From assembly GCF_023634025.1 (NCBI RefSeq), contig NZ_JALJCW010000001.1:1153501-1217500 (forward strand): DNA of 64,000 nucleotides. Reading direction: 5' to 3'. The position numbers were made by a program, and so were the translations under genes. Below the pieces are notes generated by a model that made no database searches, was not told where the DNA came from, and worked only from the letters and a program-made list of their open reading frames with translations. This DNA is from Hanstruepera flava (GTDB lineage: Bacteria; Bacteroidota; Bacteroidia; Flavobacteriales; Flavobacteriaceae). Shown in pieces: positions 1 to 64,000 of this stretch; the first letter of the stretch is position 1, and every line of letters begins with the position of its first letter.

Positions 1-1002
1 TATACCTGCTGGATGAAGCGAAATATGGCCTGCGTCTATATCATTACGACTCATAAAATCGCCATCAACATAATATAAAACCTCATCACTATCTATATTG
101 CTGTGATTATATGGCGCAGGAATAGCCTCTGGATGATAATCATACAAACGAGGAACAAAACTGCAAACCACAAAAGCATTGGTTTCAAAAGTTTGATGAA
201 CTGGTGGTGGCTGATGGATGCGTCCAGTTATAGGTTCGAAATCGTGTATTGAAAAAGCATAGGGATAGTTAAACCCGTCGTATCCAACGACATCAAAAGG
301 ATGCGTTGCATAAACCATATCGAAAATATCGTTTTGCTTTTTCACTTTAATTAAAAAGTCTCCTTTTTTATCATAGGTTTCCAATTCGTAAGGCTGCCTG
401 ATATCGCGTTCACAAAATGGTGAATGTTCAAGTAATTGCCCAAACCAATTTCTATAACGCTTTGGTGTATAAATTGGCGAATACGATTCAACAATAAACA
501 AGCGGTTATCATCGGTATCAAAATCTAGCTTATAAATTATCCCCCTTGGGATAAGTAAATAATCGCCATACTTGAAATCTAAATTGCCTAGCATGGTTCG
601 TAATTTCCCAGAGCCTCTATGGATAAAAATTAGCTCGTCGGCATCTGTATTCTTGTAAAAATAGTTTGTTGTAGACTCTTTTGGCGCTGCTAGTATAATG
701 TTACAATCGCTATTGGTTAAAACCACTTTGCGGCTTTCTAAATAGTCGTTTATTTGCGGCACTTTAAATCCATGAAGTCTATAAGACTGAATGTTGTTTG
801 CTTTAGCCACTTTTGGTGCAACACTATATTGATTTTTAATAGCTTTTACTTGTGTTGGTCGTTGCTCATGATAGCTGTTGGTAGACATGCCATCAAAACC
901 TATGGTTCCAAATAGTTGCTCGTAGTATAAGCTACCATCTGGTTTTCTGAATTGAATGTGTCTTTTTGAAGGTATTTTTCCTAATTTATGATAAAAAGGC
1001 AT
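1..1002 (-). CDS. hmgA: Homogentisate 1,2-dioxygenase, 3' end cut by the window edge
   Basis: Ring-cleaving non-heme iron dioxygenase of tyrosine/phenylalanine catabolism, converting homogentisate to maleylacetoacetate. The 334 visible codons begin MPFYHKLGKIPSKRHIQF and run off the left edge at HPAGI. The cupin fold is recognisable from YLLIPRGIIYKLDF and the region PPPVHQTFETNAFVV. Candidate iron ligands are the His and Glu of PAPYNHSNIDSDE near residues 300-307; the last ligand, expected in the family's PHGP motif, would lie just past the edge. The full bacterial protein is usually near 385 residues, so roughly 50 are missing. The start is the ATG at 1002. No exact TAnnTTTG element was seen upstream. 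Confidence 0.93.
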   Translation of the reverse strand, partial: MPFYHKLGKIPSKRHIQFRKPDGSLYYEQLFGTIGFDGMSTNSYHEQRPTQVKAIKNQYSVAPKVAKANNIQSYRLHGFKVPQINDYLESRKVVLTNSDCNIILAAPKESTTNYFYKNTDADELIFIHRGSGKLRTMLGNLDFKYGDYLLIPRGIIYKLDFDTDDNRLFIVESYSPIYTPKRYRNWFGQLLEHSPFCERDIRQPYELETYDKKGDFLIKVKKQNDIFDMVYATHPFDVVGYDGFNYPYAFSIHDFEPITGRIHQPPPVHQTFETNAFVVCSFVPRLYDYHPEAIPAPYNHSNIDSDEVLYYVDGDFMSRNDIDAGHISLHPAGI

Positions 1003-1192
1003 AACGATATTAATTTGATAATTAAACAATAATTTAATGTGATAATTAATTACCTAACTATCATTCTGGATTTCGTTTAATTAGAAATTTTAAAACGGAT
1101 AATAAATTTTCCCAAATAGATTTCATTCTCTACAAATATCGTGAAAATTTATGAGACTTCAGGGCTATAAAATGTGTTTCTAACAGCAATAA

Positions 1193-3424
1193 CTAGAACC
1201 AAAACCCAACATTAAAAAACCAATATCCTTTGTTGGTTTCTGGAGACCAAGAGTACTTACCTTCAATTGGCCCTAAAAATGTTTCAAGCGAATAACCAAT
1301 AGCGTAACCTGAAAAATCTGGAGCGGTTATCCATTCGCCTGTCTCAAAAATATTGTCTTCTACATTAGCATAATTAGCATTAAAAATGATATGGTTCTTT
1401 TTAAATACTTCATAGTCTAAAGTAAGCATACCTTTTACAAAACTATTACCTGGCAATGAAATATAATCATATCCGAAAAACGGTGTAAAGTTATTTATGA
1501 GATTATCACCATATCCTCCCAAAACAAAGTTTAGGGATTGTGTTGAATCTTCTCCTATTTTAAACCCACCTTGAGCGGTTATATTCGCTGAAAATTTAGA
1601 CCAAAAACTTAACGAATATCCTATTGTTGCTTTAGCTATCGAAAACTCTGAAAATGTGTTATTAAAATCTGAAGAATATAAATATAAATGGAAATCACCA
1701 TCAAAAAGAAACCCTTCATTGGGAAAATACTTATTGTCATAGGTGTCTAGTTTTAATTTTCCATAAACACTTACAAAATCACTATTTTCAAAAACAGTTT
1801 CTTCTGATTCTGAATCTTCAATAAAAGTTTCGGTTGTAATTCTTAATCTTTTGTACTCACCTCCTAATGTTAGGGCAAAATCTTTTCTGAACAGTGTTTG
1901 TAGATAAAATTGATTTGTAAAGTCACTTAATCCAACATCAATTTTATTGACATTGAAATCAGAGCGTTGTTGCTCGGTTAGGATTGTAGCCGATGGTATG
2001 TTTTTCTCAAAATGATTATACCGCGAATATATTCCTATACTCCAATAAAATCCTTTATCTATGAAATAATTGAAATCATAACGAATATTATCTCCCACAA
2101 CAAAGTCTAATGAGGCTACATCGTTTTTAAATAGTATTTTCTTTCGGGTTAAGTTAACCAATGCAGCAGACTTATATAAATCGTCATAATGAATACCCAA
2201 CTTTAAAAAAGTTCTTATTGGTGTTTCTTTTACTTTGATATACAAATCATATTCATCGTCTATTCTTGAAGGTTTTAAATCATAAACTACACTTTCGAAA
2301 TTGTTTGTTGCTGCCAAATTATTAACACCTCTAACAAAATCTATATATTCAATTTCTTCATCTGATTTTATCTTGATTTTTCCTAAAATATACGATCGTG
2401 TATAAAGCTCATTTCCCTCAACAATAATGGTACTGATCTTAACGCGGTTAATAGGTTGAATTCGTTTTCTTTCAGCAGGTTTTTCAATTTGCATATTGGC
2501 TACTTTCTCAAGAGCATCTTGTTTTTTTTGTGCAGCTATAAACCCTTGTTCTATTATACTTCTACCTTCGCTAAACGATACAACCGTATAATCCCTTATA
2601 TCAGGTTTTATATATATATCTGTTTTTTTAGATTTTACTTTCATATCGTTTATGGTACGATAATTATTAATCTGCAATAAAATATCTGGCGCCGATTTTA
2701 ATTCTTCACGTGTAGCCAAATCGTCTTGAACATCAACCCCTACAATAATATCTAATCCTTTTGCCTTTAGTTCATCAATAGGATAATTATTGACTACACC
2801 ACCATCAATAAGTATTTGGTCGTTAATAATAACGGGTTGAAAAAGAGAAGGAAAAGCACCACTTGCAGCAATAGCTTGTGGTAAACTGCCTCTGTCCAAT
2901 ATTACTGGCGCTCCTGTTTCTACATTGGTAGCTATACAGAAAAAAGGAATTGGAAGCTCGCCAAAATCATCAACATTGCTTACATGCAATAATAGTTTTG
3001 AAAGTAAGCTTAATGTATTTTGCCCTCGCGACAGACCAGAAGGTAATGCTAACTTAAATTTATCAAATGGTAATGAAACCGCATATTTTTCAGAATTATC
3101 ACGTTCATAAAATGTTTTTGAAGCTCGTGGTAAATTATCATTTATAATTTTATCAAAATCTACGTCCTTAAAAATAGAATCTATTTCATTGCCCGAATAC
3201 CCTGAAGCATATAAGGCTCCAACTATAGCTCCCATACTAGTTCCAGCAACATAATCCACACGTATTCCCAAACTATCAATAACTTTTAAAGCTCCTATAT
3301 GAGCCAAGCCTTTTGCGCCACCTCCACTTAAAACCAATCCAACTTTAGGATCACCTTTTAAGTCTTCTTGAGAAAAACCAAAGCATGAAAAAATAAATAA
3401 TATGCCTAAAAAGAGTTGCTTCAT
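1193..3424 (-). CDS. Patatin-like phospholipase fused to POTRA and outer-membrane barrel (type Vd autotransporter-like)
   Basis: Predicted surface lipolytic enzyme of 743 residues. A signal peptide (1-18, ending CFGFSQ) is followed by a patatin domain with the oxyanion loop GGGAKG (34-39), nucleophile motif GTSMG (Ser63) and the catalytic Asp in DGG (207-209), so the Ser-Asp dyad is intact. Residues about 325-400 (VKISTIIVEGNELYTRSYIL) look like one POTRA domain, and the rest is beta-strand rich, ending in aromatic FNVGFWF as expected for a BamA/TamA-type barrel. This order is that of PlpD-like type Vd autotransporters. The start overlaps the uvrC stop by four bases (ATGA), so translation is probably coupled. 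Substrate is unknown; phospholipid is inferred from the family. Confidence 0.88.
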   Translation of the reverse strand: MKQLFLGILFIFSCFGFSQEDLKGDPKVGLVLSGGGAKGLAHIGALKVIDSLGIRVDYVAGTSMGAIVGALYASGYSGNEIDSIFKDVDFDKIINDNLPRASKTFYERDNSEKYAVSLPFDKFKLALPSGLSRGQNTLSLLSKLLLHVSNVDDFGELPIPFFCIATNVETGAPVILDRGSLPQAIAASGAFPSLFQPVIINDQILIDGGVVNNYPIDELKAKGLDIIVGVDVQDDLATREELKSAPDILLQINNYRTINDMKVKSKKTDIYIKPDIRDYTVVSFSEGRSIIEQGFIAAQKKQDALEKVANMQIEKPAERKRIQPINRVKISTIIVEGNELYTRSYILGKIKIKSDEEIEYIDFVRGVNNLAATNNFESVVYDLKPSRIDDEYDLYIKVKETPIRTFLKLGIHYDDLYKSAALVNLTRKKILFKNDVASLDFVVGDNIRYDFNYFIDKGFYWSIGIYSRYNHFEKNIPSATILTEQQRSDFNVNKIDVGLSDFTNQFYLQTLFRKDFALTLGGEYKRLRITTETFIEDSESEETVFENSDFVSVYGKLKLDTYDNKYFPNEGFLFDGDFHLYLYSSDFNNTFSEFSIAKATIGYSLSFWSKFSANITAQGGFKIGEDSTQSLNFVLGGYGDNLINNFTPFFGYDYISLPGNSFVKGMLTLDYEVFKKNHIIFNANYANVEDNIFETGEWITAPDFSGYAIGYSLETFLGPIEGKYSWSPETNKGYWFFNVGFWF

Positions 3425-5214
3425 TTATTATTGTAATATGCATGTATTTTTTGAGCTCTTGACAGTCCTACAACGGCCTCTAAATCTTTTAAATCTGCTT
3501 GAGAAATACGCTTAACCGATTTAAATTGTTTTAATAATTCAACCACGGTTTTTTCGCCTATTCCTGGAATGGTTTCCAACTCGGTATTTAATGCACTTTT
3601 ACTTCGTTTATTTCTATGATGCTCAATACCAAATCGGTGTGCTTCATTTCGTAATTGCTGAATAATTTTTAACGTTTCACTTTTTTTATCTAAATATAAT
3701 GGAATTGGGTCGTCTGGATAAAATAATTCTTCTAAACGCTTCGCAATTCCGATAATCGCAATTTCACCTCTTAAATCAAGTGCATCAAGACTTTTTAAAG
3801 CCGAGGATAATTGTCCCTTTCCTCCATCAATAATAATAAGTTGTGGCATCGGCTGGTTTTCATCCAACAGTCTTTTATAACGTCTATAGACCACTTCTTC
3901 CATAGAAGCAAAATCGTCTGGACCTTCTACCGTTTTAATATTAAAATGTCTGTAATCTTTTTTTGATGGCTTACCATTTTTAAACACCACACAAGCGGCA
4001 ACTGGATTTGTTCCTTGTATATTGGAATTATCAAAACACTCAATATGTCGTGGTTCTTCAGACAGACGTAAATCAGCCTTCATTTGCGCCATAATTCTAT
4101 TGGTATGACGGTCAGGGTCTACAATTTTAACCTGTTTTAATTGTTCTAATCTGTAATATTTAGCATTGCGGACCGATAGTTCTAAAATCCGTTTTTTATC
4201 GCCCAGTTTCGGAACCGTTACTTTTACATCTTCACCCAAATCTACCTTAAAAGGCACATAAATTTCTTTGGAATTGGAATGAAAACGCTGTCTTATTTCA
4301 GTAATAGCCAACTCCAAAAGTTCCTTGTCGGTTTCATCAAGTTTCTTTTTGATTTCCAATGTGTGAGACCGAATTATAGAACCATAAGACAGTTGTAAAA
4401 AATTGATGTATCCATAACTTTCATCTGTCACAATTGAAAACACATCAACGTTACTAATCTTTGGATTTACAATGGTTGATTTTGCTTGGTAGTTCTCCAG
4501 AACATCAATCTTTTCCTTAATTTTTTGTGCGTCTTCAAAATGCATGTCTTCCGCATAAGCTTTCATTTGTACTTTAAACTGATTAAGCGATGTTTTAAGA
4601 TTTCCTTTTAAAATCTCTCTAATCGATTCAATATTACTGTGATATTCCGCTTCAGTTTCTAGACCTTCACAAGGGCCTTTGCAATTTCCTAAATGGTACT
4701 CCAAACAAACTTTATATTTTCCGGCGTGAATTTTTTCTTGCGACAGATCGTAATTACAGGTTCTCAATAAAAATAAGCCTCTTATCAATTCCAGTAACGT
4801 TGAAACCGTTTTCATACTCGTGTATGGGCCAAAATATTCAGACCCATCTTTAATTACACGTCGTGTGGAAAACACACGTGGGAAACGCTCGTTTTTTATA
4901 CAAATCCAAGGATAGGATTTATCGTCTTTAAGCAGCACATTATAACGTGGCCGATGCTTTTTTATCAAATTGTTTTCAAGTAAAAGCGCATCTGTTTCGG
5001 TATTGACCACAATATGTTTAATATCGGCAATCTTTTTTACTAAAACGCGTGTTTTACCACTATCGTGTTGTTTAGTGAAATAAGAGCTAACTCGCTTTTT
5101 TAAATTCTTGGCTTTGCCAACGTAAAGAATATTGCCTTCCTTATCGAAATACTGATAAACACCAGGCTCATTTGGCAGCGTTTTTAATTGTATGTCCAGA
5201 TTGGTTTTAGGCAT
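3421..5214 (-). CDS. uvrC: UvrABC excinuclease subunit C
   Basis: Nuclease subunit of nucleotide excision repair, making both incisions around a lesion after UvrA/UvrB recognition. The 597-residue protein has the N-terminal GIY-YIG domain (PGVYQYF...ILYVGKAKNLKKR, 17-41), four cysteines (153, 170, 178, 182) spaced as in the UvrC iron-sulfur cluster motif, a UVR domain near 205-240, the RNase H-like domain with CFDNSN and IIDGGKGQL, and a C-terminal helix-hairpin-helix (IPGIGEKTVVELL). The length is normal. A TACCTTTG element sits only five bases before the ATG, suggesting a leaderless message. The patatin gene overlaps the 3' end by four bases. Confidence 0.97.
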   Translation of the reverse strand: MPKTNLDIQLKTLPNEPGVYQYFDKEGNILYVGKAKNLKKRVSSYFTKQHDSGKTRVLVKKIADIKHIVVNTETDALLLENNLIKKHRPRYNVLLKDDKSYPWICIKNERFPRVFSTRRVIKDGSEYFGPYTSMKTVSTLLELIRGLFLLRTCNYDLSQEKIHAGKYKVCLEYHLGNCKGPCEGLETEAEYHSNIESIREILKGNLKTSLNQFKVQMKAYAEDMHFEDAQKIKEKIDVLENYQAKSTIVNPKISNVDVFSIVTDESYGYINFLQLSYGSIIRSHTLEIKKKLDETDKELLELAITEIRQRFHSNSKEIYVPFKVDLGEDVKVTVPKLGDKKRILELSVRNAKYYRLEQLKQVKIVDPDRHTNRIMAQMKADLRLSEEPRHIECFDNSNIQGTNPVAACVVFKNGKPSKKDYRHFNIKTVEGPDDFASMEEVVYRRYKRLLDENQPMPQLIIIDGGKGQLSSALKSLDALDLRGEIAIIGIAKRLEELFYPDDPIPLYLDKKSETLKIIQQLRNEAHRFGIEHHRNKRSKSALNTELETIPGIGEKTVVELLKQFKSVKRISQADLKDLEAVVGLSRAQKIHAYYNNK

Positions 5215-5219
5215 TCCCT

Positions 5220-5227
5220 CAAAGGTA
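5220..5227 (-). promoter_or_regulatory. -7 promoter element of uvrC
   Basis: TACCTTTG matches the Bacteroidota -7 consensus TAnnTTTG and is followed by AGGGA and then the uvrC ATG. No clear -33 TTG was seen. If transcription starts the usual few bases downstream, the transcript begins at or next to the start codon. Confidence 0.5.
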
Positions 5228-5335
5228 ATTATTTCTAATTTCTAGCAGATTAATTAACCGTAAAGATTTATAATAAAAGTATATTTTTAGAACTTTCTAT
5301 TTACTACCTTGCGCCACTTTTTTAAAAAAATTTTA

Positions 5336-5761
5336 ATGACTAAACAAATTATTGGACGAGTTGATAAAGTTGACTTTCCAAAATTGGATTTATATAACAT
5401 TGATGCCAAAATAGATACTGGCGCCTATACATCGGCCATTCACTGTTCGCAAATTCTTGAAGAAGAGAATGGGCTCAAATGTACATTTTATAGCAAAGGA
5501 CACCCAAACTTTAGTGGTAAGGAGGTTGTGTTCAAGCAATATTCAAGAACTGATGTAAAAAGCAGTAATGGTTATAAAGAAAACAGATTTAAAATTAAAT
5601 CTGAAGTGATATTCTTTGGGAAAACATATAAGATTAACTTAACTTTAAGCACTCGGGATGACATGAAGTTTCCTGTTCTTATTGGCAGACAGTTTTTGAA
5701 CAAAAAATTTCTGGTTGATGTAGACGAACAAAATATTTCATTTAACAAAAAGCAATCATGA
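5336..5761 (+). CDS. RimB-like retropepsin-fold protease (ATP-dependent zinc protease family)
   Basis: Small aspartic-protease-like protein of the PF05618 type (141 residues from the ATG). The key block is [13 protein letters not shown], which resembles the DTGA active-site turn of retropepsins, with a second half containing [18 protein letters not shown]. Family members encoded next to rimK (RimB in Pseudomonas) act with RimK in glutamylation control. The frame is open upstream to a TTG at 5309, but that TTG lies in a promoter-like TACCTTGC and the ATG at 5336 fits homologues better. The stop overlaps the rimK start by four bases (ATGA), indicating translational coupling. Confidence 0.85.
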
Positions 5762-6630
5762 ATATTGTTATTCTTTCCAGAAATCCTAATTTGTACTCTA
5801 CACAGCGTTTAGTTGAAGAAGGTGAAAAACGCAATCATAAAATGGAAGTGATTGATCCTTTAAAATGTGATATTATCATAGAAAAGGAGAAACCGACTAT
5901 TTATTATAAAGACCGTTATTTGGATTATGTTGATGCCATTATTCCAAGAATTGGAGCTTCAGTAACCTTTTATGGTTGTGCCGTGGTTAGACAGTTTGAG
6001 ATGATGAATGTCTTTACTATTTGTACATCTGATGCTATTCAACGCTCACGTGACAAACTCCGTAGTTTACAACGCTTAAGTAAAGCTGGAATTGGAATGC
6101 CCAAAACAGTATTCACTAATTATTCGCGTGATGTTGAAGAAGTCATTGAGCATGTTGGTGGTGTACCCGTAATTATTAAACTGCTTGAAGGCACGCAAGG
6201 TTTAGGTGTTGTTTTGGCCGAAACCAAAAATGCTGCCGAATCGGTATTGGAAGCTTTTAATGGTTTAGAGGCAAGAGTAATTGTACAAGAATTTATTAAA
6301 GAGGCTAAAGGTGCAGATATTCGTGCTTTAATTGTAGATGGACAAGTAGTTGGCGCTATGAAACGGCAAGGTAAAGAAGGTGAGTTTCGATCTAACCTAC
6401 ATAGAGGTGGAAAGGCTGACATTATTAAATTAAATGAAGATGAACTGCGCTTGGCCATGAATGCTTCACGTGCCTTAAAACTTCCTGTTTGTGGGGTTGA
6501 TATGCTGCAATCTGCTAGAGGTCCTTTATTGTTAGAGGTTAATTCTACTCCTGGATTAGAGGGTATAGAAGGTGCAACTCATAAAAATATAGCGAGAGCT
6601 ATTATTACTTTTATCGAACGAAACAGGTAA
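5758..6630 (+). CDS. rimK: RimK-type ATP-grasp glutamate ligase
   Basis: ATP-grasp enzyme of 290 residues, expected to add glutamates to the C terminus of ribosomal protein S6 or to a related acceptor. Visible are the RimK N-terminal domain ([18 protein letters not shown]), a conserved [17 protein letters not shown] block, the glycine-rich ATP loop [15 protein letters not shown] (near 139-153), VIVQEFI, the RGGK turn, and the metal/nucleotide-binding [14 protein letters not shown] near the C terminus. Length and motifs are normal. It sits between a RimB-like protease and a carboxypeptidase-like hydrolase with a four-base overlap upstream and a four-base gap downstream, so the three products probably act on the same modification. 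Confidence 0.95.
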
Positions 6631-6634
6631 CGCC

Positions 6635-7597
6635 ATGCCAGCAAAACTCATCACTATTTTAGGAACACGTATTTTGCCTGGCAAAAGCTACGAACTGAAT
6701 TTTGATGTAGCGAAATTACATACTACATCTACTATTGATGTCCCTATTATTGTTGAGCGTTCAAAAAAGCCTGGCCCAACAATTTTATTTACTGCTGGCA
6801 TTCATGGTGATGAAGTCAATGGTGTTGAAATCGTGAGACAAATAATTGCCAAGGGCATTAACAAACCCAAATGTGGTACCATTATATGCATTCCTGTTAT
6901 TAATATATTTGGGTTTATTAATATGAAACGTGAATTCCCTGATGGGCGCGATTTAAACCGTGTTTTCCCTGGAATTAAAAGAGGTTCATTAGCAAGCCGC
7001 GTTGCCTATAAGCTGGTAAATGAAGTAGTTACTCAAGTTGATTTTGCAATAGACTTTCACACAGGCGGTTCTGGGCGTTTTAATGCTCCACAAATTAGGA
7101 TTGCTAAAAACAACCCCAAATTAGATGCTTGGGCAAAAACTTTTGGAGCCCCTTTTGTTTTGTATTCTAAAAACCTTAAAAAATCATTTAGAAATACCTG
7201 TTATAAATTAGGAGTCCCCATGCTACTTTTTGAAGGCGGAAAATCATACCATATAGATTCTACTGTCACCAATACAGGTGTTAATGGTGCCAAGCGCATT
7301 CTACATCATTTTGGTATGCTAAATTCAAAATTTAAGGTTTCAGCGCCTAAAAAAGATTGTGTGTTTATTACCCAAAGTAAATGGCAACGCGCAAATTATT
7401 CTGGTATGTTTAAGGCTTCTGTAGCTATCAACTCTCAAGTCGAAAAAGATGATATTATTGGAAACATAACTGACCCCTACGGCAAGTTTAATCATTTTGT
7501 GAAAGCCGCTCATTCAGGATATGTTATTAATGTAAACGAATCGCCTATTGTCTATCAAGGTGATGCTCTATTTCACATAACTGCTGCGTTAAAATGA
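6635..7597 (+). CDS. Succinylglutamate desuccinylase/aspartoacylase family zinc hydrolase
   Basis: M14-type zinc carboxypeptidase-fold protein of 320 residues (AstE/AspA superfamily, PF04952). Zinc ligands are visible as HGDE (His57, Glu60) and DFHTGG (His142), with the substrate-binding block DGRDLNRVFPG near 103-113. The last quarter (SGYVINVNESPIVYQGDALF) resembles the beta-barrel tail of the family. Because it lies four bases after rimK and overlaps the next gene by four, its substrate is more likely a glutamylated product or Glu-containing amide connected to RimK than free succinylglutamate; this is inference from context. No other arginine-catabolism genes are nearby. Confidence 0.88.
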   Translation: MPAKLITILGTRILPGKSYELNFDVAKLHTTSTIDVPIIVERSKKPGPTILFTAGIHGDEVNGVEIVRQIIAKGINKPKCGTIICIPVINIFGFINMKREFPDGRDLNRVFPGIKRGSLASRVAYKLVNEVVTQVDFAIDFHTGGSGRFNAPQIRIAKNNPKLDAWAKTFGAPFVLYSKNLKKSFRNTCYKLGVPMLLFEGGKSYHIDSTVTNTGVNGAKRILHHFGMLNSKFKVSAPKKDCVFITQSKWQRANYSGMFKASVAINSQVEKDDIIGNITDPYGKFNHFVKAAHSGYVINVNESPIVYQGDALFHITAALK

Positions 7598-8157
7598 CCA
7601 AAACCAAACTACGAAAAAAATACAAAGTATTACGCTCTGAACTAACCATTAACACTGTTGACGATTTAAGTCTGGAAATTGCCAATAACCTTTTAAAATT
7701 ACCTATTTGGAATGTATCGTACTACCATACTTTTTTAACGATACCAGAATTTAAAGAAGTTAATACCGATTTTATATTGAATATTTTATCTGGAAAAGAC
7801 AAACACATTGTGGTTTCTAAAACGGTATTGAAATCTTTATCTATGATCAACTATTTATTGACCGATTCGACTGTTATTAAGAAAAGTAATTTTAACGTTC
7901 CAGAACCGGTTGACGGAATAGAGATAGCACACAATAAAATTGATATCGCTTTTATACCGCTTTTGGCTTACGATAAGAGAGGAAATCGCGTAGGTTACGG
8001 CAAAGGGTTTTACGATGTGTTTTTAAGTCAGTGTAAACCTGAAATCATTAAAATAGGGTTGTCATTTTTTGAACCAGAAGAAACTATAGAAGGCATTATT
8101 GATACCGATATTCCTTTGGATTATTGTGTAACACCCAAAAAGATCTACGAATTTTGA
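7594..8157 (+). CDS. 5-formyltetrahydrofolate cyclo-ligase
   Basis: ATP-dependent enzyme returning 5-formyl-THF to 5,10-methenyl-THF in one-carbon metabolism (187 residues, normal length). Recognised by the N-terminal KTKLRKKYKVLR, the folate/ATP site VPEPVDGIEI, PLLAYDKRGNRVGYGKGFYD with the family signature GYGKGFYD, and a C-terminal DIPLDYCVT. Its ATG overlaps the preceding hydrolase stop (ATGA), making it the last gene of the rimK operon. The 3' end overlaps the convergent lspA gene by 13 bases, leaving no room for a terminator. Confidence 0.95.
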   Translation: MTKTKLRKKYKVLRSELTINTVDDLSLEIANNLLKLPIWNVSYYHTFLTIPEFKEVNTDFILNILSGKDKHIVVSKTVLKSLSMINYLLTDSTVIKKSNFNVPEPVDGIEIAHNKIDIAFIPLLAYDKRGNRVGYGKGFYDVFLSQCKPEIIKIGLSFFEPEETIEGIIDTDIPLDYCVTPKKIYEF

Positions 8158-8774
8158 TTCCCTTTAAATGCCCTTTTATTAAACACTATTAAAAGGCCAA
8201 ATCCGGTGCTTATAGCTACATCGGCTATATTAAAAACTGGTTCGAAAAAGGTAAAATATTTGCCACCATAAAATGGTAACCATTCGGGTAAATAGCCCTT
8301 CCATAGTGGAAAATATAACATATCTACAACTTTACCATGTAGTAAGGTATCGTAACCACCATCTGGAGATAAAAAAGAAGCAACTTGCCCATGACTGTCA
8401 TTAAATAGCACACCATAAAATACCGAGTCAATTATATTTCCCAATGCACCAGCAAATATTAATGCTATAGCCCAAATCAATACTCTTGAACTTTGTTTTT
8501 TTGTGGCATCATAAAGCCAATACCCTATACCACAAATAGCTACAATTCTAAAAACCGTTAAACATATCTTTGCGGTACGATCGCTTATAAAAGAAACAAA
8601 ATCACTGATTTTTGTTCCCCAAGCCATGCCATCGTTTTCCACAAAATAGAGTTTAAACCAAGAAAATACTTCAACATCTTCTCCTAAAACAAAATGGGTT
8701 TTAATATATATTTTACTTATTTGGTCAATAAGTAAAACGATAACAATACATAAAACGGATTTTCTTAGGGACAT
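8145..8774 (-). CDS. lspA: Lipoprotein signal peptidase (signal peptidase II)
   Basis: Inner-membrane aspartyl protease removing signal peptides from diacylglyceryl-prolipoproteins. The 209-residue protein shows four hydrophobic segments, an N-terminal LLIDQISK motif, FVENDGMAWG, GALGNIID, and the two catalytic aspartates in KVVDMLYF and FNIADVAIS. It is longer than the typical 160-170 residues of enteric LspA because of an insertion between GNIID and KVVD (FNDSHGQVASFLSPDGGYDTL region), which I recall as common in Bacteroidota. It is the distal gene of the ileS-dksA-DUF4097-lspA run. The supply of lipoproteins in this window (DUF4270, GDSL) depends on such an enzyme. Confidence 0.96.
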   Translation of the reverse strand: MSLRKSVLCIVIVLLIDQISKIYIKTHFVLGEDVEVFSWFKLYFVENDGMAWGTKISDFVSFISDRTAKICLTVFRIVAICGIGYWLYDATKKQSSRVLIWAIALIFAGALGNIIDSVFYGVLFNDSHGQVASFLSPDGGYDTLLHGKVVDMLYFPLWKGYLPEWLPFYGGKYFTFFEPVFNIADVAISTGFGLLIVFNKRAFKGNQNS

Positions 8775-8805
8775 GTTGATTTTGTTTCGCGCTAAAATAG
8801 GAATA

Positions 8806-9420
8806 TTATTGGGTTTTTGTTACGCTTATATTTCCATTAACAGTATGCAGCGTTATTTTATTTATTCCATTATTAATGGTCTGCTGTTTAATACTACCGT
8901 TTTTTGATTTTAAGTTTAATTCAGCGGCATTAGTATTTACATCTATATTTCCGTGCAACGTATTAACCAATAAGTTGCCTGAAAAAGCCGTTGCATTAAA
9001 ATGCCCATTTAGTAATTGGGCTATTAAGTTTTCGTATATTCCATTTACAAAAACAGAAGCTATATCACTCGATGTATCAACCGCCAAATGTTCTGGAATT
9101 ACCACAGTTAGTTCTATTGATATTTTTTTATGGGCGCTTAACTTATCATCTGGAAGTGTAAATAAAGGTTGGTATGCACTTCCCAAAAACAGTGTGTCGT
9201 GTTTCCTATAAGCTTGAAGAATAACTTGTTCAAAATTCTCACCTTCAATATTTAAAGTTATGTCCGCAACATTGGTTTTTTGGGTTGATATATCTATCTT
9301 AAACATCCCGTCTCCAGAAATAGAAACCGCAGTTATTTGTGAGGCATCTATTTGTTCTTGGATTATTTTTTGGGCAAATAGATGACCTGATAAAAAAAGG
9401 AAAAGAATAACTGTTCTCAT
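8806..9420 (-). CDS. Exported DUF4097-like beta-helix protein
   Basis: Hypothetical exported protein of 204 residues. A signal peptide (MRTVILFLFLSGHLFAQ) precedes a sequence of short beta strands with repeating V/I-N-T-x-x-G-x-I/L patterns (GNLLVNTLHGNIDVNTNAAELNLKSKNGSIKQQTI), which is the appearance of DUF4097/head-GIN-type right-handed beta solenoids. No catalytic residues stand out. It lies between the dksA-like gene and lspA, downstream of an apparent terminator hairpin, so it may have its own promoter or depend on read-through. Function is unknown; a periplasmic or surface adhesin-like role is only a guess. Confidence 0.75.
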   Translation of the reverse strand: MRTVILFLFLSGHLFAQKIIQEQIDASQITAVSISGDGMFKIDISTQKTNVADITLNIEGENFEQVILQAYRKHDTLFLGSAYQPLFTLPDDKLSAHKKISIELTVVIPEHLAVDTSSDIASVFVNGIYENLIAQLLNGHFNATAFSGNLLVNTLHGNIDVNTNAAELNLKSKNGSIKQQTINNGINKITLHTVNGNISVTKTQ

Positions 9421-9457
9421 AAAAACAAAAAACGCTCCAATTTATATCGAAGCGTTT
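9421..9457 (-). terminator. Intrinsic terminator after the dksA-like gene
   Basis: On the minus strand AAACGCT and AGCGTTT form a 7-bp stem around a 14-base loop and are followed by TTTTGTTTTT. It lies 21 bases after the dksA-like stop and touches the start of the DUF4097-like gene. Confidence 0.6.
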
Positions 9458-9478
9458 AGATTTATAGTAGCAGAATGT

Positions 9479-9859
9479 TTATTGCATGTTTTTTGCTTCG
9501 ATACTCAACGTGGCATGAGGCACTAACTTTAAACGTTCTTTACTTATTAGCTTTTTAGTAACACGGCAAATACCATAGGTCTTATTTTCAATACGAATAA
9601 GAGCGTTTTTTAAATCGCGAATAAATTTTTCTTGTCTAATTGCCAATTGCGAATTGGCTTCCTTACTCATGGTTTCACTTCCCTCTTCAAAAGCTTTAAA
9701 TGTAGGAGAGGTATCATCTGTACCATTGTTATGGTCATTCATATAAGCACTTTTAATAAGCTCTAAATCGTGTTGTGCCTTATCTATCTTCTCCTGAATA
9801 AGTTTTTTGAATTCAGCTAAATCCTTATCTGAATATCTTACGTTTGTATCTACACCCAT
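9479..9859 (-). CDS. TraR/DksA-family regulator with degenerate zinc finger
   Basis: RNA-polymerase secondary-channel regulator homologue of 126 residues. It has an N-terminal coiled coil (about 12-92) and the C-terminal block GICRVTKKLISKERLKLVPHA that corresponds to the DksA zinc finger, but only one cysteine (Cys98) of the canonical four remains, so zinc binding in the usual way is unlikely. This cysteine-poor form appears typical of Bacteroidota. Acidic residues that may correspond to the coiled-coil tip lie in GTDDTSPTF (46-54). It starts four bases after the ileS stop, in the conserved order ileS-dksA-lspA. Confidence 0.88.
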   Translation of the reverse strand: MGVDTNVRYSDKDLAEFKKLIQEKIDKAQHDLELIKSAYMNDHNNGTDDTSPTFKAFEEGSETMSKEANSQLAIRQEKFIRDLKNALIRIENKTYGICRVTKKLISKERLKLVPHATLSIEAKNMQ

Positions 9860-9863
9860 AATC

Positions 9864-12800
9864 TTAATGTTTTTGAATAAATAATCTGGTATTTACATCA
9901 TCGAAAACAATTTCTATACCATTATTTATTTGATCTTTTATTTCTAATTCTTTTGTTAATGTTTCTGCCTTTATATAGGCCATGTTCGTTTCAATTGCTT
10001 CAACTATTTTTTCATCTTTTTGAAGTATCACATCAATTCTATCTGTGACTTCAAATCCTGAATCTTTACGTAAGTTTTGAATACGATTTACGAGCTCACG
10101 AGCAATTCCTTCTTTTCGTAAATCATCAGAAATTGTAACATCTAAAGCTACTGTTAAATTGCCTTCATTGGCCACTAACCAGCCTTCAATATCTTGAGAA
10201 GTAATTTCTACATCTTCGAGTCCTAAAGTAAGACTTTTTCCGTTAATTTCAACCGCTATTTCTCCATTTTGCTCGATTTTTTTAATATCATCGGCCGTAA
10301 ATTGCATAATAGTACTGGCTATAACCTTCATATCCTTACCAAAACGAGGGCCTAAAACCTTAAAGTTTGGTTTAATCTGCTTCACCAAAATATCAGACGC
10401 ATCTTCTAACAACTCAATTTCTTTAACATTTACCTCATGCTTTATCAAATTAGCTACTGCTAAAATTTCTTCCTTTTGTTGTTTGCTATCAACCGGAATC
10501 ATTATTTTTTGCAGTGGCTGACGTACTTTTATCTTCTCTTTAGCTCTTAACGACAATACTAACGATGATATTGTTTGTGCATTTTCCATTTTACGCTCTA
10601 AGCTTTTATCTACAAAACTTTCATCGTATTTCGGAAACTCTGCCAAATGTACACTCTCAACATTTTCTTTTTGTGTTACTTGTGTTAAGTCTTGGTAAAG
10701 TTTATCCATGTAAAATGGTGCAATTGGCGCACCTAATTTTGCAAGCGTTACCATACATGTATAAAGCGTTTGATAAGCTGAAATTTTATCGGTTTGGTAA
10801 TCGCCTTTCCAAAAACGTCTTCTACTTAAACGCACATACCAGTTACTTAAATATTCTTGTGTAAAGTCTGATATAGCTCTTGCTGCTTTAGTAGGTTCGT
10901 ATTCTGCATAGAATTCATCTACCTTTTTAATAAGCGTATGTAGTTCAGATAAAATCCAACGGTCTAACTCTGGACGTTCTTCTAACGGAATATCTGCTTC
11001 GCTATAATTGAATTTATCTAAATTGGTATATAAACTGAAGAATGAGTAAGTATTGTAAAGTGTTCCGAAGAATTTACGTTTTACTTCCTCAATACCATCT
11101 ACATCAAATTTTAGGTTGTCCCAAGGGTTTGCGTTTGAAATCATGTACCAACGTGTGGCATCTGCACCATAAGTTGATAAGGTTTCAAAAGGATCTGTAG
11201 CATTCCCTAAACGTTTAGACATTTTTTGTCCGTTTTTGTCTAATACCAATCCGTTAGACACCACATTTTTATAGGCTACCGAATCAAAAACCATGGTTCC
11301 AATAGCATGTAGCGTATAAAACCAACCACGTGTTTGGTCAACACCTTCAGCTATGAAATCGGCAGGAAATGATTCGTTCTGGTCAATTTTTTCTTTGTTT
11401 TCAAACGGATAATGCCATTGTGCATAAGGCATAGAACCAGAATCGAACCAAACATCAATTAAGTCTGCTTCACGCGTCATTGGTTGTCCAGATGGCGATA
11501 CGAGCACAATTTCATCAACAATGTTTTTATGTAAATCTAACTTTGCATAGTTTTCTTCGGAATTGTTTCCTACTTCAAAATCAGCAAAAATATCAGCTTT
11601 CATTACGCCAGCCTCAATAGCTTTTGCCATTTCAGCTTTTAGTTCCTTAACTGAACCGATACAGATTTCTTCTTTCCCATCTTCGGTTCTCCATATAGGC
11701 AGAGGAATTCCCCAATAACGCGAACGCGATAAGTTCCAATCGTTGGCATTAGCAAGCCAATTCCCAAAACGACCCGTTCCAGTTGCTTTTGGTTTCCAAT
11801 TAATGGTTTCATTCAATTCAAACATTCTGTCTTTAACATCAGTCACTTTTATAAACCAAGAATCTAACGGATAGTAAAGAATTGGTTTATCCGTTCGCCA
11901 ACAGTTAGGATAGCTGTGTTTGTATTTTTCAACCTTAAAGGCTTTATTTTCGGTTTTTAATTTAATAGCTAACTCTACATCAACTGATCTTTCAGGAGCT
12001 TCGCCATCATTGTAATATTCATTTTTCACATATTTCCCAGCAAATTCACCCATTTCTGGACGGAATTTACCTTGTAAATCTACAAGTGGCACCAAGTTTC
12101 CATTCTCATCTTTTACCAACATTGGTGGTACTTCAGGTGTTGCTTGTTTAGCAACCAAAGCATCATCGGCTCCAAAGGTTGGCGCAGTATGTACAATTCC
12201 AGTTCCGTCTTCTGTCGTTACGAAATCTCCAGCAATAACTCTGAAGGCGTTCTCTGGATTGTCATTTGGCAAGGCATAAGGCAATAACTGCTCATAAGTT
12301 ATCCCAACTAAATCAGCTCCTTTAAATTCCTTAATAACATAGTAAGGGATTTTTTTGTCTCCTGATTTATAATCTAGTAATTCTGATTTTTCCTCAACAC
12401 GGTTATATTTTCCTGAAAATTGATAATTCACTAATTTTTTAGCCAATATCACATTCATAGGTTCAAACGTGTATTGATTATAAGTTTCAACTAAAACGTA
12501 TTCTATTTTTGGACCAACAGTTAAAGCTGTGTTGCTTGGAAGCGTCCAAGGCGTGGTAGTCCAAGCCAAGAAATGAATGGTTCCTTCGTTTTGTAAAAAG
12601 TCAGGAAGCGATGCTTCATTAGCTTTAAACTGCGCAACAACCGTTGTATCTGTTACATCTTGATAGGTTCCTGGTTGGTTCAACTCATGCGAACTTAATC
12701 CTGTACCAGCTTTTGGAGAGTATGGTTGAATGGTATAACCTTTATACAACAAACTTTTGTTATATATCTGTTTTAGTAACCACCAAACCGATTCCATGTA

Positions 12801-13280
12801 TTTAGGTTCGTAGGTAATGTATGGATCGTCCATATCAACCCAGTAACCCATTTTTTGAGTCAGGTCATTCCAAACATCAGTGTAACGCATAACTGCTTTA
12901 CGGCAGGCAGCGTTGTAATCTTCAACCGAAATGGTTTTACCAATATCTTCTTTTGTAATTCCCAATTCTTTTTCCACACCTAATTCAATAGGTAATCCGT
13001 GGGTATCCCAACCAGCTTTACGCTTTACTTGGAAACCTTTCATGGTTTTGTAACGGGGAAAAATATCTTTGATAGCACGTGCTAATACGTGGTGCACACC
13101 AGGCAATCCATTTGCAGAAGGTGGCCCTTCAAAAAACACATACGGTTTGTGACCTTCTCGTGTAGTAACGCTTTTTTCAAATATGTTATGTTCTTCCCAA
13201 TAGTTTTGAATTTCTTCAGCTACTTTTGGTAAGTTAAGTCCTTTATATTCAGGAAATTTAGTGCTCATGAGTACATTCAT
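9864..13280 (-). CDS. ileS: Isoleucyl-tRNA synthetase, type 2, with GVHH signature
   Basis: Class I synthetase charging tRNA-Ile (1138 residues). It carries the editing domain (TTTPWTLPSNTALTVGP near 240-256), KMSKR near residue 687 (NGQKMSKRLGN) and a long C-terminal anticodon-binding region. The first class I signature is not HxGH but GVHH at 61-64 (GPPSANGLPGVHHVLAR), i.e. first and third residues swapped, as reported for a subset of type 2 IleRS linked to very high mupirocin tolerance. Length and the eukaryote-like architecture fit type 2. The ATG at 13268 (MSTKFPEYKG) is an alternative start and agrees better with my memory of homologues. Confidence 0.97.
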   Translation of the reverse strand: MNVLMSTKFPEYKGLNLPKVAEEIQNYWEEHNIFEKSVTTREGHKPYVFFEGPPSANGLPGVHHVLARAIKDIFPRYKTMKGFQVKRKAGWDTHGLPIELGVEKELGITKEDIGKTISVEDYNAACRKAVMRYTDVWNDLTQKMGYWVDMDDPYITYEPKYMESVWWLLKQIYNKSLLYKGYTIQPYSPKAGTGLSSHELNQPGTYQDVTDTTVVAQFKANEASLPDFLQNEGTIHFLAWTTTPWTLPSNTALTVGPKIEYVLVETYNQYTFEPMNVILAKKLVNYQFSGKYNRVEEKSELLDYKSGDKKIPYYVIKEFKGADLVGITYEQLLPYALPNDNPENAFRVIAGDFVTTEDGTGIVHTAPTFGADDALVAKQATPEVPPMLVKDENGNLVPLVDLQGKFRPEMGEFAGKYVKNEYYNDGEAPERSVDVELAIKLKTENKAFKVEKYKHSYPNCWRTDKPILYYPLDSWFIKVTDVKDRMFELNETINWKPKATGTGRFGNWLANANDWNLSRSRYWGIPLPIWRTEDGKEEICIGSVKELKAEMAKAIEAGVMKADIFADFEVGNNSEENYAKLDLHKNIVDEIVLVSPSGQPMTREADLIDVWFDSGSMPYAQWHYPFENKEKIDQNESFPADFIAEGVDQTRGWFYTLHAIGTMVFDSVAYKNVVSNGLVLDKNGQKMSKRLGNATDPFETLSTYGADATRWYMISNANPWDNLKFDVDGIEEVKRKFFGTLYNTYSFFSLYTNLDKFNYSEADIPLEERPELDRWILSELHTLIKKVDEFYAEYEPTKAARAISDFTQEYLSNWYVRLSRRRFWKGDYQTDKISAYQTLYTCMVTLAKLGAPIAPFYMDKLYQDLTQVTQKENVESVHLAEFPKYDESFVDKSLERKMENAQTISSLVLSLRAKEKIKVRQPLQKIMIPVDSKQQKEEILAVANLIKHEVNVKEIELLEDASDILVKQIKPNFKVLGPRFGKDMKVIASTIMQFTADDIKKIEQNGEIAVEINGKSLTLGLEDVEITSQDIEGWLVANEGNLTVALDVTISDDLRKEGIARELVNRIQNLRKDSGFEVTDRIDVILQKDEKIVEAIETNMAYIKAETLTKELEIKDQINNGIEIVFDDVNTRLFIQKH

Positions 13281-13338
13281 TCTTTTCGACCTGCGAAATT
13301 AATGAATTTTGACAAAACAGACCTTGGTTTAGAGGTTT

Positions 13339-14700
13339 TTAAACAATAAAACTTACTAAATCTTCAATCTTTGAAATCATTTGGATTTTAATAACTGTAT
13401 TTTTTAAAGCTATTTTGTTGTATTTGGAAACAAAAATGGTAGAAAATCCTAATTTTTCAGCTTCCAGAATACGCTGTCCCACACGCTGTACTGGACGAAT
13501 TTCTCCTGACAAACCAACCTCGGCAGCAAAACAAAAATCACGTTGTAAAGCTTCATCTTCATTAGAAGATAAAATTGCAGCTACCACTGCTAAATCTATT
13601 GCTGGGTCATCAACCGTGATGCCTCCAGTTATATTTAGAAAGACATCTTTGGCGCCAAGTCGGAATCCTGCTCGCTTTTCCAATACTGCCAGTAACATAT
13701 TCAAACGTTTGGCATTAAAACCGGTTGCAGAACGTTGAGGCGTACCATAAACGGCTGTACTTACCAAAGCCTGCACTTCAATCATTAATGGTCGCATACC
13801 TTCTAATGTAGCAGCTATGGCATTACCTGAAAGTTCTTCATCCTTTTTTGAAATTAAAATCTCACTCGGGTTTGAGACTTCACGTAAACCAGAACCTTGC
13901 ATTTCATAAATACCCAATTCGTTAGTAGAACCAAAACGATTTTTGTTGGCTCGCAAAATTCTAAACACATGATTGCGGTCACCTTCAAATTGTAAAACCG
14001 TATCGACCATATGCTCTAAAATTTTTGGTCCCGCAATATTGCCATCTTTAGTAATATGACCAATTAACAAAACTGGTGTTGCGGTTTCTTTAGCAAATTT
14101 GATAAACTCCGTAGTGCATTCCTTTATTTGCGATATACTTCCCGAAGAGGATTCTATATAATCACTATGTAGTGTTTGAATAGAATCAATCACTACAATA
14201 TCTGGCTCCAAATCCTCAATTTGTTTAAAGATATTTTGAGTTTTGGTTTCAGTTAAAATGTAGCAATTATTGCTGTTGGGATTAATGCGTTGAGCCCGCA
14301 TTTTTATTTGTTTCTGGCTTTCCTCTCCAGAAACATATAGCGTTTTATAAGGTAGTTTTAATGCAATTTGCAATAGTAAGGTGCTTTTACCAATACCTGG
14401 CTCACCTCCCAATAATGTTAAGGAGCCTGGAACAATTCCTCCACCCAAAACTCGGTTAAACTCGCCATCACTTGTAAGCATTCTAGCATCTTGCGACACA
14501 TCAATTTCATTAATCAATAATGGTTTTGAAGCTCGCTTAATTTTAGTGGAATTTGAAGATTTCCAATCACTTTTTTCGGGCTTTTGAATAACTTCTTCGG
14601 CAATGGTATTCCACTCTTTACAAGCATTACATTGCCCTTGCCATTTAGCATATTGCGTACCACAATTCTGGCAATAAAAAGTTGTTTTTACTTTAGCCAT
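13339..14700 (-). CDS. radA: DNA repair protein RadA/Sms
   Basis: RecA-like ATPase that promotes branch migration and processing of recombination intermediates. The 453-residue protein has a C4 zinc finger (Cys10, Cys13, Cys24, Cys27), Walker A GEPGIGKST (99-107), Walker B IVVIDSIQTL, the RadA-specific KNRFGS motif, and a C-terminal Lon-like domain (GGITVDDPAIDLAVVAAIL). Length is standard. The start overlaps the stop of the pseudo-esterase by one base (TAATG), so the two are probably co-translated, although no functional connection is known. Confidence 0.97.
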   Translation of the reverse strand: MAKVKTTFYCQNCGTQYAKWQGQCNACKEWNTIAEEVIQKPEKSDWKSSNSTKIKRASKPLLINEIDVSQDARMLTSDGEFNRVLGGGIVPGSLTLLGGEPGIGKSTLLLQIALKLPYKTLYVSGEESQKQIKMRAQRINPNSNNCYILTETKTQNIFKQIEDLEPDIVVIDSIQTLHSDYIESSSGSISQIKECTTEFIKFAKETATPVLLIGHITKDGNIAGPKILEHMVDTVLQFEGDRNHVFRILRANKNRFGSTNELGIYEMQGSGLREVSNPSEILISKKDEELSGNAIAATLEGMRPLMIEVQALVSTAVYGTPQRSATGFNAKRLNMLLAVLEKRAGFRLGAKDVFLNITGGITVDDPAIDLAVVAAILSSNEDEALQRDFCFAAEVGLSGEIRPVQRVGQRILEAEKLGFSTIFVSKYNKIALKNTVIKIQMISKIEDLVSFIV

Positions 14701-15848
14701 TAATATCCGAAATCAGCTTTTATTGCATCTGCCCTACGTAGCATTTCATCTTTTGTAATACCTGCTATCTCATCAAGAACAAAAGCAGATTGATACGTTT
14801 TCATTGCTTTCTTAGGTTCGCCTGTTTCTTCGTAAAAACGAGCTAGGTAATAATTACCCAAAAGTGTCTCTGGGTATTCTTTTCTAGCTATTTTTCCTAA
14901 ATCCTCTAAATACTCAAACTTTTCGGTTTTATCAATGGCAGCTTCAATAGCATTAAAGTCGTTGATGAGAATTTGCTTTTGTATTCCAAATAAATCTTCA
15001 ATAGTTTGATACTTTTCAGTTAAATACTCAACTGGAGAACCTTCAAGTTTTAAAATGGTTTCTTTATACTCTGTCTTGCTTATGGGTTTAAAAACCAAGA
15101 ATATATCCTCTAAAGCGTTTGGAATAGCATGTGCTGGAAGCTCATAGTGAGTAGACTTCTCAAAATTATCAAAACTATACAGCAAATTTTTATTTTCCAA
15201 AGTACTTATAGCATTATTCAGTTCTGTTACTCCTGATTTTATGTGCTTGATATCATTATCAGAAGTGGCCATGTAATAAAATAGTTTGCCTTCGGATTTT
15301 GAGAGCTTTTCGGACAAGTAATTTGTCATGTCTGGTGCTAAATCTGGACTTATTGTAACATAAGCTTGAAATAAAGGCTGCGGCTTAAGTAAAAAATAAT
15401 TTATAAAATTAGCCGTTTCACCATGACCAACTATTACTCGAAATTCTACCGTTCTATAAGTGCTATCTAGATATGGAAGGAGTTCCATACCTATAAATTC
15501 GAAAAATGCTGCACCGCTTTCAATGGGTAATGAATTTTGTTCGGAATAGATGATATCTGAACTACGACTATCAACCTGATTAATCCCAACAACAATAGAC
15601 TCTGGCATATCTTCCCAATACGAGTAATAATCTACATTTCCTGCAACGGCTTCAAACAAATAGTCGCCATCTAAAACTAAAATAATGGGATAAGCTTTAT
15701 CTTCATTAGAATCATAACCCCTAGGGAGTTGAATTTTAACTTCACGTGTTTCTCCTAATTTTGCTGATTCAAACGGTTCGTAAATCACTTGGGCAATGGC
15801 GCTTTGCATGCATGCTATTAGTGCAAAAAGACAGATTAGTTGTTTCAT
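14700..15848 (-). CDS. Exported alpha/beta-hydrolase-like protein lacking the nucleophile serine, with C-terminal TPR-like tail
   Basis: 382-residue exported protein (signal peptide 1-20, MKQLICLFALIACMQSAIAQ). Residues 25-270 resemble the esterase D/enterochelin-esterase fold (VKIQLPRGYD, IILVLDGDYLF), but the nucleophile elbow, normally GHSxGG, reads GHGETA (141-146), with Gly143 where Ser should be. A catalytic role by the usual mechanism is therefore unlikely. The tail from about 290 is helical and includes LLGNYYLARFYEETGEPKKAMKTYQSAF, a TPR-like unit. It precedes radA with a one-base overlap. It may be a binding or scaffolding protein. Confidence 0.75.
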   Translation of the reverse strand: MKQLICLFALIACMQSAIAQVIYEPFESAKLGETREVKIQLPRGYDSNEDKAYPIILVLDGDYLFEAVAGNVDYYSYWEDMPESIVVGINQVDSRSSDIIYSEQNSLPIESGAAFFEFIGMELLPYLDSTYRTVEFRVIVGHGETANFINYFLLKPQPLFQAYVTISPDLAPDMTNYLSEKLSKSEGKLFYYMATSDNDIKHIKSGVTELNNAISTLENKNLLYSFDNFEKSTHYELPAHAIPNALEDIFLVFKPISKTEYKETILKLEGSPVEYLTEKYQTIEDLFGIQKQILINDFNAIEAAIDKTEKFEYLEDLGKIARKEYPETLLGNYYLARFYEETGEPKKAMKTYQSAFVLDEIAGITKDEMLRRADAIKADFGY

Positions 15849-15928
15849 TTTAAAACGGTTAAATATTCATGGCAAGTTATGAAATTAAGCCATAAGTATA
15901 AAAGAAATTTACCGTATTGAAATTGTTT

Positions 15929-16897
15929 TTATTCTGCTTTTAAGGCCTTGTTTCTATTATAGACTGGCAATAGCAATAAAGATAATCCGCCTAATCCAAC
16001 AAGTACAATAGTTTGAGAAGTCCAAACTATCCATCCAAAAGCAATACTAGGTTCTTCAGGAATTGCAAAAATTGAAAACGCAGCATAAACGGCAACTGGA
16101 TAAGAACCAATTCCACCATTTGTAGCGGCTATACTAAAACTAGCCGAAATAAAACCTATTAGTACAGCACCAAATGGAATGCCGTGTAATTCTTCAAGGG
16201 CGAATGATGTAACGTAAAACATCATAACATACATAAACCAAATGAAGAGGGTGTGAAAAATAAAAGCCCATTTTTTCTTCATTTTAAAAATAGACAAAAT
16301 ACCTTCAACCAAGCCAGATACAAATGTTTTTATTTTTATCGCAAAAGCTGATTGGCTTTTTTTTATGTAAACAATAAACAAAATACCAAAAACTAATAAT
16401 CCAAGAACACCAATAATTAAACTTTTAGGATTAAATGATTCGGTTAAAAACGCCATTATAAAATCAAACTGAAGAAATAAGGTAAAAACAACAATACCCA
16501 TAACCACAACTAAATCGGCAACACGTTCGGCAACTATGGTTCCAAATCCTTTTTCAAAAGGCACGTCTTCATATGTTGTAATAATAGATGCTCTTGCAAC
16601 TTCGCCAGCTCGAGGAATGGTATAGTTTATTAAATAAGCCGAAAACACGGCCATAATACTATTTGGTAATTTTATGTTATAACCCATAGGTTCGAGCTGA
16701 AAACGCCACCTGTAAGCTCTGGATAAGTGACTTAAAAAGCCAAAAATCATACCGAGAACAATCCAAAAATAATCGGCTTTCTTAAAGTAAACCAATAACT
16801 CTGAAAACGACACTTTAGATAGTGAATACCATACTAAAAAAACTCCCAACAATATTGGGAGCCCTATTTTTAATATTTTTTTCACGTATGAATTCAA
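15929..16897 (-). CDS. UPF0104/lysylphosphatidylglycerol-synthase-type flippase domain membrane protein
   Basis: Integral membrane protein of 322 residues with about eight hydrophobic segments, matching the stand-alone membrane domain of MprF/AglD2 (UPF0104). Characteristic pieces are the RAYRWRFQLEPMGY loop, the AVFSAYLINYTIPRAGEVARA block and GGIGSYPVAVYAAF near the C terminus. In MprF this domain moves aminoacylated lipid across the membrane; no synthase domain is present here, so the substrate cannot be inferred. It starts three bases after panD in the panC-panD-UPF0104 operon, a neighbourhood I recall in other flavobacteria. Confidence 0.88.
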   Translation of the reverse strand: MNSYVKKILKIGLPILLGVFLVWYSLSKVSFSELLVYFKKADYFWIVLGMIFGFLSHLSRAYRWRFQLEPMGYNIKLPNSIMAVFSAYLINYTIPRAGEVARASIITTYEDVPFEKGFGTIVAERVADLVVVMGIVVFTLFLQFDFIMAFLTESFNPKSLIIGVLGLLVFGILFIVYIKKSQSAFAIKIKTFVSGLVEGILSIFKMKKKWAFIFHTLFIWFMYVMMFYVTSFALEELHGIPFGAVLIGFISASFSIAATNGGIGSYPVAVYAAFSIFAIPEEPSIAFGWIVWTSQTIVLVGLGGLSLLLLPVYNRNKALKAE

Positions 16898-16900
16898 CTT

Positions 16901-17251
16901 TTAAATAAGCTTATTAGTGGCTTCGTCTGGAAACACCAATGATGGTTTAAACTTTTTAGCCTCTTCAATATCCATAAAGGCATAGGTAATTAAAATTAAA
17001 ACATCGCCAGGAGACACTAATCTAGCAGCGGCTCCATTCAACGTGATTTCGCCACTATCTCTAGGTCCAGGGATGGCATAAGTTTCTAATCGCGCACCAT
17101 TATTATTGTTAACGATTTGCACTTTTTCACCTTGTATAATGTTGGCTGCATCCATAAGATCTTCATCTATGGTTATACTTCCTATATAGTTCAGGTCTGC
17201 ACCTGTACATTTTACTCTGTGAATTTTAGATTTTACTACTTGAATTTGCAT
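16901..17251 (-). CDS. panD: Aspartate 1-decarboxylase
   Basis: Pyruvoyl-dependent enzyme making beta-alanine for pantothenate. The 116-residue proenzyme has the self-cleavage site Gly24-Ser25 within NYIGSITID, where Ser25 becomes the pyruvoyl group, and a conserved [20 protein letters not shown] block with Tyr in the expected place. It follows panC by 13 bases, so the two enzymes supplying and using beta-alanine are made together. Confidence 0.97.
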
Positions 17252-17264
17252 GCGGCAAAGATAA

Positions 17265-18113
17265 TTAATTTAATGCGATATTATCTATTAGTCTAATATC
17301 ATCTGCATATACAGCTATAAAGGCTCTGTATTGTTTTTTATGAGATTTTCTTATTACTGGTTTTAAGGTTGAGGTGTCCGCAATAATAAAATACTCTAAT
17401 TGCAATAATGCATTGTTAGCAAACTGTTTTTCAACCCATTCCGTAACTTCTTTAGCACTTTTTGTGCCAAACTTTTTTTTGGCAGAATTTAAAATTCTGT
17501 AGATAAAAGGTGCTTCTTTTTTATATTCAGGTTTAAGACGTTCGTTTCTAGAACTCATAGCTAACCCATCAGGTTCTCTATGTATTTTGCAACCATGCAC
17601 ATTTACCGGTATACTGTGCTTTTCTACAAGCTTTTTAATTATAGCTAACTGTTGAAAATCCTTTTCACCAAAATATGCGTTGTCAGGCTCTATAATTTCA
17701 AATAATCGTTTTACAATAGTACCAACACCGTCAAAATGTCCTTCCCTGAACTTCCCTTCCATTTCAAACTCCAATCCATCAAAAGAAAACCTTTCAGACT
17801 TGGTTTGACCTTCGTAAATATCCTCAACTGCGGGCGCATATACCATAATTTCGTTTGAAACGGTTTCAAGGAGTTTAATGTCACGCTCTAAAGTTCTGGG
17901 ATAGTTTTCTAGATCTGATGCGTTATTAAACTGTGTAGGATTGACAAAAATGCTTACCACAACCTGATTGTTGTTTTTTAACGCTTCTTCCACCAAACTT
18001 AAATGACCATCATGCAGTGCTCCCATTGTAGGAACAAAACCAAGAGATTGTTTCTTTTTCTTTAGAAAAGAAATTTCATTTTTAATTTTAGCTTTTTCTG
18101 TAAAAACCTTCAC
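17265..18113 (-). CDS. panC: Pantothenate synthetase
   Basis: Condenses pantoate and beta-alanine with ATP to give pantothenate. The 282-residue protein carries the HIGH-like [14 protein letters not shown] (28-41), [33 protein letters not shown] with its pantoate-binding residues, [14 protein letters not shown], and the KMSKS-like MSSRN. Length is standard. It is the first gene of panC-panD-UPF0104 and is divergent from the half glycogen-synthase gene over a 108-base intergenic region holding a promoter for each direction. Confidence 0.97.
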
Positions 18114-18136
18114 CTTTAATAAAAAATTAACGCGTG

Positions 18137-18144
18137 CAAACTTA
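18137..18144 (-). promoter_or_regulatory. -7 promoter element of panC
   Basis: TAAGTTTG on the minus strand matches TAnnTTTG, 23 bases before the panC ATG. No convincing -33 TTG was seen at the usual spacing. Confidence 0.45.
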
Positions 18145-18175
18145 ATATTTTAAAGGCAATTTGCATAAATTTTTG

Positions 18176-18183
18176 TACTTTTG
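18176..18183 (+). promoter_or_regulatory. -7 promoter element of the half glycogen-synthase gene
   Basis: TACTTTTG matches TAnnTTTG and lies 38 bases before the ATG at 18222, giving a short leader. It is back to back with the panC promoter 31 bases away. Confidence 0.5.
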
Positions 18184-18221
18184 CGTGTTTTTTATTTTGA
18201 ATCTTCAAAACAATAAAATAT

Positions 18222-19031
18222 ATGAAAGATAAGAGGATATTGTATGTATCATCTGAAGTAGTGCCTTATTTACCTGAAACCGAAATCTCATCGATGTCAT
18301 TTGAAGCACCTAGAATGGTAAATCAACTAGGCGGTCAAATTCGAATTTTTATGCCAAGATACGGCAATATAAATGAGAGAAGACACCAGCTACATGAAGT
18401 AATTAGACTATCTGGTATTAATTTGGTGATAAACGACCTAGATATGCCATTGATAATTAAAGTTGCTTCAATTCCGAAAGAGCGTATTCAGGTATATTTT
18501 ATTGATAACGACGAGTATTTCAAGAGAAAAGCCACTTTAACAGACGAAGATGGAAATTTATTCCCAGACAATGACGAGCGTGCCATTTTCTTTGCCAAAG
18601 GTGTTATTGAAACTGTTAAAAAATTAAACTGGTCTCCAGACATAATTCATGTTCATGGTTGGTTAGCCTCTTTATTACCGTTGTATTTAAAACAGTTCTA
18701 TAAAGATGAGCCATTATTTAACGAAAGTAAAATTGTTACATCTATATACAATCAAAGTTTTGAAGGTGCGTTAAATAAGGACATGCAAGACAAAATAAAA
18801 TTTGACAACATAGATAGTGAAGCCATTAAGTCTTTAGAAAAGCCTACCTACAACAACTTAATGAAAGTTGCCATTGACCATTCTGATGCGTTAATTATTG
18901 GTTCTGAGGAAATTCCTGAAGAGTTAACAACGCATTTAAAAGATTCTCAAAAACCAATTTTAGAATACAAATCAAAAGATGAGTTTAGTGAAGCTTATAC
19001 CGAGTTTTACAATAATGAAGTTTTAGGATAA
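18222..19031 (+). CDS. Half-length glycogen/starch synthase-like protein (GT5 N-terminal domain only)
   Basis: 269-residue homologue of the N-terminal Rossmann domain of GT5 glycogen synthases. The start RILYVSSEVVPYLPE matches the family's SSEVAPF strand, and DIIHVHGWLASLLPLYL matches the HxHDW helix region. Two things are missing: the ADP-glucose-binding KxGG motif, replaced by PETEISSMS (18-26), and the whole C-terminal GT-B domain with its catalytic Glu. It is therefore unlikely to synthesise glycogen alone. It is followed after 23 bases by a DUF4270 lipoprotein and glmS, and is divergent from panC. A binding or regulatory role is possible; function is unknown. Confidence 0.8.
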   Translation: MKDKRILYVSSEVVPYLPETEISSMSFEAPRMVNQLGGQIRIFMPRYGNINERRHQLHEVIRLSGINLVINDLDMPLIIKVASIPKERIQVYFIDNDEYFKRKATLTDEDGNLFPDNDERAIFFAKGVIETVKKLNWSPDIIHVHGWLASLLPLYLKQFYKDEPLFNESKIVTSIYNQSFEGALNKDMQDKIKFDNIDSEAIKSLEKPTYNNLMKVAIDHSDALIIGSEEIPEELTTHLKDSQKPILEYKSKDEFSEAYTEFYNNEVLG

Positions 19032-19054
19032 GCCTATTTCTTGAAAAAACAACT

Positions 19055-20644
19055 ATGAAAAGATTTTTAAGCCCTTTAAAATATATATCAGGTATATTAC
19101 TTATTATGTTTTTTGCCTGTGATGATGATTACGCAACTGTAGAGACAGATATTGAAGGAATCACGAATTTTAATACTGATTCCATTAAATTTCCCGTTGT
19201 TTCATTTAATAGGAAATTAGGCCCAGTTCAAACAAATAACCTGTCATCTAATTTAATGGGCATATACAATGACCCTATTTATGGACAAACAACAGGAAGT
19301 GTGGTAACTCAAATTGTACCAACTTCATTTGGCTTTAATTTTCCTGAAGATATAGCTGTAGACTCGGTAATTTTAACAATTCCTTACTACGCCAAAAACA
19401 TTGGTGCAGATGCTGAAGGCACCCCTTTATACGAATTAGATTCCTTGTTTGGTGACGAACCTGTGAGTCTTACCATTTATCAAAACAATTATTTTTTACG
19501 CGATTTTGACCCAGATAGTAATTTATCTGAAGCACAGAAGTATTACTCTAACTCAAATCAAACAATCAATTTTGACAATTTTATTGGCGAACTATTATAT
19601 GAGAATGATGAGTTTTTACCCAATGATCAACAAATTGTAATAAATGATGAAGAAACAATAGCTCCTAGTTTAAGAGTGCATTTAAACAATGGCAATGAGT
19701 TTTGGGATAACTTATTCTTTTTTAACACTCCAAATGCTGGCTCTCAACCCGAAATAAGCAATCAAAACAACTTTAAAGATTATTTTAGAGGACTTTACTT
19801 TAAAATTGAAGAAGCTATGACTGGTAATGGCCATATGATGATGATGAATTTTTCTCAAGGCAATGTCATTGTATATTATAGTTGGGTAATTGAAACTACT
19901 ATAGATGAAAATGGTGATCCTCTAGAAATTAAGGATGATAGTTTTATAAGAATGAACTTTACTGGCAACCGTTTAAATATTCTTGAAAACGACCCTACAA
20001 ATACCGTTATTGCTGATGCAGATGCCAATGCAGATCCTATTGACGGCGATCAATCCTTATACCTTAAAGGAGGCGAAGGCTCTATGGCAGTCATAGACCT
20101 ATTTAATGGTACATTTGAAGATCCGGAAACAGGAACAGGTGTTCCTGCATTGGAATACTTTAAGAGCAAAAAGGACTCTTGGCTTATAAACGAGGCCAAT
20201 CTTACGCTTTACGTCGATCAAAATCAGGTAAATGGCGAAGAGCCCAATAGAGTTATGTTAATAGATTTAGAAAATAATGTGCCTATTGTAGATTATTTTT
20301 TCGATGGAACTACAAACAATGCAAACCCTTCGTTGTCTAAATCTTTTTATTCAAAAATATTAGAGCGAGACAGTAATGACGAAGGTGTCAAGTATAAATT
20401 TCGCCTAACGGAACATTTAAACAACATCTTGTTACGGGACTCAACAAATGTAAAACTTGGCGTTTATGTTTCTACAAATGTTAATGAGATTCAGCAAGCA
20501 ACAGCACTTGAATATGATGATACTGACACACACTCTGGTTCAGTGATGTCTCCAAGAGGAACCGTGCTTTATGGCTCTAATTCTAATGTTCCGGATAACA
20601 AAAAAGTAAAATTCGAATTATATTATACAGAACCAGATAAATAA
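19055..20644 (+). CDS. DUF4270 lipoprotein
   Basis: Predicted outer-membrane lipoprotein of 529 residues. The signal peptide ends with the lipobox FFAC (Cys near 22) and the acidic DDD after the cysteine resembles the Bacteroidota export signal that sends lipoproteins to the cell surface. The body is beta-rich, with the family-typical IYNDPIYGQTTGSVVTQIVPTS segment and a late HLNNILLRDSTNVKLGVYVS. No enzymatic motif is visible. It lies between the half glycogen synthase and glmS with gaps of 23 and 6 bases, an arrangement I recall as conserved in flavobacteria, which hints at a role in envelope polysaccharide supply. Confidence 0.85.
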   Translation: MKRFLSPLKYISGILLIMFFACDDDYATVETDIEGITNFNTDSIKFPVVSFNRKLGPVQTNNLSSNLMGIYNDPIYGQTTGSVVTQIVPTSFGFNFPEDIAVDSVILTIPYYAKNIGADAEGTPLYELDSLFGDEPVSLTIYQNNYFLRDFDPDSNLSEAQKYYSNSNQTINFDNFIGELLYENDEFLPNDQQIVINDEETIAPSLRVHLNNGNEFWDNLFFFNTPNAGSQPEISNQNNFKDYFRGLYFKIEEAMTGNGHMMMMNFSQGNVIVYYSWVIETTIDENGDPLEIKDDSFIRMNFTGNRLNILENDPTNTVIADADANADPIDGDQSLYLKGGEGSMAVIDLFNGTFEDPETGTGVPALEYFKSKKDSWLINEANLTLYVDQNQVNGEEPNRVMLIDLENNVPIVDYFFDGTTNNANPSLSKSFYSKILERDSNDEGVKYKFRLTEHLNNILLRDSTNVKLGVYVSTNVNEIQQATALEYDDTDTHSGSVMSPRGTVLYGSNSNVPDNKKVKFELYYTEPDK

Positions 20645-20650
20645 AACTAT

Positions 20651-22498
20651 ATGTGTGGTATTGTAGGCTATATTGGTCATAGAGAAGCTTATCCTATTAT
20701 TATTGAAGGACTTAAACGTTTAGAATATCGTGGATACGATAGTGCAGGTATTGCCCTTTTTGATGGTACCGACTTAAAAGTATCTAAAACTAAAGGTAAA
20801 GTAGCCGATTTAGAACACCGCGTTGCAGATGAAATAACTACACATGCTAATTTAGGCATCGGCCATACGCGTTGGGCTACACATGGTGTTCCCAATGATT
20901 TAAATGCTCATCCTCATTATTCCAATTCTGGAAATTTGGTAATAATTCACAATGGTATCATTGAAAATTATGATTCTTTACGTAAAGAGTTAATTTCAAG
21001 AGGTTACACATTTAAGTCTGATACAGATACTGAAGTTTTAATTAACTTAATTGAAGATGTAAAAATCAAGGAAGATGTTAAACTTGGCAAAGCAGTGCAA
21101 ATTGCCTTAAATCAAGTTGTAGGCGCTTATTCCATTGCTGTTTTTGACAAAACAAAACCAGGCGAAATTGTTATAGCTCGTCTTGGTAGTCCTTTGGCTG
21201 TTGGTATTGGTGAAAATGAATTTTTTATAGCCAGTGACGCATCTCCTTTTATAGAATATACAAAAAATGCCGTGTACCTTGAAGACGAGGAGATGGCAAT
21301 TATTCGTTCAGGCAAGGATATAAAAATTAGAAAAATAAAAGATGATTCTTTGGTAGACCCCTACGTACAGGAATTACAAATGAATCTTGAGCAGATAGAA
21401 AAAGGCGGCTACGACCATTTTATGCTTAAAGAAATTTACGAGCAACCTAATGCGATTAAAGATACATACAGAGGACGATTGTTAGTAAAAAAAGGCATCA
21501 TAAAAATGTCTGGTGTTGATGATAATATAGAAAAGTTCCTTAACGCCAATCGTATCGTAATTGTTGCCTGTGGCACATCTTGGCATGCAGGATTAGTTGC
21601 TGAATATATATTTGAAGATTTAGCAAGAATTCCTGTTGAAGTTGAGTATGCATCAGAATTTAGATACCGTAATCCAGTTATTACAAATAAGGATGTGGTT
21701 ATAGCCATTTCTCAATCTGGAGAAACTGCTGATACTCTTGCTGCTATTAAGCTTGCTAAAGCCAATGGTGCTTTTGTGTTTGGAGTATGTAATGTGGTAG
21801 GATCTTCTATTGCTAGAGAAACCAATGCTGGTGCATACACCCATGCTGGCCCAGAAATTGGCGTTGCCTCTACAAAAGCATTTACAACACAAATAACTGT
21901 GCTCTCATTAATTGCCCTGAAACTCGCTAAAGCTAAAGGCGCTATTTCAAATTCTGATTATCGCTATCATTTACAAGAACTTGAACTTATTCCAGAAAAA
22001 GTAGCTAAAGCATTAACTTCGGACATGCACATAAAAGCCGTTGCTGACACTTATAAAGAAGCCCGAAATTGCTTATATTTAGGTAGAGGTTATAATTTCC
22101 CCGTTGCGTTAGAAGGTGCCTTAAAACTTAAGGAAATATCATACATACACGCCGAAGGTTACCCTGCTGCTGAAATGAAACATGGCCCTATTGCTCTTAT
22201 AGACGAACAAATGCCTGTAATTGTAATTGCAACCAAAAAAGGGCATTATGAGAAAGTAGTGAGTAATATTCAAGAGATTAAATCCAGAAAAGGAAAAATT
22301 ATTGGAATAGTTACTGAAGGTGACACCCATGTTAAAGAATTGGCTGATCATGTTATTGAAGTACCTGAAACTTTAGAACCGCTTTCACCGCTATTAACAA
22401 CTATACCGCTACAGTTATTATCATATCATATAGCAGTTATGTTAGGTAAAAATGTTGACCAACCTCGAAATTTAGCCAAATCGGTAACTGTAGAATAG
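20651..22498 (+). CDS. glmS: Glutamine-fructose-6-phosphate aminotransferase (isomerizing)
   Basis: Makes glucosamine-6-phosphate from fructose-6-phosphate and glutamine, the entry to UDP-GlcNAc. Of 615 residues, the N-terminal Ntn glutaminase starts MCGIVGYIGHR with the nucleophile Cys2 and GIGHTRWATHG; two SIS domains follow (VACGTSWHAGLVAEY, AISQSGETADTLAA, YLGRGYNFPVALEGALKLKEISY), and the C terminus ends PRNLAKSVTVE as usual. The protein is complete. No glmS ribozyme-like leader is possible in the six-base gap upstream, so it depends on the upstream promoter. It converges on the sulfotransferase gene with only eight bases between them. Confidence 0.98.
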   Translation: MCGIVGYIGHREAYPIIIEGLKRLEYRGYDSAGIALFDGTDLKVSKTKGKVADLEHRVADEITTHANLGIGHTRWATHGVPNDLNAHPHYSNSGNLVIIHNGIIENYDSLRKELISRGYTFKSDTDTEVLINLIEDVKIKEDVKLGKAVQIALNQVVGAYSIAVFDKTKPGEIVIARLGSPLAVGIGENEFFIASDASPFIEYTKNAVYLEDEEMAIIRSGKDIKIRKIKDDSLVDPYVQELQMNLEQIEKGGYDHFMLKEIYEQPNAIKDTYRGRLLVKKGIIKMSGVDDNIEKFLNANRIVIVACGTSWHAGLVAEYIFEDLARIPVEVEYASEFRYRNPVITNKDVVIAISQSGETADTLAAIKLAKANGAFVFGVCNVVGSSIARETNAGAYTHAGPEIGVASTKAFTTQITVLSLIALKLAKAKGAISNSDYRYHLQELELIPEKVAKALTSDMHIKAVADTYKEARNCLYLGRGYNFPVALEGALKLKEISYIHAEGYPAAEMKHGPIALIDEQMPVIVIATKKGHYEKVVSNIQEIKSRKGKIIGIVTEGDTHVKELADHVIEVPETLEPLSPLLTTIPLQLLSYHIAVMLGKNVDQPRNLAKSVTVE

Positions 22499-22506
22499 GT
22501 TTGCTG

Positions 22507-23898
22507 CTATTTAAAACACACTTTTTTGCCTTTAAGTTTGTCGTAAACAGTATTGACGGCTTCCAATAATTGTTTGTCACATGCCGAAGTATCAATATCT
22601 CTATTGTTTGAAAAAGGAATGAGATGAGAATAATCGAAAGACATGCTCATTTCGCTTTCAATGTATTCCATTACCTTTTGAGGTTTATTTAAGTAATCTG
22701 AATATTCAATTAGCAAATAGTTTTCATCTTCAATTTCCAATAAATAATTATAATAATTTAGCCAAATCGCTAACCAATAGTTAAGTGTAGACTTCTCGTA
22801 AGGGAATTCTAAATCCTTATCAGTAAATTTAAACACTTTTTGATTTTTTCCGAATTCATGATGGCCTAACCAATCTAAATAGGTTTGCATAAATTCATCA
22901 TCTGTTTGAAATTCAGAAAACCGTTTATGCTGATTTAACAAAGAATATGCATGTACTTCTGGTTTTCTAAACAGGAAAACTACTTTGAACGATTTATTAA
23001 ATTTACGTAACGATTCATATCTTAAAATAATATTGTTGTTTTTTGACAAATAAGTAGATGTATTGTTTTGCCTTACCAAAGCTTGATATTTCATATAATT
23101 ATCATAAACTTCTTCGGTAATCTCGTGTTTATTTAAGTAGTTTTTGGAAATAAAAGAATCATTTAAAAACACCTTAAAAAAATATTCTTCAAGCGCTTCA
23201 ATTGTATTTAAACCAAACAGCATTTTATCCCCATGTTTTCTCTCTTTCAATTTTGCTTTTTTTGGATTATACATTCTTTTCCAAAGATTAGGGGCTAACA
23301 ATAAAGGCATATTGGAATAATCTAAAGAGCTAAAATTACCAGCTTTAAATAATTGATCGGTTAGGCTAGTGGTTCCTGCCCTAGCAAGGCCAGAAACAAT
23401 TAAAAAAATCTCTTTATCTTCTGAAATCTTTTCTTTTTTAAACTTACTGTCAAATGAAAACAACAACCTCCCAATATTGTAATTATTCAAAATAAGTTTG
23501 TGGAATAAAATTGAAGCTTCAGAATAATCTTCAGAAGGTGTTTTTCTCTTAATTAAAAATGGTATAATGCTCCCTACAGACATGCTTACAAAAAACCAAG
23601 TAGATGAGGTATCTGAACTTTGAAATTCTATATTTTGAAAGCGCAAGTAAATATAAACTGGTAAGCATGTTATAAAAACTATAATAGCCAAAAGGCCAAT
23701 GTTTTTACCCAAAGCCAATAACATATTCTTTAATGCTTCAATAAGGTTTTTTTGCTTAACAAGTTCGTCTTCTTTAGACAAAACCGCATTAGACAGGCTT
23801 AATGTTGCCTCTAATGCTGCAAAAAAATGTTTGCGAAAATAGATTAACAGGCCAATAAATATAAATCCCGAAAGACCTATTAATAAATAATAAACCAT
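22507..23898 (-). CDS. Membrane-anchored PAPS-type sulfotransferase
   Basis: 463-residue protein with two or three N-terminal membrane segments (about 4-21, 66-86 and 101-116) and a cytoplasmic sulfotransferase fold from about 160. The 5'-phosphosulfate loop is IVSGLARAGTTSLT (167-180), and the 3'-phosphate-binding strand/helix is VVFLFRKPEVHAYSLL (Arg311, Ser319). Expected donor is PAPS; the acceptor is unknown, but membrane tethering suggests a lipid-linked glycan or lipid. The ATG shares one base with the stop of a 47-residue membrane protein gene (TAATG), which in turn overlaps an arylsulfotransferase-like gene. No PAPS synthesis genes are in the window. Confidence 0.85.
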   Translation of the reverse strand: MVYYLLIGLSGFIFIGLLIYFRKHFFAALEATLSLSNAVLSKEDELVKQKNLIEALKNMLLALGKNIGLLAIIVFITCLPVYIYLRFQNIEFQSSDTSSTWFFVSMSVGSIIPFLIKRKTPSEDYSEASILFHKLILNNYNIGRLLFSFDSKFKKEKISEDKEIFLIVSGLARAGTTSLTDQLFKAGNFSSLDYSNMPLLLAPNLWKRMYNPKKAKLKERKHGDKMLFGLNTIEALEEYFFKVFLNDSFISKNYLNKHEITEEVYDNYMKYQALVRQNNTSTYLSKNNNIILRYESLRKFNKSFKVVFLFRKPEVHAYSLLNQHKRFSEFQTDDEFMQTYLDWLGHHEFGKNQKVFKFTDKDLEFPYEKSTLNYWLAIWLNYYNYLLEIEDENYLLIEYSDYLNKPQKVMEYIESEMSMSFDYSHLIPFSNNRDIDTSACDKQLLEAVNTVYDKLKGKKVCFK

Positions 23899-24041
23899 TA
23901 CTGTTTTTTGAATAGTTTACGAAAAAAGCGTTTAATAGGAATCCATAAAACCACACCAAAGGCGAAAATAACCAGTAGGGCGATAAATAAAATAATTAGT
24001 AAAGTACCAATACCAATTCCAGGGCCAATGTATAATGTCAT
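23898..24041 (-). CDS. 47-residue single-span membrane protein
   Basis: Very short gene, below usual length cut-offs. It begins MTLYIGPGIGIGTLLIILF, continues as one strongly hydrophobic span to about residue 33, and ends in a positively charged tail (KRFFRKLFKKQ), which predicts the C terminus in the cytoplasm. Evidence that it is real: its ATG overlaps the upstream arylsulfotransferase-like stop by four bases (ATGA), and its TAA shares one base with the downstream sulfotransferase ATG. Both junctions are the coupling arrangements used elsewhere in this window. Function unknown; it may be a small subunit or membrane adaptor for one of the two sulfotransferases. Confidence 0.72.
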   Translation of the reverse strand: MTLYIGPGIGIGTLLIILFIALLVIFAFGVVLWIPIKRFFRKLFKKQ

Positions 24042-25360
24042 AACTTATAATTTAAGGCTTCCAACTCATTATCTAAATAAGTTGTTGTCCAATTAGGTAA
24101 ATAATGATACCCTTCAATATTACTTTCTAGGGTTGTTTTTAAAACCACACCTTTTTCATTCAAAACCCAAAGAATCCCAGATCCTTGCTCTTCAAAAAAC
24201 AAATCGCCATTAGGCAATATACGGTATAGACCTTCGGCATCCGTAAAAATACCATGCTCTTTAAACGGTTCTTCAAAAAGCGGCGTATAGGTATCTTCTT
24301 CAAAGTTATAAATAAGTACATTTGAATGGTTTATTTTTCGGTCAACCGTTTGATTTGTAGGTTTAAATTCTATTTCCTTTTGTATTATTTGAGTTGCTAT
24401 GGTATTATTATTTAAAATTGCTATCGCATTAGACGCTATTATGTCGACATCATGCTGAAATAAGAAAGGGCCTTCAAAAACTTTAATTACTTTGTTTTCT
24501 CCTGGTCGATATTGAATTATTAATGAAGGGCTTCTAAAGCTCAAAAACAAATCACCTTCTTCAAAATATAAAGATGAAAATAATGCAGGTTGTATATCGT
24601 TTAAATGGAAAGGATCATTAGTATAGGGGCTTTTATTGATTAGATATTCTAAATTGTTTTCGCTAAAAATTTCGGTCAGTGATTTATGGTAGAGTGTTTT
24701 ACCGGTTACTGCATCAATTTTAACAATAACATCATCTCTATAGTCCGTTATTATTCCATCTAAAGACACTTTTTTGGGTACTATTTTACCATTATCATGA
24801 TCAACTCCTGGTATCCAAATATTACCTAGCGAGTCGGTATTCATGGCATGATGATAAATAAAATCACTATTAAACCATTTTTCTTTAGATGAAGCATCAA
24901 CCCGAAAAAGCCCGGGTCTTTCGTTACAGGAAACAATTATATCTTTATTGTGCATAAGCATCGCAGGATATAATCTGTCGTTTTCATCAACACTATATCT
25001 GCTAGATAATCTGTCTTCGGGAATTATCCATTCATACTTTATTGTATTATCTTTAAAGTTCTTTAACTGGATTTTATATTCGTTTCCATTTCTAAAAGAA
25101 TACAAACCATATAAATTATAACCCAAATTGTTTATGCCTTCACGATCCTCATCTTTGGTTTTTATATAATAATCTGGAGCATTAACTATATACTCATAGG
25201 TTCTTTTCATATTAGAAATGCCTTCAGAAAACGATCTTATTGGAGTAGTTAATGGTCCCATACTCGTTCCTCCCAATGTTACATTTCTTATTACACCACT
25301 CCAGATCATGAGAAAGAATAAAGCTATTATAAACAATGCTATTTTTCTTATTGTTTTCAT
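24038..25360 (-). CDS. Arylsulfotransferase (ASST)-like beta-propeller protein
   Basis: 440-residue protein with an N-terminal signal anchor (IALFIIALFFLMIWSGV) and a periplasmic propeller of the ASST type (PF05935/PF14269). Family-like active-site blocks appear in order: IYHHAMNTDSLGNIWIPG (His170/171), DPFHLNDIQP (His252), LFLSFRS (Arg276) and LFQHDVDI (His303). PAPS-independent ASSTs transfer sulfate between phenolic sulfates through a sulfohistidine. It is the first gene of a three-gene coupled operon ending in a PAPS-type sulfotransferase, so the pair could act on opposite sides of the membrane; this is inference. An exact TAnnTTTG element lies 35 bases upstream. Confidence 0.8.
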   Translation of the reverse strand: MKTIRKIALFIIALFFLMIWSGVIRNVTLGGTSMGPLTTPIRSFSEGISNMKRTYEYIVNAPDYYIKTKDEDREGINNLGYNLYGLYSFRNGNEYKIQLKNFKDNTIKYEWIIPEDRLSSRYSVDENDRLYPAMLMHNKDIIVSCNERPGLFRVDASSKEKWFNSDFIYHHAMNTDSLGNIWIPGVDHDNGKIVPKKVSLDGIITDYRDDVIVKIDAVTGKTLYHKSLTEIFSENNLEYLINKSPYTNDPFHLNDIQPALFSSLYFEEGDLFLSFRSPSLIIQYRPGENKVIKVFEGPFLFQHDVDIIASNAIAILNNNTIATQIIQKEIEFKPTNQTVDRKINHSNVLIYNFEEDTYTPLFEEPFKEHGIFTDAEGLYRILPNGDLFFEEQGSGILWVLNEKGVVLKTTLESNIEGYHYLPNWTTTYLDNELEALNYKL

Positions 25361-25394
25361 GCGAGTTTAAATTAATTTGAATCTCCTTATTTAA

Positions 25395-25402
25395 CAAATC
25401 TA
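25395..25402 (-). promoter_or_regulatory. -7 promoter element of the sulfotransferase operon
   Basis: TAGATTTG on the minus strand matches TAnnTTTG and lies 35 bases before the arylsulfotransferase-like ATG. No -33 TTG was seen. Confidence 0.45.
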
Positions 25403-25500
25403 AAATAAAAATAAAGATTTGTATGATTAATAAAAGATGTTTTACAGTCTAATAATTTTATCAAATAACCATTTTTCGTTATATTTTTTAGACAATTAAT

Positions 25501-25516
25501 ATTATGCATGCATAAT
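25501..25516. promoter_or_regulatory. 16-bp perfect palindrome, candidate operator
   Basis: ATTATGCATGCATAAT is identical to its reverse complement. It lies 74 bases before the TonB receptor ATG in a 229-base divergent region that otherwise holds only AT-rich sequence and the minus-strand promoter. A dimeric regulator site is plausible; no known operator was recognised. Confidence 0.4.
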
Positions 25517-25589
25517 TTTTATAAATAATTTATTCTGTTTTGGAAGAATTATTTATATTGCTCAAGTAATAATTAACTAAATCTTAAAC

Positions 25590-28343
25590 ATGAGATCAAT
25601 TCTTTCAATTTTATTGTTGTTTTGTGGCGCCATTACTTTTGCTCAAACAACAATTTCAGGAACAGTTGTGGATGACAATGAACAGCCCGTTCCAGGTGCT
25701 AATGTAATAGTAGTTGGTACAGCTACCGGAACAATTACTGATTTTGATGGTGGCTTTTCCCTCACTGTAAATCAAGACCCTCCTTTTTCAGTTCAAGCTA
25801 GTAATATTGGCTTTGAATCTGGAACTGTTGAAGTAACTTCTAATAATCAAGAGATTCGTATTGTACTTAAAGAAGGTACATCTTTGGATGAAGTCGTTAT
25901 TTCAGCATCCAGAACACCAGAGCGTATCTTTGAATCTCCGGTAACCGTAGAACGTTTTGGACTTAAAGAAATAAAGAATACCGCTTCGGCCGATTTCTAT
26001 GGTGGATTAGAAAATTTAAAAGGTGTAGATATAAACACAAATAGTTTAACATTTAAATCTATAAACACAAGAGGTTTTGCTACATTTTCAAATAACCGTT
26101 TCATGCAGTTGGTTGATGGTATGGATAATTCAACTCCTGCTTTAAACTTCCCTATTGGAAATTTGGTTGGAATGGTTGAAACCGATGTACAAAGTGTCGA
26201 ACTCCTTCCAGGTGCTGCATCTGCTTTGTATGGTGCAAATGCCTTTAATGGTATTTTATTTATGAGGAGTAAAAATCCATTTGATTTTGAAGGAATTAGC
26301 GGTTATATTAAACAAGGAATAACATCGCAAGATGCGGGTGGAGATAATAGCTATACCGATGTTGGTATTAGATTGGCACATAAATTCACCGATCATTTTG
26401 CGGCAAAAGTAAATTTTGGTTGGTTAAGTGGTACCGATTGGGTTGCTAATAATATTGATGGAAAACCAGGAACAGGAGCTACTCGAGCTAGTTTAGGTTA
26501 TGATGGCTATAATATTTATGGTGATGAAGTTGCAACTAATATTAGAGCTGCTTCAGGTGGTTTAGGAATTATTCCCGATGTGACAGTAAGTAGAACGGGA
26601 TATAGTGAAAGTGACTTAACCGACTATAACGCAGAAAGTGTTAAAGCTGATTGGGGGTTATATTTTAGACCTTGGGCTGATGATTTGGAAATAGCTTATG
26701 TTGGAAAGATTGGAACGGGATCTACAATTTATCAAGGTTCTAACCGCTATTATATTAATGGGTTTACACAACAGCAGCATAAAATTGAAGTAAGGAATAA
26801 CAACTTCTTTGTAAGAGGATATGTTGTAGCTGATAAAGCTGGAGACTCTTACGACATGACAGTTACTGGTATTCAAATTAACCGAGCTTGGAAAAGTGAT
26901 GAAGATTGGTTTGGTGACTATATCCAAACTTTTGCCGCAGCGACTTTAGGTGGTGCCACTGAAGATCAGGCTCATGCAGCTGCAAGAGCAGCAGCTGAAT
27001 CTGGAAGGTATCTACCTGGAACTCCTGAATTTCAAAGAGCTTTCAATCGTAGTATAAATGACCCGGAATTAGCTACAGGATCTAAATTTCAAGATGCGTC
27101 AAAATATTACCATGCTGATGCTAACTACAACTTTAGTCATTTAACTGATTTTGCTGAAATTCAAGTTGGTGGTTCATACAGACGATATAGCTTAAACTCA
27201 TCAGGAACGATTTATACTGACACTGATGGAGCTATCAATTATTCCGAATACGGTGTATATACCCAAATTCAAAAGGACTTTGAATTATCTGAAAGTTTGG
27301 ATTTAAAACTAACTGGATCTGTTCGTTATGATAAATCAGAATTGTTTGATGGTTTTGTATCTCCTAGGATTGCAGCTGGTTTTACGGTTAATGACAATCA
27401 TAATATTCGTGGATCCTTTCAAACTGGGTTTAGAAACCCAACAACACAGGATTTATTTATTGGTTTAGATGCCGGTCCTTATGTGTTAATTGGTTCTGCT
27501 GAAGACAATTTAGACCGATATGTTAGATCGTACAGTGTAAACAACCCTTCTCAACCTAATACTATTAGTCAGTCTGCTGGAAGCGCATATACTAATTCAT
27601 ATTCAAATGCATCTGTAGAAGCCTATTTAGCTAGTGGTAATACGCCGGGATCGAGAGATGCTAGTTTATTACAAATTGGTAATTCTGAATTGGTTAAACC
27701 AGAACAGGTTACTTCGTTTGAAGTTGGTTACCGTGGGAAATTAAATCGCTTAATTGTTGACGCTAGTGTTTATTATAACTCTTATAAGAATTTTATCTCT
27801 AATGAAAGTGTTATTGCTCCATTATATGGACAAGTTGGGGATAACTCTTTATCTGTAAACGCCATTAATTTTGATGATACTCAAGAATATCAAACCTATA
27901 CCAATTCAGATGCTAATGTAAATTCTTATGGTGGATCTATTGGGCTTACAACTAAAGTGTTAGGTGATTTTGATTTAGGTGCTAATTATACTTTTGCTAA
28001 ACAAGATTTTGATCAAGCATCTGATCCAGATTTTAGAACTAGCTTCAACACTCCTGAACACAAAGTAAAAGTGTCTTTTGGTAATACTAACGTATTTAAA
28101 AACTTTGGTTTCAATACAGCATGGAGATGGAGTGATACATATTTCTGGCAAGCTACATTTGGAGATGGTCAAGTTCCTTCATACAATACATTTGATGCCC
28201 AATTAAGCTATACTATTCCAAAATTAAAATCAGTAATTAAGGTAGGTGGAACAAACTTATTGGGTGATGATTATTTCACTGCAATTGGTACAGGATTTAT
28301 TGGATCTATGTATTATGCATCTATTGTAATAAACAATTTATAA
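25590..28343 (+). CDS. TonB-dependent receptor with carboxypeptidase-like N-terminal domain
   Basis: Outer-membrane transporter of 917 residues. Signal peptide 1-19 (ending ITFAQ), then a carboxypeptidase D regulatory-like domain (SGTVVDDNEQPVPGANVIV to about 95), a plug domain (TSLDEVVISASRTPERIFE..., with the LLPGAASALYGANAFNGILF block), and a long beta barrel ending in aromatic-rich MYYASIVINNL. No SusD-like partner follows; instead a GDSL lipoprotein is five bases downstream, so the receptor probably takes up a product of lipid/ester hydrolysis. The substrate is not identifiable from sequence. Confidence 0.92.
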   Translation: MRSILSILLLFCGAITFAQTTISGTVVDDNEQPVPGANVIVVGTATGTITDFDGGFSLTVNQDPPFSVQASNIGFESGTVEVTSNNQEIRIVLKEGTSLDEVVISASRTPERIFESPVTVERFGLKEIKNTASADFYGGLENLKGVDINTNSLTFKSINTRGFATFSNNRFMQLVDGMDNSTPALNFPIGNLVGMVETDVQSVELLPGAASALYGANAFNGILFMRSKNPFDFEGISGYIKQGITSQDAGGDNSYTDVGIRLAHKFTDHFAAKVNFGWLSGTDWVANNIDGKPGTGATRASLGYDGYNIYGDEVATNIRAASGGLGIIPDVTVSRTGYSESDLTDYNAESVKADWGLYFRPWADDLEIAYVGKIGTGSTIYQGSNRYYINGFTQQQHKIEVRNNNFFVRGYVVADKAGDSYDMTVTGIQINRAWKSDEDWFGDYIQTFAAATLGGATEDQAHAAARAAAESGRYLPGTPEFQRAFNRSINDPELATGSKFQDASKYYHADANYNFSHLTDFAEIQVGGSYRRYSLNSSGTIYTDTDGAINYSEYGVYTQIQKDFELSESLDLKLTGSVRYDKSELFDGFVSPRIAAGFTVNDNHNIRGSFQTGFRNPTTQDLFIGLDAGPYVLIGSAEDNLDRYVRSYSVNNPSQPNTISQSAGSAYTNSYSNASVEAYLASGNTPGSRDASLLQIGNSELVKPEQVTSFEVGYRGKLNRLIVDASVYYNSYKNFISNESVIAPLYGQVGDNSLSVNAINFDDTQEYQTYTNSDANVNSYGGSIGLTTKVLGDFDLGANYTFAKQDFDQASDPDFRTSFNTPEHKVKVSFGNTNVFKNFGFNTAWRWSDTYFWQATFGDGQVPSYNTFDAQLSYTIPKLKSVIKVGGTNLLGDDYFTAIGTGFIGSMYYASIVINNL

Positions 28344-28347
28344 GAAC

Positions 28348-29835
28348 ATGAAAAAGATAATTATGAATACAAAATATTTATGGCTATTACTAATAGCTCT
28401 AGGACTTACTACAGCTTGTAGTAATGATGATGATTCATCAAATGGTTCAGCTCCATTACCTCCATTAACTTCAGGAGAGGCCGATTTTTCAACCTATGTT
28501 TCTTTAGGTAATTCATTAACTTCTGGGTTTTCAGATGGAGCTTTATTTATAGCGACTCAAGAAAATTCTTTTCCAAATATTTTAGCAGACAAATTTGCAA
28601 TGACAGGAGGAGGCTCTTTTACGCAACCTTTAATGAATGATAATTTTGGTGGACTAGCTTTAGCGGGCAATAGAATTGCCAGTCCAAGACTAGTAACTAC
28701 TGGAGGTGCACCTGTTCCTTTAGAATCTGTAATAGGCCCCATAACTGTTAGTACTGATATTGCTTTAAACAATCCAACTGGACCATTCAATAACATGGGG
28801 GTTCCTGGTGCAAGAAGTTTTCATTTATTAGCGCCTGGCTACGGTAACATAATGAATTTGCCTAATGCCAACCCATATTTTGTAAGAATGACAGGTTCAA
28901 CTCCTGATGCTAGTGTTTTAGAACTATCAATGGCTCAAGCACCCACATTCTTCTCTTTATGGATAGGTAACAACGATGTTTTGGGTTATGCTACAACGGG
29001 TGGAGATGGAACGAGCCCTATTACTGATCAACCAACTTTTGATTTTGCGATTTCTACTTTAATTTCAACTTTAACATCTCAAGGAGCAAAAGGTGTTGTT
29101 GCCAACATACCTTATGTTACTGATATTGCTCATTTTACAACTGTAACACATGATGTTATTCCATTAGACGCTGCAACAGCAGGACTTGTTAATCAAGCTT
29201 ATGCTCCTTATAATGGTGGCTTACAGTTAGCTTTAGCTAACGGATTAATTTCTGCCGAAGAAGCGGAAGCAAGAACTATAATGTTTGAAGAATCTCCGAC
29301 CAATGCTGTAGTTATTGAAGATGAAACCTTAACTGATTTAAGCGGATTAGGTTTACCTAATTATAGACAAGCTACAGCTGATGATTTATTTGTTCTTCCT
29401 GCAAGTTCTTTCATTGGTACAGAAGCAGTTCCTGGAAATCCTTTAACTGTAAATGGTGTAGCTGTTCCTTTAGCAGATAAATGGGTGTTGTTACCAAGTG
29501 AGCAAGATGAAATTAGAGCTGCTGTAGATAGTTTTAACGCAACAATACAAGCCGCTGTAAACCAAGCTGGTTTAGCTTTTGTTGATGCTAATGCTTTATT
29601 GTCCGAATTAAACAGTACGGGTATTGCTTCTGGAAGCTTTATTTTAACCTCTGACCTTGTTACCGGAGGGATGTTTTCTTTGGACGGTGTGCACTTAACA
29701 TCAAGAGGTTACGCTGTTGCTGCCAACGAATTTATGAAAGCCATTGATGCTACTTATGGTTCAAACTTTGAAGCATCTGGTAATTTAGTTGATGTTGGCG
29801 AATACCCAACAAATTACTCGCCTACGCTTCAATAA
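28348..29835 (+). CDS. SGNH/GDSL-type hydrolase lipoprotein
   Basis: Predicted outer-membrane lipoprotein esterase/lipase of 495 residues. The lipobox is LTTAC followed by SNDDDSS, an acidic stretch like the Bacteroidota surface-export signal. The catalytic Ser is in SLGNSLTSGFSDG (block I of the SGNH family), the Asn block is WIGNNDVL, and the Asp-x-x-His block is LDGVHLTSRGYAVAANEF, so the Ser-Asp-His triad is complete. A second in-frame ATG at 28363 is an alternative start. It is co-transcribed with the TonB receptor and followed by a terminator, forming a two-gene hydrolase/uptake unit. Confidence 0.88.
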   Translation: MKKIIMNTKYLWLLLIALGLTTACSNDDDSSNGSAPLPPLTSGEADFSTYVSLGNSLTSGFSDGALFIATQENSFPNILADKFAMTGGGSFTQPLMNDNFGGLALAGNRIASPRLVTTGGAPVPLESVIGPITVSTDIALNNPTGPFNNMGVPGARSFHLLAPGYGNIMNLPNANPYFVRMTGSTPDASVLELSMAQAPTFFSLWIGNNDVLGYATTGGDGTSPITDQPTFDFAISTLISTLTSQGAKGVVANIPYVTDIAHFTTVTHDVIPLDAATAGLVNQAYAPYNGGLQLALANGLISAEEAEARTIMFEESPTNAVVIEDETLTDLSGLGLPNYRQATADDLFVLPASSFIGTEAVPGNPLTVNGVAVPLADKWVLLPSEQDEIRAAVDSFNATIQAAVNQAGLAFVDANALLSELNSTGIASGSFILTSDLVTGGMFSLDGVHLTSRGYAVAANEFMKAIDATYGSNFEASGNLVDVGEYPTNYSPTLQ

Positions 29836-29856
29836 ATTACACTAAAAAATAAAATT

Positions 29857-29887
29857 AAAATGCCTTCTTTTAGAGGGCATTTTTTTA
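29857..29887 (+). terminator. Intrinsic terminator after the GDSL lipoprotein gene
   Basis: ATGCCTTC and GAGGGCAT form a stem (one G-T pair) around TTTTA, followed by a run of T. It separates the TonB receptor unit from the atpD promoter. Confidence 0.75.
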
Positions 29888-29934
29888 TGTCTAAAAAAGC
29901 CTAAAAAATTCATGTGGTTTTTAAATTAAAATAA

Positions 29935-29942
29935 TATCTTTG
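29935..29942 (+). promoter_or_regulatory. -7 promoter element of atpD
   Basis: TATCTTTG, followed by CAGC, matches TAnnTTTG and sits 62 bases before the atpD ATG. A TGTGG about 17 bases upstream may serve as the -33 element. Confidence 0.6.
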
Positions 29943-30001
29943 CAGCGCGAAAAACGAGGTGTTTTTTCGGATTAAAAATTTAGCAAAATAAAAACAGATA
30001 A

Positions 30002-31513
<1,512 letters not shown>

Positions 31514-31515
31514 TC

Positions 31516-31540
31516 AATTAATAATTGACAGTTATTAATT
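31516..31540 (+). other. AT-only inverted repeat between atpD and atpC
   Basis: AATTAATAA and TTATTAATT form a 9-bp stem around TTGACAG. It starts two bases after the atpD stop. The absence of G-C pairs makes a stable hairpin doubtful, but the position would suit transcript processing or an expression-ratio signal. Confidence 0.3.
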
Positions 31541-31556
31541 ATTAATTAAAAAAACT

Positions 31557-31850
31557 ATGTACTTAGAAATTGTATCACCAGAAGCGACAATATTTAGTTC
31601 TCAAGTAGATGCCATTATTGTGCCTGGAGTTAATGGTGAATTTGAAATGTTGAAAGATCATGCTCCTATTGTATCTTTATTAAATGAAGGAACAGTAAAA
31701 ATAAGGGTACATACACAAACCCATTTAGACTATGATGAACTTCATCCAGAAATGGAGCCTCATATGATGGATAATAAGGTTTTAACTTTCAAAATAAAGT
31801 CTGGTACTTTAGAAATGAAAGATAACAAGGCTATTATTTTAGCTGATTAA
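31557..31850 (+). CDS. atpC: F1F0 ATP synthase subunit epsilon, short form
   Basis: 97-residue epsilon subunit containing only the N-terminal beta-sandwich (LEIVSPEATIFSSQVDAIIVPGVNGEFEMLKDHAPIVSLLNEGTVKI, in pieces typical of the family). The C-terminal helical pair, which inhibits ATP hydrolysis in E. coli (about 138 residues in total), is absent. An insertion around HTQTHLDYDELHPEMEPHMM lies between late strands. Short epsilon subunits are, as I recall, usual in Bacteroidota. It is co-transcribed with atpD and followed by a strong terminator. Confidence 0.95.
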   Translation: MYLEIVSPEATIFSSQVDAIIVPGVNGEFEMLKDHAPIVSLLNEGTVKIRVHTQTHLDYDELHPEMEPHMMDNKVLTFKIKSGTLEMKDNKAIILAD

Positions 31851-31884
31851 GTATTTGAGTTTAAATACTATAAACAAAATAATT

Positions 31885-31919
31885 ATAAGCCTCTCAAAAT
31901 GAGAGGCTTATTTTTTTTA
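31885..31919 (+). terminator. Strong intrinsic terminator after atpC
   Basis: Perfect 11-bp stem ATAAGCCTCTC/GAGAGGCTTAT with loop AAAAT, followed by a run of T. Confidence 0.85.
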
Positions 31920-31960
31920 CTTATATTTACCATGTAATCAAATCCCAAATCTTGATTTCA

Positions 31961-34900
31961 ATGAAAAAAGTACTACTTTTTATTCTCTTTTTATCCTCTT
32001 CATTATCTTATTCGCAAGATAAATGGCAACAGATGATATTTGATAGAAGTGCCAATTTTTATGATATAAAAGCCGACTTCGAACTGTATTATAAAAGGCA
32101 CGTTACTAACCCTAAAGAGCTTCCAAAAGGCAAAGGCATAAAACAATTTAAAAGGTGGGAATACTATTGGGAGAGTCGTGTAGATGAAAACGGAAATTTC
32201 CCACAAGAAGGATATCTTTTAGAAGAAATAAATCAATATAGAAATAGTCAAAATACAACTCAAAGATACGCAACTGGTTCTGGGAATTGGGAAATTGTTG
32301 GCCCTGTAAATCTCCCCAACAATGGTACTGGTCAGTTAAACGGTAATGGAAGAATAAATTGTATTGCATTTCACCCTACTGATTCCAATACAATTTTTGT
32401 TGGTGCACCTTCAGGTGGATTTTGGAAAACAACTGATAATGGCACTACATGGACAGACCATCTAGACGGCTTGACACGATTAGGTATATCGAGTATTATT
32501 ATTCATCCAACAAATCCAGATATCATTTACATAGGTACTGGTGACAGAGATGGAGGAGATGCACCAGGATATGGTGTTTGGCGCAGTGTAGATGGTGGTA
32601 GCACTTGGTCTTCTCATAATTCTGGCATGGGCAATCGTACAGTTTATGAAATAATTATGGATCCATCAGATTCAAATATCATGATTGCTTCAACATCTGG
32701 AAATCGAATCTATCGAACTACTAATGGCGGCTCTAGTTGGAGTTCTACTTCCATTGGGCAAAACGCAAAAGATATAGCTTTTCACCCAGGTAATTCAAGT
32801 ATTGTTTATGCTTCAGGGACTTTATTCCACAAATCAACCGACGGCGGAGCTACTTGGACACAAATCACCAATGGTGTTCCTAGTTCAGTACAACGAATAG
32901 CCATAGCTGTTTCAGCCAATCAGCCAGATTGGGTTTATTTGTTAGCAGGTAATGGCAGTGGCCTTGTAGGTATTTACCGTTCAACCAATAGTGGAACTTC
33001 GTTTTCAACAAGATCAACTTCACCAAATATACTAGGTTGGAATACTAACGGATTAGACACGGGTAGCCAAGCTTGGTATGATTTAGTTATCGCTGCTGAT
33101 CCTACTGATGCTAATACTATATATACAGGTGGAGTGAATTTGTGGAAGTCGACAGATGGTGGTTCAACAATGAGTTGTATTTCATATTGGGTTGGATCAA
33201 CTGGAGGTATTGATGGCGTCCATGCAGACCAACATGCCTTAGAATTTTCACCTCATACAAATGTATTGTACAATGGTAATGATGGAGGAGTATATTATAC
33301 TAACGATGGCGGAACAAATTGGAATGATATTAGTAGTGGTCTGGCCATTGCACAAATCTATAAAATTGGTGTTTCACAAATGTCGGAAGAATTAGTTATA
33401 AATGGATATCAAGATAATGGAACAGCAATAGGTAATGGGACAACCTTTACAACAGAAATTGGCGGTGATGGCATGGAATGTATTATTGACCCTACCGATG
33501 ATAATTATATGTATGGTGCACTGTATTATGGCGATATAAGGCGCTCAACAAATGGCGGTTCTACATTTGGAAGTATTTCTGGCACTATTGGCGAGACTGG
33601 CGGTTGGGTTACTCCTTATAAGTTAGATCCTAACAATGCCAATAGAATGTTTGCTGGTTTTGATAATATTTGGCGAAATGATGCTGTAAGGACTGGTACA
33701 ACTTGGACTCAAATTTCAAATTTTGGTGGCACAAGCAATATACGAGACATAGCTATTGCTCCTTCCAATAGTGATATCGTTTACGTTTCCCGTTATGACA
33801 ATAGTTTTCGTCGCTCTAATAATGCCACAAGCGGCTCACCAACTTGGACAAATTTAACTGCAAATTTACCCGTATCAAACGAACCTTTAGATATTGAAAT
33901 TGATCCAAGCGATCCAACTCATTTGTTTATAGCATTAAACAACAATATCTATGAATCTAATGATAGTGGAAATAATTGGACAGATATTTCTGGAAGTTTA
34001 CCAAATATTTCATTAAATACAATTGTTATCGACCAAACAAGCCCTGTTGATGCTATGTATATTGGAATGGACATAGGTGTCTATTACAAAGACAACAACC
34101 TGTCTGATTGGATTTCTTATTCTGCTGGATTAGCTAACTTGGAAATCACCGAATTAGAAATTCATTATGGAACAGACTGTAAGGGAAAAATATATGCTGC
34201 AACCTATGGTCAAGGTTTATGGATAAGTGACTTGAAAGATCCTGGAAATATTGCCCCTATTGCTTGTTTTGAAACGAGTTCAACGGAAGGTTGCATTGGA
34301 AACGATTTTATTTTTACCGATAATTCAGATTATAGTCCAACATCTTGGTCTTGGACAATAACTCCCACAACATTTTCATATATAAACAGTACTTCGTCAA
34401 CATCACAAAACCCTGAAGTAACCTTCAATAATGCAGGCAGCTATACTATTGAGTTGACAGCTACCAATGCTTATGGTTCGGATACGGAAACTAAAACCGC
34501 TTATATTAATATTTCTAACGGTACTTTAGCTTCTAGTTTTGACGAAGATTTTGAAAGTGAATCACTATGTGCCACAACAAATAATTGTGGTTCCACGCTT
34601 TGTGGCCTTACTGGCTTATGGACAAATTTAACTAACGGAACTGATGATGACATTGACTGGAGAATTGATGAAGGCGGAACACCTTCATCAAACACTGGCC
34701 CAGCAATAGATTATAATCCTGGAACAAGCGCTGGCAACTATGCATATTTAGAAGCATCTGGTGGGTGTAGCAACTATACAGCTATATTAGAAAGTGATTG
34801 TATAATTATTGACCAATCTTATAATTTTACGGTAGGCTACCACATGTATGGAAGCAATATGGGAAGTTTACATATTGATATTTTTGATAGTGGTTCATGG

Positions 34901-36754
34901 CAAGAAGATATTGTTTCGCCCATTTCTGGGAATGTGGGAAATTCATGGAATGATTTAACCGCAGACTTGTCTACTTATGTTGGGAAAACAATTAAATTAA
35001 GAATTAGAGGTGTTACTGGTAACGGTTTTGAATCTGATATTGCTATTGATGATATTAAATTTACTGCTTTAGGATGTTCTACAACTACATGGAATGGAAG
35101 TGTATGGAGTAACGGTAGCCCTACATTAAGTAAAAGTGTTACCATAGCTGGAAATTACAGCACAAGTATCAACGGTAGTTTTGAATGTTGTAGTTTGCTT
35201 ATAAATTCTGGGAGAGAATTAATAATAGATGATTCCGATTATGTTTCAATAGATAATGGATTGACCAACAATGGAACGCTGACAATTGAAAATAATGGTT
35301 CATTAATTCAAATAGATGATAATGCAGTAAATACTGGTACAATAACCTATAAACGAACAACATCAATCAGGCAACTAGATTATGTATATTGGTCTTCGCC
35401 TTTAGAGGGATTTGACGTAGCAAATATATCTCCAAATACACCTACCGATTTACTTTACAAATGGGATCCTACAGTTCTTAATTCTAATGGTGGTCAAGGT
35501 AATTGGATTAATACACCTACTGAACCTATGATTCAAGGCAAAGGTTACATTGTAAGAGGCCCAAGTAATTATACCAATACTCCTCAAAACTTTACCGCCC
35601 AATTCCAAAATGGAAAACCAAATAACGGTGTTATAACAGTCCCTGTTTCACGTGGAAGCTATACTGGTATTGATTATTCAGGCACAAACTCTGCTATTAT
35701 AACCAGGTTTGATGACAATTGGAATTTAGTCGGAAATCCCTACCCATCGGCCATCAGTGCTTTAGATTTTCTAAATTTAAATAGTTCAGTAATTGAAGGT
35801 GCTGTTAGAATATGGACTCATGGAACACTTCCAAGCTCTGCTAATCCCGATTCATTTTATGGCGATTTTGTTACAAGTTATTCTCCATCAGATTACATTG
35901 TACATAACGGTACCGGAACTGTTAGTGGGCCTAATGGGTTTAATGGTTTTATAGCTGGAGGGCAAGGGTTTATGGTACTTATGAATGATGGCTCTGCATT
36001 AACTGATAATCTTACATTTAATAACTCCCTTCGTGATATATCTTATGCTAACGATCAGTTTTACAGATTACCGCAAACAGAAGAATTGGACAGGTTATGG
36101 TTAAGCTTATCTAATGAAGACGGAATTTCAGAGCGAACACTCTTAGGTTATCTTAATGAAGCTACTGATTTTAAAGATAGGCTTTATGATGCTGTTACTC
36201 GAGTAGATATTGGCTCACAAAAAATATACTCCTTTATTGAAACCGATAAAATGGCTATTCAAGCTTTTGAATTACCATTCTCTGTTGATGATGTCATTCC
36301 TCTTGGCGTTAACATACCTGCTAATGGTCATTATTATATTTCTATTCATGCTGTTGAAGGCCTATTCACAAATCAAAACGTCTTTGTGCAGGATCTGTCC
36401 CTAAATACAGTTAACAATATTTCTGAAACACCATATATTTTCTATTCTGAAGCAGGTGAATTTAATAATCGTTTTGTTTTAAGGTTCAATGATGCTACTC
36501 TTTCCAACGATGATTTTGAAATTATCTCTAATGGTATTACCATAACCGGGAAAGATAATATATTAATAAACTCTCAAAAAGAAAACATAAAAGATGTATT
36601 GGTTTATGATGTTTTAGGAAAAAAAATAATCGATGTTCATAACATAAACAATCAATCATTTAGAATAGATTCGATTAATAAATCCAATACAATATTACTG
36701 TTAAAAATCACCTTGAGTAATGATAAAATAATTTACAGAAAGATTTTATTTTAG
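31961..36754 (+). CDS. Giant secreted Asp-box/PKD protein with T9SS sorting tail
   Basis: About 1597 residues from the ATG; a TTG nine bases upstream is in frame but less likely. Signal peptide 1-19 (SLSYSQ). Residues about 95-760 form sortilin/VPS10-like propellers with nine Asp-box-type turns (for example TTDNGTTWT, SVDGGSTWS, STDGGATWT, TNDGGTNWN). A PKD domain follows (about 764-845), then a MAM-like domain with paired cysteines (about 850-1040, ending SDIAIDDIKF), then a C-terminal module (about 1043-1510) shared with the giant protein at 50967, and a type A T9SS tail ending KIIYRKILF. Probably cell-surface or secreted, adhesive or enzymatic; no catalytic site was identified. Confidence 0.88.
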   Translation: MKKVLLFILFLSSSLSYSQDKWQQMIFDRSANFYDIKADFELYYKRHVTNPKELPKGKGIKQFKRWEYYWESRVDENGNFPQEGYLLEEINQYRNSQNTTQRYATGSGNWEIVGPVNLPNNGTGQLNGNGRINCIAFHPTDSNTIFVGAPSGGFWKTTDNGTTWTDHLDGLTRLGISSIIIHPTNPDIIYIGTGDRDGGDAPGYGVWRSVDGGSTWSSHNSGMGNRTVYEIIMDPSDSNIMIASTSGNRIYRTTNGGSSWSSTSIGQNAKDIAFHPGNSSIVYASGTLFHKSTDGGATWTQITNGVPSSVQRIAIAVSANQPDWVYLLAGNGSGLVGIYRSTNSGTSFSTRSTSPNILGWNTNGLDTGSQAWYDLVIAADPTDANTIYTGGVNLWKSTDGGSTMSCISYWVGSTGGIDGVHADQHALEFSPHTNVLYNGNDGGVYYTNDGGTNWNDISSGLAIAQIYKIGVSQMSEELVINGYQDNGTAIGNGTTFTTEIGGDGMECIIDPTDDNYMYGALYYGDIRRSTNGGSTFGSISGTIGETGGWVTPYKLDPNNANRMFAGFDNIWRNDAVRTGTTWTQISNFGGTSNIRDIAIAPSNSDIVYVSRYDNSFRRSNNATSGSPTWTNLTANLPVSNEPLDIEIDPSDPTHLFIALNNNIYESNDSGNNWTDISGSLPNISLNTIVIDQTSPVDAMYIGMDIGVYYKDNNLSDWISYSAGLANLEITELEIHYGTDCKGKIYAATYGQGLWISDLKDPGNIAPIACFETSSTEGCIGNDFIFTDNSDYSPTSWSWTITPTTFSYINSTSSTSQNPEVTFNNAGSYTIELTATNAYGSDTETKTAYINISNGTLASSFDEDFESESLCATTNNCGSTLCGLTGLWTNLTNGTDDDIDWRIDEGGTPSSNTGPAIDYNPGTSAGNYAYLEASGGCSNYTAILESDCIIIDQSYNFTVGYHMYGSNMGSLHIDIFDSGSWQEDIVSPISGNVGNSWNDLTADLSTYVGKTIKLRIRGVTGNGFESDIAIDDIKFTALGCSTTTWNGSVWSNGSPTLSKSVTIAGNYSTSINGSFECCSLLINSGRELIIDDSDYVSIDNGLTNNGTLTIENNGSLIQIDDNAVNTGTITYKRTTSIRQLDYVYWSSPLEGFDVANISPNTPTDLLYKWDPTVLNSNGGQGNWINTPTEPMIQGKGYIVRGPSNYTNTPQNFTAQFQNGKPNNGVITVPVSRGSYTGIDYSGTNSAIITRFDDNWNLVGNPYPSAISALDFLNLNSSVIEGAVRIWTHGTLPSSANPDSFYGDFVTSYSPSDYIVHNGTGTVSGPNGFNGFIAGGQGFMVLMNDGSALTDNLTFNNSLRDISYANDQFYRLPQTEELDRLWLSLSNEDGISERTLLGYLNEATDFKDRLYDAVTRVDIGSQKIYSFIETDKMAIQAFELPFSVDDVIPLGVNIPANGHYYISIHAVEGLFTNQNVFVQDLSLNTVNNISETPYIFYSEAGEFNNRFVLRFNDATLSNDDFEIISNGITITGKDNILINSQKENIKDVLVYDVLGKKIIDVHNINNQSFRIDSINKSNTILLLKITLSNDKIIYRKILF

Positions 36755-36755
36755 A

Positions 36756-36786
36756 AAAAAGCCTTTAAGTTTGATACTTGGAGGCT
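36756..36786 (-). terminator. Terminator between the giant T9SS gene and the sugar transporter
   Basis: AGCCTTTAAGT and ACTTGGAGGCT form an 11-bp stem with two G-T pairs around TTGAT. On the minus strand it ends in TTTTTTC, so it best serves the minus-strand transporter; it could act weakly on the plus strand too. Confidence 0.6.
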
Positions 36787-36789
36787 ATT

Positions 36790-38448
36790 CTATAATGTTT
36801 GACTTTTTAAAATCCCCTGTACACGTTGCGCGAAGAACACCAAGTATAAGAAACATACTGCTGCAATCCAATATGATGGGTGAATACCTATTATATCAGC
36901 TAACTTTCCTTGTATTGGTGGGATAATAGCACCACCCAAAATCATCATAATTAAAAAAGATGAACCTTGAGACGTGTATTTTCCTAAACCTTGAATACTT
37001 AAAGCAAATATACATGGCCACATAATAGAGCAAAATAGTCCACCACTTAAAAAAGCAAATAAAGCCAACTTGCCTGTTGTAAATAATCCAATTAAAACAG
37101 CTATCATACCCAACAGTCCAAATATTTTTAATGTTAAGGCAGGTTTTTCCTTTCCTAAAAAGAAACCGCCAATTTGAATGGCAATACAAATGGCAAACAA
37201 AAACAAACTACTTACATCAAATCCAGATATAAAATTTACAAATAGTACTACGCCAAAAGCAATATATGGCACAATAATATATAACCATGTTTTCCACTTA
37301 TCCGCTGGATTAAAAACAGCAATAGCTCCTGCCCAACGACCTATCATGAGCCCTCCCCAATACAATGAAATCAAAGGAGCAATTTGCGAGTCGCTCATAG
37401 CAGGCATTCCTAAAGCGTTGTATTCAATACCATTAATGGTTTCGGTTACATATTTTAATAATTCTCCTAAATTACTCTGAATAGTTACCTCAACCCCCAC
37501 ATAAGTAAAAATAGCTAACATCCCTAAAACCAATTGTGGATAGCGCATAGCTCCCCAACCCTCTTGGTTCTTTTTGGCCAACATATTGGATATAAATAAT
37601 ACGCCTACAACCACAACTAATCCAACAATAGACAATTTCAAGATAAAATCATTGTCTGGTGTTCCCTTGTATTGATCAAAAATCAAATAAAAACAAATAG
37701 CTAGAAGTATTGTCATAATGCTCAAAGAGCCAACAGCCTTTGGTGCCTTAATAATTTCTGGATTGGCTTTTGCCTGTGGTAACTTTTTTGAAAAATAAAA
37801 CAAGGCTGCCGCTGCTAAAAACAAACCACCTACTGCCAAATATAAATATTGAACTGTTGACAAGGTTATAGTTTGATTGGCTATCATTTCTTTTAACTCC
37901 GCTCCAGACTTCGGGGTAGAACCAAACAATATTAATGCAATTACTATTGGGCCAATAGTTGTACCGAAAGAATTAACACCGCCTGCTAAATTCAATCGGT
38001 GTGCGCCTTTCTCTGAATCGCCAAGCGCAATGGCAAACGGATTGGCAGCTGTTTGTTGTAATGAAAACCCTAAACCAACAATAAATAGAGCACCAAGCAC
38101 GTAATAAAAAATATTGGAATCACCTGGTTCCGCTCCCTCTATGGCTGGAAACATAACTACAGCTCCCAAAGCACTTAACAACAAGCCATAAATAATGCCG
38201 TTTTTATAGCCCCAACTATTCATTATATCTTTTCCTTTGGTATTTGAAATTACAAATAGAAAAAGTGCTCCAAAGTAATAAGCTCCATAAAAGGCAAAGT
38301 CTACCAGTTGCGATTGAAATTGATCAATCTCAAAATAGGTTTTACAAAACGGAATAAAAACACCGTTGGATGCGGCTATAAATCCCCAAAAGAAAAACAC
38401 TGTAACCAAAGTGTACAGTGCTTGTTTGTAGTTTTGTTGTTCAGTCAT
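36790..38448 (-). CDS. FucP-type sugar MFS transporter
   Basis: Major facilitator protein of 552 residues with twelve or more hydrophobic segments. The N terminus [22 protein letters not shown] and [19 protein letters not shown] match the glucose/galactose/fucose:H+ symporter (FucP/GluP) family, as do [38 protein letters not shown]. It is longer than E. coli FucP (about 438) because of an extended central loop region with extra membrane segments, as in other Bacteroidota members. The sugar cannot be assigned. It is a single gene with its own terminator; the umuC-umuD pair lies upstream on the same strand. Confidence 0.92.
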
Positions 38449-38501
38449 GCTATGAGTTAGTTAATTTTGACTGTAAGATAGTATTTTTTAGTTACTCTTT
38501 G

Positions 38502-38942
38502 CTACACCTTTTTTATCACATTGGTAACAATACCCCAAATAACAAATTCATTGTCTTCAGTAATTTTTATGGGTTTGTAATTAGCATTTTCTGGTTGCAA
38601 CCAGACACCGTCTTTTTCTACACGCAAGCGTTTTACGGTAAACTCACCATCAAGAAAACAAACAGCTATTTTGTTGTGTTCAGGTTCTAAACTTCTATCA
38701 ATAACCAATAAATCATTATCATCCAACCCTGCGTCTATCATACTTTGCCCTGAGACTCTTGCGTAGAAAGTTGAGAGTTTATTTTTAACTAGCATGTCAT
38801 CCAAAGACAAGCGTTCTTCTTTAAAATCTTCTGCTGGTGATGGAAATCCAGCAGAAATTCCTGAATCAACAAAAAGTGCTCCAGAATTTTCTAAAAATTC
38901 TGGAACGAAGAAGGTCAGTTTTTGGGGTTCTTTTGTTAGCAT
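38502..38942 (-). CDS. umuD: UmuD-like autoproteolytic DNA polymerase V subunit
   Basis: S24-family protein of 146 residues. Ser67 (SGQSM) and Lys104 (FTVKRLR) form the Ser-Lys dyad with the same 37-residue spacing as E. coli UmuD Ser60/Lys97. The self-cleavage site is Ala31-Gly32 (SGISAGFPSP). Processing would give UmuD', the active partner of UmuC. It follows umuC with a seven-base overlap (ATGCTAA), reversing the classical umuDC order. No DNA-binding domain is present, so it is not LexA. Confidence 0.95.
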   Translation of the reverse strand: MLTKEPQKLTFFVPEFLENSGALFVDSGISAGFPSPAEDFKEERLSLDDMLVKNKLSTFYARVSGQSMIDAGLDDNDLLVIDRSLEPEHNKIAVCFLDGEFTVKRLRVEKDGVWLQPENANYKPIKITEDNEFVIWGIVTNVIKKV

Positions 38943-40195
38943 TTTACTTTTATAATATCGTTAATATTGGTTGTGTATCTTGGAGAAAGTCGCTCTTGAC
39001 GCATTTTCCACGTGCGTTCTAAATCTTGATTGCCCAACTTTATTTTGTCAGCATGATATTTCTTGTTTATGCGGTCTATTGCCAACATTAATGGTTTATG
39101 CTTTGGGTTTTCACTTTCATACATATCTAATTGATAGTTATCTCTGGGTACAATTCCTGCAACAATAACACCTGCTCGTTTGTACTTGATGCCCTCTTTA
39201 AAAATAGCCTCAACCGCTTTTACGGCTCCACTACTTATTGTTAAGGATGAATCGGTTGGGTAAGGTAAACTTATATGTTTACTAGCTCGATGTTGTTGTA
39301 AATCTTTTTTATGTCTATCGCTACTCAAGGTAACAATAATCATGTGGCAATAGGATTTTTGTTTGCGTAACTTTTCGGCACAACTGGTTGCAAAGGTTGA
39401 AACCCGTTCTTTTATATAATTAATATCATCATAAGTGTAATCAAAGCTTCTGGTTGTTGCAATGGCTCGCTTATTTTTTGGTTCATCCAAAAGTATTTTT
39501 GAATTTCCCTCTAAATCCTTTTTCAATTTCCATTCGGTAATAGAGAATGTTTTACGAACCCAATCATCTGGAAGTTGTGTAAAATCATAGGCTGTTTTAC
39601 AACCTTTAGTCTTTAGTCGCTTAGCTAAACTATAACCAATACCCCAGATATTTTCTATTTTGATCCATTTTAAAGCTTTTATTCTGCTTTCCTCAGAATC
39701 AATAACATATACGCCTTTGGTTTCGTTAGGAAATTTTCTAGCAATCTTATTGGCCACTTTACTCAATGCTTTTGTAGGTGCAATACCAACACAAGTGGGA
39801 ATACCTGTCCACTTTAAAATACGTCTTCGCATTTGAATTCCATAGTCCTTAAAATTACAATTATCGAAACCTTTAAACTGTAAAAACGCCTCATCTATGC
39901 TATACACTTCAACATCTGGAGTGAATTGTTGCAATATACCCATAACACGAGAGCTCATGTCCCCATATAGTGGATAATTTGAAGACAGCACTTGAATACT
40001 ATTTGCTTTGCAAAAACCTTCCCATTTAAAAATTGGTGCGCCAAATGGCAATTCAATAGCTTTAGCTTCGTCGCTCATAGAGATAACGCAACCGTCATTA
40101 TTGCTTAAAATAGCAACTGGCTTCCCTTGTAAACTGGGATTAAAAACTCGTTCACAAGAGGTATAAAAATTATTACAATCTACTAAAGCATACAT
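38936..40195 (-). CDS. umuC: UmuC-like Y-family DNA polymerase
   Basis: Translesion polymerase of 419 residues, the catalytic subunit of Pol V. Palm motifs are VDCNNFYTSCERVFNP near the N terminus (first metal Asp), the nucleotide-binding LSNNDGCVIS, and YSIDEAFLQF with the second acidic pair; helix-hairpin-helix IENIWGIGYSLAKRL and the little-finger region with RATTRSFDYTY-like IATTRSFDYTY follow. Length is normal. It precedes umuD, so the polymerase is translated first. The 80-base intergenic region shared with bioF contains a TTTGTTT/AAACAAA palindrome; whether it is an SOS operator is unknown. Confidence 0.96.
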   Translation of the reverse strand: MYALVDCNNFYTSCERVFNPSLQGKPVAILSNNDGCVISMSDEAKAIELPFGAPIFKWEGFCKANSIQVLSSNYPLYGDMSSRVMGILQQFTPDVEVYSIDEAFLQFKGFDNCNFKDYGIQMRRRILKWTGIPTCVGIAPTKALSKVANKIARKFPNETKGVYVIDSEESRIKALKWIKIENIWGIGYSLAKRLKTKGCKTAYDFTQLPDDWVRKTFSITEWKLKKDLEGNSKILLDEPKNKRAIATTRSFDYTYDDINYIKERVSTFATSCAEKLRKQKSYCHMIIVTLSSDRHKKDLQQHRASKHISLPYPTDSSLTISSGAVKAVEAIFKEGIKYKRAGVIVAGIVPRDNYQLDMYESENPKHKPLMLAIDRINKKYHADKIKLGNQDLERTWKMRQERLSPRYTTNINDIIKVKC

Positions 40196-40241
40196 CTGTA
40201 TAAAGATAAAACAAAACGGTTTTAAATAGTATGTGATTATT

Positions 40242-40249
40242 TATATTTG
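40242..40249 (+). promoter_or_regulatory. -7 promoter element of the biotin operon
   Basis: TATATTTG matches TAnnTTTG, 26 bases before the bioF ATG. It overlaps a palindrome at 40246-40260, so binding there could block transcription. Confidence 0.55.
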
Positions 40250-40260
40250 TTTAAAACAAA
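40246..40260. promoter_or_regulatory. 15-bp palindrome over the bioF promoter, candidate operator
   Basis: TTTGTTT and AAACAAA flank a single central A. It lies at the -7 element and expected start of transcription for bioF and upstream of divergent umuC. It does not look like the known BirA or BioR sites. It is AT-rich, so chance is possible. Confidence 0.35.
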
Positions 40261-40275
40261 TTTCTCATTCAATAA

Positions 40276-41433
40276 ATGAAAATCTTCCCAAAAAAACTTG
40301 CCGAAAAACTTCAAAAGCGAGAAACAGAAAACGCTTTACGACAGCTTGGTATTCAAAATAAGTTAGTGGATTTTTCATCCAACGATTATTTGGGGTTTTC
40401 AAAATCAGATACTATTTTTAATCAGACCCATGAGTATTTGGTAGGTCATAATATCAAACAAAATGGCGCAACAGGTTCTAGATTGCTGTCTGGTAATCAC
40501 GGATTGTATCAACTTGTTGAAACTGTTTTGTGCGAATTTCATAAAGCTGATGCTGCGCTTGTGTTCAATTCAGGCTACGATGCCAATATAGGATTCTTTT
40601 CTTGTGTACCGCAACGACACGATATTATTTTGTACGATGAATATGTTCATGCTTCCATTCGAGATGGAATAAGCATGAGTCATGCCAATGCCTATAAATT
40701 TGCTCATAACGATTTAAGCGATTTAGACAGCTTATTAAAACGGCATTCTGAAGCTATTTTAGATGCCAACATAACCATTTATGTTGTTACAGAATCGGTA
40801 TTTTCTATGGATGGTGACTCGCCAGACTTGGAAACTTTAGCTCAATTATGCACCAATTATCATGCCCATTTAATTATAGATGAAGCTCACGCTGTAGGTG
40901 TATTTGGTAAATATGGTAAAGGTCTCGTTCAAGACCTTGAACTTGAGCGTCAAATTTTTGCCAGAATCGTCACTTTCGGGAAAGCTTTAGGTACTCATGG
41001 TGCAGCTATTTTAGGAAGCAGCCAATTAAAATCTTATTTGGTGAATTTTTCACGTAGTCTTATTTATACAACAGCATTGCCTCCGCATACATTGGCAACC
41101 ATAAATTCGGCATATTTAGAATTAATAAAAACCAACGTGATTCAATCATTACAGGAAAACATCAATCACTTTAAAACAGAAACTGACAATCATAATTTAA
41201 AATCATATTTCATTGGTAGTGATTCAGCTATTCATTGTGCAATAATTTCAGGAAACGAAAACGTAAAACAAATAGCCCAGCAAATACAGGAAAATGGTTT
41301 TAGCGTGAAGCCTATTTTATCTCCTACCGTACCTAAAGGTCAAGAGCGCTTGAGATTCTGCATACATAGTTATAATTCTAAACAAGAAATTTCGGAAGTC
41401 TTACAGTTGTTCGCTACTTTTGCACATGTATGA
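40276..41433 (+). CDS. bioF: 8-amino-7-oxononanoate synthase
   Basis: PLP enzyme joining pimeloyl-thioester and alanine, the first ring-assembly step of biotin. The 385-residue protein has the alpha-oxoamine synthase signature: DFSSNDYLGFSKS, GATGSRLLSGNHGLYQ, VFNSGYDANIGF, the PLP block IIDEAHAVGVFGKYGKG, and the Schiff-base lysine in IVTFGKALGTHGAAIL. Homologues such as 2-amino-3-ketobutyrate ligase are excluded by its position immediately upstream of bioD and bioA. It overlaps the next gene by four bases (ATGA). Confidence 0.95.
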   Translation: MKIFPKKLAEKLQKRETENALRQLGIQNKLVDFSSNDYLGFSKSDTIFNQTHEYLVGHNIKQNGATGSRLLSGNHGLYQLVETVLCEFHKADAALVFNSGYDANIGFFSCVPQRHDIILYDEYVHASIRDGISMSHANAYKFAHNDLSDLDSLLKRHSEAILDANITIYVVTESVFSMDGDSPDLETLAQLCTNYHAHLIIDEAHAVGVFGKYGKGLVQDLELERQIFARIVTFGKALGTHGAAILGSSQLKSYLVNFSRSLIYTTALPPHTLATINSAYLELIKTNVIQSLQENINHFKTETDNHNLKSYFIGSDSAIHCAIISGNENVKQIAQQIQENGFSVKPILSPTVPKGQERLRFCIHSYNSKQEISEVLQLFATFAHV

Positions 41434-41843
41434 GCGATATGTTTAAAACTATAGCTAGATTTCAATATTCTTCTGAAGCGCAAATTGTAAAAGGACGCCT
41501 TGAGGCTGAAGGAATTGAAGTGTTTTTACAAGACCATCTAACCATTGATACTGATCCGTTGGTGAGTAATGCTATTGGAGGTGTTAAGCTGAAGGTTTTA
41601 ACACAAGATGTACTGCAAGCAAAGCATATTTTAAACTCTATTCATCAATATTCATTGGATGATGAAGGCAACCCTATTACTTGCCCTAAATGTAAAAGTG
41701 ATAAGGTAGAACTATTTTCAACTATTAAAGATGCTAAAGCCTTCTTTGCATTTTTGTTTGGGTTTTTATTTGGCACCCTTCCGTTTCATACGCGACATAA
41801 TTATAAATGTGAAAATTGTAATAACGAGTTTCCTACAAAATGA
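41430..41843 (+). CDS. DUF2007-type protein with C-terminal zinc ribbon and membrane hairpin
   Basis: 137-residue protein. The first 70 residues (FKTIARFQYSSEAQIVKGRL...GVKLKVLTQDVLQAKHIL) match the DUF2007 putative signal-transducing fold, related to PII-like ferredoxin-fold sensors. Then CPKCKSDKVELF and CENCNNEF supply two CxxC pairs, a likely split zinc ribbon, separated by a hydrophobic segment (AKAFFAFLFGFLFGTLPF). It overlaps bioF and bioD by four bases on each side, so it is fully embedded in the biotin operon. Its role is unknown; a regulatory or membrane-associated function in biotin synthesis is conjecture. Confidence 0.85.
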   Translation: MSDMFKTIARFQYSSEAQIVKGRLEAEGIEVFLQDHLTIDTDPLVSNAIGGVKLKVLTQDVLQAKHILNSIHQYSLDDEGNPITCPKCKSDKVELFSTIKDAKAFFAFLFGFLFGTLPFHTRHNYKCENCNNEFPTK

Positions 41844-42457
41844 AGAAAATATTTATTACTGGTATATCAACCGATGTAGGTAAAACCATTGCCTCTGCGA
41901 TTATAACTGAAGCCTTGGAAGCCGATTACTGGAAACCCATTCAAGCTGGCGATTTAGATAATTGCGATACAAAAAAAGTAAGCCGATTGGTTTCCAATTC
42001 TAAATCAAAATTCCACGCTAATAGCTTTGCTTTAAACACGCCAATGAGCCCGCATGCTGCAGCAGAAATTGATGGTTTACAAATTAATATAACGGATATC
42101 AAAGAACCTAAAATCAAAAACAACTTGGTTATTGAAGGTGCTGGAGGTTTATTGGTTCCTTTTAATAATGAACAAACCATTTTCGATTTAATACAACCAG
42201 ATTATAAGATAATTGTGGTTTCCAGACACTATTTAGGAAGTATCAATCACACGTTGCTAACGGTGAACCTATTAAAAGAAAAAGGATTAGATGTATCATT
42301 AATTTACAGTGGAAACGAGCACCCTACGACTGAAGATATTATTTCAAAAATAGCAAAAGTTCCTGTTATTGGAAGAATAGATGAGGAACCCTATTTTGAT
42401 AAAAATGTGATTAAGGAATATGCTAATCGCTTTAAATCGGCTTTAAAAAAACTATGA
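41840..42457 (+). CDS. bioD: Dethiobiotin synthetase
   Basis: ATP-dependent carboxylase closing the ureido ring of dethiobiotin. The 205-residue protein has the P-loop-like FITGISTDVGKTIAS (GxxxxxGKT), catalytic Lys in YWKPIQAGD, the MSPHAAAEIDG block, and LVIEGAGGLLVPF. The length is normal. Four-base overlaps on both sides (with the DUF2007-type gene and bioA) indicate coupled translation. Confidence 0.96.
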   Translation: MKKIFITGISTDVGKTIASAIITEALEADYWKPIQAGDLDNCDTKKVSRLVSNSKSKFHANSFALNTPMSPHAAAEIDGLQINITDIKEPKIKNNLVIEGAGGLLVPFNNEQTIFDLIQPDYKIIVVSRHYLGSINHTLLTVNLLKEKGLDVSLIYSGNEHPTTEDIISKIAKVPVIGRIDEEPYFDKNVIKEYANRFKSALKKL

Positions 42458-43719
42458 GTTTAAGCAAACGTGACAAAAAACATCTTTGGCATCCTTTAAA
42501 GCAGCATCAATTGCAACCCGAAAGTATTGCAATCATAAAAGCTAAAGGCTGTATACTGACGGACGAAGATGGCAATGAATACATTGATGCTATTTCTTCG
42601 TGGTACACTTGCATGTATGGACATTGCAACGATTATATCATAGAAAAAACATATCAGCAAATGCAACAGCTAGACCAAATCATGTTTAGTGATTTCACGC
42701 ATGAACCAGCTGTTAAACTTTCTGAAGAGCTTATTAAAGTACTTCCCGAAGGCCAGAATAAAATTTTCTTTAATGATAATGGTTCTACTGCAGTTGAAGC
42801 TGGGATAAAAATGGCTTTACAGTACTACTTTAATAAGGGCGAAAAACGTTCAACATTTGTCGCTTTTGAAAATGGCTTTCATGGTGATACGTTTGGTGCC
42901 ATGAGTGTGTCTGGCTTATCGGTTTACAATGGTCCTTTTGAAGATTTCCTAATTGACGTTAAACGCATCCAGACGCCAAATGGCAAAAACCATGAGGACA
43001 TTTTAAACCAGTTACGAGAAATAACTTCTAACCATCAAGTCGCTGGATTTATATATGAACCCTTGCTTCAAGGTGCAGCAGGTATGACCATCCATGATGC
43101 TGATGGCTTAAATGATATTTTAAGGTTTTGTAAGCAAACAAATATCCTGACCATTGCGGACGAGGTTATGACTGGTTTTGGTAAAACAGGAAAATATTTT
43201 GCTTCAGATTATATAGAAACAAAACCAGACATTATGTGTTTTAGCAAGGCTCTAACAGCTGGCTTAATTCCTATGGCAATAACATCTTGTACGCAAAACA
43301 TTTACGATGCCTTTTTAAGTAATGACATGGCTAAAGGCTTTTTTCACTGCCATACCTATTCTGGAAATCCAATTGCCTGTGCAGCCGCTATTGCAGGAAT
43401 AGAATTACTGCAATCGGAAACCATTCAAAATAATATAAAACGAATCATAAAAGCACATCAAGAATTTAATAAAACTATAAAAGCGCATCCAAAAGTAAAG
43501 TCAACACGGCAACTAGGTGTTGTTTTTGCTCTTGATCTTGATACAAAAATGGAACGCTATGGTGGTTTGCGCGATAAGCTGCTAAAGTTTTTTATGGAAC
43601 GTGGTGTGTTTTTAAGACCGCTAGGCAACACCATTTATATTCAAGTGCCTTATGTAATTTCAAAAACTGAACTAGAAAAAGTTTATAGGGTCATTCAAGA
43701 AGCGCTAGATGCCCTCTAA
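42454..43719 (+). CDS. bioA: Adenosylmethionine-8-amino-7-oxononanoate aminotransferase
   Basis: PLP enzyme making 7,8-diaminopelargonate (421 residues). It begins with the typical KRDKKHLWHPLKQH and has DAISSWYTCMYGH, FFNDNGSTAVEAGIKMALQYY, the PLP Asp in TIADEVMTGFGKTGK, and the Schiff-base lysine in FSKALTAGLIPMA. The Trp-Tyr pair of SSWYT is typical of BioA. The 3' end overlaps the convergent Coa1-like gene by 15 bases. Confidence 0.97.
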   Translation: MSLSKRDKKHLWHPLKQHQLQPESIAIIKAKGCILTDEDGNEYIDAISSWYTCMYGHCNDYIIEKTYQQMQQLDQIMFSDFTHEPAVKLSEELIKVLPEGQNKIFFNDNGSTAVEAGIKMALQYYFNKGEKRSTFVAFENGFHGDTFGAMSVSGLSVYNGPFEDFLIDVKRIQTPNGKNHEDILNQLREITSNHQVAGFIYEPLLQGAAGMTIHDADGLNDILRFCKQTNILTIADEVMTGFGKTGKYFASDYIETKPDIMCFSKALTAGLIPMAITSCTQNIYDAFLSNDMAKGFFHCHTYSGNPIACAAAIAGIELLQSETIQNNIKRIIKAHQEFNKTIKAHPKVKSTRQLGVVFALDLDTKMERYGGLRDKLLKFFMERGVFLRPLGNTIYIQVPYVISKTELEKVYRVIQEALDAL

Positions 43720-44136
43720 CGATTTATCAAGTAGATTAATTTCTTCTTGTGTGTCTTTTATAATAACGTAAAGTTCTTCATAACTCCAATCACCATCATA
43801 CTTATCTCCTTTAACAACAATGGTTGCTTTTCCTTTCTCCCCTTCAACAGGTATTTTTAAATCGGCATGACCTTCTCCATTTTTTAAGGATATATTGCCT
43901 TTAAACATACCATCTGGTTCAATATCATGGCCTAAAGCAGCAATAACATCGGGATGATCATTCGCCAATTCAATAGCATGAGCATAAGGTGTACTATTCT
44001 TTAAAGCTTTACTAACACCAAAAACAGCTGCACCTACACCAAATACAAAAAGTAATATAACGGTCAAACAACCGCCTACAGGAATAACCCAAGGCCAATT
44101 TCTTGCGAACCAACTTTTTTGTTGTACTGTTTCCAT
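43705..44136 (-). CDS. Coa1/Tim21-domain membrane protein
   Basis: 143-residue protein with a single N-terminal membrane span (WVIPVGGCLTVILLFVFGVGAAVFG, residues about 16-40) and a soluble domain with IELANDHPDVIAALGHDIEPDGMFKG-type sequence resembling the Coa1/Tim21 family (cytochrome c oxidase assembly factor-like). The last 30 residues include DWSYEELYVIIKDTQEEI. Despite the family name, no oxidase genes are nearby. It stands on the opposite strand inside the biotin cluster and overlaps the bioA 3' end, so it probably has its own promoter in the 44137-44200 gap. Confidence 0.75.
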   Translation of the reverse strand: METVQQKSWFARNWPWVIPVGGCLTVILLFVFGVGAAVFGVSKALKNSTPYAHAIELANDHPDVIAALGHDIEPDGMFKGNISLKNGEGHADLKIPVEGEKGKATIVVKGDKYDGDWSYEELYVIIKDTQEEINLLDKSLEGI

Positions 44137-44176
44137 AATATTAAGCTTTACTAAATATAAGTATTTAGAAATTAGC

Positions 44177-44207
44177 TTTTGTTACATTTCAATAAAACTT
44201 ACTTTTG
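44177..44207 (+). promoter_or_regulatory. Promoter of the biotin-cluster beta-ketoacyl synthase
   Basis: TTTTG at 44177-44181, an 18-base spacer and TACTTTTG at 44200-44207 give a complete Bacteroidota-type promoter (-33 TTTG, -7 TAnnTTTG). Transcription should begin near 44213, about ten bases before the TTG start at 44223. Confidence 0.65.
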
Positions 44208-44222
44208 TCAAAAGTTTTTTTA

Positions 44223-45362
44223 TTGCAAAAACCAATTTCCATTGTTGCTCTTCAATCTATCTCTCCGCTAGGCAAAACTCTAGAGGAAAGTTGGCATTCC
44301 TATCAAAATAACCAACATTGTTTTTCTGAACAAAACGGGAGTTTAGTAGCACGTTTATCACAAGAATCTCAAGAAGAAATTAAAAAGCTACGATTAGATG
44401 ACAGCAAATATAAATCATTAGATGACAGTGTTCTTTTCGCCATTTATTGTTCTCGAAAAGCTATTGAACAAGCTCACTGGAAAGCTTCAGATAATTTCGG
44501 GATTAATATTGGTTCATCCAGAGGGGCAACTCATTTATTCGAGTCGTACTTCAAGGAATTTCTTAAAAAAGAAAAAACAAAACCCTTGAGCTCGCCAACA
44601 ACTACGTTGGGAAATATTTCGTCTTGGGTAGCCCATGATTTACAAACACAAGGCCCAGAGATCAGTCATTCAATTACCTGCTCTACAGCGTTGCATGCCA
44701 TGCTTAATGGTATTGCATGGATAAATTCGGGTATGTGCAACAAATTTTTAGTAGGTGGTAGCGAAGCGCCAATAACACCATTTACCATTGCGCAGATGCA
44801 AGCGCTTAAAATTTACGCCAAAAAAAACACAGGCTTTCCATGTCGTGCATTAGATTCAAACAAAAAAAGTAACGCCATGATTCTTGGTGAAGGCGCCTCT
44901 ATGGCATGTTTAGAATCTGGCAACCCAAAACACTCCTTAGCTCAAATAATAGGTATTGGCTATGCAACTGAAGTATTGGAACACAACGCTTCGCTATCAA
45001 CCGATGCCATATGCTTTCAGCGTTCCATGAAAATGGCTTTAGGAGGTGTTAATCCAAACGAAGTTGATATTGTTATCACACATACGCCAGGAACCCTAAA
45101 AGGCGATCTAGCCGAAATAAATGCCATAAAAAAAATATTTTGTAACAAAATTCCTGCATTGACTACTAATAAATGGAAGGTAGGACATACACTAGGCGCT
45201 TCAGGTATGTTAAATATAGAAATGGCAATTCACATGTTAAACAAACAACAATTCATTTCTGTTCCTTTTATTGAAAGTACCACACCAAAAAACATAAGTA
45301 AAATACTAGTTAATGCTGTTGGGTTTGGAGGAAATGCGGTAAGCATTTTACTTTCAAAATAA
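44223..45362 (+). CDS. Beta-ketoacyl synthase-like enzyme of the biotin cluster
   Basis: KAS-fold condensing enzyme of 379 residues from TTG 44223. The Cys-His-His triad is intact: Cys153 (SITCSTALHAM), His287 (ITHTPGT) and His322 (KVGHTLGASG), with Lys317 at the conserved position five residues before the last His. There is no ATG near the N terminus. An upstream TTG at 44205 lies inside the -7 promoter element and probably is not transcribed; TTG 44223 gives the N terminus LQKPISIVALQSISPLG, which suits the family. Its place between bioA and bioB suggests it helps make the pimeloyl precursor, since bioC/bioH are not visible here. Confidence 0.85.
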   Translation: MQKPISIVALQSISPLGKTLEESWHSYQNNQHCFSEQNGSLVARLSQESQEEIKKLRLDDSKYKSLDDSVLFAIYCSRKAIEQAHWKASDNFGINIGSSRGATHLFESYFKEFLKKEKTKPLSSPTTTLGNISSWVAHDLQTQGPEISHSITCSTALHAMLNGIAWINSGMCNKFLVGGSEAPITPFTIAQMQALKIYAKKNTGFPCRALDSNKKSNAMILGEGASMACLESGNPKHSLAQIIGIGYATEVLEHNASLSTDAICFQRSMKMALGGVNPNEVDIVITHTPGTLKGDLAEINAIKKIFCNKIPALTTNKWKVGHTLGASGMLNIEMAIHMLNKQQFISVPFIESTTPKNISKILVNAVGFGGNAVSILLSK

Positions 45363-45420
45363 ATATTGTATGACAATTATAAAGGTCATATATTTCATGA
45401 ACTTTTAAAACTTCAAAACA

Positions 45421-45996
45421 ATGCTAGAATGGTTTTCAAATTTAGAATTCTTTCCAAAAATATATTGGAGTATTGCCCTAGTAGGCTCATTAATTTTTGT
45501 TATCACATTAGTACTAACCTTTGTTGGTGGTGATGTTGATGATATTGGCGATGTTGATGCCGAAATTGATGCTGATACTGGAATTGGTTTTCAATTTATC
45601 ACGTTTAAAAATCTCGTTGGGTTTTTTACCATTTTTGGATGGAGTGGTATTGCATGTATAGATGCTGGCTTATCTAAACCTATTACAATAATTATTTCTG
45701 TTATATGCGGATTAATTATGATGACTATTATGGCTGCCATGTTTTTCTATATGCGAAAACTAAATGACAGTGGCACATTAGACTTTAAAAATGCTAAAGA
45801 TGCTGTTGGCGAAGTGTATTTAACCATTGGAGCCAAACGAAGTAAAATGGGTAAAGCCCATGTGCGAATTCAAGGTGCATTGCGTGAACTTGAAGCTTTA
45901 ACTGATGCTGAATTAGAGTTGAAATCAGGAACCGTTATTAAAGTAAAAGATGTTACCGATAACGGAATATTAATTGTAGAACCATTAAATAAATAA
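45421..45996 (+). CDS. NfeD-like membrane protein (flotillin partner)
   Basis: 191-residue protein with three hydrophobic segments (about 15-36, 62-83 and 88-112), an acidic loop (GGDVDDIGDVDAEIDADTG) and a C-terminal OB-fold domain (DAVGEVYLTIGAKRSKMGKAHVRIQG...GTVIKVKDVTDNGILIVEPL), as in short NfeD/YuaF proteins. YuaF is encoded next to the flotillin YuaG in Bacillus; here the flotillin gene starts six bases later, giving the same pair. It lacks the serine-protease domain of long NfeD, so no proteolysis is expected. Likely a membrane-domain organiser. Confidence 0.85.
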   Translation: MLEWFSNLEFFPKIYWSIALVGSLIFVITLVLTFVGGDVDDIGDVDAEIDADTGIGFQFITFKNLVGFFTIFGWSGIACIDAGLSKPITIIISVICGLIMMTIMAAMFFYMRKLNDSGTLDFKNAKDAVGEVYLTIGAKRSKMGKAHVRIQGALRELEALTDAELELKSGTVIKVKDVTDNGILIVEPLNK

Positions 45997-46001
45997 TACT
46001 T

Positions 46002-47687
46002 ATGTTACTAATTACCCAACAAGCTTTTGATTTAGGCTTGCCTATGGCACTCATTTTTGGCGTGCTGTTTATATTCATCTTCCTTATTGTATTAATTAAA
46101 CGCTATAAACGTTGTCCTTCAGACCGTATTTTAGTGGTTTACGGTAAAGTTGGTGGTGGTCAGTCGGCCAAATGTATTCATGGTGGTGCCGCCTTTATTT
46201 TTCCAGTTATTCAGGATTATGAATTTTTGGATTTAACACCTATTTCTATAGAGGTTAATCTTATAAATGCCTTAAGTAAACAAAACATTCGTGTTAATGT
46301 TCCTTCGCGTTTTACTATTGGTGTTTCTACAGAACCTGGTGTCATGCAAAATGCTGCTGAACGTTTACTTGGACTTTCTATGAGTGATGTCCAGGAACTG
46401 GCAAAAGAAATTATTTTCGGACAGCTACGTTTGGTTGTAGCCTCAATGGATATTGAAGAAATTAATTCAGATAGAGATAAATTTTTAACCAATATCTCGC
46501 AAAGTGTCGAGTCAGAACTTAAAAAAGTTGGTTTAAAATTAATCAACGTAAACATTACCGATATAGTTGATGAATCTGGATATATTGAAGCTTTAGGTAA
46601 GGAAGCCGCTGCACATGCTATAAATGCTGCACGTAAATCGGTTGCAGAAAAAAATAGAGATGGTTCTATTGGTGAGGCTAATGCTGTACAAGATGAAAGA
46701 ACTCAAGTAGCTGAATTAAATGCCAAAGCTAAAATTGGTGAAGCCAATGCTATGCAAACGGAAAGAACCCAAGTAGCAGCAGCTAATGCGCAAGCTAAAA
46801 TTGGTGAGGCTAACGCAAGTCAAACTGAACGTATTCAAACTGCTAGCGCCATTGCTCAAGCAAAGATTGGTGAAGCCGAGGCTTTAAAAGAAGAACGCAT
46901 TAAAACTTCTGAAGCCAATGCAAGAGCTATTGATGGAGAAAACATTGCTAAAATTTCTATTGCTGAATCTGATGCTCAACGTAGAGAGCGAGAAGCTGAA
47001 GCTGAAAAACGTGCTATTGCGGCTGAAAAAGTTCAAGCTGCTAAAGCTTTAGAAGAGGCCTATGCTGCTGAAAAACAAGCCGAAATAGCAAGAGCTGAAC
47101 GTGAGCGCTCTTCACAGTTAGCTGATATTATTGTACCAGCTGAAATTGACAAACAAAAAGTTGAAATAGATGCTGAAGCTGAAGCTGAAAACATTAGAAG
47201 AATAGCTAAAGGTGAAGCCGACGCTATATTATTAAAAGCTCAAGCTGAAGCTGAAGGTCTATACGAGGTGTTAACCAAACAAGCGGCCGGTTTAGATCAA
47301 ATTGTTAAAGCTGCTGGTAATGACTCAAAAGATGCCGTATTGCTTTTAATAGCAGATAAGTTGCCAGAATTAGTAAAAACACAGGCTGAAGCTATTAAAA
47401 ATATCAAAATAGATAAAGTTACCGTTTGGGAAAATGGCGGCAATAAAGATGGTAAGTCGTCTACGGCTAATTTCTTATCTGGTATGTATAAATCCGTACC
47501 TCCGCTACAAGATATGTTCAATATGGCCGGAATGCAGTTGCCAGAATATTTAAGTGGTAAAGAGGTTGAGGTAAAAGATGAAAAAAATTCTAAAAAAGTA
47601 GAGGATTCAGAAACAAACACTGATGAATCCAAAGAATTACCACCTAAAAAAGATGTTGATAATTCTCAGGATAATGAGGATAAATAA
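46002..47687 (+). CDS. Flotillin-like SPFH protein
   Basis: 561-residue membrane scaffold protein. One N-terminal hydrophobic span (about 14-33) is followed by an SPFH/PHB domain (about 35-215, RILVVYGKVGGGQSAKCIHGGAAF...) and a long Ala/Glu-rich coiled coil (about 215-430). Residues 221-308 are four 22-residue repeats of the type AKIGEANAxQTERTQVAxANA. The tail contains AILLKAQAEAEGLYEVL and a charged, low-complexity C terminus from about 525. Flotillins oligomerise into membrane microdomains. It forms a pair with the NfeD-like gene and is followed by a hairpin. Confidence 0.93.
   Translation: MLLITQQAFDLGLPMALIFGVLFIFIFLIVLIKRYKRCPSDRILVVYGKVGGGQSAKCIHGGAAFIFPVIQDYEFLDLTPISIEVNLINALSKQNIRVNVPSRFTIGVSTEPGVMQNAAERLLGLSMSDVQELAKEIIFGQLRLVVASMDIEEINSDRDKFLTNISQSVESELKKVGLKLINVNITDIVDESGYIEALGKEAAAHAINAARKSVAEKNRDGSIGEANAVQDERTQVAELNAKAKIGEANAMQTERTQVAAANAQAKIGEANASQTERIQTASAIAQAKIGEAEALKEERIKTSEANARAIDGENIAKISIAESDAQRREREAEAEKRAIAAEKVQAAKALEEAYAAEKQAEIARAERERSSQLADIIVPAEIDKQKVEIDAEAEAENIRRIAKGEADAILLKAQAEAEGLYEVLTKQAAGLDQIVKAAGNDSKDAVLLLIADKLPELVKTQAEAIKNIKIDKVTVWENGGNKDGKSSTANFLSGMYKSVPPLQDMFNMAGMQLPEYLSGKEVEVKDEKNSKKVEDSETNTDESKELPPKKDVDNSQDNEDK
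46662..46925 (+). repeat. Four tandem 66-bp repeats within the flotillin gene
   Basis: Four adjacent 66-base units encode residues 221-242, 243-264, 265-286 and 287-308, each based on AKIGEANAxQTERTQVA. Unit 4 is most divergent. The repeat is in frame, so unit gain or loss would lengthen or shorten the coiled coil by 22 residues. Confidence 0.8.
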
Positions 47688-47693
47688 TACGAT

Positions 47694-47722
47694 GAAAATT
47701 CCGCAGTAGCTGCGGAATTTTC
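47694..47722 (+). terminator. Hairpin between the flotillin gene and bioB
   Basis: Perfect 13-bp stem GAAAATTCCGCAG/CTGCGGAATTTTC with loop TAG, seven bases after the flotillin stop. The T-run after it is weak on the plus strand, but the stem itself ends in TTTT, consistent with an intrinsic terminator. Confidence 0.7.
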
Positions 47723-47747
47723 TACTTTTACAACTTTAATCAGGACT

Positions 47748-48842
47748 ATGAGTGATACAAGACACAATTGGACAAAAGAAGAAATTTTAGACATATATAA
47801 TAAACCTTTTATGGAGCTGTTATATGCAGCAGCAACAGTCCATAGAAAATACCACGACCCAAACACCGTACAGGTTTCTACATTATTATCTATAAAAACA
47901 GGAGGATGTCCTGAAGATTGTGGTTATTGCCCACAAGCTGCTCGTTACCATACCGATATTGAGGGTAATGATTTAATGTCTGTACAACAGGTAAAAGCAC
48001 AAGCGCTTCGTGCTAAAGCGTCTGGAAGTTCTCGTGTTTGTATGGGTGCTGCTTGGCGTAATGTTAAAGATGGCCAAGAGTTTGATGATGTTTTAGAAAT
48101 GGTTCGTACCATTAACAAACTTGACATGGAAGTGTGTTGTACACTTGGTATGCTTACGGAAAACCAAGCTCAACGTTTAGCAGAAGCCGGATTGTATGCT
48201 TATAATCATAATTTAGATTCTTCTGAAGAATATTACAAAGAAGTTATTTCTACCCGTGGTTTTGAAGACCGATTGGAAACCATAGATAACGTTAGAAAAA
48301 CCAATGTAACTGTTTGCTCTGGTGGAATAATTGGCATGGGAGAACAAACTGAAGATCGCGCTGGTATGCTTGTAGCACTGGCAACATTAAACCCACAACC
48401 CGAATCAGTTCCTATTAATGCTTTAGTTGCTGTTGAAGGCACACCATTAGAAGACCAAGAGCCTGTTTCTATTTGGGATATGGTTCGTATGGTTGCTACA
48501 ACACGAATTGTAATGCCTGAAACCCAAGTCCGTTTAAGCGCTGGTAGAACACAAATGAGTCGTGAAGGTCAAGCCATGTGTTTCTTTGCAGGAGCAAATT
48601 CAATTTTTGCAGGCGATAAATTACTGACTACTCCAAATCCTGATGTTAATGAGGATATGGAAATGTTCAAATTATTGGGGTTAAATCCGCAAAAACCATT
48701 TATAAAGAAAATGCAACCGCAAACGGTAGAGGCTGAAGATTCTCAATACCATTCATTGGGAGAAAAACCAAAATGGTCAAGACCTGATCATAAAATTGAA
48801 AGAAACGAAGAGGCTAAACAAAAGGCAAAAATCGCAAAATAA
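47748..48842 (+). CDS. bioB: Biotin synthase
   Basis: Radical-SAM enzyme inserting sulfur into dethiobiotin (364 residues). The CxxxCxxC cluster motif is [16 protein letters not shown], and auxiliary cluster cysteines are visible in [11 protein letters not shown] and [10 protein letters not shown], with the Arg ligand in [12 protein letters not shown]. The C-terminal extension after 320 ([13 protein letters not shown]...[12 protein letters not shown]) is somewhat long and charged. It lies after the flotillin hairpin, so it is transcribed separately from the NfeD-flotillin pair. Confidence 0.98.
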
Positions 48843-48893
48843 TTTAAGCCTTTTATCCTTTCATTTTTCGTAAATTTAGCGTTTAAATCGTTT

Positions 48894-48901
48894 TAACTTT
48901 G
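48894..48901 (+). promoter_or_regulatory. TAnnTTTG-like element overlapping the cupin gene start
   Basis: TAACTTTG matches the -7 consensus, but its last three bases are the TTG start codon of the next gene. Either the true promoter is upstream (TAAATTTA at 48871-48878 is a near match) or the start is further downstream. Confidence 0.3.
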
Positions 48902-49768
48902 TCATTAAACCTCAAGGATATTCCTCGTTTAAAAAGTATTACTAAAGAGGATTTTATAAAAAACTTTTTCAGACCACAAAAGCCTGTGGTTGTTGAACAA
49001 TTTATTGAAGACTGGCCAGCATATACCAAGTGGAATTTAGATTATATTAAACGCATTGCAGGAGATAAAATTGTTCCGCTTTATGATGATAGACCTGTAG
49101 ATTATAAAGATGGATTTAATGAAGCTCATGCCACAATGAAAATGAGCGAGTACATCGATTTACTACAATCTGAACCAACAAAGTATCGCATTTTTCTTTG
49201 GAATATTTTAAAAGAAGTTCCTGAACTTCAAAACGACTTTTCTTTTCCAGATATTGGCTTAAAGCTTATGAAAAAGTTACCCATGTTGTTCTTTGGTGGT
49301 ACGGATTCGCATACGTTTATGCATTATGATATTGATTTGGCCAATATTTTCCATTTTCATTTTCAAGGTGAAAAGGAGATTATTTTATTCGACCAAAAAC
49401 AAAACGATTATCTCTATAAAATACCTCATTCTTTAATAACAAGAGAGGACATAGATTTTTCAAATCCAGATTTTGAAAAGTGGCCAGCTTTAAAAAATGT
49501 TGTTGGCTACAAAACCACTTTAACACATGGCGAAATGCTTTATATGCCAGAAGGCTATTGGCATTACATGAAGTATGAAACCCCTGGGTTTTCTATGAGT
49601 TTAAGAGCCATAGCACGACATCCAAAGAATTTGGGTAAAGCTATTTACAATGTGTTCATTATGAGAAATTTTGATAATTTAATGAGGCGCCTGAATGGTC
49701 AAAAATGGATAGATTGGAAAAACAATCAAGCTATATTACGTACCCAAGCCCATATTAAAAACTTATAA
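48899..49768 (+). CDS. JmjC/cupin-like oxygenase-fold protein
   Basis: 289-residue cupin_8-type protein. The double-stranded beta-helix core shows the iron-binding HxD in FMHYDIDLANIFHFHFQG and the distal His in EGYWHYMKYETPGFSMSLRAI, with a 2-oxoglutarate-type KEIILFDQ strand between. Such proteins are Fe(II)/2OG hydroxylases acting on proteins or small molecules; the substrate is unknown. The only reasonable start is TTG at 48899 (MSLNLKDIPRLKSITKEDF), which agrees with my memory of homologues; no in-frame ATG occurs until about residue 80. It is a single gene after bioB. Confidence 0.82.
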   Translation: MSLNLKDIPRLKSITKEDFIKNFFRPQKPVVVEQFIEDWPAYTKWNLDYIKRIAGDKIVPLYDDRPVDYKDGFNEAHATMKMSEYIDLLQSEPTKYRIFLWNILKEVPELQNDFSFPDIGLKLMKKLPMLFFGGTDSHTFMHYDIDLANIFHFHFQGEKEIILFDQKQNDYLYKIPHSLITREDIDFSNPDFEKWPALKNVVGYKTTLTHGEMLYMPEGYWHYMKYETPGFSMSLRAIARHPKNLGKAIYNVFIMRNFDNLMRRLNGQKWIDWKNNQAILRTQAHIKNL

Positions 49769-49776
49769 TATATTTG
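49769..49776 (+). promoter_or_regulatory. -7 promoter element of the small barrel-protein gene
   Basis: TATATTTG followed by CAGC matches TAnnTTTG and lies 24 bases before the ATG at 49801. It contains an in-frame TTG that a simple gene caller would take as the start. Confidence 0.55.
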
Positions 49777-49800
49777 CAGCCGCAAACTAAAAACTTTATT

Positions 49801-50328
49801 ATGAAAAATTTATTGCTAATTATAGCATTATTGTACATATCATTTGCAAACGCTCAAGCCTTTTCTGGAAAAGGTGACCAAAAATTTCAACTAGGCGCTA
49901 ATTTTCAAAGTCATGCAACAGGTTTGAATGTAAGTTATGATTACGGCTTGGGAGAAAACATTTCAATAGGTGTATCCTCAAGTTATGCCCTCGGTGTTTC
50001 AGGTGATATAAAAGACGGTATTAATGTTAACGGCCAGGAAGTTGTTGAAAAAGCAGATTTTCTAGATCGCTTTGATTTAAAAGCGCGATTTAATGCCAAC
50101 ATTGGAAATGTTTTAAATATTAACGACAATTTTGATTTATACCCAGGTTTGAATATAAGTTTAAAGAATTTTGGTGGTCATGTTGGTGCACGTTACTTCT
50201 TTTCTTCTGGATTTGGTATATATTCGGAGGCGCAATTCCCTATTGCCAAGTATAGTAGTAATTTAGAGCCTGCAGAGAAATTGTACAATCAATTTTCTGT
50301 AAATGTAGGTGCCGTTTTTAATCTTTAA
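49801..50328 (+). CDS. Small outer-membrane beta-barrel-like protein (probably DUF6646)
   Basis: 175-residue exported protein from the ATG. Signal peptide MKNLLLIIALLYISFANAQ is followed by alternating beta strands (FQLGANFQSHATGLNVSYDYGLGENISIGVSSSYALGV) and a C-terminal strand ending VGAVFNL, as in eight-stranded barrels. No enzymatic residues. An in-frame TTG start 27 bases upstream is rejected because it sits in the promoter element. It is monocistronic, with a promoter before and a terminator after. Function unknown. Confidence 0.8.
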   Translation: MKNLLLIIALLYISFANAQAFSGKGDQKFQLGANFQSHATGLNVSYDYGLGENISIGVSSSYALGVSGDIKDGINVNGQEVVEKADFLDRFDLKARFNANIGNVLNINDNFDLYPGLNISLKNFGGHVGARYFFSSGFGIYSEAQFPIAKYSSNLEPAEKLYNQFSVNVGAVFNL

Positions 50329-50351
50329 CAAATAACTATTAATAAACACAA

Positions 50352-50378
50352 GGCCTTTCTTGATTAGAAAGGCTTTTT
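50352..50378 (+). terminator. Intrinsic terminator after the small barrel-protein gene
   Basis: GCCTTTCT and AGAAAGGC form an 8-bp stem around TTGAT, followed by TTTTTT. It abuts the stop of the convergent recX gene. Confidence 0.75.
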
Positions 50379-50851
50379 TATGCACCTAAATCGCGTATTT
50401 TGTCATATACCAAATGACTTTCCCAACCACGATACAACAAATAATCAGCCAACTTCTTTTTTTTCTTATATAAGTTAGATTCGTTTATATTCTGCCACTT
50501 TTTTTCCGCTAATTCGTGAAAGGTTTGCAAATAGTCCGTATCTGAAATCTCTTTAAAAGCTTCCTTGATATTGTAGACACTAATATCTCGTTTTTTTAGT
50601 TCCAATTCAATACGCTTACGACCCCATTTTTTTACTCTAAACTTACCTCTAGTATAAGATCTGGCAAAACGGGTTTCATTTAAAAAGTCGTTATCTATTA
50701 AATGTACAACTACCAAGTCTATAGCATCAGAAATCATATTCATACTCCGTAGTTTTTTACACACATCTTGATGGCAACGTTCTTGATAGGCACAATAATT
50801 CTCAAGGGCTCGTTTGGCCTCATCTAGCGTGTATGTTTTGTGTTGAATCAT
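50378..50851 (-). CDS. recX: Regulatory protein RecX
   Basis: Modulator that caps RecA filaments. The 157-residue all-helical protein has the RecX repeats: YTLDEAKRALENYCAYQERCHQDVCKKLRSM, then VVHLIDNDFLNETRFARSYTRGKFRVKKWGRKRIELELKKRDI, typical of the family. Length is normal. recA is not nearby. It is divergent from the giant T9SS gene across 115 bases and convergent with the small barrel-protein gene. Confidence 0.95.
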   Translation of the reverse strand: MIQHKTYTLDEAKRALENYCAYQERCHQDVCKKLRSMNMISDAIDLVVVHLIDNDFLNETRFARSYTRGKFRVKKWGRKRIELELKKRDISVYNIKEAFKEISDTDYLQTFHELAEKKWQNINESNLYKKKKKLADYLLYRGWESHLVYDKIRDLGA

Positions 50852-50921
50852 ACTGTAAAAATAGTAACAATTTGTTAATAATTAAGAAACTGAAAGTCAT
50901 GGCATTATATCTAATTTCGTG

Positions 50922-50929
50922 TATATTTG
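50922..50929 (+). promoter_or_regulatory. -7 promoter element of the second giant T9SS gene
   Basis: TATATTTG followed by TAGGC matches TAnnTTTG, 37 bases before the ATG. No clear -33 TTG was found. Confidence 0.5.
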
Positions 50930-50966
50930 TAGGCTTTATTTTTTAGATCAAAAAAATTAATATTCT

Positions 50967-53900
50967 ATGTTAAAGAAATACGCCCTCGTATCTATCGCAT
51001 TTTTTTGCGCAATAATGTTTGGGTTTGGACAGACAAAAATTGCTGAGCTGACGTTCGAATCCCCTGGAGGTTATACAACGAGTGTTCCTGAAGTTACTAG
51101 TGGGTCTACGGATTATTTTACAAGGACAGACGGAACAAATATTAATGCTTCTTTTACTAACATACAGGGTAGTTATTATTTTGCCGCACAAGACATTGAT
51201 GGTGTTACCTCAAGCTCAAGACAAAGTATATATTTTTCAAATATTAATATTGCTGGATATTCATCTTTAGAAGTTAGGATACATCTTGCTGAAGATGATG
51301 ACGGATCTAACCAAGATTGGGACGATGCCGATTATTTTCATTTATCTTCTGAAATAGATGCAAATGCAGCTACATATGAAAATTTAATTTGGGTTGAAGC
51401 CGCAGGAGGAACAAATTCTGAACCAAGAATTGATGCAGACTTTAACGGAACTGGAGAAAGTACTGCAATTACTGATTCTTTTTCTCAATTTACTAAAAGT
51501 ATATCTAATACAGGTAATCTATTAGATATTACTCTTACATTTAATTTTAATTCTGGAGATGAAGACATTGCAGTTGATAATATCGAAATTTGGGGTGTTG
51601 CTGCAACTCCAACTCCAACCATCACAGTCACACCAACTACCATATCAGGTTTAGATTATGTTGAAACCCTTGGCCCATCAGCCGAACAAACTTTTACCGT
51701 TGAAGGCAGCAATCTAACAAACAATATTACACTTACGGCACCAACAAATTTTGAAATTTCCACAACTTCGGGTAGTGGTTTTGGCAATAGCGTAACTTTA
51801 ATCCAAAGTGGTGGCACTGTAAACAACGCAACTATTTACACAAGGCTAGTAAGTGGACTGGCTGTTAACACGTATTCAGGAAACATAACTGCAACCAGTA
51901 CTGGAGCTACAGCGCAAACTATAGCTTTAAACGGCGAGGTGACAGCTGCTGGCGGAAGTAATTGTACAGAACTATTTATTTCGGAATATGTTGAAGGAAG
52001 CAGCAATAATAAATATATAGAGATTTATAATCCAACGGTTAGCACAATAAGCCTTAATAATTACAGATTAGCTATTTACAGTAACGGTAGCACAACCGTT
52101 TCGGGATCATTCAATCTAAATGGCACATTACCAAGCTTTGGAACATATGTGATTGCAAATTCTGCAGCAGTAATATACTCCTCACCCGATGCTGTAAATA
52201 ATTCCGTAACAGCCTTCAACGGAAATGATGTTGTAGCACTACAAACTAATGGAGGTACAAATATTGATGTTATTGGAACCATTGGGAGTAGCGCAACTTT
52301 TGCAGCCAATACCACATTAAGAAGAAAGTCTACCGTTCAAATTCCTAATATAACTTACAGCAGTTCTGAATGGGATGTTTATGCTCAAGATACTGTTTCA
52401 GATTTAGGGAGCCACACAAATGATTGTCAAGGTCCAACCCCAGAACTACAACTTGTCGACAATACAGCAACCAATCAAAATTGTGGATATACCATAGATT
52501 TTGGAACACAAGCTGTAGCCTCTAATACCGACTTAACTTTTGATATAGACAATGTTGGAAGTGCCGATTTAAATATTACTTCATTAAGCATTACAGGCGA
52601 TTATACTATTGTATCTCCAGCTGCTCCTTTTACCGTTACTAGTGGTAATTCGCAAACGGTAACCGTTAGGTTTACACCGTCTACAAATGGAACACGAACA
52701 GGGGTGTTAACTATTACCAATAACGATATTGACGAAGGTAGTTGTACTGTTAACTTAACTGGTGAAGGATTTACTCCTACTCCTGAAATAGATGTTGAAC
52801 GTAATACTTTTGCCTCAATTACAAGTGGCAATGCTCCTAATGGAGGAAATAACACGTTATTTGCAGCTACAGTAATTGGGAACTCAACAGCACCTAAAAC
52901 GTATTACATTAGAAATGAAGGAACTGCAAATCTTACCATTAGTAGTTTGACATCATCAAATGCTGCTGAATTTCCAATAAATGTTAATCCTGCTCCAATT
53001 ACCTTGCTACCTAATGAATTTGTAGCATTTGAAATCACTTTTTCTCCTACTGGAATTGGAACAAGGAATAGTACCATATCAATAGTAAATAATGACTCTG
53101 ATGAAAATCCTTACGTTATAAATGTTCAGGGTAATGGCGATTGTGCAGCGGGAACCTTAACATTCCTGCCAAACAATGGACCTGTAGGAACCATTGTAAA
53201 TGTTACTTCAACAGTTTCCAATTTTGGTGGTTCTACAAGTGCAACAGTAAATGGTATTACTGCAACAGTAAATGTCATTGCTTCAAATGAGATAGAAGTT
53301 ACTATTCCTGCAGGTGCATCTACTGGAAGTTTAATTATAAATGACGATTTAGGATGTTTAAGTTCTGACGTGTTTACAATTATTGACCAACTTATTGCAG
53401 ATTGCGAAGGGAGTACTGGAAATATACCTTCAGATTTGTTTATTAGCGAGGTTACTGATCATAACTCTGGCTCTCATTCATATGTAGAAATTTTTAATGG
53501 CACAGGAGCAACAGTAGATTTAACAGATTATGAAATCAGAATTCACAATAATGGCGCAACTACTGCAACCAATACTATTCCTTTAACAGGAAGTTTAACC
53601 AACAATAATGTTTTTGTTCTTGCCTTTGGTAGTACAGATGCCACTACTCAATATGCATCTGTGGTTGCTGACTTAACAGACAACGCTAGTGGAATAAATG
53701 AAGATGACCATATTAGACTTTACAATACAAATACTTCAACTTGGGTAGATCTTTGGGGAGACACATCTGGAAATACGTTTACAATAGCTTCAAAAAATTA
53801 TACTTACAGAAGAAAAAATACTGGAATAGTTGCTCCAAGTACCACATGGAACGCTAGTGATTGGGAAGCGTTTTCTCCTGTTGATTACATGGATATAGGA

Positions 53901-56090
53901 AATTATGACTTTTCTGTGGGAGTTCCACCAAATGTGACCTTACAGCCAATGCCTCCTATTTCTGAATGTGATCTATCAGCCACTTTATCGGTTGAAGGAG
54001 AAGAAGGTTTTGATGAAGCTGGTGACACTCAAGAACTAGCCTACCAATGGTATTATTCAGCTCCTGGAGATACTGGATGGATTGAAATTAATGCTGCTCC
54101 TTACAGTGGTTTTAACACCGCAACATTAAGTATTAATAATACACTAACACTAGATGGTTATCAATACTATTGTCAAATTCGGGAAGATTCTGACACTTGT
54201 TATCAAGCTAGTAATGCTGTAAAATTGTCAGTTAAAAGCACTATATGGAACGGTACAACATGGAGTAATAATGAACCAGATGCCAATACCATAGCAACTA
54301 TTGCTGGTGACTACACAACTAATGCTTCAAACGGAAGCTTTACTGCTTGTCAGCTGTTTGTGGAATCTGGAAATTTATTGACGGTTGCTCAAGGCTATTT
54401 TGTTGAAGTTATCAATAACGTTGAAGTATCAGGAGATGGCAGTGGTAATGATGGTATTATAATTGAAGATAAAGGAAGTTTTGTACAACGTGGTGATGGT
54501 ACAGCAGCTGGTACGTTTACCTTAAATACCAATGGCGCTTCAAAAGTTAACAAAAGAACTGCACCATTAAATAATTATTACGAATACACCTATTGGAGCT
54601 CACCAGTTTTAGGTGAAACCATTGGAACAGGGCTTTCTGAAGGGCATCCAACCAGACGCTACAAATATTTGGGTGAAAATTATTTGGATGCTACTATGGA
54701 AACCAACAACAATAATGCTACCAATCCAGGACAAGATGATATAGATGATAATGGTGATGATTGGGTATTTACACCTGGTACCGAAACCATGATGCCTGGT
54801 AAAGGTTATGCTGCTATGCACGACCCAATTGGATTTACAATAGTTGGCGGACAATACGAATATGTTTTTGAAGGCGCTTTTAACACAGGTGATATTGACG
54901 TTACCATTTATAGAAATGATTCTGTATCAGCTGACAATAACTGGAATTTTATAGGAAACCCTTATCCTTCAGCTATAGATGCTAATGAATTTCTTCTTGT
55001 TAATTCGGTTATCGCTCAAGATGTAGAAGAATTCCCTACGGGCTCTGGCACAACTGATGGTGCTATTTTCCTTTGGTCACAAAGTACAGCACCTTCTGGT
55101 ACAGCCAATGGTAATGAAAACTTAAATTTTGCTCAAAGCGATTATGCTATTATTAATGCAACCGGTCAAACCGCTGGAGGAGATAATGATAATGATGGTG
55201 ATATTGACATCAATGATCGACCTAACAGATTTATTCCTTCTGGTCAGGGATTCTTTATTTCTTATTCTAATACCGGAGCTTGGGATACAGTAAATGGAGA
55301 TATTAAATCTGGAACCGTATCATTTACCAATAGTATGCGAACTAATGGTAACAATGACCAATTTTTTAGAACGGGCCATTCTGATACTGCTAATAGGTTA
55401 TGGGTAAATATGTGGAGCGATAATGGTGTTCGCAATCAAATTTTGGTAGGCTATGTACTTGGTGCTTCAAATGAACTAGACGGCATGTACTATGATGCTC
55501 CAAAAAATCTTTCAACAGATGTTAATGCTATGATTTACACCAATGCTGATAATTCTGATAAAAAATTGGCTATTCAAGGTAAAACTCCTCATAGTTTAGA
55601 TTTAGATGAAGTTATTCCGCTAGGGTTTTATACGGCTATACCTGAAGCAACATTATATTCTATTTCTGTTGAAACCGAAGGTTTGTTTTTTGAGGACAAT
55701 ATAGTTTACTTAAAAGATAAGTTGCTAAACGTATATCACAATCTTTCTAATAGACATTATACGTTTTCTTCTGAAATGGGTGAATTTAATGAACGCTTTG
55801 AAATTGTGTTTAGAACAGATGCACTATCTGTAGACGAAGTTATTGCCAACAGTAATCAATTACAGATTATTGAGTTGGATAGTGATCAAGTTAAATTTCT
55901 ATTAGACTCTCAAAATCTGACAATTAAAACAGTTGAAATTTTTGATTTATTAGGAAGAATTATTTATCGCTTTAATGGCTCTAATCGTTCAGAAATCTAT
56001 TCACTATCAAACTTAAGTAGTTCTGCTTATATGGCAAGAGTAACGCTTTCTAACAATCAGGTTATAGTTAAAAAAGCTATTAAAAAATAG
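50967..56090 (+). CDS. Giant secreted multidomain protein with lamin-tail domains and T9SS sorting tail
   Basis: 1707 residues with signal peptide 1-21 (ending FGFGQ). Domains in order: an N-terminal beta-sandwich (about 22-210), two lamin-tail domains (about 333-480, CTELFISEYVEGSSNNKYIE; about 823-975, SDLFISEVTDHN), two choice-of-anchor/HYDIN-like units between them (about 490-725), an IPT-like unit (about 727-800), an Ig-like unit (about 985-1090), then a module (about 1093-1617) homologous to the C-terminal module of the giant protein at 31961, and a type A T9SS tail (about 1625-1707, ending VIVKKAIKK). No catalytic site was seen; an adhesin or surface scaffold is likely. The gene ends one base before the convergent TonB receptor stop. 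Confidence 0.87.
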   Translation: MLKKYALVSIAFFCAIMFGFGQTKIAELTFESPGGYTTSVPEVTSGSTDYFTRTDGTNINASFTNIQGSYYFAAQDIDGVTSSSRQSIYFSNINIAGYSSLEVRIHLAEDDDGSNQDWDDADYFHLSSEIDANAATYENLIWVEAAGGTNSEPRIDADFNGTGESTAITDSFSQFTKSISNTGNLLDITLTFNFNSGDEDIAVDNIEIWGVAATPTPTITVTPTTISGLDYVETLGPSAEQTFTVEGSNLTNNITLTAPTNFEISTTSGSGFGNSVTLIQSGGTVNNATIYTRLVSGLAVNTYSGNITATSTGATAQTIALNGEVTAAGGSNCTELFISEYVEGSSNNKYIEIYNPTVSTISLNNYRLAIYSNGSTTVSGSFNLNGTLPSFGTYVIANSAAVIYSSPDAVNNSVTAFNGNDVVALQTNGGTNIDVIGTIGSSATFAANTTLRRKSTVQIPNITYSSSEWDVYAQDTVSDLGSHTNDCQGPTPELQLVDNTATNQNCGYTIDFGTQAVASNTDLTFDIDNVGSADLNITSLSITGDYTIVSPAAPFTVTSGNSQTVTVRFTPSTNGTRTGVLTITNNDIDEGSCTVNLTGEGFTPTPEIDVERNTFASITSGNAPNGGNNTLFAATVIGNSTAPKTYYIRNEGTANLTISSLTSSNAAEFPINVNPAPITLLPNEFVAFEITFSPTGIGTRNSTISIVNNDSDENPYVINVQGNGDCAAGTLTFLPNNGPVGTIVNVTSTVSNFGGSTSATVNGITATVNVIASNEIEVTIPAGASTGSLIINDDLGCLSSDVFTIIDQLIADCEGSTGNIPSDLFISEVTDHNSGSHSYVEIFNGTGATVDLTDYEIRIHNNGATTATNTIPLTGSLTNNNVFVLAFGSTDATTQYASVVADLTDNASGINEDDHIRLYNTNTSTWVDLWGDTSGNTFTIASKNYTYRRKNTGIVAPSTTWNASDWEAFSPVDYMDIGNYDFSVGVPPNVTLQPMPPISECDLSATLSVEGEEGFDEAGDTQELAYQWYYSAPGDTGWIEINAAPYSGFNTATLSINNTLTLDGYQYYCQIREDSDTCYQASNAVKLSVKSTIWNGTTWSNNEPDANTIATIAGDYTTNASNGSFTACQLFVESGNLLTVAQGYFVEVINNVEVSGDGSGNDGIIIEDKGSFVQRGDGTAAGTFTLNTNGASKVNKRTAPLNNYYEYTYWSSPVLGETIGTGLSEGHPTRRYKYLGENYLDATMETNNNNATNPGQDDIDDNGDDWVFTPGTETMMPGKGYAAMHDPIGFTIVGGQYEYVFEGAFNTGDIDVTIYRNDSVSADNNWNFIGNPYPSAIDANEFLLVNSVIAQDVEEFPTGSGTTDGAIFLWSQSTAPSGTANGNENLNFAQSDYAIINATGQTAGGDNDNDGDIDINDRPNRFIPSGQGFFISYSNTGAWDTVNGDIKSGTVSFTNSMRTNGNNDQFFRTGHSDTANRLWVNMWSDNGVRNQILVGYVLGASNELDGMYYDAPKNLSTDVNAMIYTNADNSDKKLAIQGKTPHSLDLDEVIPLGFYTAIPEATLYSISVETEGLFFEDNIVYLKDKLLNVYHNLSNRHYTFSSEMGEFNERFEIVFRTDALSVDEVIANSNQLQIIELDSDQVKFLLDSQNLTIKTVEIFDLLGRIIYRFNGSNRSEIYSLSNLSSSAYMARVTLSNNQVIVKKAIKK

Positions 56091-56091
56091 T

Positions 56092-58497
56092 TTACAAGGT
56101 ATATGTTAATGAAATAACGAGATTCCTTCCTGGAGATGCAATTCCGGAAGAGTAAGTTTTGTAACGCTGATCGGTTATATTTTCTAACCCTCCAGAAACC
56201 AATAAGCCTTTATTAAAGTTATATTGTGCTCTTAAATTTAAAGTATACCAAGAAGGTGCATACGGATTACCATTAGAATCTTTGGCATAAATATAATCTT
56301 TTACTTGTTCTGAAGGTGCCAATTGATTGTATGATAACTCGCCGTTATAATTCGCAAATAAATCTACCTTCAATCTATTCTTGCTCCATATTAAATGGGT
56401 ATTACCGAAATTAGGCGTCACATGCCTAACAGGAACATCAACACCATGATCATCTTCTGTACCACCTACTACATTATATTGGGATGTTAACTTAAAGGCA
56501 TCAGAAAAGTTTATTTTCAAGCCCAATTCAAAACCATAAATATGAGCTTCTGAAGCATTTTGAATAGCTTGAACTGTACTTAATTCGCCGTCATATATTA
56601 TTTCTGACTCTCCATTTAATGTGTAATCTTGTCTAACTAAAGCATTATCTAGATAAGTATAATATGTTGCTAAATCCAATAATACAACGTTGTCAAAATT
56701 CAATAATAATCCCAGTTCACCTCCATAAGCATATTCAGGTTTTAAGTGATCGTTAGGTACTACAACAGAACCCGGTTCGGAATCAAATACCTTTCCCACG
56801 TCATCAATATTTGGTGCTCTAAATGCCGTTGAAAGATTAAACTTCCATTGTAACATTTCATTTGGATTCCAGCTTACACCTGCAGTCCCAGTCAAGGCTC
56901 CAGAATTAATTTTAGATTCATTGAAAGGCAGATTCAAATAGGTGTTATTTTCAGTAAAATCTGCTTTAGAAAATACTTGGTTATAACGTAATCCTGTTTG
57001 AATAATAAAATTCGATTTCGGTTTATATTTTAAACTGGTGTAAGCAGCTACAGATTGCCAATTTGAATTATCAGGATAACGAGATACAGAAGGCATTATG
57101 TTGCCATTATTAACATTTTCTTCTTCTCCTTTAGAATGTACGAGGTTATAAATATATTCAAAACCGTAAAACAACTCGGTTTTTGAACTTAAACGTTTTT
57201 CAAAATCGAAATTTGCTGAAAAGGCATCTATAGATTCTTCTCTATTATTTTTAATTTCAGATTGGAAGTTTCTATCATGACGACTTTCCTTAAAGTTTTG
57301 ATAAGCTATAGTCGTTTGAATTTTATCATATAAATTAGAGCTGCTACTTAATTTTGTTAATTGAAAATTAGCCATAAACCATTGTTGAGGGCCATAATAC
57401 CATTCAGCTGAACGAAGGTTTTCGTCTCTGTACCTTATAAGTCTGTCGTATCTAGAATAATCTGATGTTGTGCTATAGTAAACTCCTAAATCAAAATGCA
57501 AATTATCATGATGCTCATAACGTGCTTTTTGCATGACATTTAATTGGTTAAATCCTGTTGGGACTTGCGATTCCGGGTTGCTGTTAGGGATAATTTCATC
57601 TACACCGTTAACTGTCTGAACGTATTCAGGCCGTAAATAATCATCTGGACCATGTGAGCCCATTCTTAAATCATCAAAATCACTAAAACTTATACTGGTT
57701 AGAAAGGCCCATTTTTTAAGACCAAAATTTACATCAAGATGCCCTGTTTTTTCATTATTTGCCGAAGCATATCGAGCAAATGCATTGGCTTTAAAATATA
57801 AGTCGTCTTTATAGGATAACTGTGGCTTTTTTGTATAAAAACTCATGACACCACCAATGGCATCGCTTCCATAAACAACTGAACCCGCACCTAAAGTAAT
57901 TTCGGTATTTTGAATACTTAACGGATCTATTGAAATAATATTTTGCAGATTGCCACTTCTAAAAATGGCATTGTTCATCCTAACACCATCAACTGTAATC
58001 AATAAACGGTTGGTAGAAAACCCCCTAATCATAGGGCTTCCACCACCTAATTGGCTTTTTTGAATATAAACATTTCCTGTATTTTCTAATAAATCGGCAC
58101 TAGTTTGGGGATTAAAAAATGTAATTTCCTTTGAAGTTAGACTAATAATTTTTTGAGGTACATCTCGTTTACTTTGCTCGAATTTAGATGCAGATATAAC
58201 CACCTCATCCAAATCTACTCTAGCGTTTAAGTAAACTAAATTATTAGCTGCTGTAATTTCTTCTTTAGTTAATTCAATAGGTTTATGTCCTTCCCTTTCG
58301 AATAATAATAGTGCATTTTCGGTAAAATTATCTAGAATCGCTTGTCCATCTAGATTCGTTATAACAGATTTATTTTTCGATGATATAATTACACCAGCTA
58401 ACGGGATTTCAGAATCTTTTTCAATTACTGTAATTTGCTGTGCTTGCATATAGAATATGCTCAATAAAAACAAACACAAGAGTATCTTTAGTTTCAT
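56092..58497 (-). CDS. TonB-dependent receptor, heme/siderophore-like
   Basis: 801 residues from ATG 58497 (a TTG at 58509 is in frame but less likely). Signal peptide (ILLCLFLLSIFYMQAQ), a short carboxypeptidase-like domain (PLAGVIISSKNKSVITNLDGQ), a plug with SPMIRGFSTNRLLITVDGVRMNNAIFRSGNLQ (in pieces, close to hemin/hemoglobin receptor plugs) and EITLGAGSVVYGSDAIGGVM, and a barrel ending NLVISLTYTL. The likely ligand class is heme or a metal chelate, but this is a weak inference. It follows recO by 28 bases, forming porZ-recO-receptor. Confidence 0.9.
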   Translation of the reverse strand: MKLKILLCLFLLSIFYMQAQQITVIEKDSEIPLAGVIISSKNKSVITNLDGQAILDNFTENALLLFEREGHKPIELTKEEITAANNLVYLNARVDLDEVVISASKFEQSKRDVPQKIISLTSKEITFFNPQTSADLLENTGNVYIQKSQLGGGSPMIRGFSTNRLLITVDGVRMNNAIFRSGNLQNIISIDPLSIQNTEITLGAGSVVYGSDAIGGVMSFYTKKPQLSYKDDLYFKANAFARYASANNEKTGHLDVNFGLKKWAFLTSISFSDFDDLRMGSHGPDDYLRPEYVQTVNGVDEIIPNSNPESQVPTGFNQLNVMQKARYEHHDNLHFDLGVYYSTTSDYSRYDRLIRYRDENLRSAEWYYGPQQWFMANFQLTKLSSSSNLYDKIQTTIAYQNFKESRHDRNFQSEIKNNREESIDAFSANFDFEKRLSSKTELFYGFEYIYNLVHSKGEEENVNNGNIMPSVSRYPDNSNWQSVAAYTSLKYKPKSNFIIQTGLRYNQVFSKADFTENNTYLNLPFNESKINSGALTGTAGVSWNPNEMLQWKFNLSTAFRAPNIDDVGKVFDSEPGSVVVPNDHLKPEYAYGGELGLLLNFDNVVLLDLATYYTYLDNALVRQDYTLNGESEIIYDGELSTVQAIQNASEAHIYGFELGLKINFSDAFKLTSQYNVVGGTEDDHGVDVPVRHVTPNFGNTHLIWSKNRLKVDLFANYNGELSYNQLAPSEQVKDYIYAKDSNGNPYAPSWYTLNLRAQYNFNKGLLVSGGLENITDQRYKTYSSGIASPGRNLVISLTYTL

Positions 58498-58525
58498 GAA
58501 TGAAAACAAATAGGTCTATGGTTGG

Positions 58526-59233
58526 TTAATTAAAAACTTGGTTTAACACTAATAAAGACTTCGGCTTCTTAAAGTTCCCTAAATGTAATTCAAAATACAA
58601 CAAAAGGGCAGTTAAAAAAGATTGTCTTTGGCTAGCATTTAATTTTAATGTATTTAAAGCATCAAATTTCATGCCTAATAGGCTTCTTAAAATATCATTA
58701 TTTTTAACTGATAACGAGTATTTACTTATATTTTTTTCAAACTGTCCTGTTTCCAAATTAAAAGTAAGACCGTTACTTACTGGCTCTTCTGGGTAAAACC
58801 CCAGATGCTTTGTTAGCTTGAGGAGGAATATAATATGAAAATTGGCAAATTGGTTGTCATTGTCCAGCCACAACAATGCATTTTCTAAAAAATCATATAA
58901 GTCTTGATTTTGTTCTTCTTCTTTAAGTATTATTGAGAGTACTTCTGCTAGGAACATAACTACCGAACTCTTAAGAACATTTGAATGTAGCGTACTGTAG
59001 GAGTTATTAAGCTTAACTTCTGAAATATAATGAAGGTTTTGGTTGTTTCTGTAATTTTCTTCTATAAGTAGCTGTGATAGTAACTGAAAATAAGCTATTG
59101 TGTTTTTTTTCTTAAAAGCGTTTTTAATTAAATAGCTAACTACACCTCGTTGTTCTGTATAACATTTTACAATTAAATCGTTGTCACGATATTTAATCTT
59201 AGAAAGAACTATAGCTTTATTTGAGGTTCGCAT
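58526..59233 (-). CDS. recO: DNA repair protein RecO
   Basis: RecFOR recombination mediator of 235 residues. The N-terminal OB-fold begins with the conserved NKAIVLSKIKYRDNDLIVKCYTEQRGVVSYLIKNAF, then a helical region follows. The usual C-terminal zinc-finger cysteines are not present in this protein. The ATG shares one base with the porZ stop (TAATG), so the two are translationally coupled. Confidence 0.92.
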   Translation of the reverse strand: MRTSNKAIVLSKIKYRDNDLIVKCYTEQRGVVSYLIKNAFKKKNTIAYFQLLSQLLIEENYRNNQNLHYISEVKLNNSYSTLHSNVLKSSVVMFLAEVLSIILKEEEQNQDLYDFLENALLWLDNDNQFANFHIIFLLKLTKHLGFYPEEPVSNGLTFNLETGQFEKNISKYSLSVKNNDILRSLLGMKFDALNTLKLNASQRQSFLTALLLYFELHLGNFKKPKSLLVLNQVFN

Positions 59234-61584
59234 TACCTAACGACCATTACTTTTAAGACTTTAGTTTCAAATGTATCCAAATCATACAGCATAACTAAAT
59301 ATACTCCTGAGCTTACCACATTATTATATAGGTTTTTCCCATTCCAAAAGGCTGTACCGCCATCTATTTCAAGGTTATATCCTCTATATCTTAAGTTTGT
59401 GTTTGATGTTGCTTCAGCTACCAAATTACCTTCAATATCTAAAATCTTAACATTAACATTATCTGAAAGACCGTTAATCTTTACTTTTTCTTCAATTATA
59501 TTGAAATTAGGCCTAACTGGGTTTGGGTAGATAAATGTATTTTCAAAATTATCTTGAGGTTCTGACCCTCCTGCTTGGTAAGAAACCAATCCTTTGTCTG
59601 TCGCGATATAAACTTCGCCCGAAGCATCATCAATAGAAACATCTACAATGTTATTTGAGGGCAACGGGGAATTGTCTTTAGTGAAGTGATAAATTGTTTC
59701 CTGACCATCTGATGAAAAATAAAAAATGCCCGAACCAATAGTTGCTACCCACTTATTGTTAGAACCATCGACTTCTATATCTGAAACAAATTGCTGAAAA
59801 AGTAATTCTTTAGGCACGCCTTCTTCCAAAATTATAATGGATTCAACATTTACATCATCATTAAAAAAATTAGATGTATTATATAGAACCCGAAGCCCAT
59901 TTGGTGTTCCCAACCAGATTTGATTCCTTCTATCCAAAGCAAGTGCGGTTACAAAACTAGATGGCATATTATCCTCTTCACTATTAATACTTTTTAATTG
60001 TGTTCCACCGATGGTTTCATTAAATCCAATCAAGCCATAGTTATAACCTCCTATCCACTTTGTACCATTATTGTCAATTACTATTTCGTCATAACCCCAT
60101 TCACCAGATAATCCATCTTGAATTAAGTCTGTAAAATCATAACCCTGCCATTGCCCTGTTGAGGGATCATAAGATTTTAAAGGCCGGTCAACACGCCCTG
60201 TCATAGTCCATAAGACACCATTTCTATCAAAATTGGAAGCACATTGCCTTATACTTTTAAAAGTGGGATTTGAAGGTATTACCAAAGATTCTAATCCGCT
60301 ATTATCTTCATTATATAGAACAGTAGGCGAGTCGTTATTAATTTCCAATAAACCATCATTAAATGAACTTATAAACACTTGATTCGGATTAAAAGGATTT
60401 ATTGCTATTTTATTTAAATTTCTAGCGCCTAACACACTGTCAAAAGGTACATTGTTCCATTCATCATTACTATCTAAATGGCTAACACCTCTTTCTCTTG
60501 ACGGTGAAGGACTAAATGTTAATGAATAATCTCCATATGTGAGCCACAAATTATTCTGTTGCGCTTTTATTGAAAAGGAATCATTTAATAATGGCCCTGT
60601 AGGGTGAATTTCTGTGAATTCGGTAGAATTTTGAAATGGAATGCTCAAAATTCCCCTTGTGCTTGTACCAATATATAGAAAATCATCAATAATGGTAGCA
60701 TTTTGAAAAAAGGTATTTAAATCTGAATTTGAAACTATTTCATTAATTAAATTAAATTCTGAATCATATATAAAAACTCTATCGTCCAAAGTTACAATCA
60801 TATAATCTTCAACTCCACGAAGATCCCTTGGAGGAGTATCATACCTAATCAACTCGTTTAAGTTATTGTTTATAACCTGAAAAAATCTTCTATTACCTCT
60901 AGCTAAATATAAATTTTCTCCAACAGTCTCAATTGCCAAATAATTTCTACTATTAGTAATATTTTGCCATTCTTGAAAGTCTACAAGATTGGGGCTATCT
61001 ACTTCTGCAACTCTCACTCCGCCCGAATCAAAGCATGAAGCATATATAAACTCATTAAATATGGTCGTTTGGGTAATGGAAATTTGAGCCCCACCATTTC
61101 CTATAAAGTACGTGTCTCCAAATTCTAAACGCGCTAAATCGTAAACAGAAATCCCATAATCTGTAGATATATATATGTAACCATTATATTCATTAAAATG
61201 ATTTATTCGTTTTTTTGTTGGAGGAATTGTTGGTTTTTCAACAATGTCAATTACAGTTAAAACGTCATCATCATTGTCAAAAACCAGCTCCATTAATCCG
61301 TTTTCATAACCGATTACAAGTGTTTCATAAAACTCACTGTAATATATTTGGGAAATTGCTTCTCCAGAAAGCCCATTAATAGTAGAAAGGGTTTCCATTT
61401 CTAATGTAACCGGATCATAAATAAATACAGCATTCTCTGCAGCAGCATACAGCTTACCATTGCCTTGAGAAACATCTTTGATATTTAAATACGAAAAATG
61501 ACCTTCCCAAAAATTTGAAAAATCTTGGGAAAACCCCAGACTTGGCAATAATAAAATTAGTGAAACGCAGATTCTCTTAATCAT
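59233..61584 (-). CDS. porZ: PorZ-like T9SS component (beta propellers plus sorting tail)
   Basis: 783 residues, the length of PorZ. Signal peptide 1-19 (SLGFSQ), then two seven-bladed-type propellers with two-component-regulator-like repeats (LYAAAENAVFIYDP, GYIYISTDYGISVYDL, QIWLGTPNGLRVLYN, EVYIATDKGLVSYQ), a beta linker, and a T9SS type A C-terminal domain (FIYPNPVRPNF to KVLKVMVVR). PorZ is part of the T9SS attachment complex that links substrates to anionic LPS on the surface. It could instead be an ordinary propeller substrate, but length, tail and the linkage with recO favour PorZ. It explains how the two giant T9SS proteins here may be exported. Confidence 0.82.
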   Translation of the reverse strand: MIKRICVSLILLLPSLGFSQDFSNFWEGHFSYLNIKDVSQGNGKLYAAAENAVFIYDPVTLEMETLSTINGLSGEAISQIYYSEFYETLVIGYENGLMELVFDNDDDVLTVIDIVEKPTIPPTKKRINHFNEYNGYIYISTDYGISVYDLARLEFGDTYFIGNGGAQISITQTTIFNEFIYASCFDSGGVRVAEVDSPNLVDFQEWQNITNSRNYLAIETVGENLYLARGNRRFFQVINNNLNELIRYDTPPRDLRGVEDYMIVTLDDRVFIYDSEFNLINEIVSNSDLNTFFQNATIIDDFLYIGTSTRGILSIPFQNSTEFTEIHPTGPLLNDSFSIKAQQNNLWLTYGDYSLTFSPSPSRERGVSHLDSNDEWNNVPFDSVLGARNLNKIAINPFNPNQVFISSFNDGLLEINNDSPTVLYNEDNSGLESLVIPSNPTFKSIRQCASNFDRNGVLWTMTGRVDRPLKSYDPSTGQWQGYDFTDLIQDGLSGEWGYDEIVIDNNGTKWIGGYNYGLIGFNETIGGTQLKSINSEEDNMPSSFVTALALDRRNQIWLGTPNGLRVLYNTSNFFNDDVNVESIIILEEGVPKELLFQQFVSDIEVDGSNNKWVATIGSGIFYFSSDGQETIYHFTKDNSPLPSNNIVDVSIDDASGEVYIATDKGLVSYQAGGSEPQDNFENTFIYPNPVRPNFNIIEEKVKINGLSDNVNVKILDIEGNLVAEATSNTNLRYRGYNLEIDGGTAFWNGKNLYNNVVSSGVYLVMLYDLDTFETKVLKVMVVR

Positions 61585-61602
61585 AGTGGATTTTTAATCA
61601 GT

Positions 61603-61610
61603 CAAATATA
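61603..61610 (-). promoter_or_regulatory. -7 promoter element of the porZ operon
   Basis: TATATTTG on the minus strand matches TAnnTTTG, 18 bases before the porZ ATG, giving a very short leader. Confidence 0.5.
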
Positions 61611-61652
61611 TTAATAGTAACGAGTTTAGAATAGATTTAATATGATTTAAAC

Positions 61653-61686
61653 AAAAAAAGCTTCCTAAAATTAGAAAGCTTTTTTA
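61653..61686 (-). terminator. Intrinsic terminator after gdhA
   Basis: Stem AAAAAAGCTTTCT/AGGAAGCTTTTTT (one mismatch) with a short loop, followed on the minus strand by T residues. It separates gdhA from porZ. Confidence 0.75.
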
Positions 61687-61702
61687 ATTATATAGGCTGA
61701 AT

Positions 61703-63046
61703 TTACACCACGCCTTGTGCCATCATAGCGTCTGCAACTTTAACAAATCCAGCAACATTTGCGCCTTTTACGTAATCTATGTAACCATCTGATTGTTTCC
61801 CATAGGTAACACAAGACTCATGAATATCATTCATTATCTGGTTCAATTTAGCATCTACTTCTTCACGTGTCCAATTCAATCGTAGAGAATTTTGACTCAT
61901 TTCTAAACCTGAAGTAGCTACACCACCAGCATTAGATGCTTTTCCTGGTGAAAATAAAACTTTAGCTTTTTGGAACGCTTCAATTGCTTCTGGTGTAGTT
62001 GGCATATTTGCCCCTTCTGCAACTGCAATAACCTGATTTGAAATTAACGCTTTAGCTTCCTCTTCATTTAGCTCGTTTTGAGTAGCACATGGCAATGCAA
62101 TATCACAATTTACACTCCACGGTCTTTCATTAGCATAAAATGTAGCAGAAGAATACTTTTCTGCATATTCATTAATTCTTCCTCTTTTAACATTTTTAAG
62201 TTCCATGATAAATGCTAATTTATCAGCGTCTATTCCTTCTGGGTCATGAATATATCCAGAAGAATCAGACATAGTTACAACTTTCCCTCCTAATTCAGTC
62301 GCTTTTTCACAAGCGTATTGAGCAACATTTCCTGAACCTGAAACAACTACTGTTTTGCCTTCAAATGAATCACCTTTTGTAGCCAACATATTTTTAGCAA
62401 AATACACACAGCCGTATCCTGTAGCTTCAGGGCGAATTAACGATCCTCCATACGACATGCCTTTACCGGTTAAAACACCTGTAAACTCATTACGTAGTCT
62501 TTTATACTGCCCAAACATGTATCCTATTTCTCTTGCTCCAACACCTATATCACCTGCTGGCACATCTGTATTTGCACCAATATGTCTGAATAATTCTGAC
62601 ATAAACGATTGGCAAAAACGCATAACCTCATTATCACTTTTCCCTTTAGGATCAAAGTCACTACCTCCTTTTCCGCCACCCATTGGAAGGGTAGTTAGTG
62701 AATTCTTGAAAACCTGCTCAAATCCTAAAAACTTAAGAATACTTAAATTTACTGATGGATGAAAACGTAAACCGCCTTTATATGGCCCAATTGCAGAGTT
62801 AAACTCTACTCTATAACCTCTGTTTACTTGGGTATTACCATTATCATCAATCCAAGGCACTCTAAATATTATAGTACGTTCTGGCTCAACCATACGCTCT
62901 AACAACATTTTTCCTTGATATTTTGGATTCTCCTCAATGAAAGGAATGACTGTTTCGGCTACTTCATGAACAGCCTGCATGAATTCAGATTCGTGACCGT
63001 TCTTTTGTTTAACACTATCTAAAAATGCGTCAATTTTTTGTTTCAT
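61703..63046 (-). CDS. gdhA: NADP-type glutamate dehydrogenase
   Basis: Hexameric small-subunit GDH (447 residues) interconverting 2-oxoglutarate plus ammonia and glutamate. Substrate-site blocks are GPYKGGLRFHPSV, LPMGGGKGGSDFDPKGKSD with the catalytic Lys region and DVPAGDIGVGAREIG; the nucleotide-binding loop is VVVSGSGNVAQYACEKA, and the C-terminal block has LEMSQNSLRLNW. The GSGNVA form with downstream residues is typical of the biosynthetic NADP enzyme. A TATATTTG promoter lies 45 bases upstream and a terminator follows, so it is monocistronic. Confidence 0.97.
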   Translation of the reverse strand: MKQKIDAFLDSVKQKNGHESEFMQAVHEVAETVIPFIEENPKYQGKMLLERMVEPERTIIFRVPWIDDNGNTQVNRGYRVEFNSAIGPYKGGLRFHPSVNLSILKFLGFEQVFKNSLTTLPMGGGKGGSDFDPKGKSDNEVMRFCQSFMSELFRHIGANTDVPAGDIGVGAREIGYMFGQYKRLRNEFTGVLTGKGMSYGGSLIRPEATGYGCVYFAKNMLATKGDSFEGKTVVVSGSGNVAQYACEKATELGGKVVTMSDSSGYIHDPEGIDADKLAFIMELKNVKRGRINEYAEKYSSATFYANERPWSVNCDIALPCATQNELNEEEAKALISNQVIAVAEGANMPTTPEAIEAFQKAKVLFSPGKASNAGGVATSGLEMSQNSLRLNWTREEVDAKLNQIMNDIHESCVTYGKQSDGYIDYVKGANVAGFVKVADAMMAQGVV

Positions 63047-63091
63047 TTCTTTATTTGTTTAAGAAATCAATAATATTAAAATTTATGGGCA

Positions 63092-63099
63092 CAAATATA
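63092..63099 (-). promoter_or_regulatory. -7 promoter element of gdhA
   Basis: TATATTTG followed by TGCCC on the minus strand matches TAnnTTTG, 45 bases before the gdhA ATG. Confidence 0.55.
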
Positions 63100-63220
63100 C
63101 GTTATCTTTAAAAAAGAATACTGTTTTTTTTATAATTCGTAATAGGAAATTAAAAATACTTTTAAGGCTTTGCAATTTATTAATTTAATGATTTACTAAT
63201 ATGTTGTTTTATCTAATTAA

Positions 63221-63251
63221 TTTGGTAGGTAATGGTGATTTTATATATTTG
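63221..63251 (+). promoter_or_regulatory. Promoter of the right-edge outer-membrane protein gene
   Basis: TTTG at 63221-63224, a 19-base spacer and TATATTTG at 63244-63251 form a complete Bacteroidota-type promoter, 34 bases before the ATG at 63286. Confidence 0.65.
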
Positions 63252-63285
63252 TTAACAGTTTGCTCTAAATCGTGAAAATCATATT

Positions 63286-64000
63286 ATGTTCAAATTGAAA
63301 CAATTAACCCTAGTACTAATCTTGATTGTCGGAATGCAATCAGGATTTTCACAGCTTGGATTTTCTCATGAAATTGGAGCTATTGTTGGTCCCGTTCAAT
63401 TTAGATCAGATTTTGGTCAAAGAGGACATGAAGGCACCAATTTTGGTAATACCGGTATCGGTATTGGTATAGTGCATTATATCAACTTTGCTTATCGAGC
63501 AGATTGTAATTGTTATTCCACAGACACGTATTTTAACGATCATTTTAAATTACGAAGTGAAATTTCATATAATACTACAAAACTAAACCATTACGGGGAA
63601 TGGGTTGCACCTGATAAAACAAGTCCAAATGCCGATAAGTTAAGAGCTCATAGTGGTGAAGCCAATAACTTCGATATAGGTATGCAAATTGAATATTTTC
63701 CTAAAAGTATTCGTGCGTTTCAAGCCTTTAGTTATCGTTTAGCACCTTTTATTAGCTTGGGTGTACATTATACGTCTTTCAATCCAAAGGCATATACAAC
63801 TTATGGTAGCCAAAACATATTAGATGCCAATAATTTCTACTCGTATTGGGAACCTGGCTCCATTAACCCTGAATCAGGTAGTACGTGGTCTACTGTTGCC
63901 AGTATTGGTTTTCGTTACAAAATAGCACCTTTATCAGATTTAATGCTTGATTTGCGTTGGCAATATTACTTTAGTAATTGGATTGATGGGTTAAGCCATC
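63286..64000 (+). CDS. Outer-membrane beta-barrel-like protein, 3' end cut by the window edge
   Basis: 238 codons are visible, with no stop before the right edge. Signal peptide MFKLKQLTLVLILIVGMQSGFSQ precedes beta-rich sequence (GFSHEIGAIVGPVQFRSDFG, NTGIGIGIVHYINFAYRADC, YRLAPFISLGVHYTSF, VASIGFRYKIAPLSDLMLDL) typical of a porin-like barrel. It resembles the family I know as THC0290_0291, often found beside gdhA in flavobacteria; this is from memory. It is divergent from gdhA over 239 bases containing a promoter for each gene. Function unknown. Confidence 0.78.
   Translation, partial: MFKLKQLTLVLILIVGMQSGFSQLGFSHEIGAIVGPVQFRSDFGQRGHEGTNFGNTGIGIGIVHYINFAYRADCNCYSTDTYFNDHFKLRSEISYNTTKLNHYGEWVAPDKTSPNADKLRAHSGEANNFDIGMQIEYFPKSIRAFQAFSYRLAPFISLGVHYTSFNPKAYTTYGSQNILDANNFYSYWEPGSINPESGSTWSTVASIGFRYKIAPLSDLMLDLRWQYYFSNWIDGLSH

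Follow-up and report, generated by a model that had tools for sequence, protein, structure and literature searches.

The window, a 64,000-nucleotide stretch of the Hanstruepera flava genome, contains a cassette of three minus-strand open reading frames, which we call A, B and C (Table 1). A and B share four bases (ATGA) and B and C share one (TAATG), and both the span and the overlaps proposed for these genes in a first-pass annotation were confirmed in the window. Among seven flavobacterial copies, the one-base B/C overlap is retained in all, and the four-base A/B overlap in two, with gaps of 5-11 bases in the other five.

Table 1. Genes of the cassette and selected features within them (window coordinates).
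Feature	Position	Strand	Description
A	24038..25360	-	440 aa, arylsulfotransferase (Arylsulfotran_2, predicted); N-terminal anchor at about residues 6-24, then propeller domain
A residues 249-255, D-P-F-H-L-N-D	24596..24616	-	H252 and N254 conserved
A residues 302-304, Q-H-D	24449..24457	-	H303, predicted sulfo-histidine; aligns with QHD of Cpz4 in profile match
B	23898..24041	-	47 aa, single span; Y-I-G-P-G near start, basic tail
B residues 4-8, YIGPG	24018..24032	-	Y, G, P and G invariant in alignment of 20 B proteins
C	22507..23898	-	463 aa, membrane-anchored PAPS-type sulfotransferase (predicted); fusion of C1 and C2
C residues 1-120	23539..23898	-	membrane part, kin of separate C1 gene in other lineages
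C residues 121-463	22510..23538	-	sulfotransferase domain (C2); G-L-x-R-x-G-T-T (170-177), R311/S319

The Pfam model Arylsulfotran_2 (PF14269) matches A with 100.7 bits (cut-off 27). The first-pass annotation had made its proposal depend on homologues of A carrying the ASST active-site residues, and seven positions (H170, H171, H252, N254, R276, H303 and T/S373) are intact in all 23 aligned cassette-linked copies, which come from several phyla. When unlinked copies are included, the catalytic positions are intact in 34 of 36 A copies (the counterparts of H252, N254 and H303 in 36 of 36, and in 23 of 23 cassette copies), and their integrity in unlinked copies suggests that these residues mark intact ASSTs, and not a partnership. 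H252 and N254 were taken as His356 and Asn358 of the E. coli ASST, a pairing based on motif order and not on a structure overlay, while the pairing of the Arg, QHD and T/S positions also uses a weak profile alignment with the caprazamycin enzyme Cpz4; the roles of the ASST catalytic residues are described in the available part of PMC13426309. The structural model of A is of moderate quality (pLDDT 74.9; TM about 0.5 to Cpz4), and when compared with solved structures its two first-ranked matches among those listed are both Cpz4 (9kf6 and 9kf4, E 3.3e-10 and 9.0e-10). Many other propellers follow among the best 50 listed, which hold no E. coli ASST entry, and a search of solved structures with the single sequence of A returned no match. 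The model points to a beta-propeller fold like that of solved ASSTs, with Cpz4 as the closest solved structure among the matches listed. Profile, catalytic residues and fold together argue for A being an arylsulfotransferase, which is predicted to transfer a sulfuryl group from an aryl sulfate without PAPS. Propellers are often re-used, and in a tandem pair (L011) one of the two A copies is without the conserved Arg, as might be expected if A had ceased to be an enzyme and served as a propeller for binding or structure, with C performing all sulfation; the retention of all seven positions across phyla in the cassette-linked proteins makes this highly improbable. Carriage by phages or viruses was rejected: no match to A was found in phages, and one scan of viral contigs gave 19 pattern matches, none of them confirmed.

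The window's C scores 24.2 bits with Sulfotransfer_3 (PF13469), slightly below the cut-off of 27, and the four C relatives that were scanned all clear it (35.3-60.7 bits); together with the profile match of A, this agrees with the two enzyme families originally named for the cassette. An R-x-G-T-T motif and an Arg/Ser motif are invariant in ten of ten C proteins, and we take the former to be the 5'-phosphosulfate loop and the latter the 3'-phosphate contact. The R-x-G form of the sulfotransferase motif is described in the accessible sections of PMC11625862. Structure matches of C with E up to 0.001 comprise STF1, STF9, CurM and tyrosylprotein sulfotransferase (TPST), and the model indicates a sulfotransferase fold. 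Several lineages split C into two genes, encoding a membrane protein (C1) and a soluble one (C2), giving four conserved parts. A C1 profile matches 11 of the 14 C proteins given (E 0.0019 for the window's C in this set of 14), and the window's C is a fusion of C1 and C2, a feature that the first-pass annotation had no means of seeing.

A, B and C occur together in 25 of the 31 A-bearing genomes or plasmids examined, their hosts being Bacteroidota, Alphaproteobacteria (SAR11 included) and one Prochlorococcus; conservation of the gene set beyond the strain had been named beforehand as a refuting test, and it is what was found. The 25 sets show three arrangements (22 A-B-C, two B-C-A in L053 and L054, and one with a divergent A in L010). 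Six of the 31 records (five plasmid records and G393) were located via B. In samples, the A profile found 16 genomes (three of them starting genomes), with the full set together in 12, and a single B query (from L037) on plasmids gave five records, each of which also carries A and C. Incomplete sets also occur: the draft genomes G344 and G1120 have A with no B or C detected, G925 is without B, and no A was seen in G440, which has B and C2. A wider spread in cyanobacteria was rejected, since only the starting genome was found among 292 genomes. The co-occurrence statistics count for little here, as most of the B genes behind the B profile had been located next to A, and this partial circularity slightly reduced our confidence that A, B and C constitute one shared module, a conclusion that we continue to hold with high confidence. 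The seven flavobacterial copies with a fused C occupy the same site (glmS to TonB receptor) and, alone, could be a single inherited accident, with genes lacking a joint function retained side by side by chance or hitchhiking. To this explanation we give almost no credence, since the same parts recur in other phyla and in other arrangements (the rearranged orders come close to refuting it) and since B and C are kept together in G409 even though its A copies sit on other contigs, a pairing that the first-pass annotation could not have revealed. The joint function suggested in the first-pass annotation is favoured by this conserved and rearranged linkage across phyla.

Very probably, the job of this module is sulfation. 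An APS kinase match occurs in 18 of the 20 cassette genomes searched versus 6 of 14 control genomes (G205 and G412 gave no APS kinase match, and G414 weak matches only). PAPS-making and polysaccharide genes share the locus or plasmid with three cassettes: CysQ, CysC, CysD and CysN (NCBIfam assignments) adjoin the cassette in L048, an APS kinase gene directly follows C in L041, and sat/APS kinase accompanies the cassette on the SC52 plasmid. The window's own cassette lies outside any glycan locus, with the PAPS/glycan locus of the genome about 220 kb distant.

A two-step sulfation in caprazamycin is reportedly the subject of work by Kaysser in 2010 and Tang in 2013. In the available parts of PMC4257720 and PMC6731281, the PAPS sulfotransferase Cpz8 sulfates a phenol (a triketide pyrone from a type III PKS) and the ASST Cpz4 passes the sulfate on. 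Like caprazamycin, the cassette encodes a PAPS-dependent enzyme together with a PAPS-independent ASST; unlike it, the cassette has the extra membrane parts B and C1, a membrane-anchored sulfotransferase and, in places, linkage to polysaccharide loci. The window's genome and 14 of the 20 cassette genomes lack a type III PKS (6 of 20 have one, versus 3 of 14 controls), and caprazamycin membership was rejected as a label on this ground. The failure to find a carrier gene such as a type III PKS, the position of the cassette outside a glycan locus, the frequency of APS kinase in controls, the genomes with incomplete sets, the intact catalytic residues of unlinked A copies and the moderate model of A are points against a relay.

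Our preferred reading, to which we assign a probability of roughly 0.6, is an ordered two-step relay of A, B and C across the inner membrane. The C2 domain, tethered at the inner face by C1, would load PAPS sulfate onto a phenolic membrane-associated carrier, which B and C1 would retain or help to pass to the outer face; A, anchored outside, would then, judging from the ASST family, accept the sulfuryl group on H303 and hand it to a hydroxyl group on a glycan or lipid that has been exported. We infer that A and C face opposite sides of the membrane, and likewise the identity of carrier and acceptor. The computed support consists of the linkage of the parts, the enzyme families, the active-site residues, the closeness of A to Cpz4 and the APS kinase matches in 18 of 20 genomes. 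A carrier intermediate, already suggested in the first-pass annotation, has a described precedent in caprazamycin, by analogy with which one may be supposed here. Only tentatively do we extend the reading to a transmembrane sulfuryl relay of four parts (A, B, C1 and C2) present across phyla. Such a relay would let bacteria sulfate glycans or lipids that have already left the cytoplasm, and so the supply of PAPS, by way of an aryl carrier bound to the membrane; the carrier could be a quinol or, at boldest, the invariant Tyr of B, and B and C1 would be new parts holding or shuttling it in sulfated form. Alternatively, the two enzymes could work in parallel, C sulfating lipid-linked sugars inside before export, in line with the usual model for the assembly of sulfated polysaccharides, and A acting independently outside, with phenolic sulfates from elsewhere or by shifting sulfates between positions. 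PAPS sulfotransferases encoded with glycan genes are the route described in the accessible portions of the literature (synechan; Vibrio and Cobetia capsules), and G344 has A with no C detected. However, A keeps to a single C family, together with B and C1, and not to sulfotransferases generally, its distances correlate with those of C (Mantel r 0.66, p 2e-4, 17 cassettes, although host kinship may contribute part), and its nearest solved relative among the matches listed, Cpz4, is a relay enzyme; we consider parallel action unlikely.

The relay can also be set beside other systems. With the E. coli CFT073-type ASST and other aryl sulfotransferases (PF05935, PF14269), A shares family, catalytic residue order and a probable periplasmic site, but differs from them in having a probable donor-making partner encoded next to it. 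Sulfated polysaccharide clusters (synechan xss, Vibrio KMM 8419, Cobetia KMM 1449) similarly have sulfotransferase genes and PAPS-related genes accompanying those for glycans, and the term arylsulfo- is absent from the main texts of the papers on them. The earlier statement that no described system has this composition holds in part: the passage from a PAPS sulfotransferase to an ASST via a phenolic intermediate was known from caprazamycin, so the two-step logic is already described, whereas a membrane module with B and C1, for which we found no described family, was not found in the open-access literature, a search that says little about subscription journals. In the MBOAT/SGNH O-acetylation of exported polysaccharides, a group is also activated inside and attached outside, but this group is acetyl and not sulfuryl, and the proteins are unrelated. 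What aryl sulfotransferases do in bacteria is poorly understood according to the available part of a 2026 review (PMC13426309), where natural donors and acceptors are given as unknown for most of these enzymes and Cpz4 is named as one with a well-established role. An ASST with an apparent PAPS-using partner of its own gives these enzymes a testable role and suggests a way round the absence of PAPS outside the cytoplasm; the pairing (sulfate loaded inside, transferred outside) probably serves the sulfation of already exported sugars or lipids, and would aid the prediction of sulfated envelope products in marine bacteria, including SAR11 relatives.

B has one strong hydrophobic span (residues 14-32), and no Pfam or NCBIfam family came close to its cut-off with the window's protein. 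Membership of B in a known family was rejected: among the models listed (E up to 0.1), the best from Pfam matched 4 of 20 members and the best from NCBIfam 2 of 20. A Tyr, a Gly, a Pro and a Gly are the only invariant residues among the 20 aligned B proteins, and are also present in four further ones. In all 16 B proteins with a leader, the Tyr directly follows [AVS]-x-A, which we take to resemble a signal-peptidase site. An exposed Tyr of this kind could itself be the phenol loaded by C and unloaded by A, making a small molecule unnecessary, and would fit both the presence of tyrosylprotein sulfotransferases among the solved structures closest to C and the acceptance of tyrosine peptides by ASSTs (available part of PMC13426309). 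We regard such a protein carrier as very unlikely, given that the Tyr of B should be outside, away from PAPS, and that a sister family of B (motif A-Y-x-D-P-G) has the Tyr too, next to methyltransferase and sulfatase-fold genes. This last argument is weakened because two of the seven sister-family loci read (L105 and L106) also lie within about 3 kb of a gene for APS kinase.

The claim of the first-pass annotation that three minus-strand genes are coupled in the window is borne out by their coordinates (see table) and by their overlaps, which amount to 4 bases between A (the arylsulfotransferase, ASST, 440 aa) and B (a 47-aa single-span protein) and to 1 base between B and C (the membrane-anchored PAPS-type sulfotransferase, 463 aa). 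Hydropathy gives A one N-terminal anchor, B its single span and the flavobacterial C proteins two or three spans within residues 1-116 (two in the window's C). The glmS gene, convergent to C, lies 8 bases from the C end, and the other flank carries a divergent gene for a TonB-dependent receptor (both named by eye).

Coordinates of the cassette genes in the window, of a polysaccharide-like locus elsewhere in the same genome, and of the sister-family proteins related to B
Feature	Position	Strand	Family matches or neighbours
A	25360-24038	minus	Pfam arylsulfotransferase, 100.7 bits (cut-off 27)
B	24041-23898	minus	nothing near any cut-off (Pfam, NCBIfam)
C	23898-22507	minus	Pfam sulfotransferase, 24.2 bits (just under cut-off 27)
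Polysaccharide-like locus, own genome, outside window	L111 7461-13416		CysQ, CysC, CysD, CysN (NCBIfam)
Sister-family protein	L095 5863-6159		sulfatase-fold gene
Sister-family protein	L101 6996-7202		methyltransferase-like and sulfatase-fold genes
Sister-family protein	L102 4449-4688		
Sister-family protein	L103 7418-7684		methyltransferase-like gene; sulfatase-fold (weak)
Sister-family protein	L104 7470-7697		CDP-glycerol transferase-like gene
Sister-family protein	L105 7464-7712		methyltransferase-like, sulfatase-fold and APS kinase genes
Sister-family protein	L106 7710-7952		methyltransferase-like and APS kinase genes

Conservation of the set beyond this strain, proposed earlier as a check, was found: with A as query, one genome collection returned nine relatives, and B and C homologues (blastp) adjoin A in eight of the nine loci, all except L011, including one Pelagibacteraceae and one Prochlorococcus genome. 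Over everything fetched, 31 genomes or records carry an A, namely seven fused-C flavobacteria, G104, G205 (L010), G206 (L011), G207 (L012), eight more from the alphaproteobacterial sample (G259, G344, G366, G393, G409, G412, G414, G425), six more Bacteroidota (G925, G972, G976, G1102, G1120, G1147) and six plasmids. A, B and C occur together in 25 of them, a sampling which favours complete sets, since some of the 31 entered through B as query (the Tateyamaria, SC52, Rhodobacter and Sagittula plasmids and G393), through both A and B (Paracoccus) or through C (G104). The A profile picked out 16 genomes in the samples, three of them starting genomes, and 12 of the 16 have the set together.

The order is A-B-C in 22 of the 25 complete sets and B-C-A in two (L053, Paracoccus; L054, Tateyamaria); in L010, A is divergent from B-C, and the A of the G259 set is a second, divergent copy separated from B by a DUF3137 gene. 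In the other six, the set is split or incomplete; C1 and C2 here denote the membrane and sulfotransferase parts that are fused as C in the window and are separate genes in several lineages. On the SC52 plasmid, C1 and C2 are accompanied by two divergent A copies; B is found some 19 kb from these, close to a gene for a bifunctional sat/APS kinase and to another sulfotransferase gene. In G409, A copies are spread over three contigs and B-C1-C2 lies on another; G206 has two tandem A copies (L011 1352-4146, a short contig), and a separate contig carries its fused C and no more than a weak match to B (E 0.008). G925 has C1, C2 and another A elsewhere, and no B was found. What seems by eye to be an A N-terminus continues there into C1 (L094 6765-7514), as if a deletion had taken out the middle of the cassette, whose parts are present in a same-genus relative (L043). 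These searches found neither B nor C in G344 and the incomplete G1120, both with an A. G440 has B and C2, with no A at E<=1e-20 in the genome and none in the 16 kb read.

The flavobacterial fused-C cassette is inherited in place, as it lies between glmS and the TonB receptor gene in 7/7 copies (window, L004-L009), yet it is rare: a sample of 199 genomes of the family includes three with C (own genome counted). At E<=1e-20, a limit which overlooks divergent copies (the A of G393, beside B, was recognised only by reading the locus), A is found in 7/395 Bacteroidota (own genome counted), in 8/289 genomes from the class to which the Pelagibacteraceae genome belongs (that genome counted) and in 1/292 of the phylum of the Prochlorococcus genome, the one being the starting genome itself. 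The L048 cassette occupies a different site.

In the available text of PMC13426309, the E. coli ASST site comprises His252, His356, Asn358, Arg374, Thr501 and the sulfo-His436; A has presumed equivalents in the same motif order (H170/H171, H252, N254, R276, H303, T373). All are kept in 23/23 aligned cassette-linked A proteins (with Ser for Thr in five), which answers the earlier concern that homologues might lack them. With 13 further, mostly unlinked copies the count is 34/36, the exceptions being the G1120 fragment and one of the G206 tandem copies, which lacks the Arg. Since unlinked copies keep the residues too, their conservation shows intact ASSTs, not a partnership with C. Against solved structures, the A profile finds Cpz4 (9kf4, 9kf6), the ASST of caprazamycin sulfation, as the sole ASST, weakly (E about 0.03) and on a level with an unrelated Cas2 chain. 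For the structure model of A, these two entries are the top matches (E 3.3e-10 and 9.0e-10, TM about 0.5). Numerous further propellers come next, and the best 50 do not include an E. coli ASST. The C model, parts of whose membrane region have low confidence, matches the sulfotransferases STF1, STF9 and CurM and tyrosylprotein sulfotransferases.

A profile built from C1 genes of ten lineages matches the N-terminal part of 11/14 C proteins (E 1.8e-18 to 0.017 in this small set; 0.0019 for the window's C), and the three unmatched are C2 proteins with C1 as a separate gene. C1 was found in eight of nine loci re-read (L038, itself a profile source, L040, L043, L044, L092, L094, L099 and the fused C of L093) and not in L098. 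It has two or three spans by hydropathy, and none of four C1 proteins scanned matched a Pfam family over its cut-off. B seems to belong with the C arm, because it adjoins C1/C2 where A is elsewhere (G409) or last (L053, L054); on the SC52 plasmid, B lies away from both arms. Only Tyr, Gly, Pro and Gly are invariant over 20 B sequences, and the Tyr is preceded by [AVS]-x-A in 16/16 leader-bearing proteins (the starts of three set by us). We take this to be a signal-peptidase site by the -3/-1 rule, so mature B would have its Y-x-G-P-G end outside and its basic tail inside.

A joint function would face a topological problem, with PAPS cytosolic and A expected outside. In the parts of PMC4257720 and PMC6731281 available, a pyrone is sulfated by Cpz8 at the expense of PAPS, after which Cpz4 moves the sulfate to the aminoribose. 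Because caprazamycin thus relays sulfate via a phenolic intermediate, the cassette probably works in the same way, with C making the donor and A transferring the sulfate. The two differ in the type III PKS, which was not found in the window's genome and is present in only 6/20 cassette genomes (3/14 controls), so that the pyrone itself is unlikely as carrier here. The host phyla possess quinones, and our guess is therefore a membrane phenol, e.g. a quinol. A bolder alternative, that the Tyr of B carries the sulfate, seems to us very improbable: the Tyr is also kept in a sister family (A-Y-x-D-P-G) whose genes stand next to those for methyltransferases and sulfatase-fold proteins, an argument made weaker by APS kinase genes near 2/7 of its loci. 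The assertion that no system of this composition is described holds in part: the two-step logic is already known from caprazamycin, and the open-access literature searched showed no account of the cassette or of B or C1 (subscription journals lay mostly outside the search).

A and B co-occur in seven genomes of the 289-genome sample (A in 8, B at E<=0.001 in 20; hypergeometric 2e-8) and in five of the 395-genome sample (7 and 11; 1e-7), or, at a B limit of E<=1.1e-12 picked after the list was known, again in seven and five (B in 9 and 5; 9e-12 and 3e-10), values which flatter the case, because kinship is uncorrected and the B profile comes largely from B genes beside A (five from the alphaproteobacterial sample, and every one of the five strong B genes of the Bacteroidota). 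Of the alphaproteobacterial genomes with a strong B, four did not enter the profile (G259, G409, G440, G393), and three of these have an A. Fairer as a test is the search of plasmids with a single B protein (L037), which gave five records, all with A and C on the same plasmid. Pairwise distances over 17 cassettes (one flavobacterial representative) correlate for A-C (r 0.66), B-C (0.70) and A-B (0.56), each with Mantel p 2e-4; part of this could stem from shared host ancestry.

A search for APS kinase gave hits in 18/20 cassette genomes, that of G414 being weak and G205 and G412 having none, and in 6/14 controls. In G104 (L048), CysQ, CysC, CysD and CysN, each above its NCBIfam cut-off, immediately precede A amid sugar-nucleotide genes (by eye), and in G1147 (L041) an APS kinase gene directly follows C in a locus of glycan type by eye. 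The SC52 plasmid combines sat/APS kinase, glycosyltransferases and an O-antigen ligase, and from its gene content it looks like a sulfated-polysaccharide plasmid. Three sulfotransferase-annotated and two ASST-like genes were seen in the 50 kb read of its 60 kb (L058, pSC52_6). In Prochlorococcus, the neighbourhood of the cassette includes genes resembling UDP-glucose dehydrogenase and export genes (by eye), and the Tateyamaria cassette adjoins GT61 genes; the flanks read of the SAR11 cassettes and of the window's own held no glycan genes. In the window's genome, CysQ, CysC, CysD and CysN cluster about 220 kb from the cassette, 180 kb beyond the window end. This locus (L111) also has a small protein between CysQ and CysC that matched no NCBIfam family, and dTDP-sugar, MBOAT-like and ordinary sulfotransferase genes (by eye).

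The sister family consists of small leader-bearing membrane proteins with A-Y-[LIV]-D-P-G at seven loci. Elsewhere (L100 5755-7902), a Y-I-G-P-G membrane segment shares its reading frame with a domain of the type I phosphodiesterase / nucleotide pyrophosphatase family.
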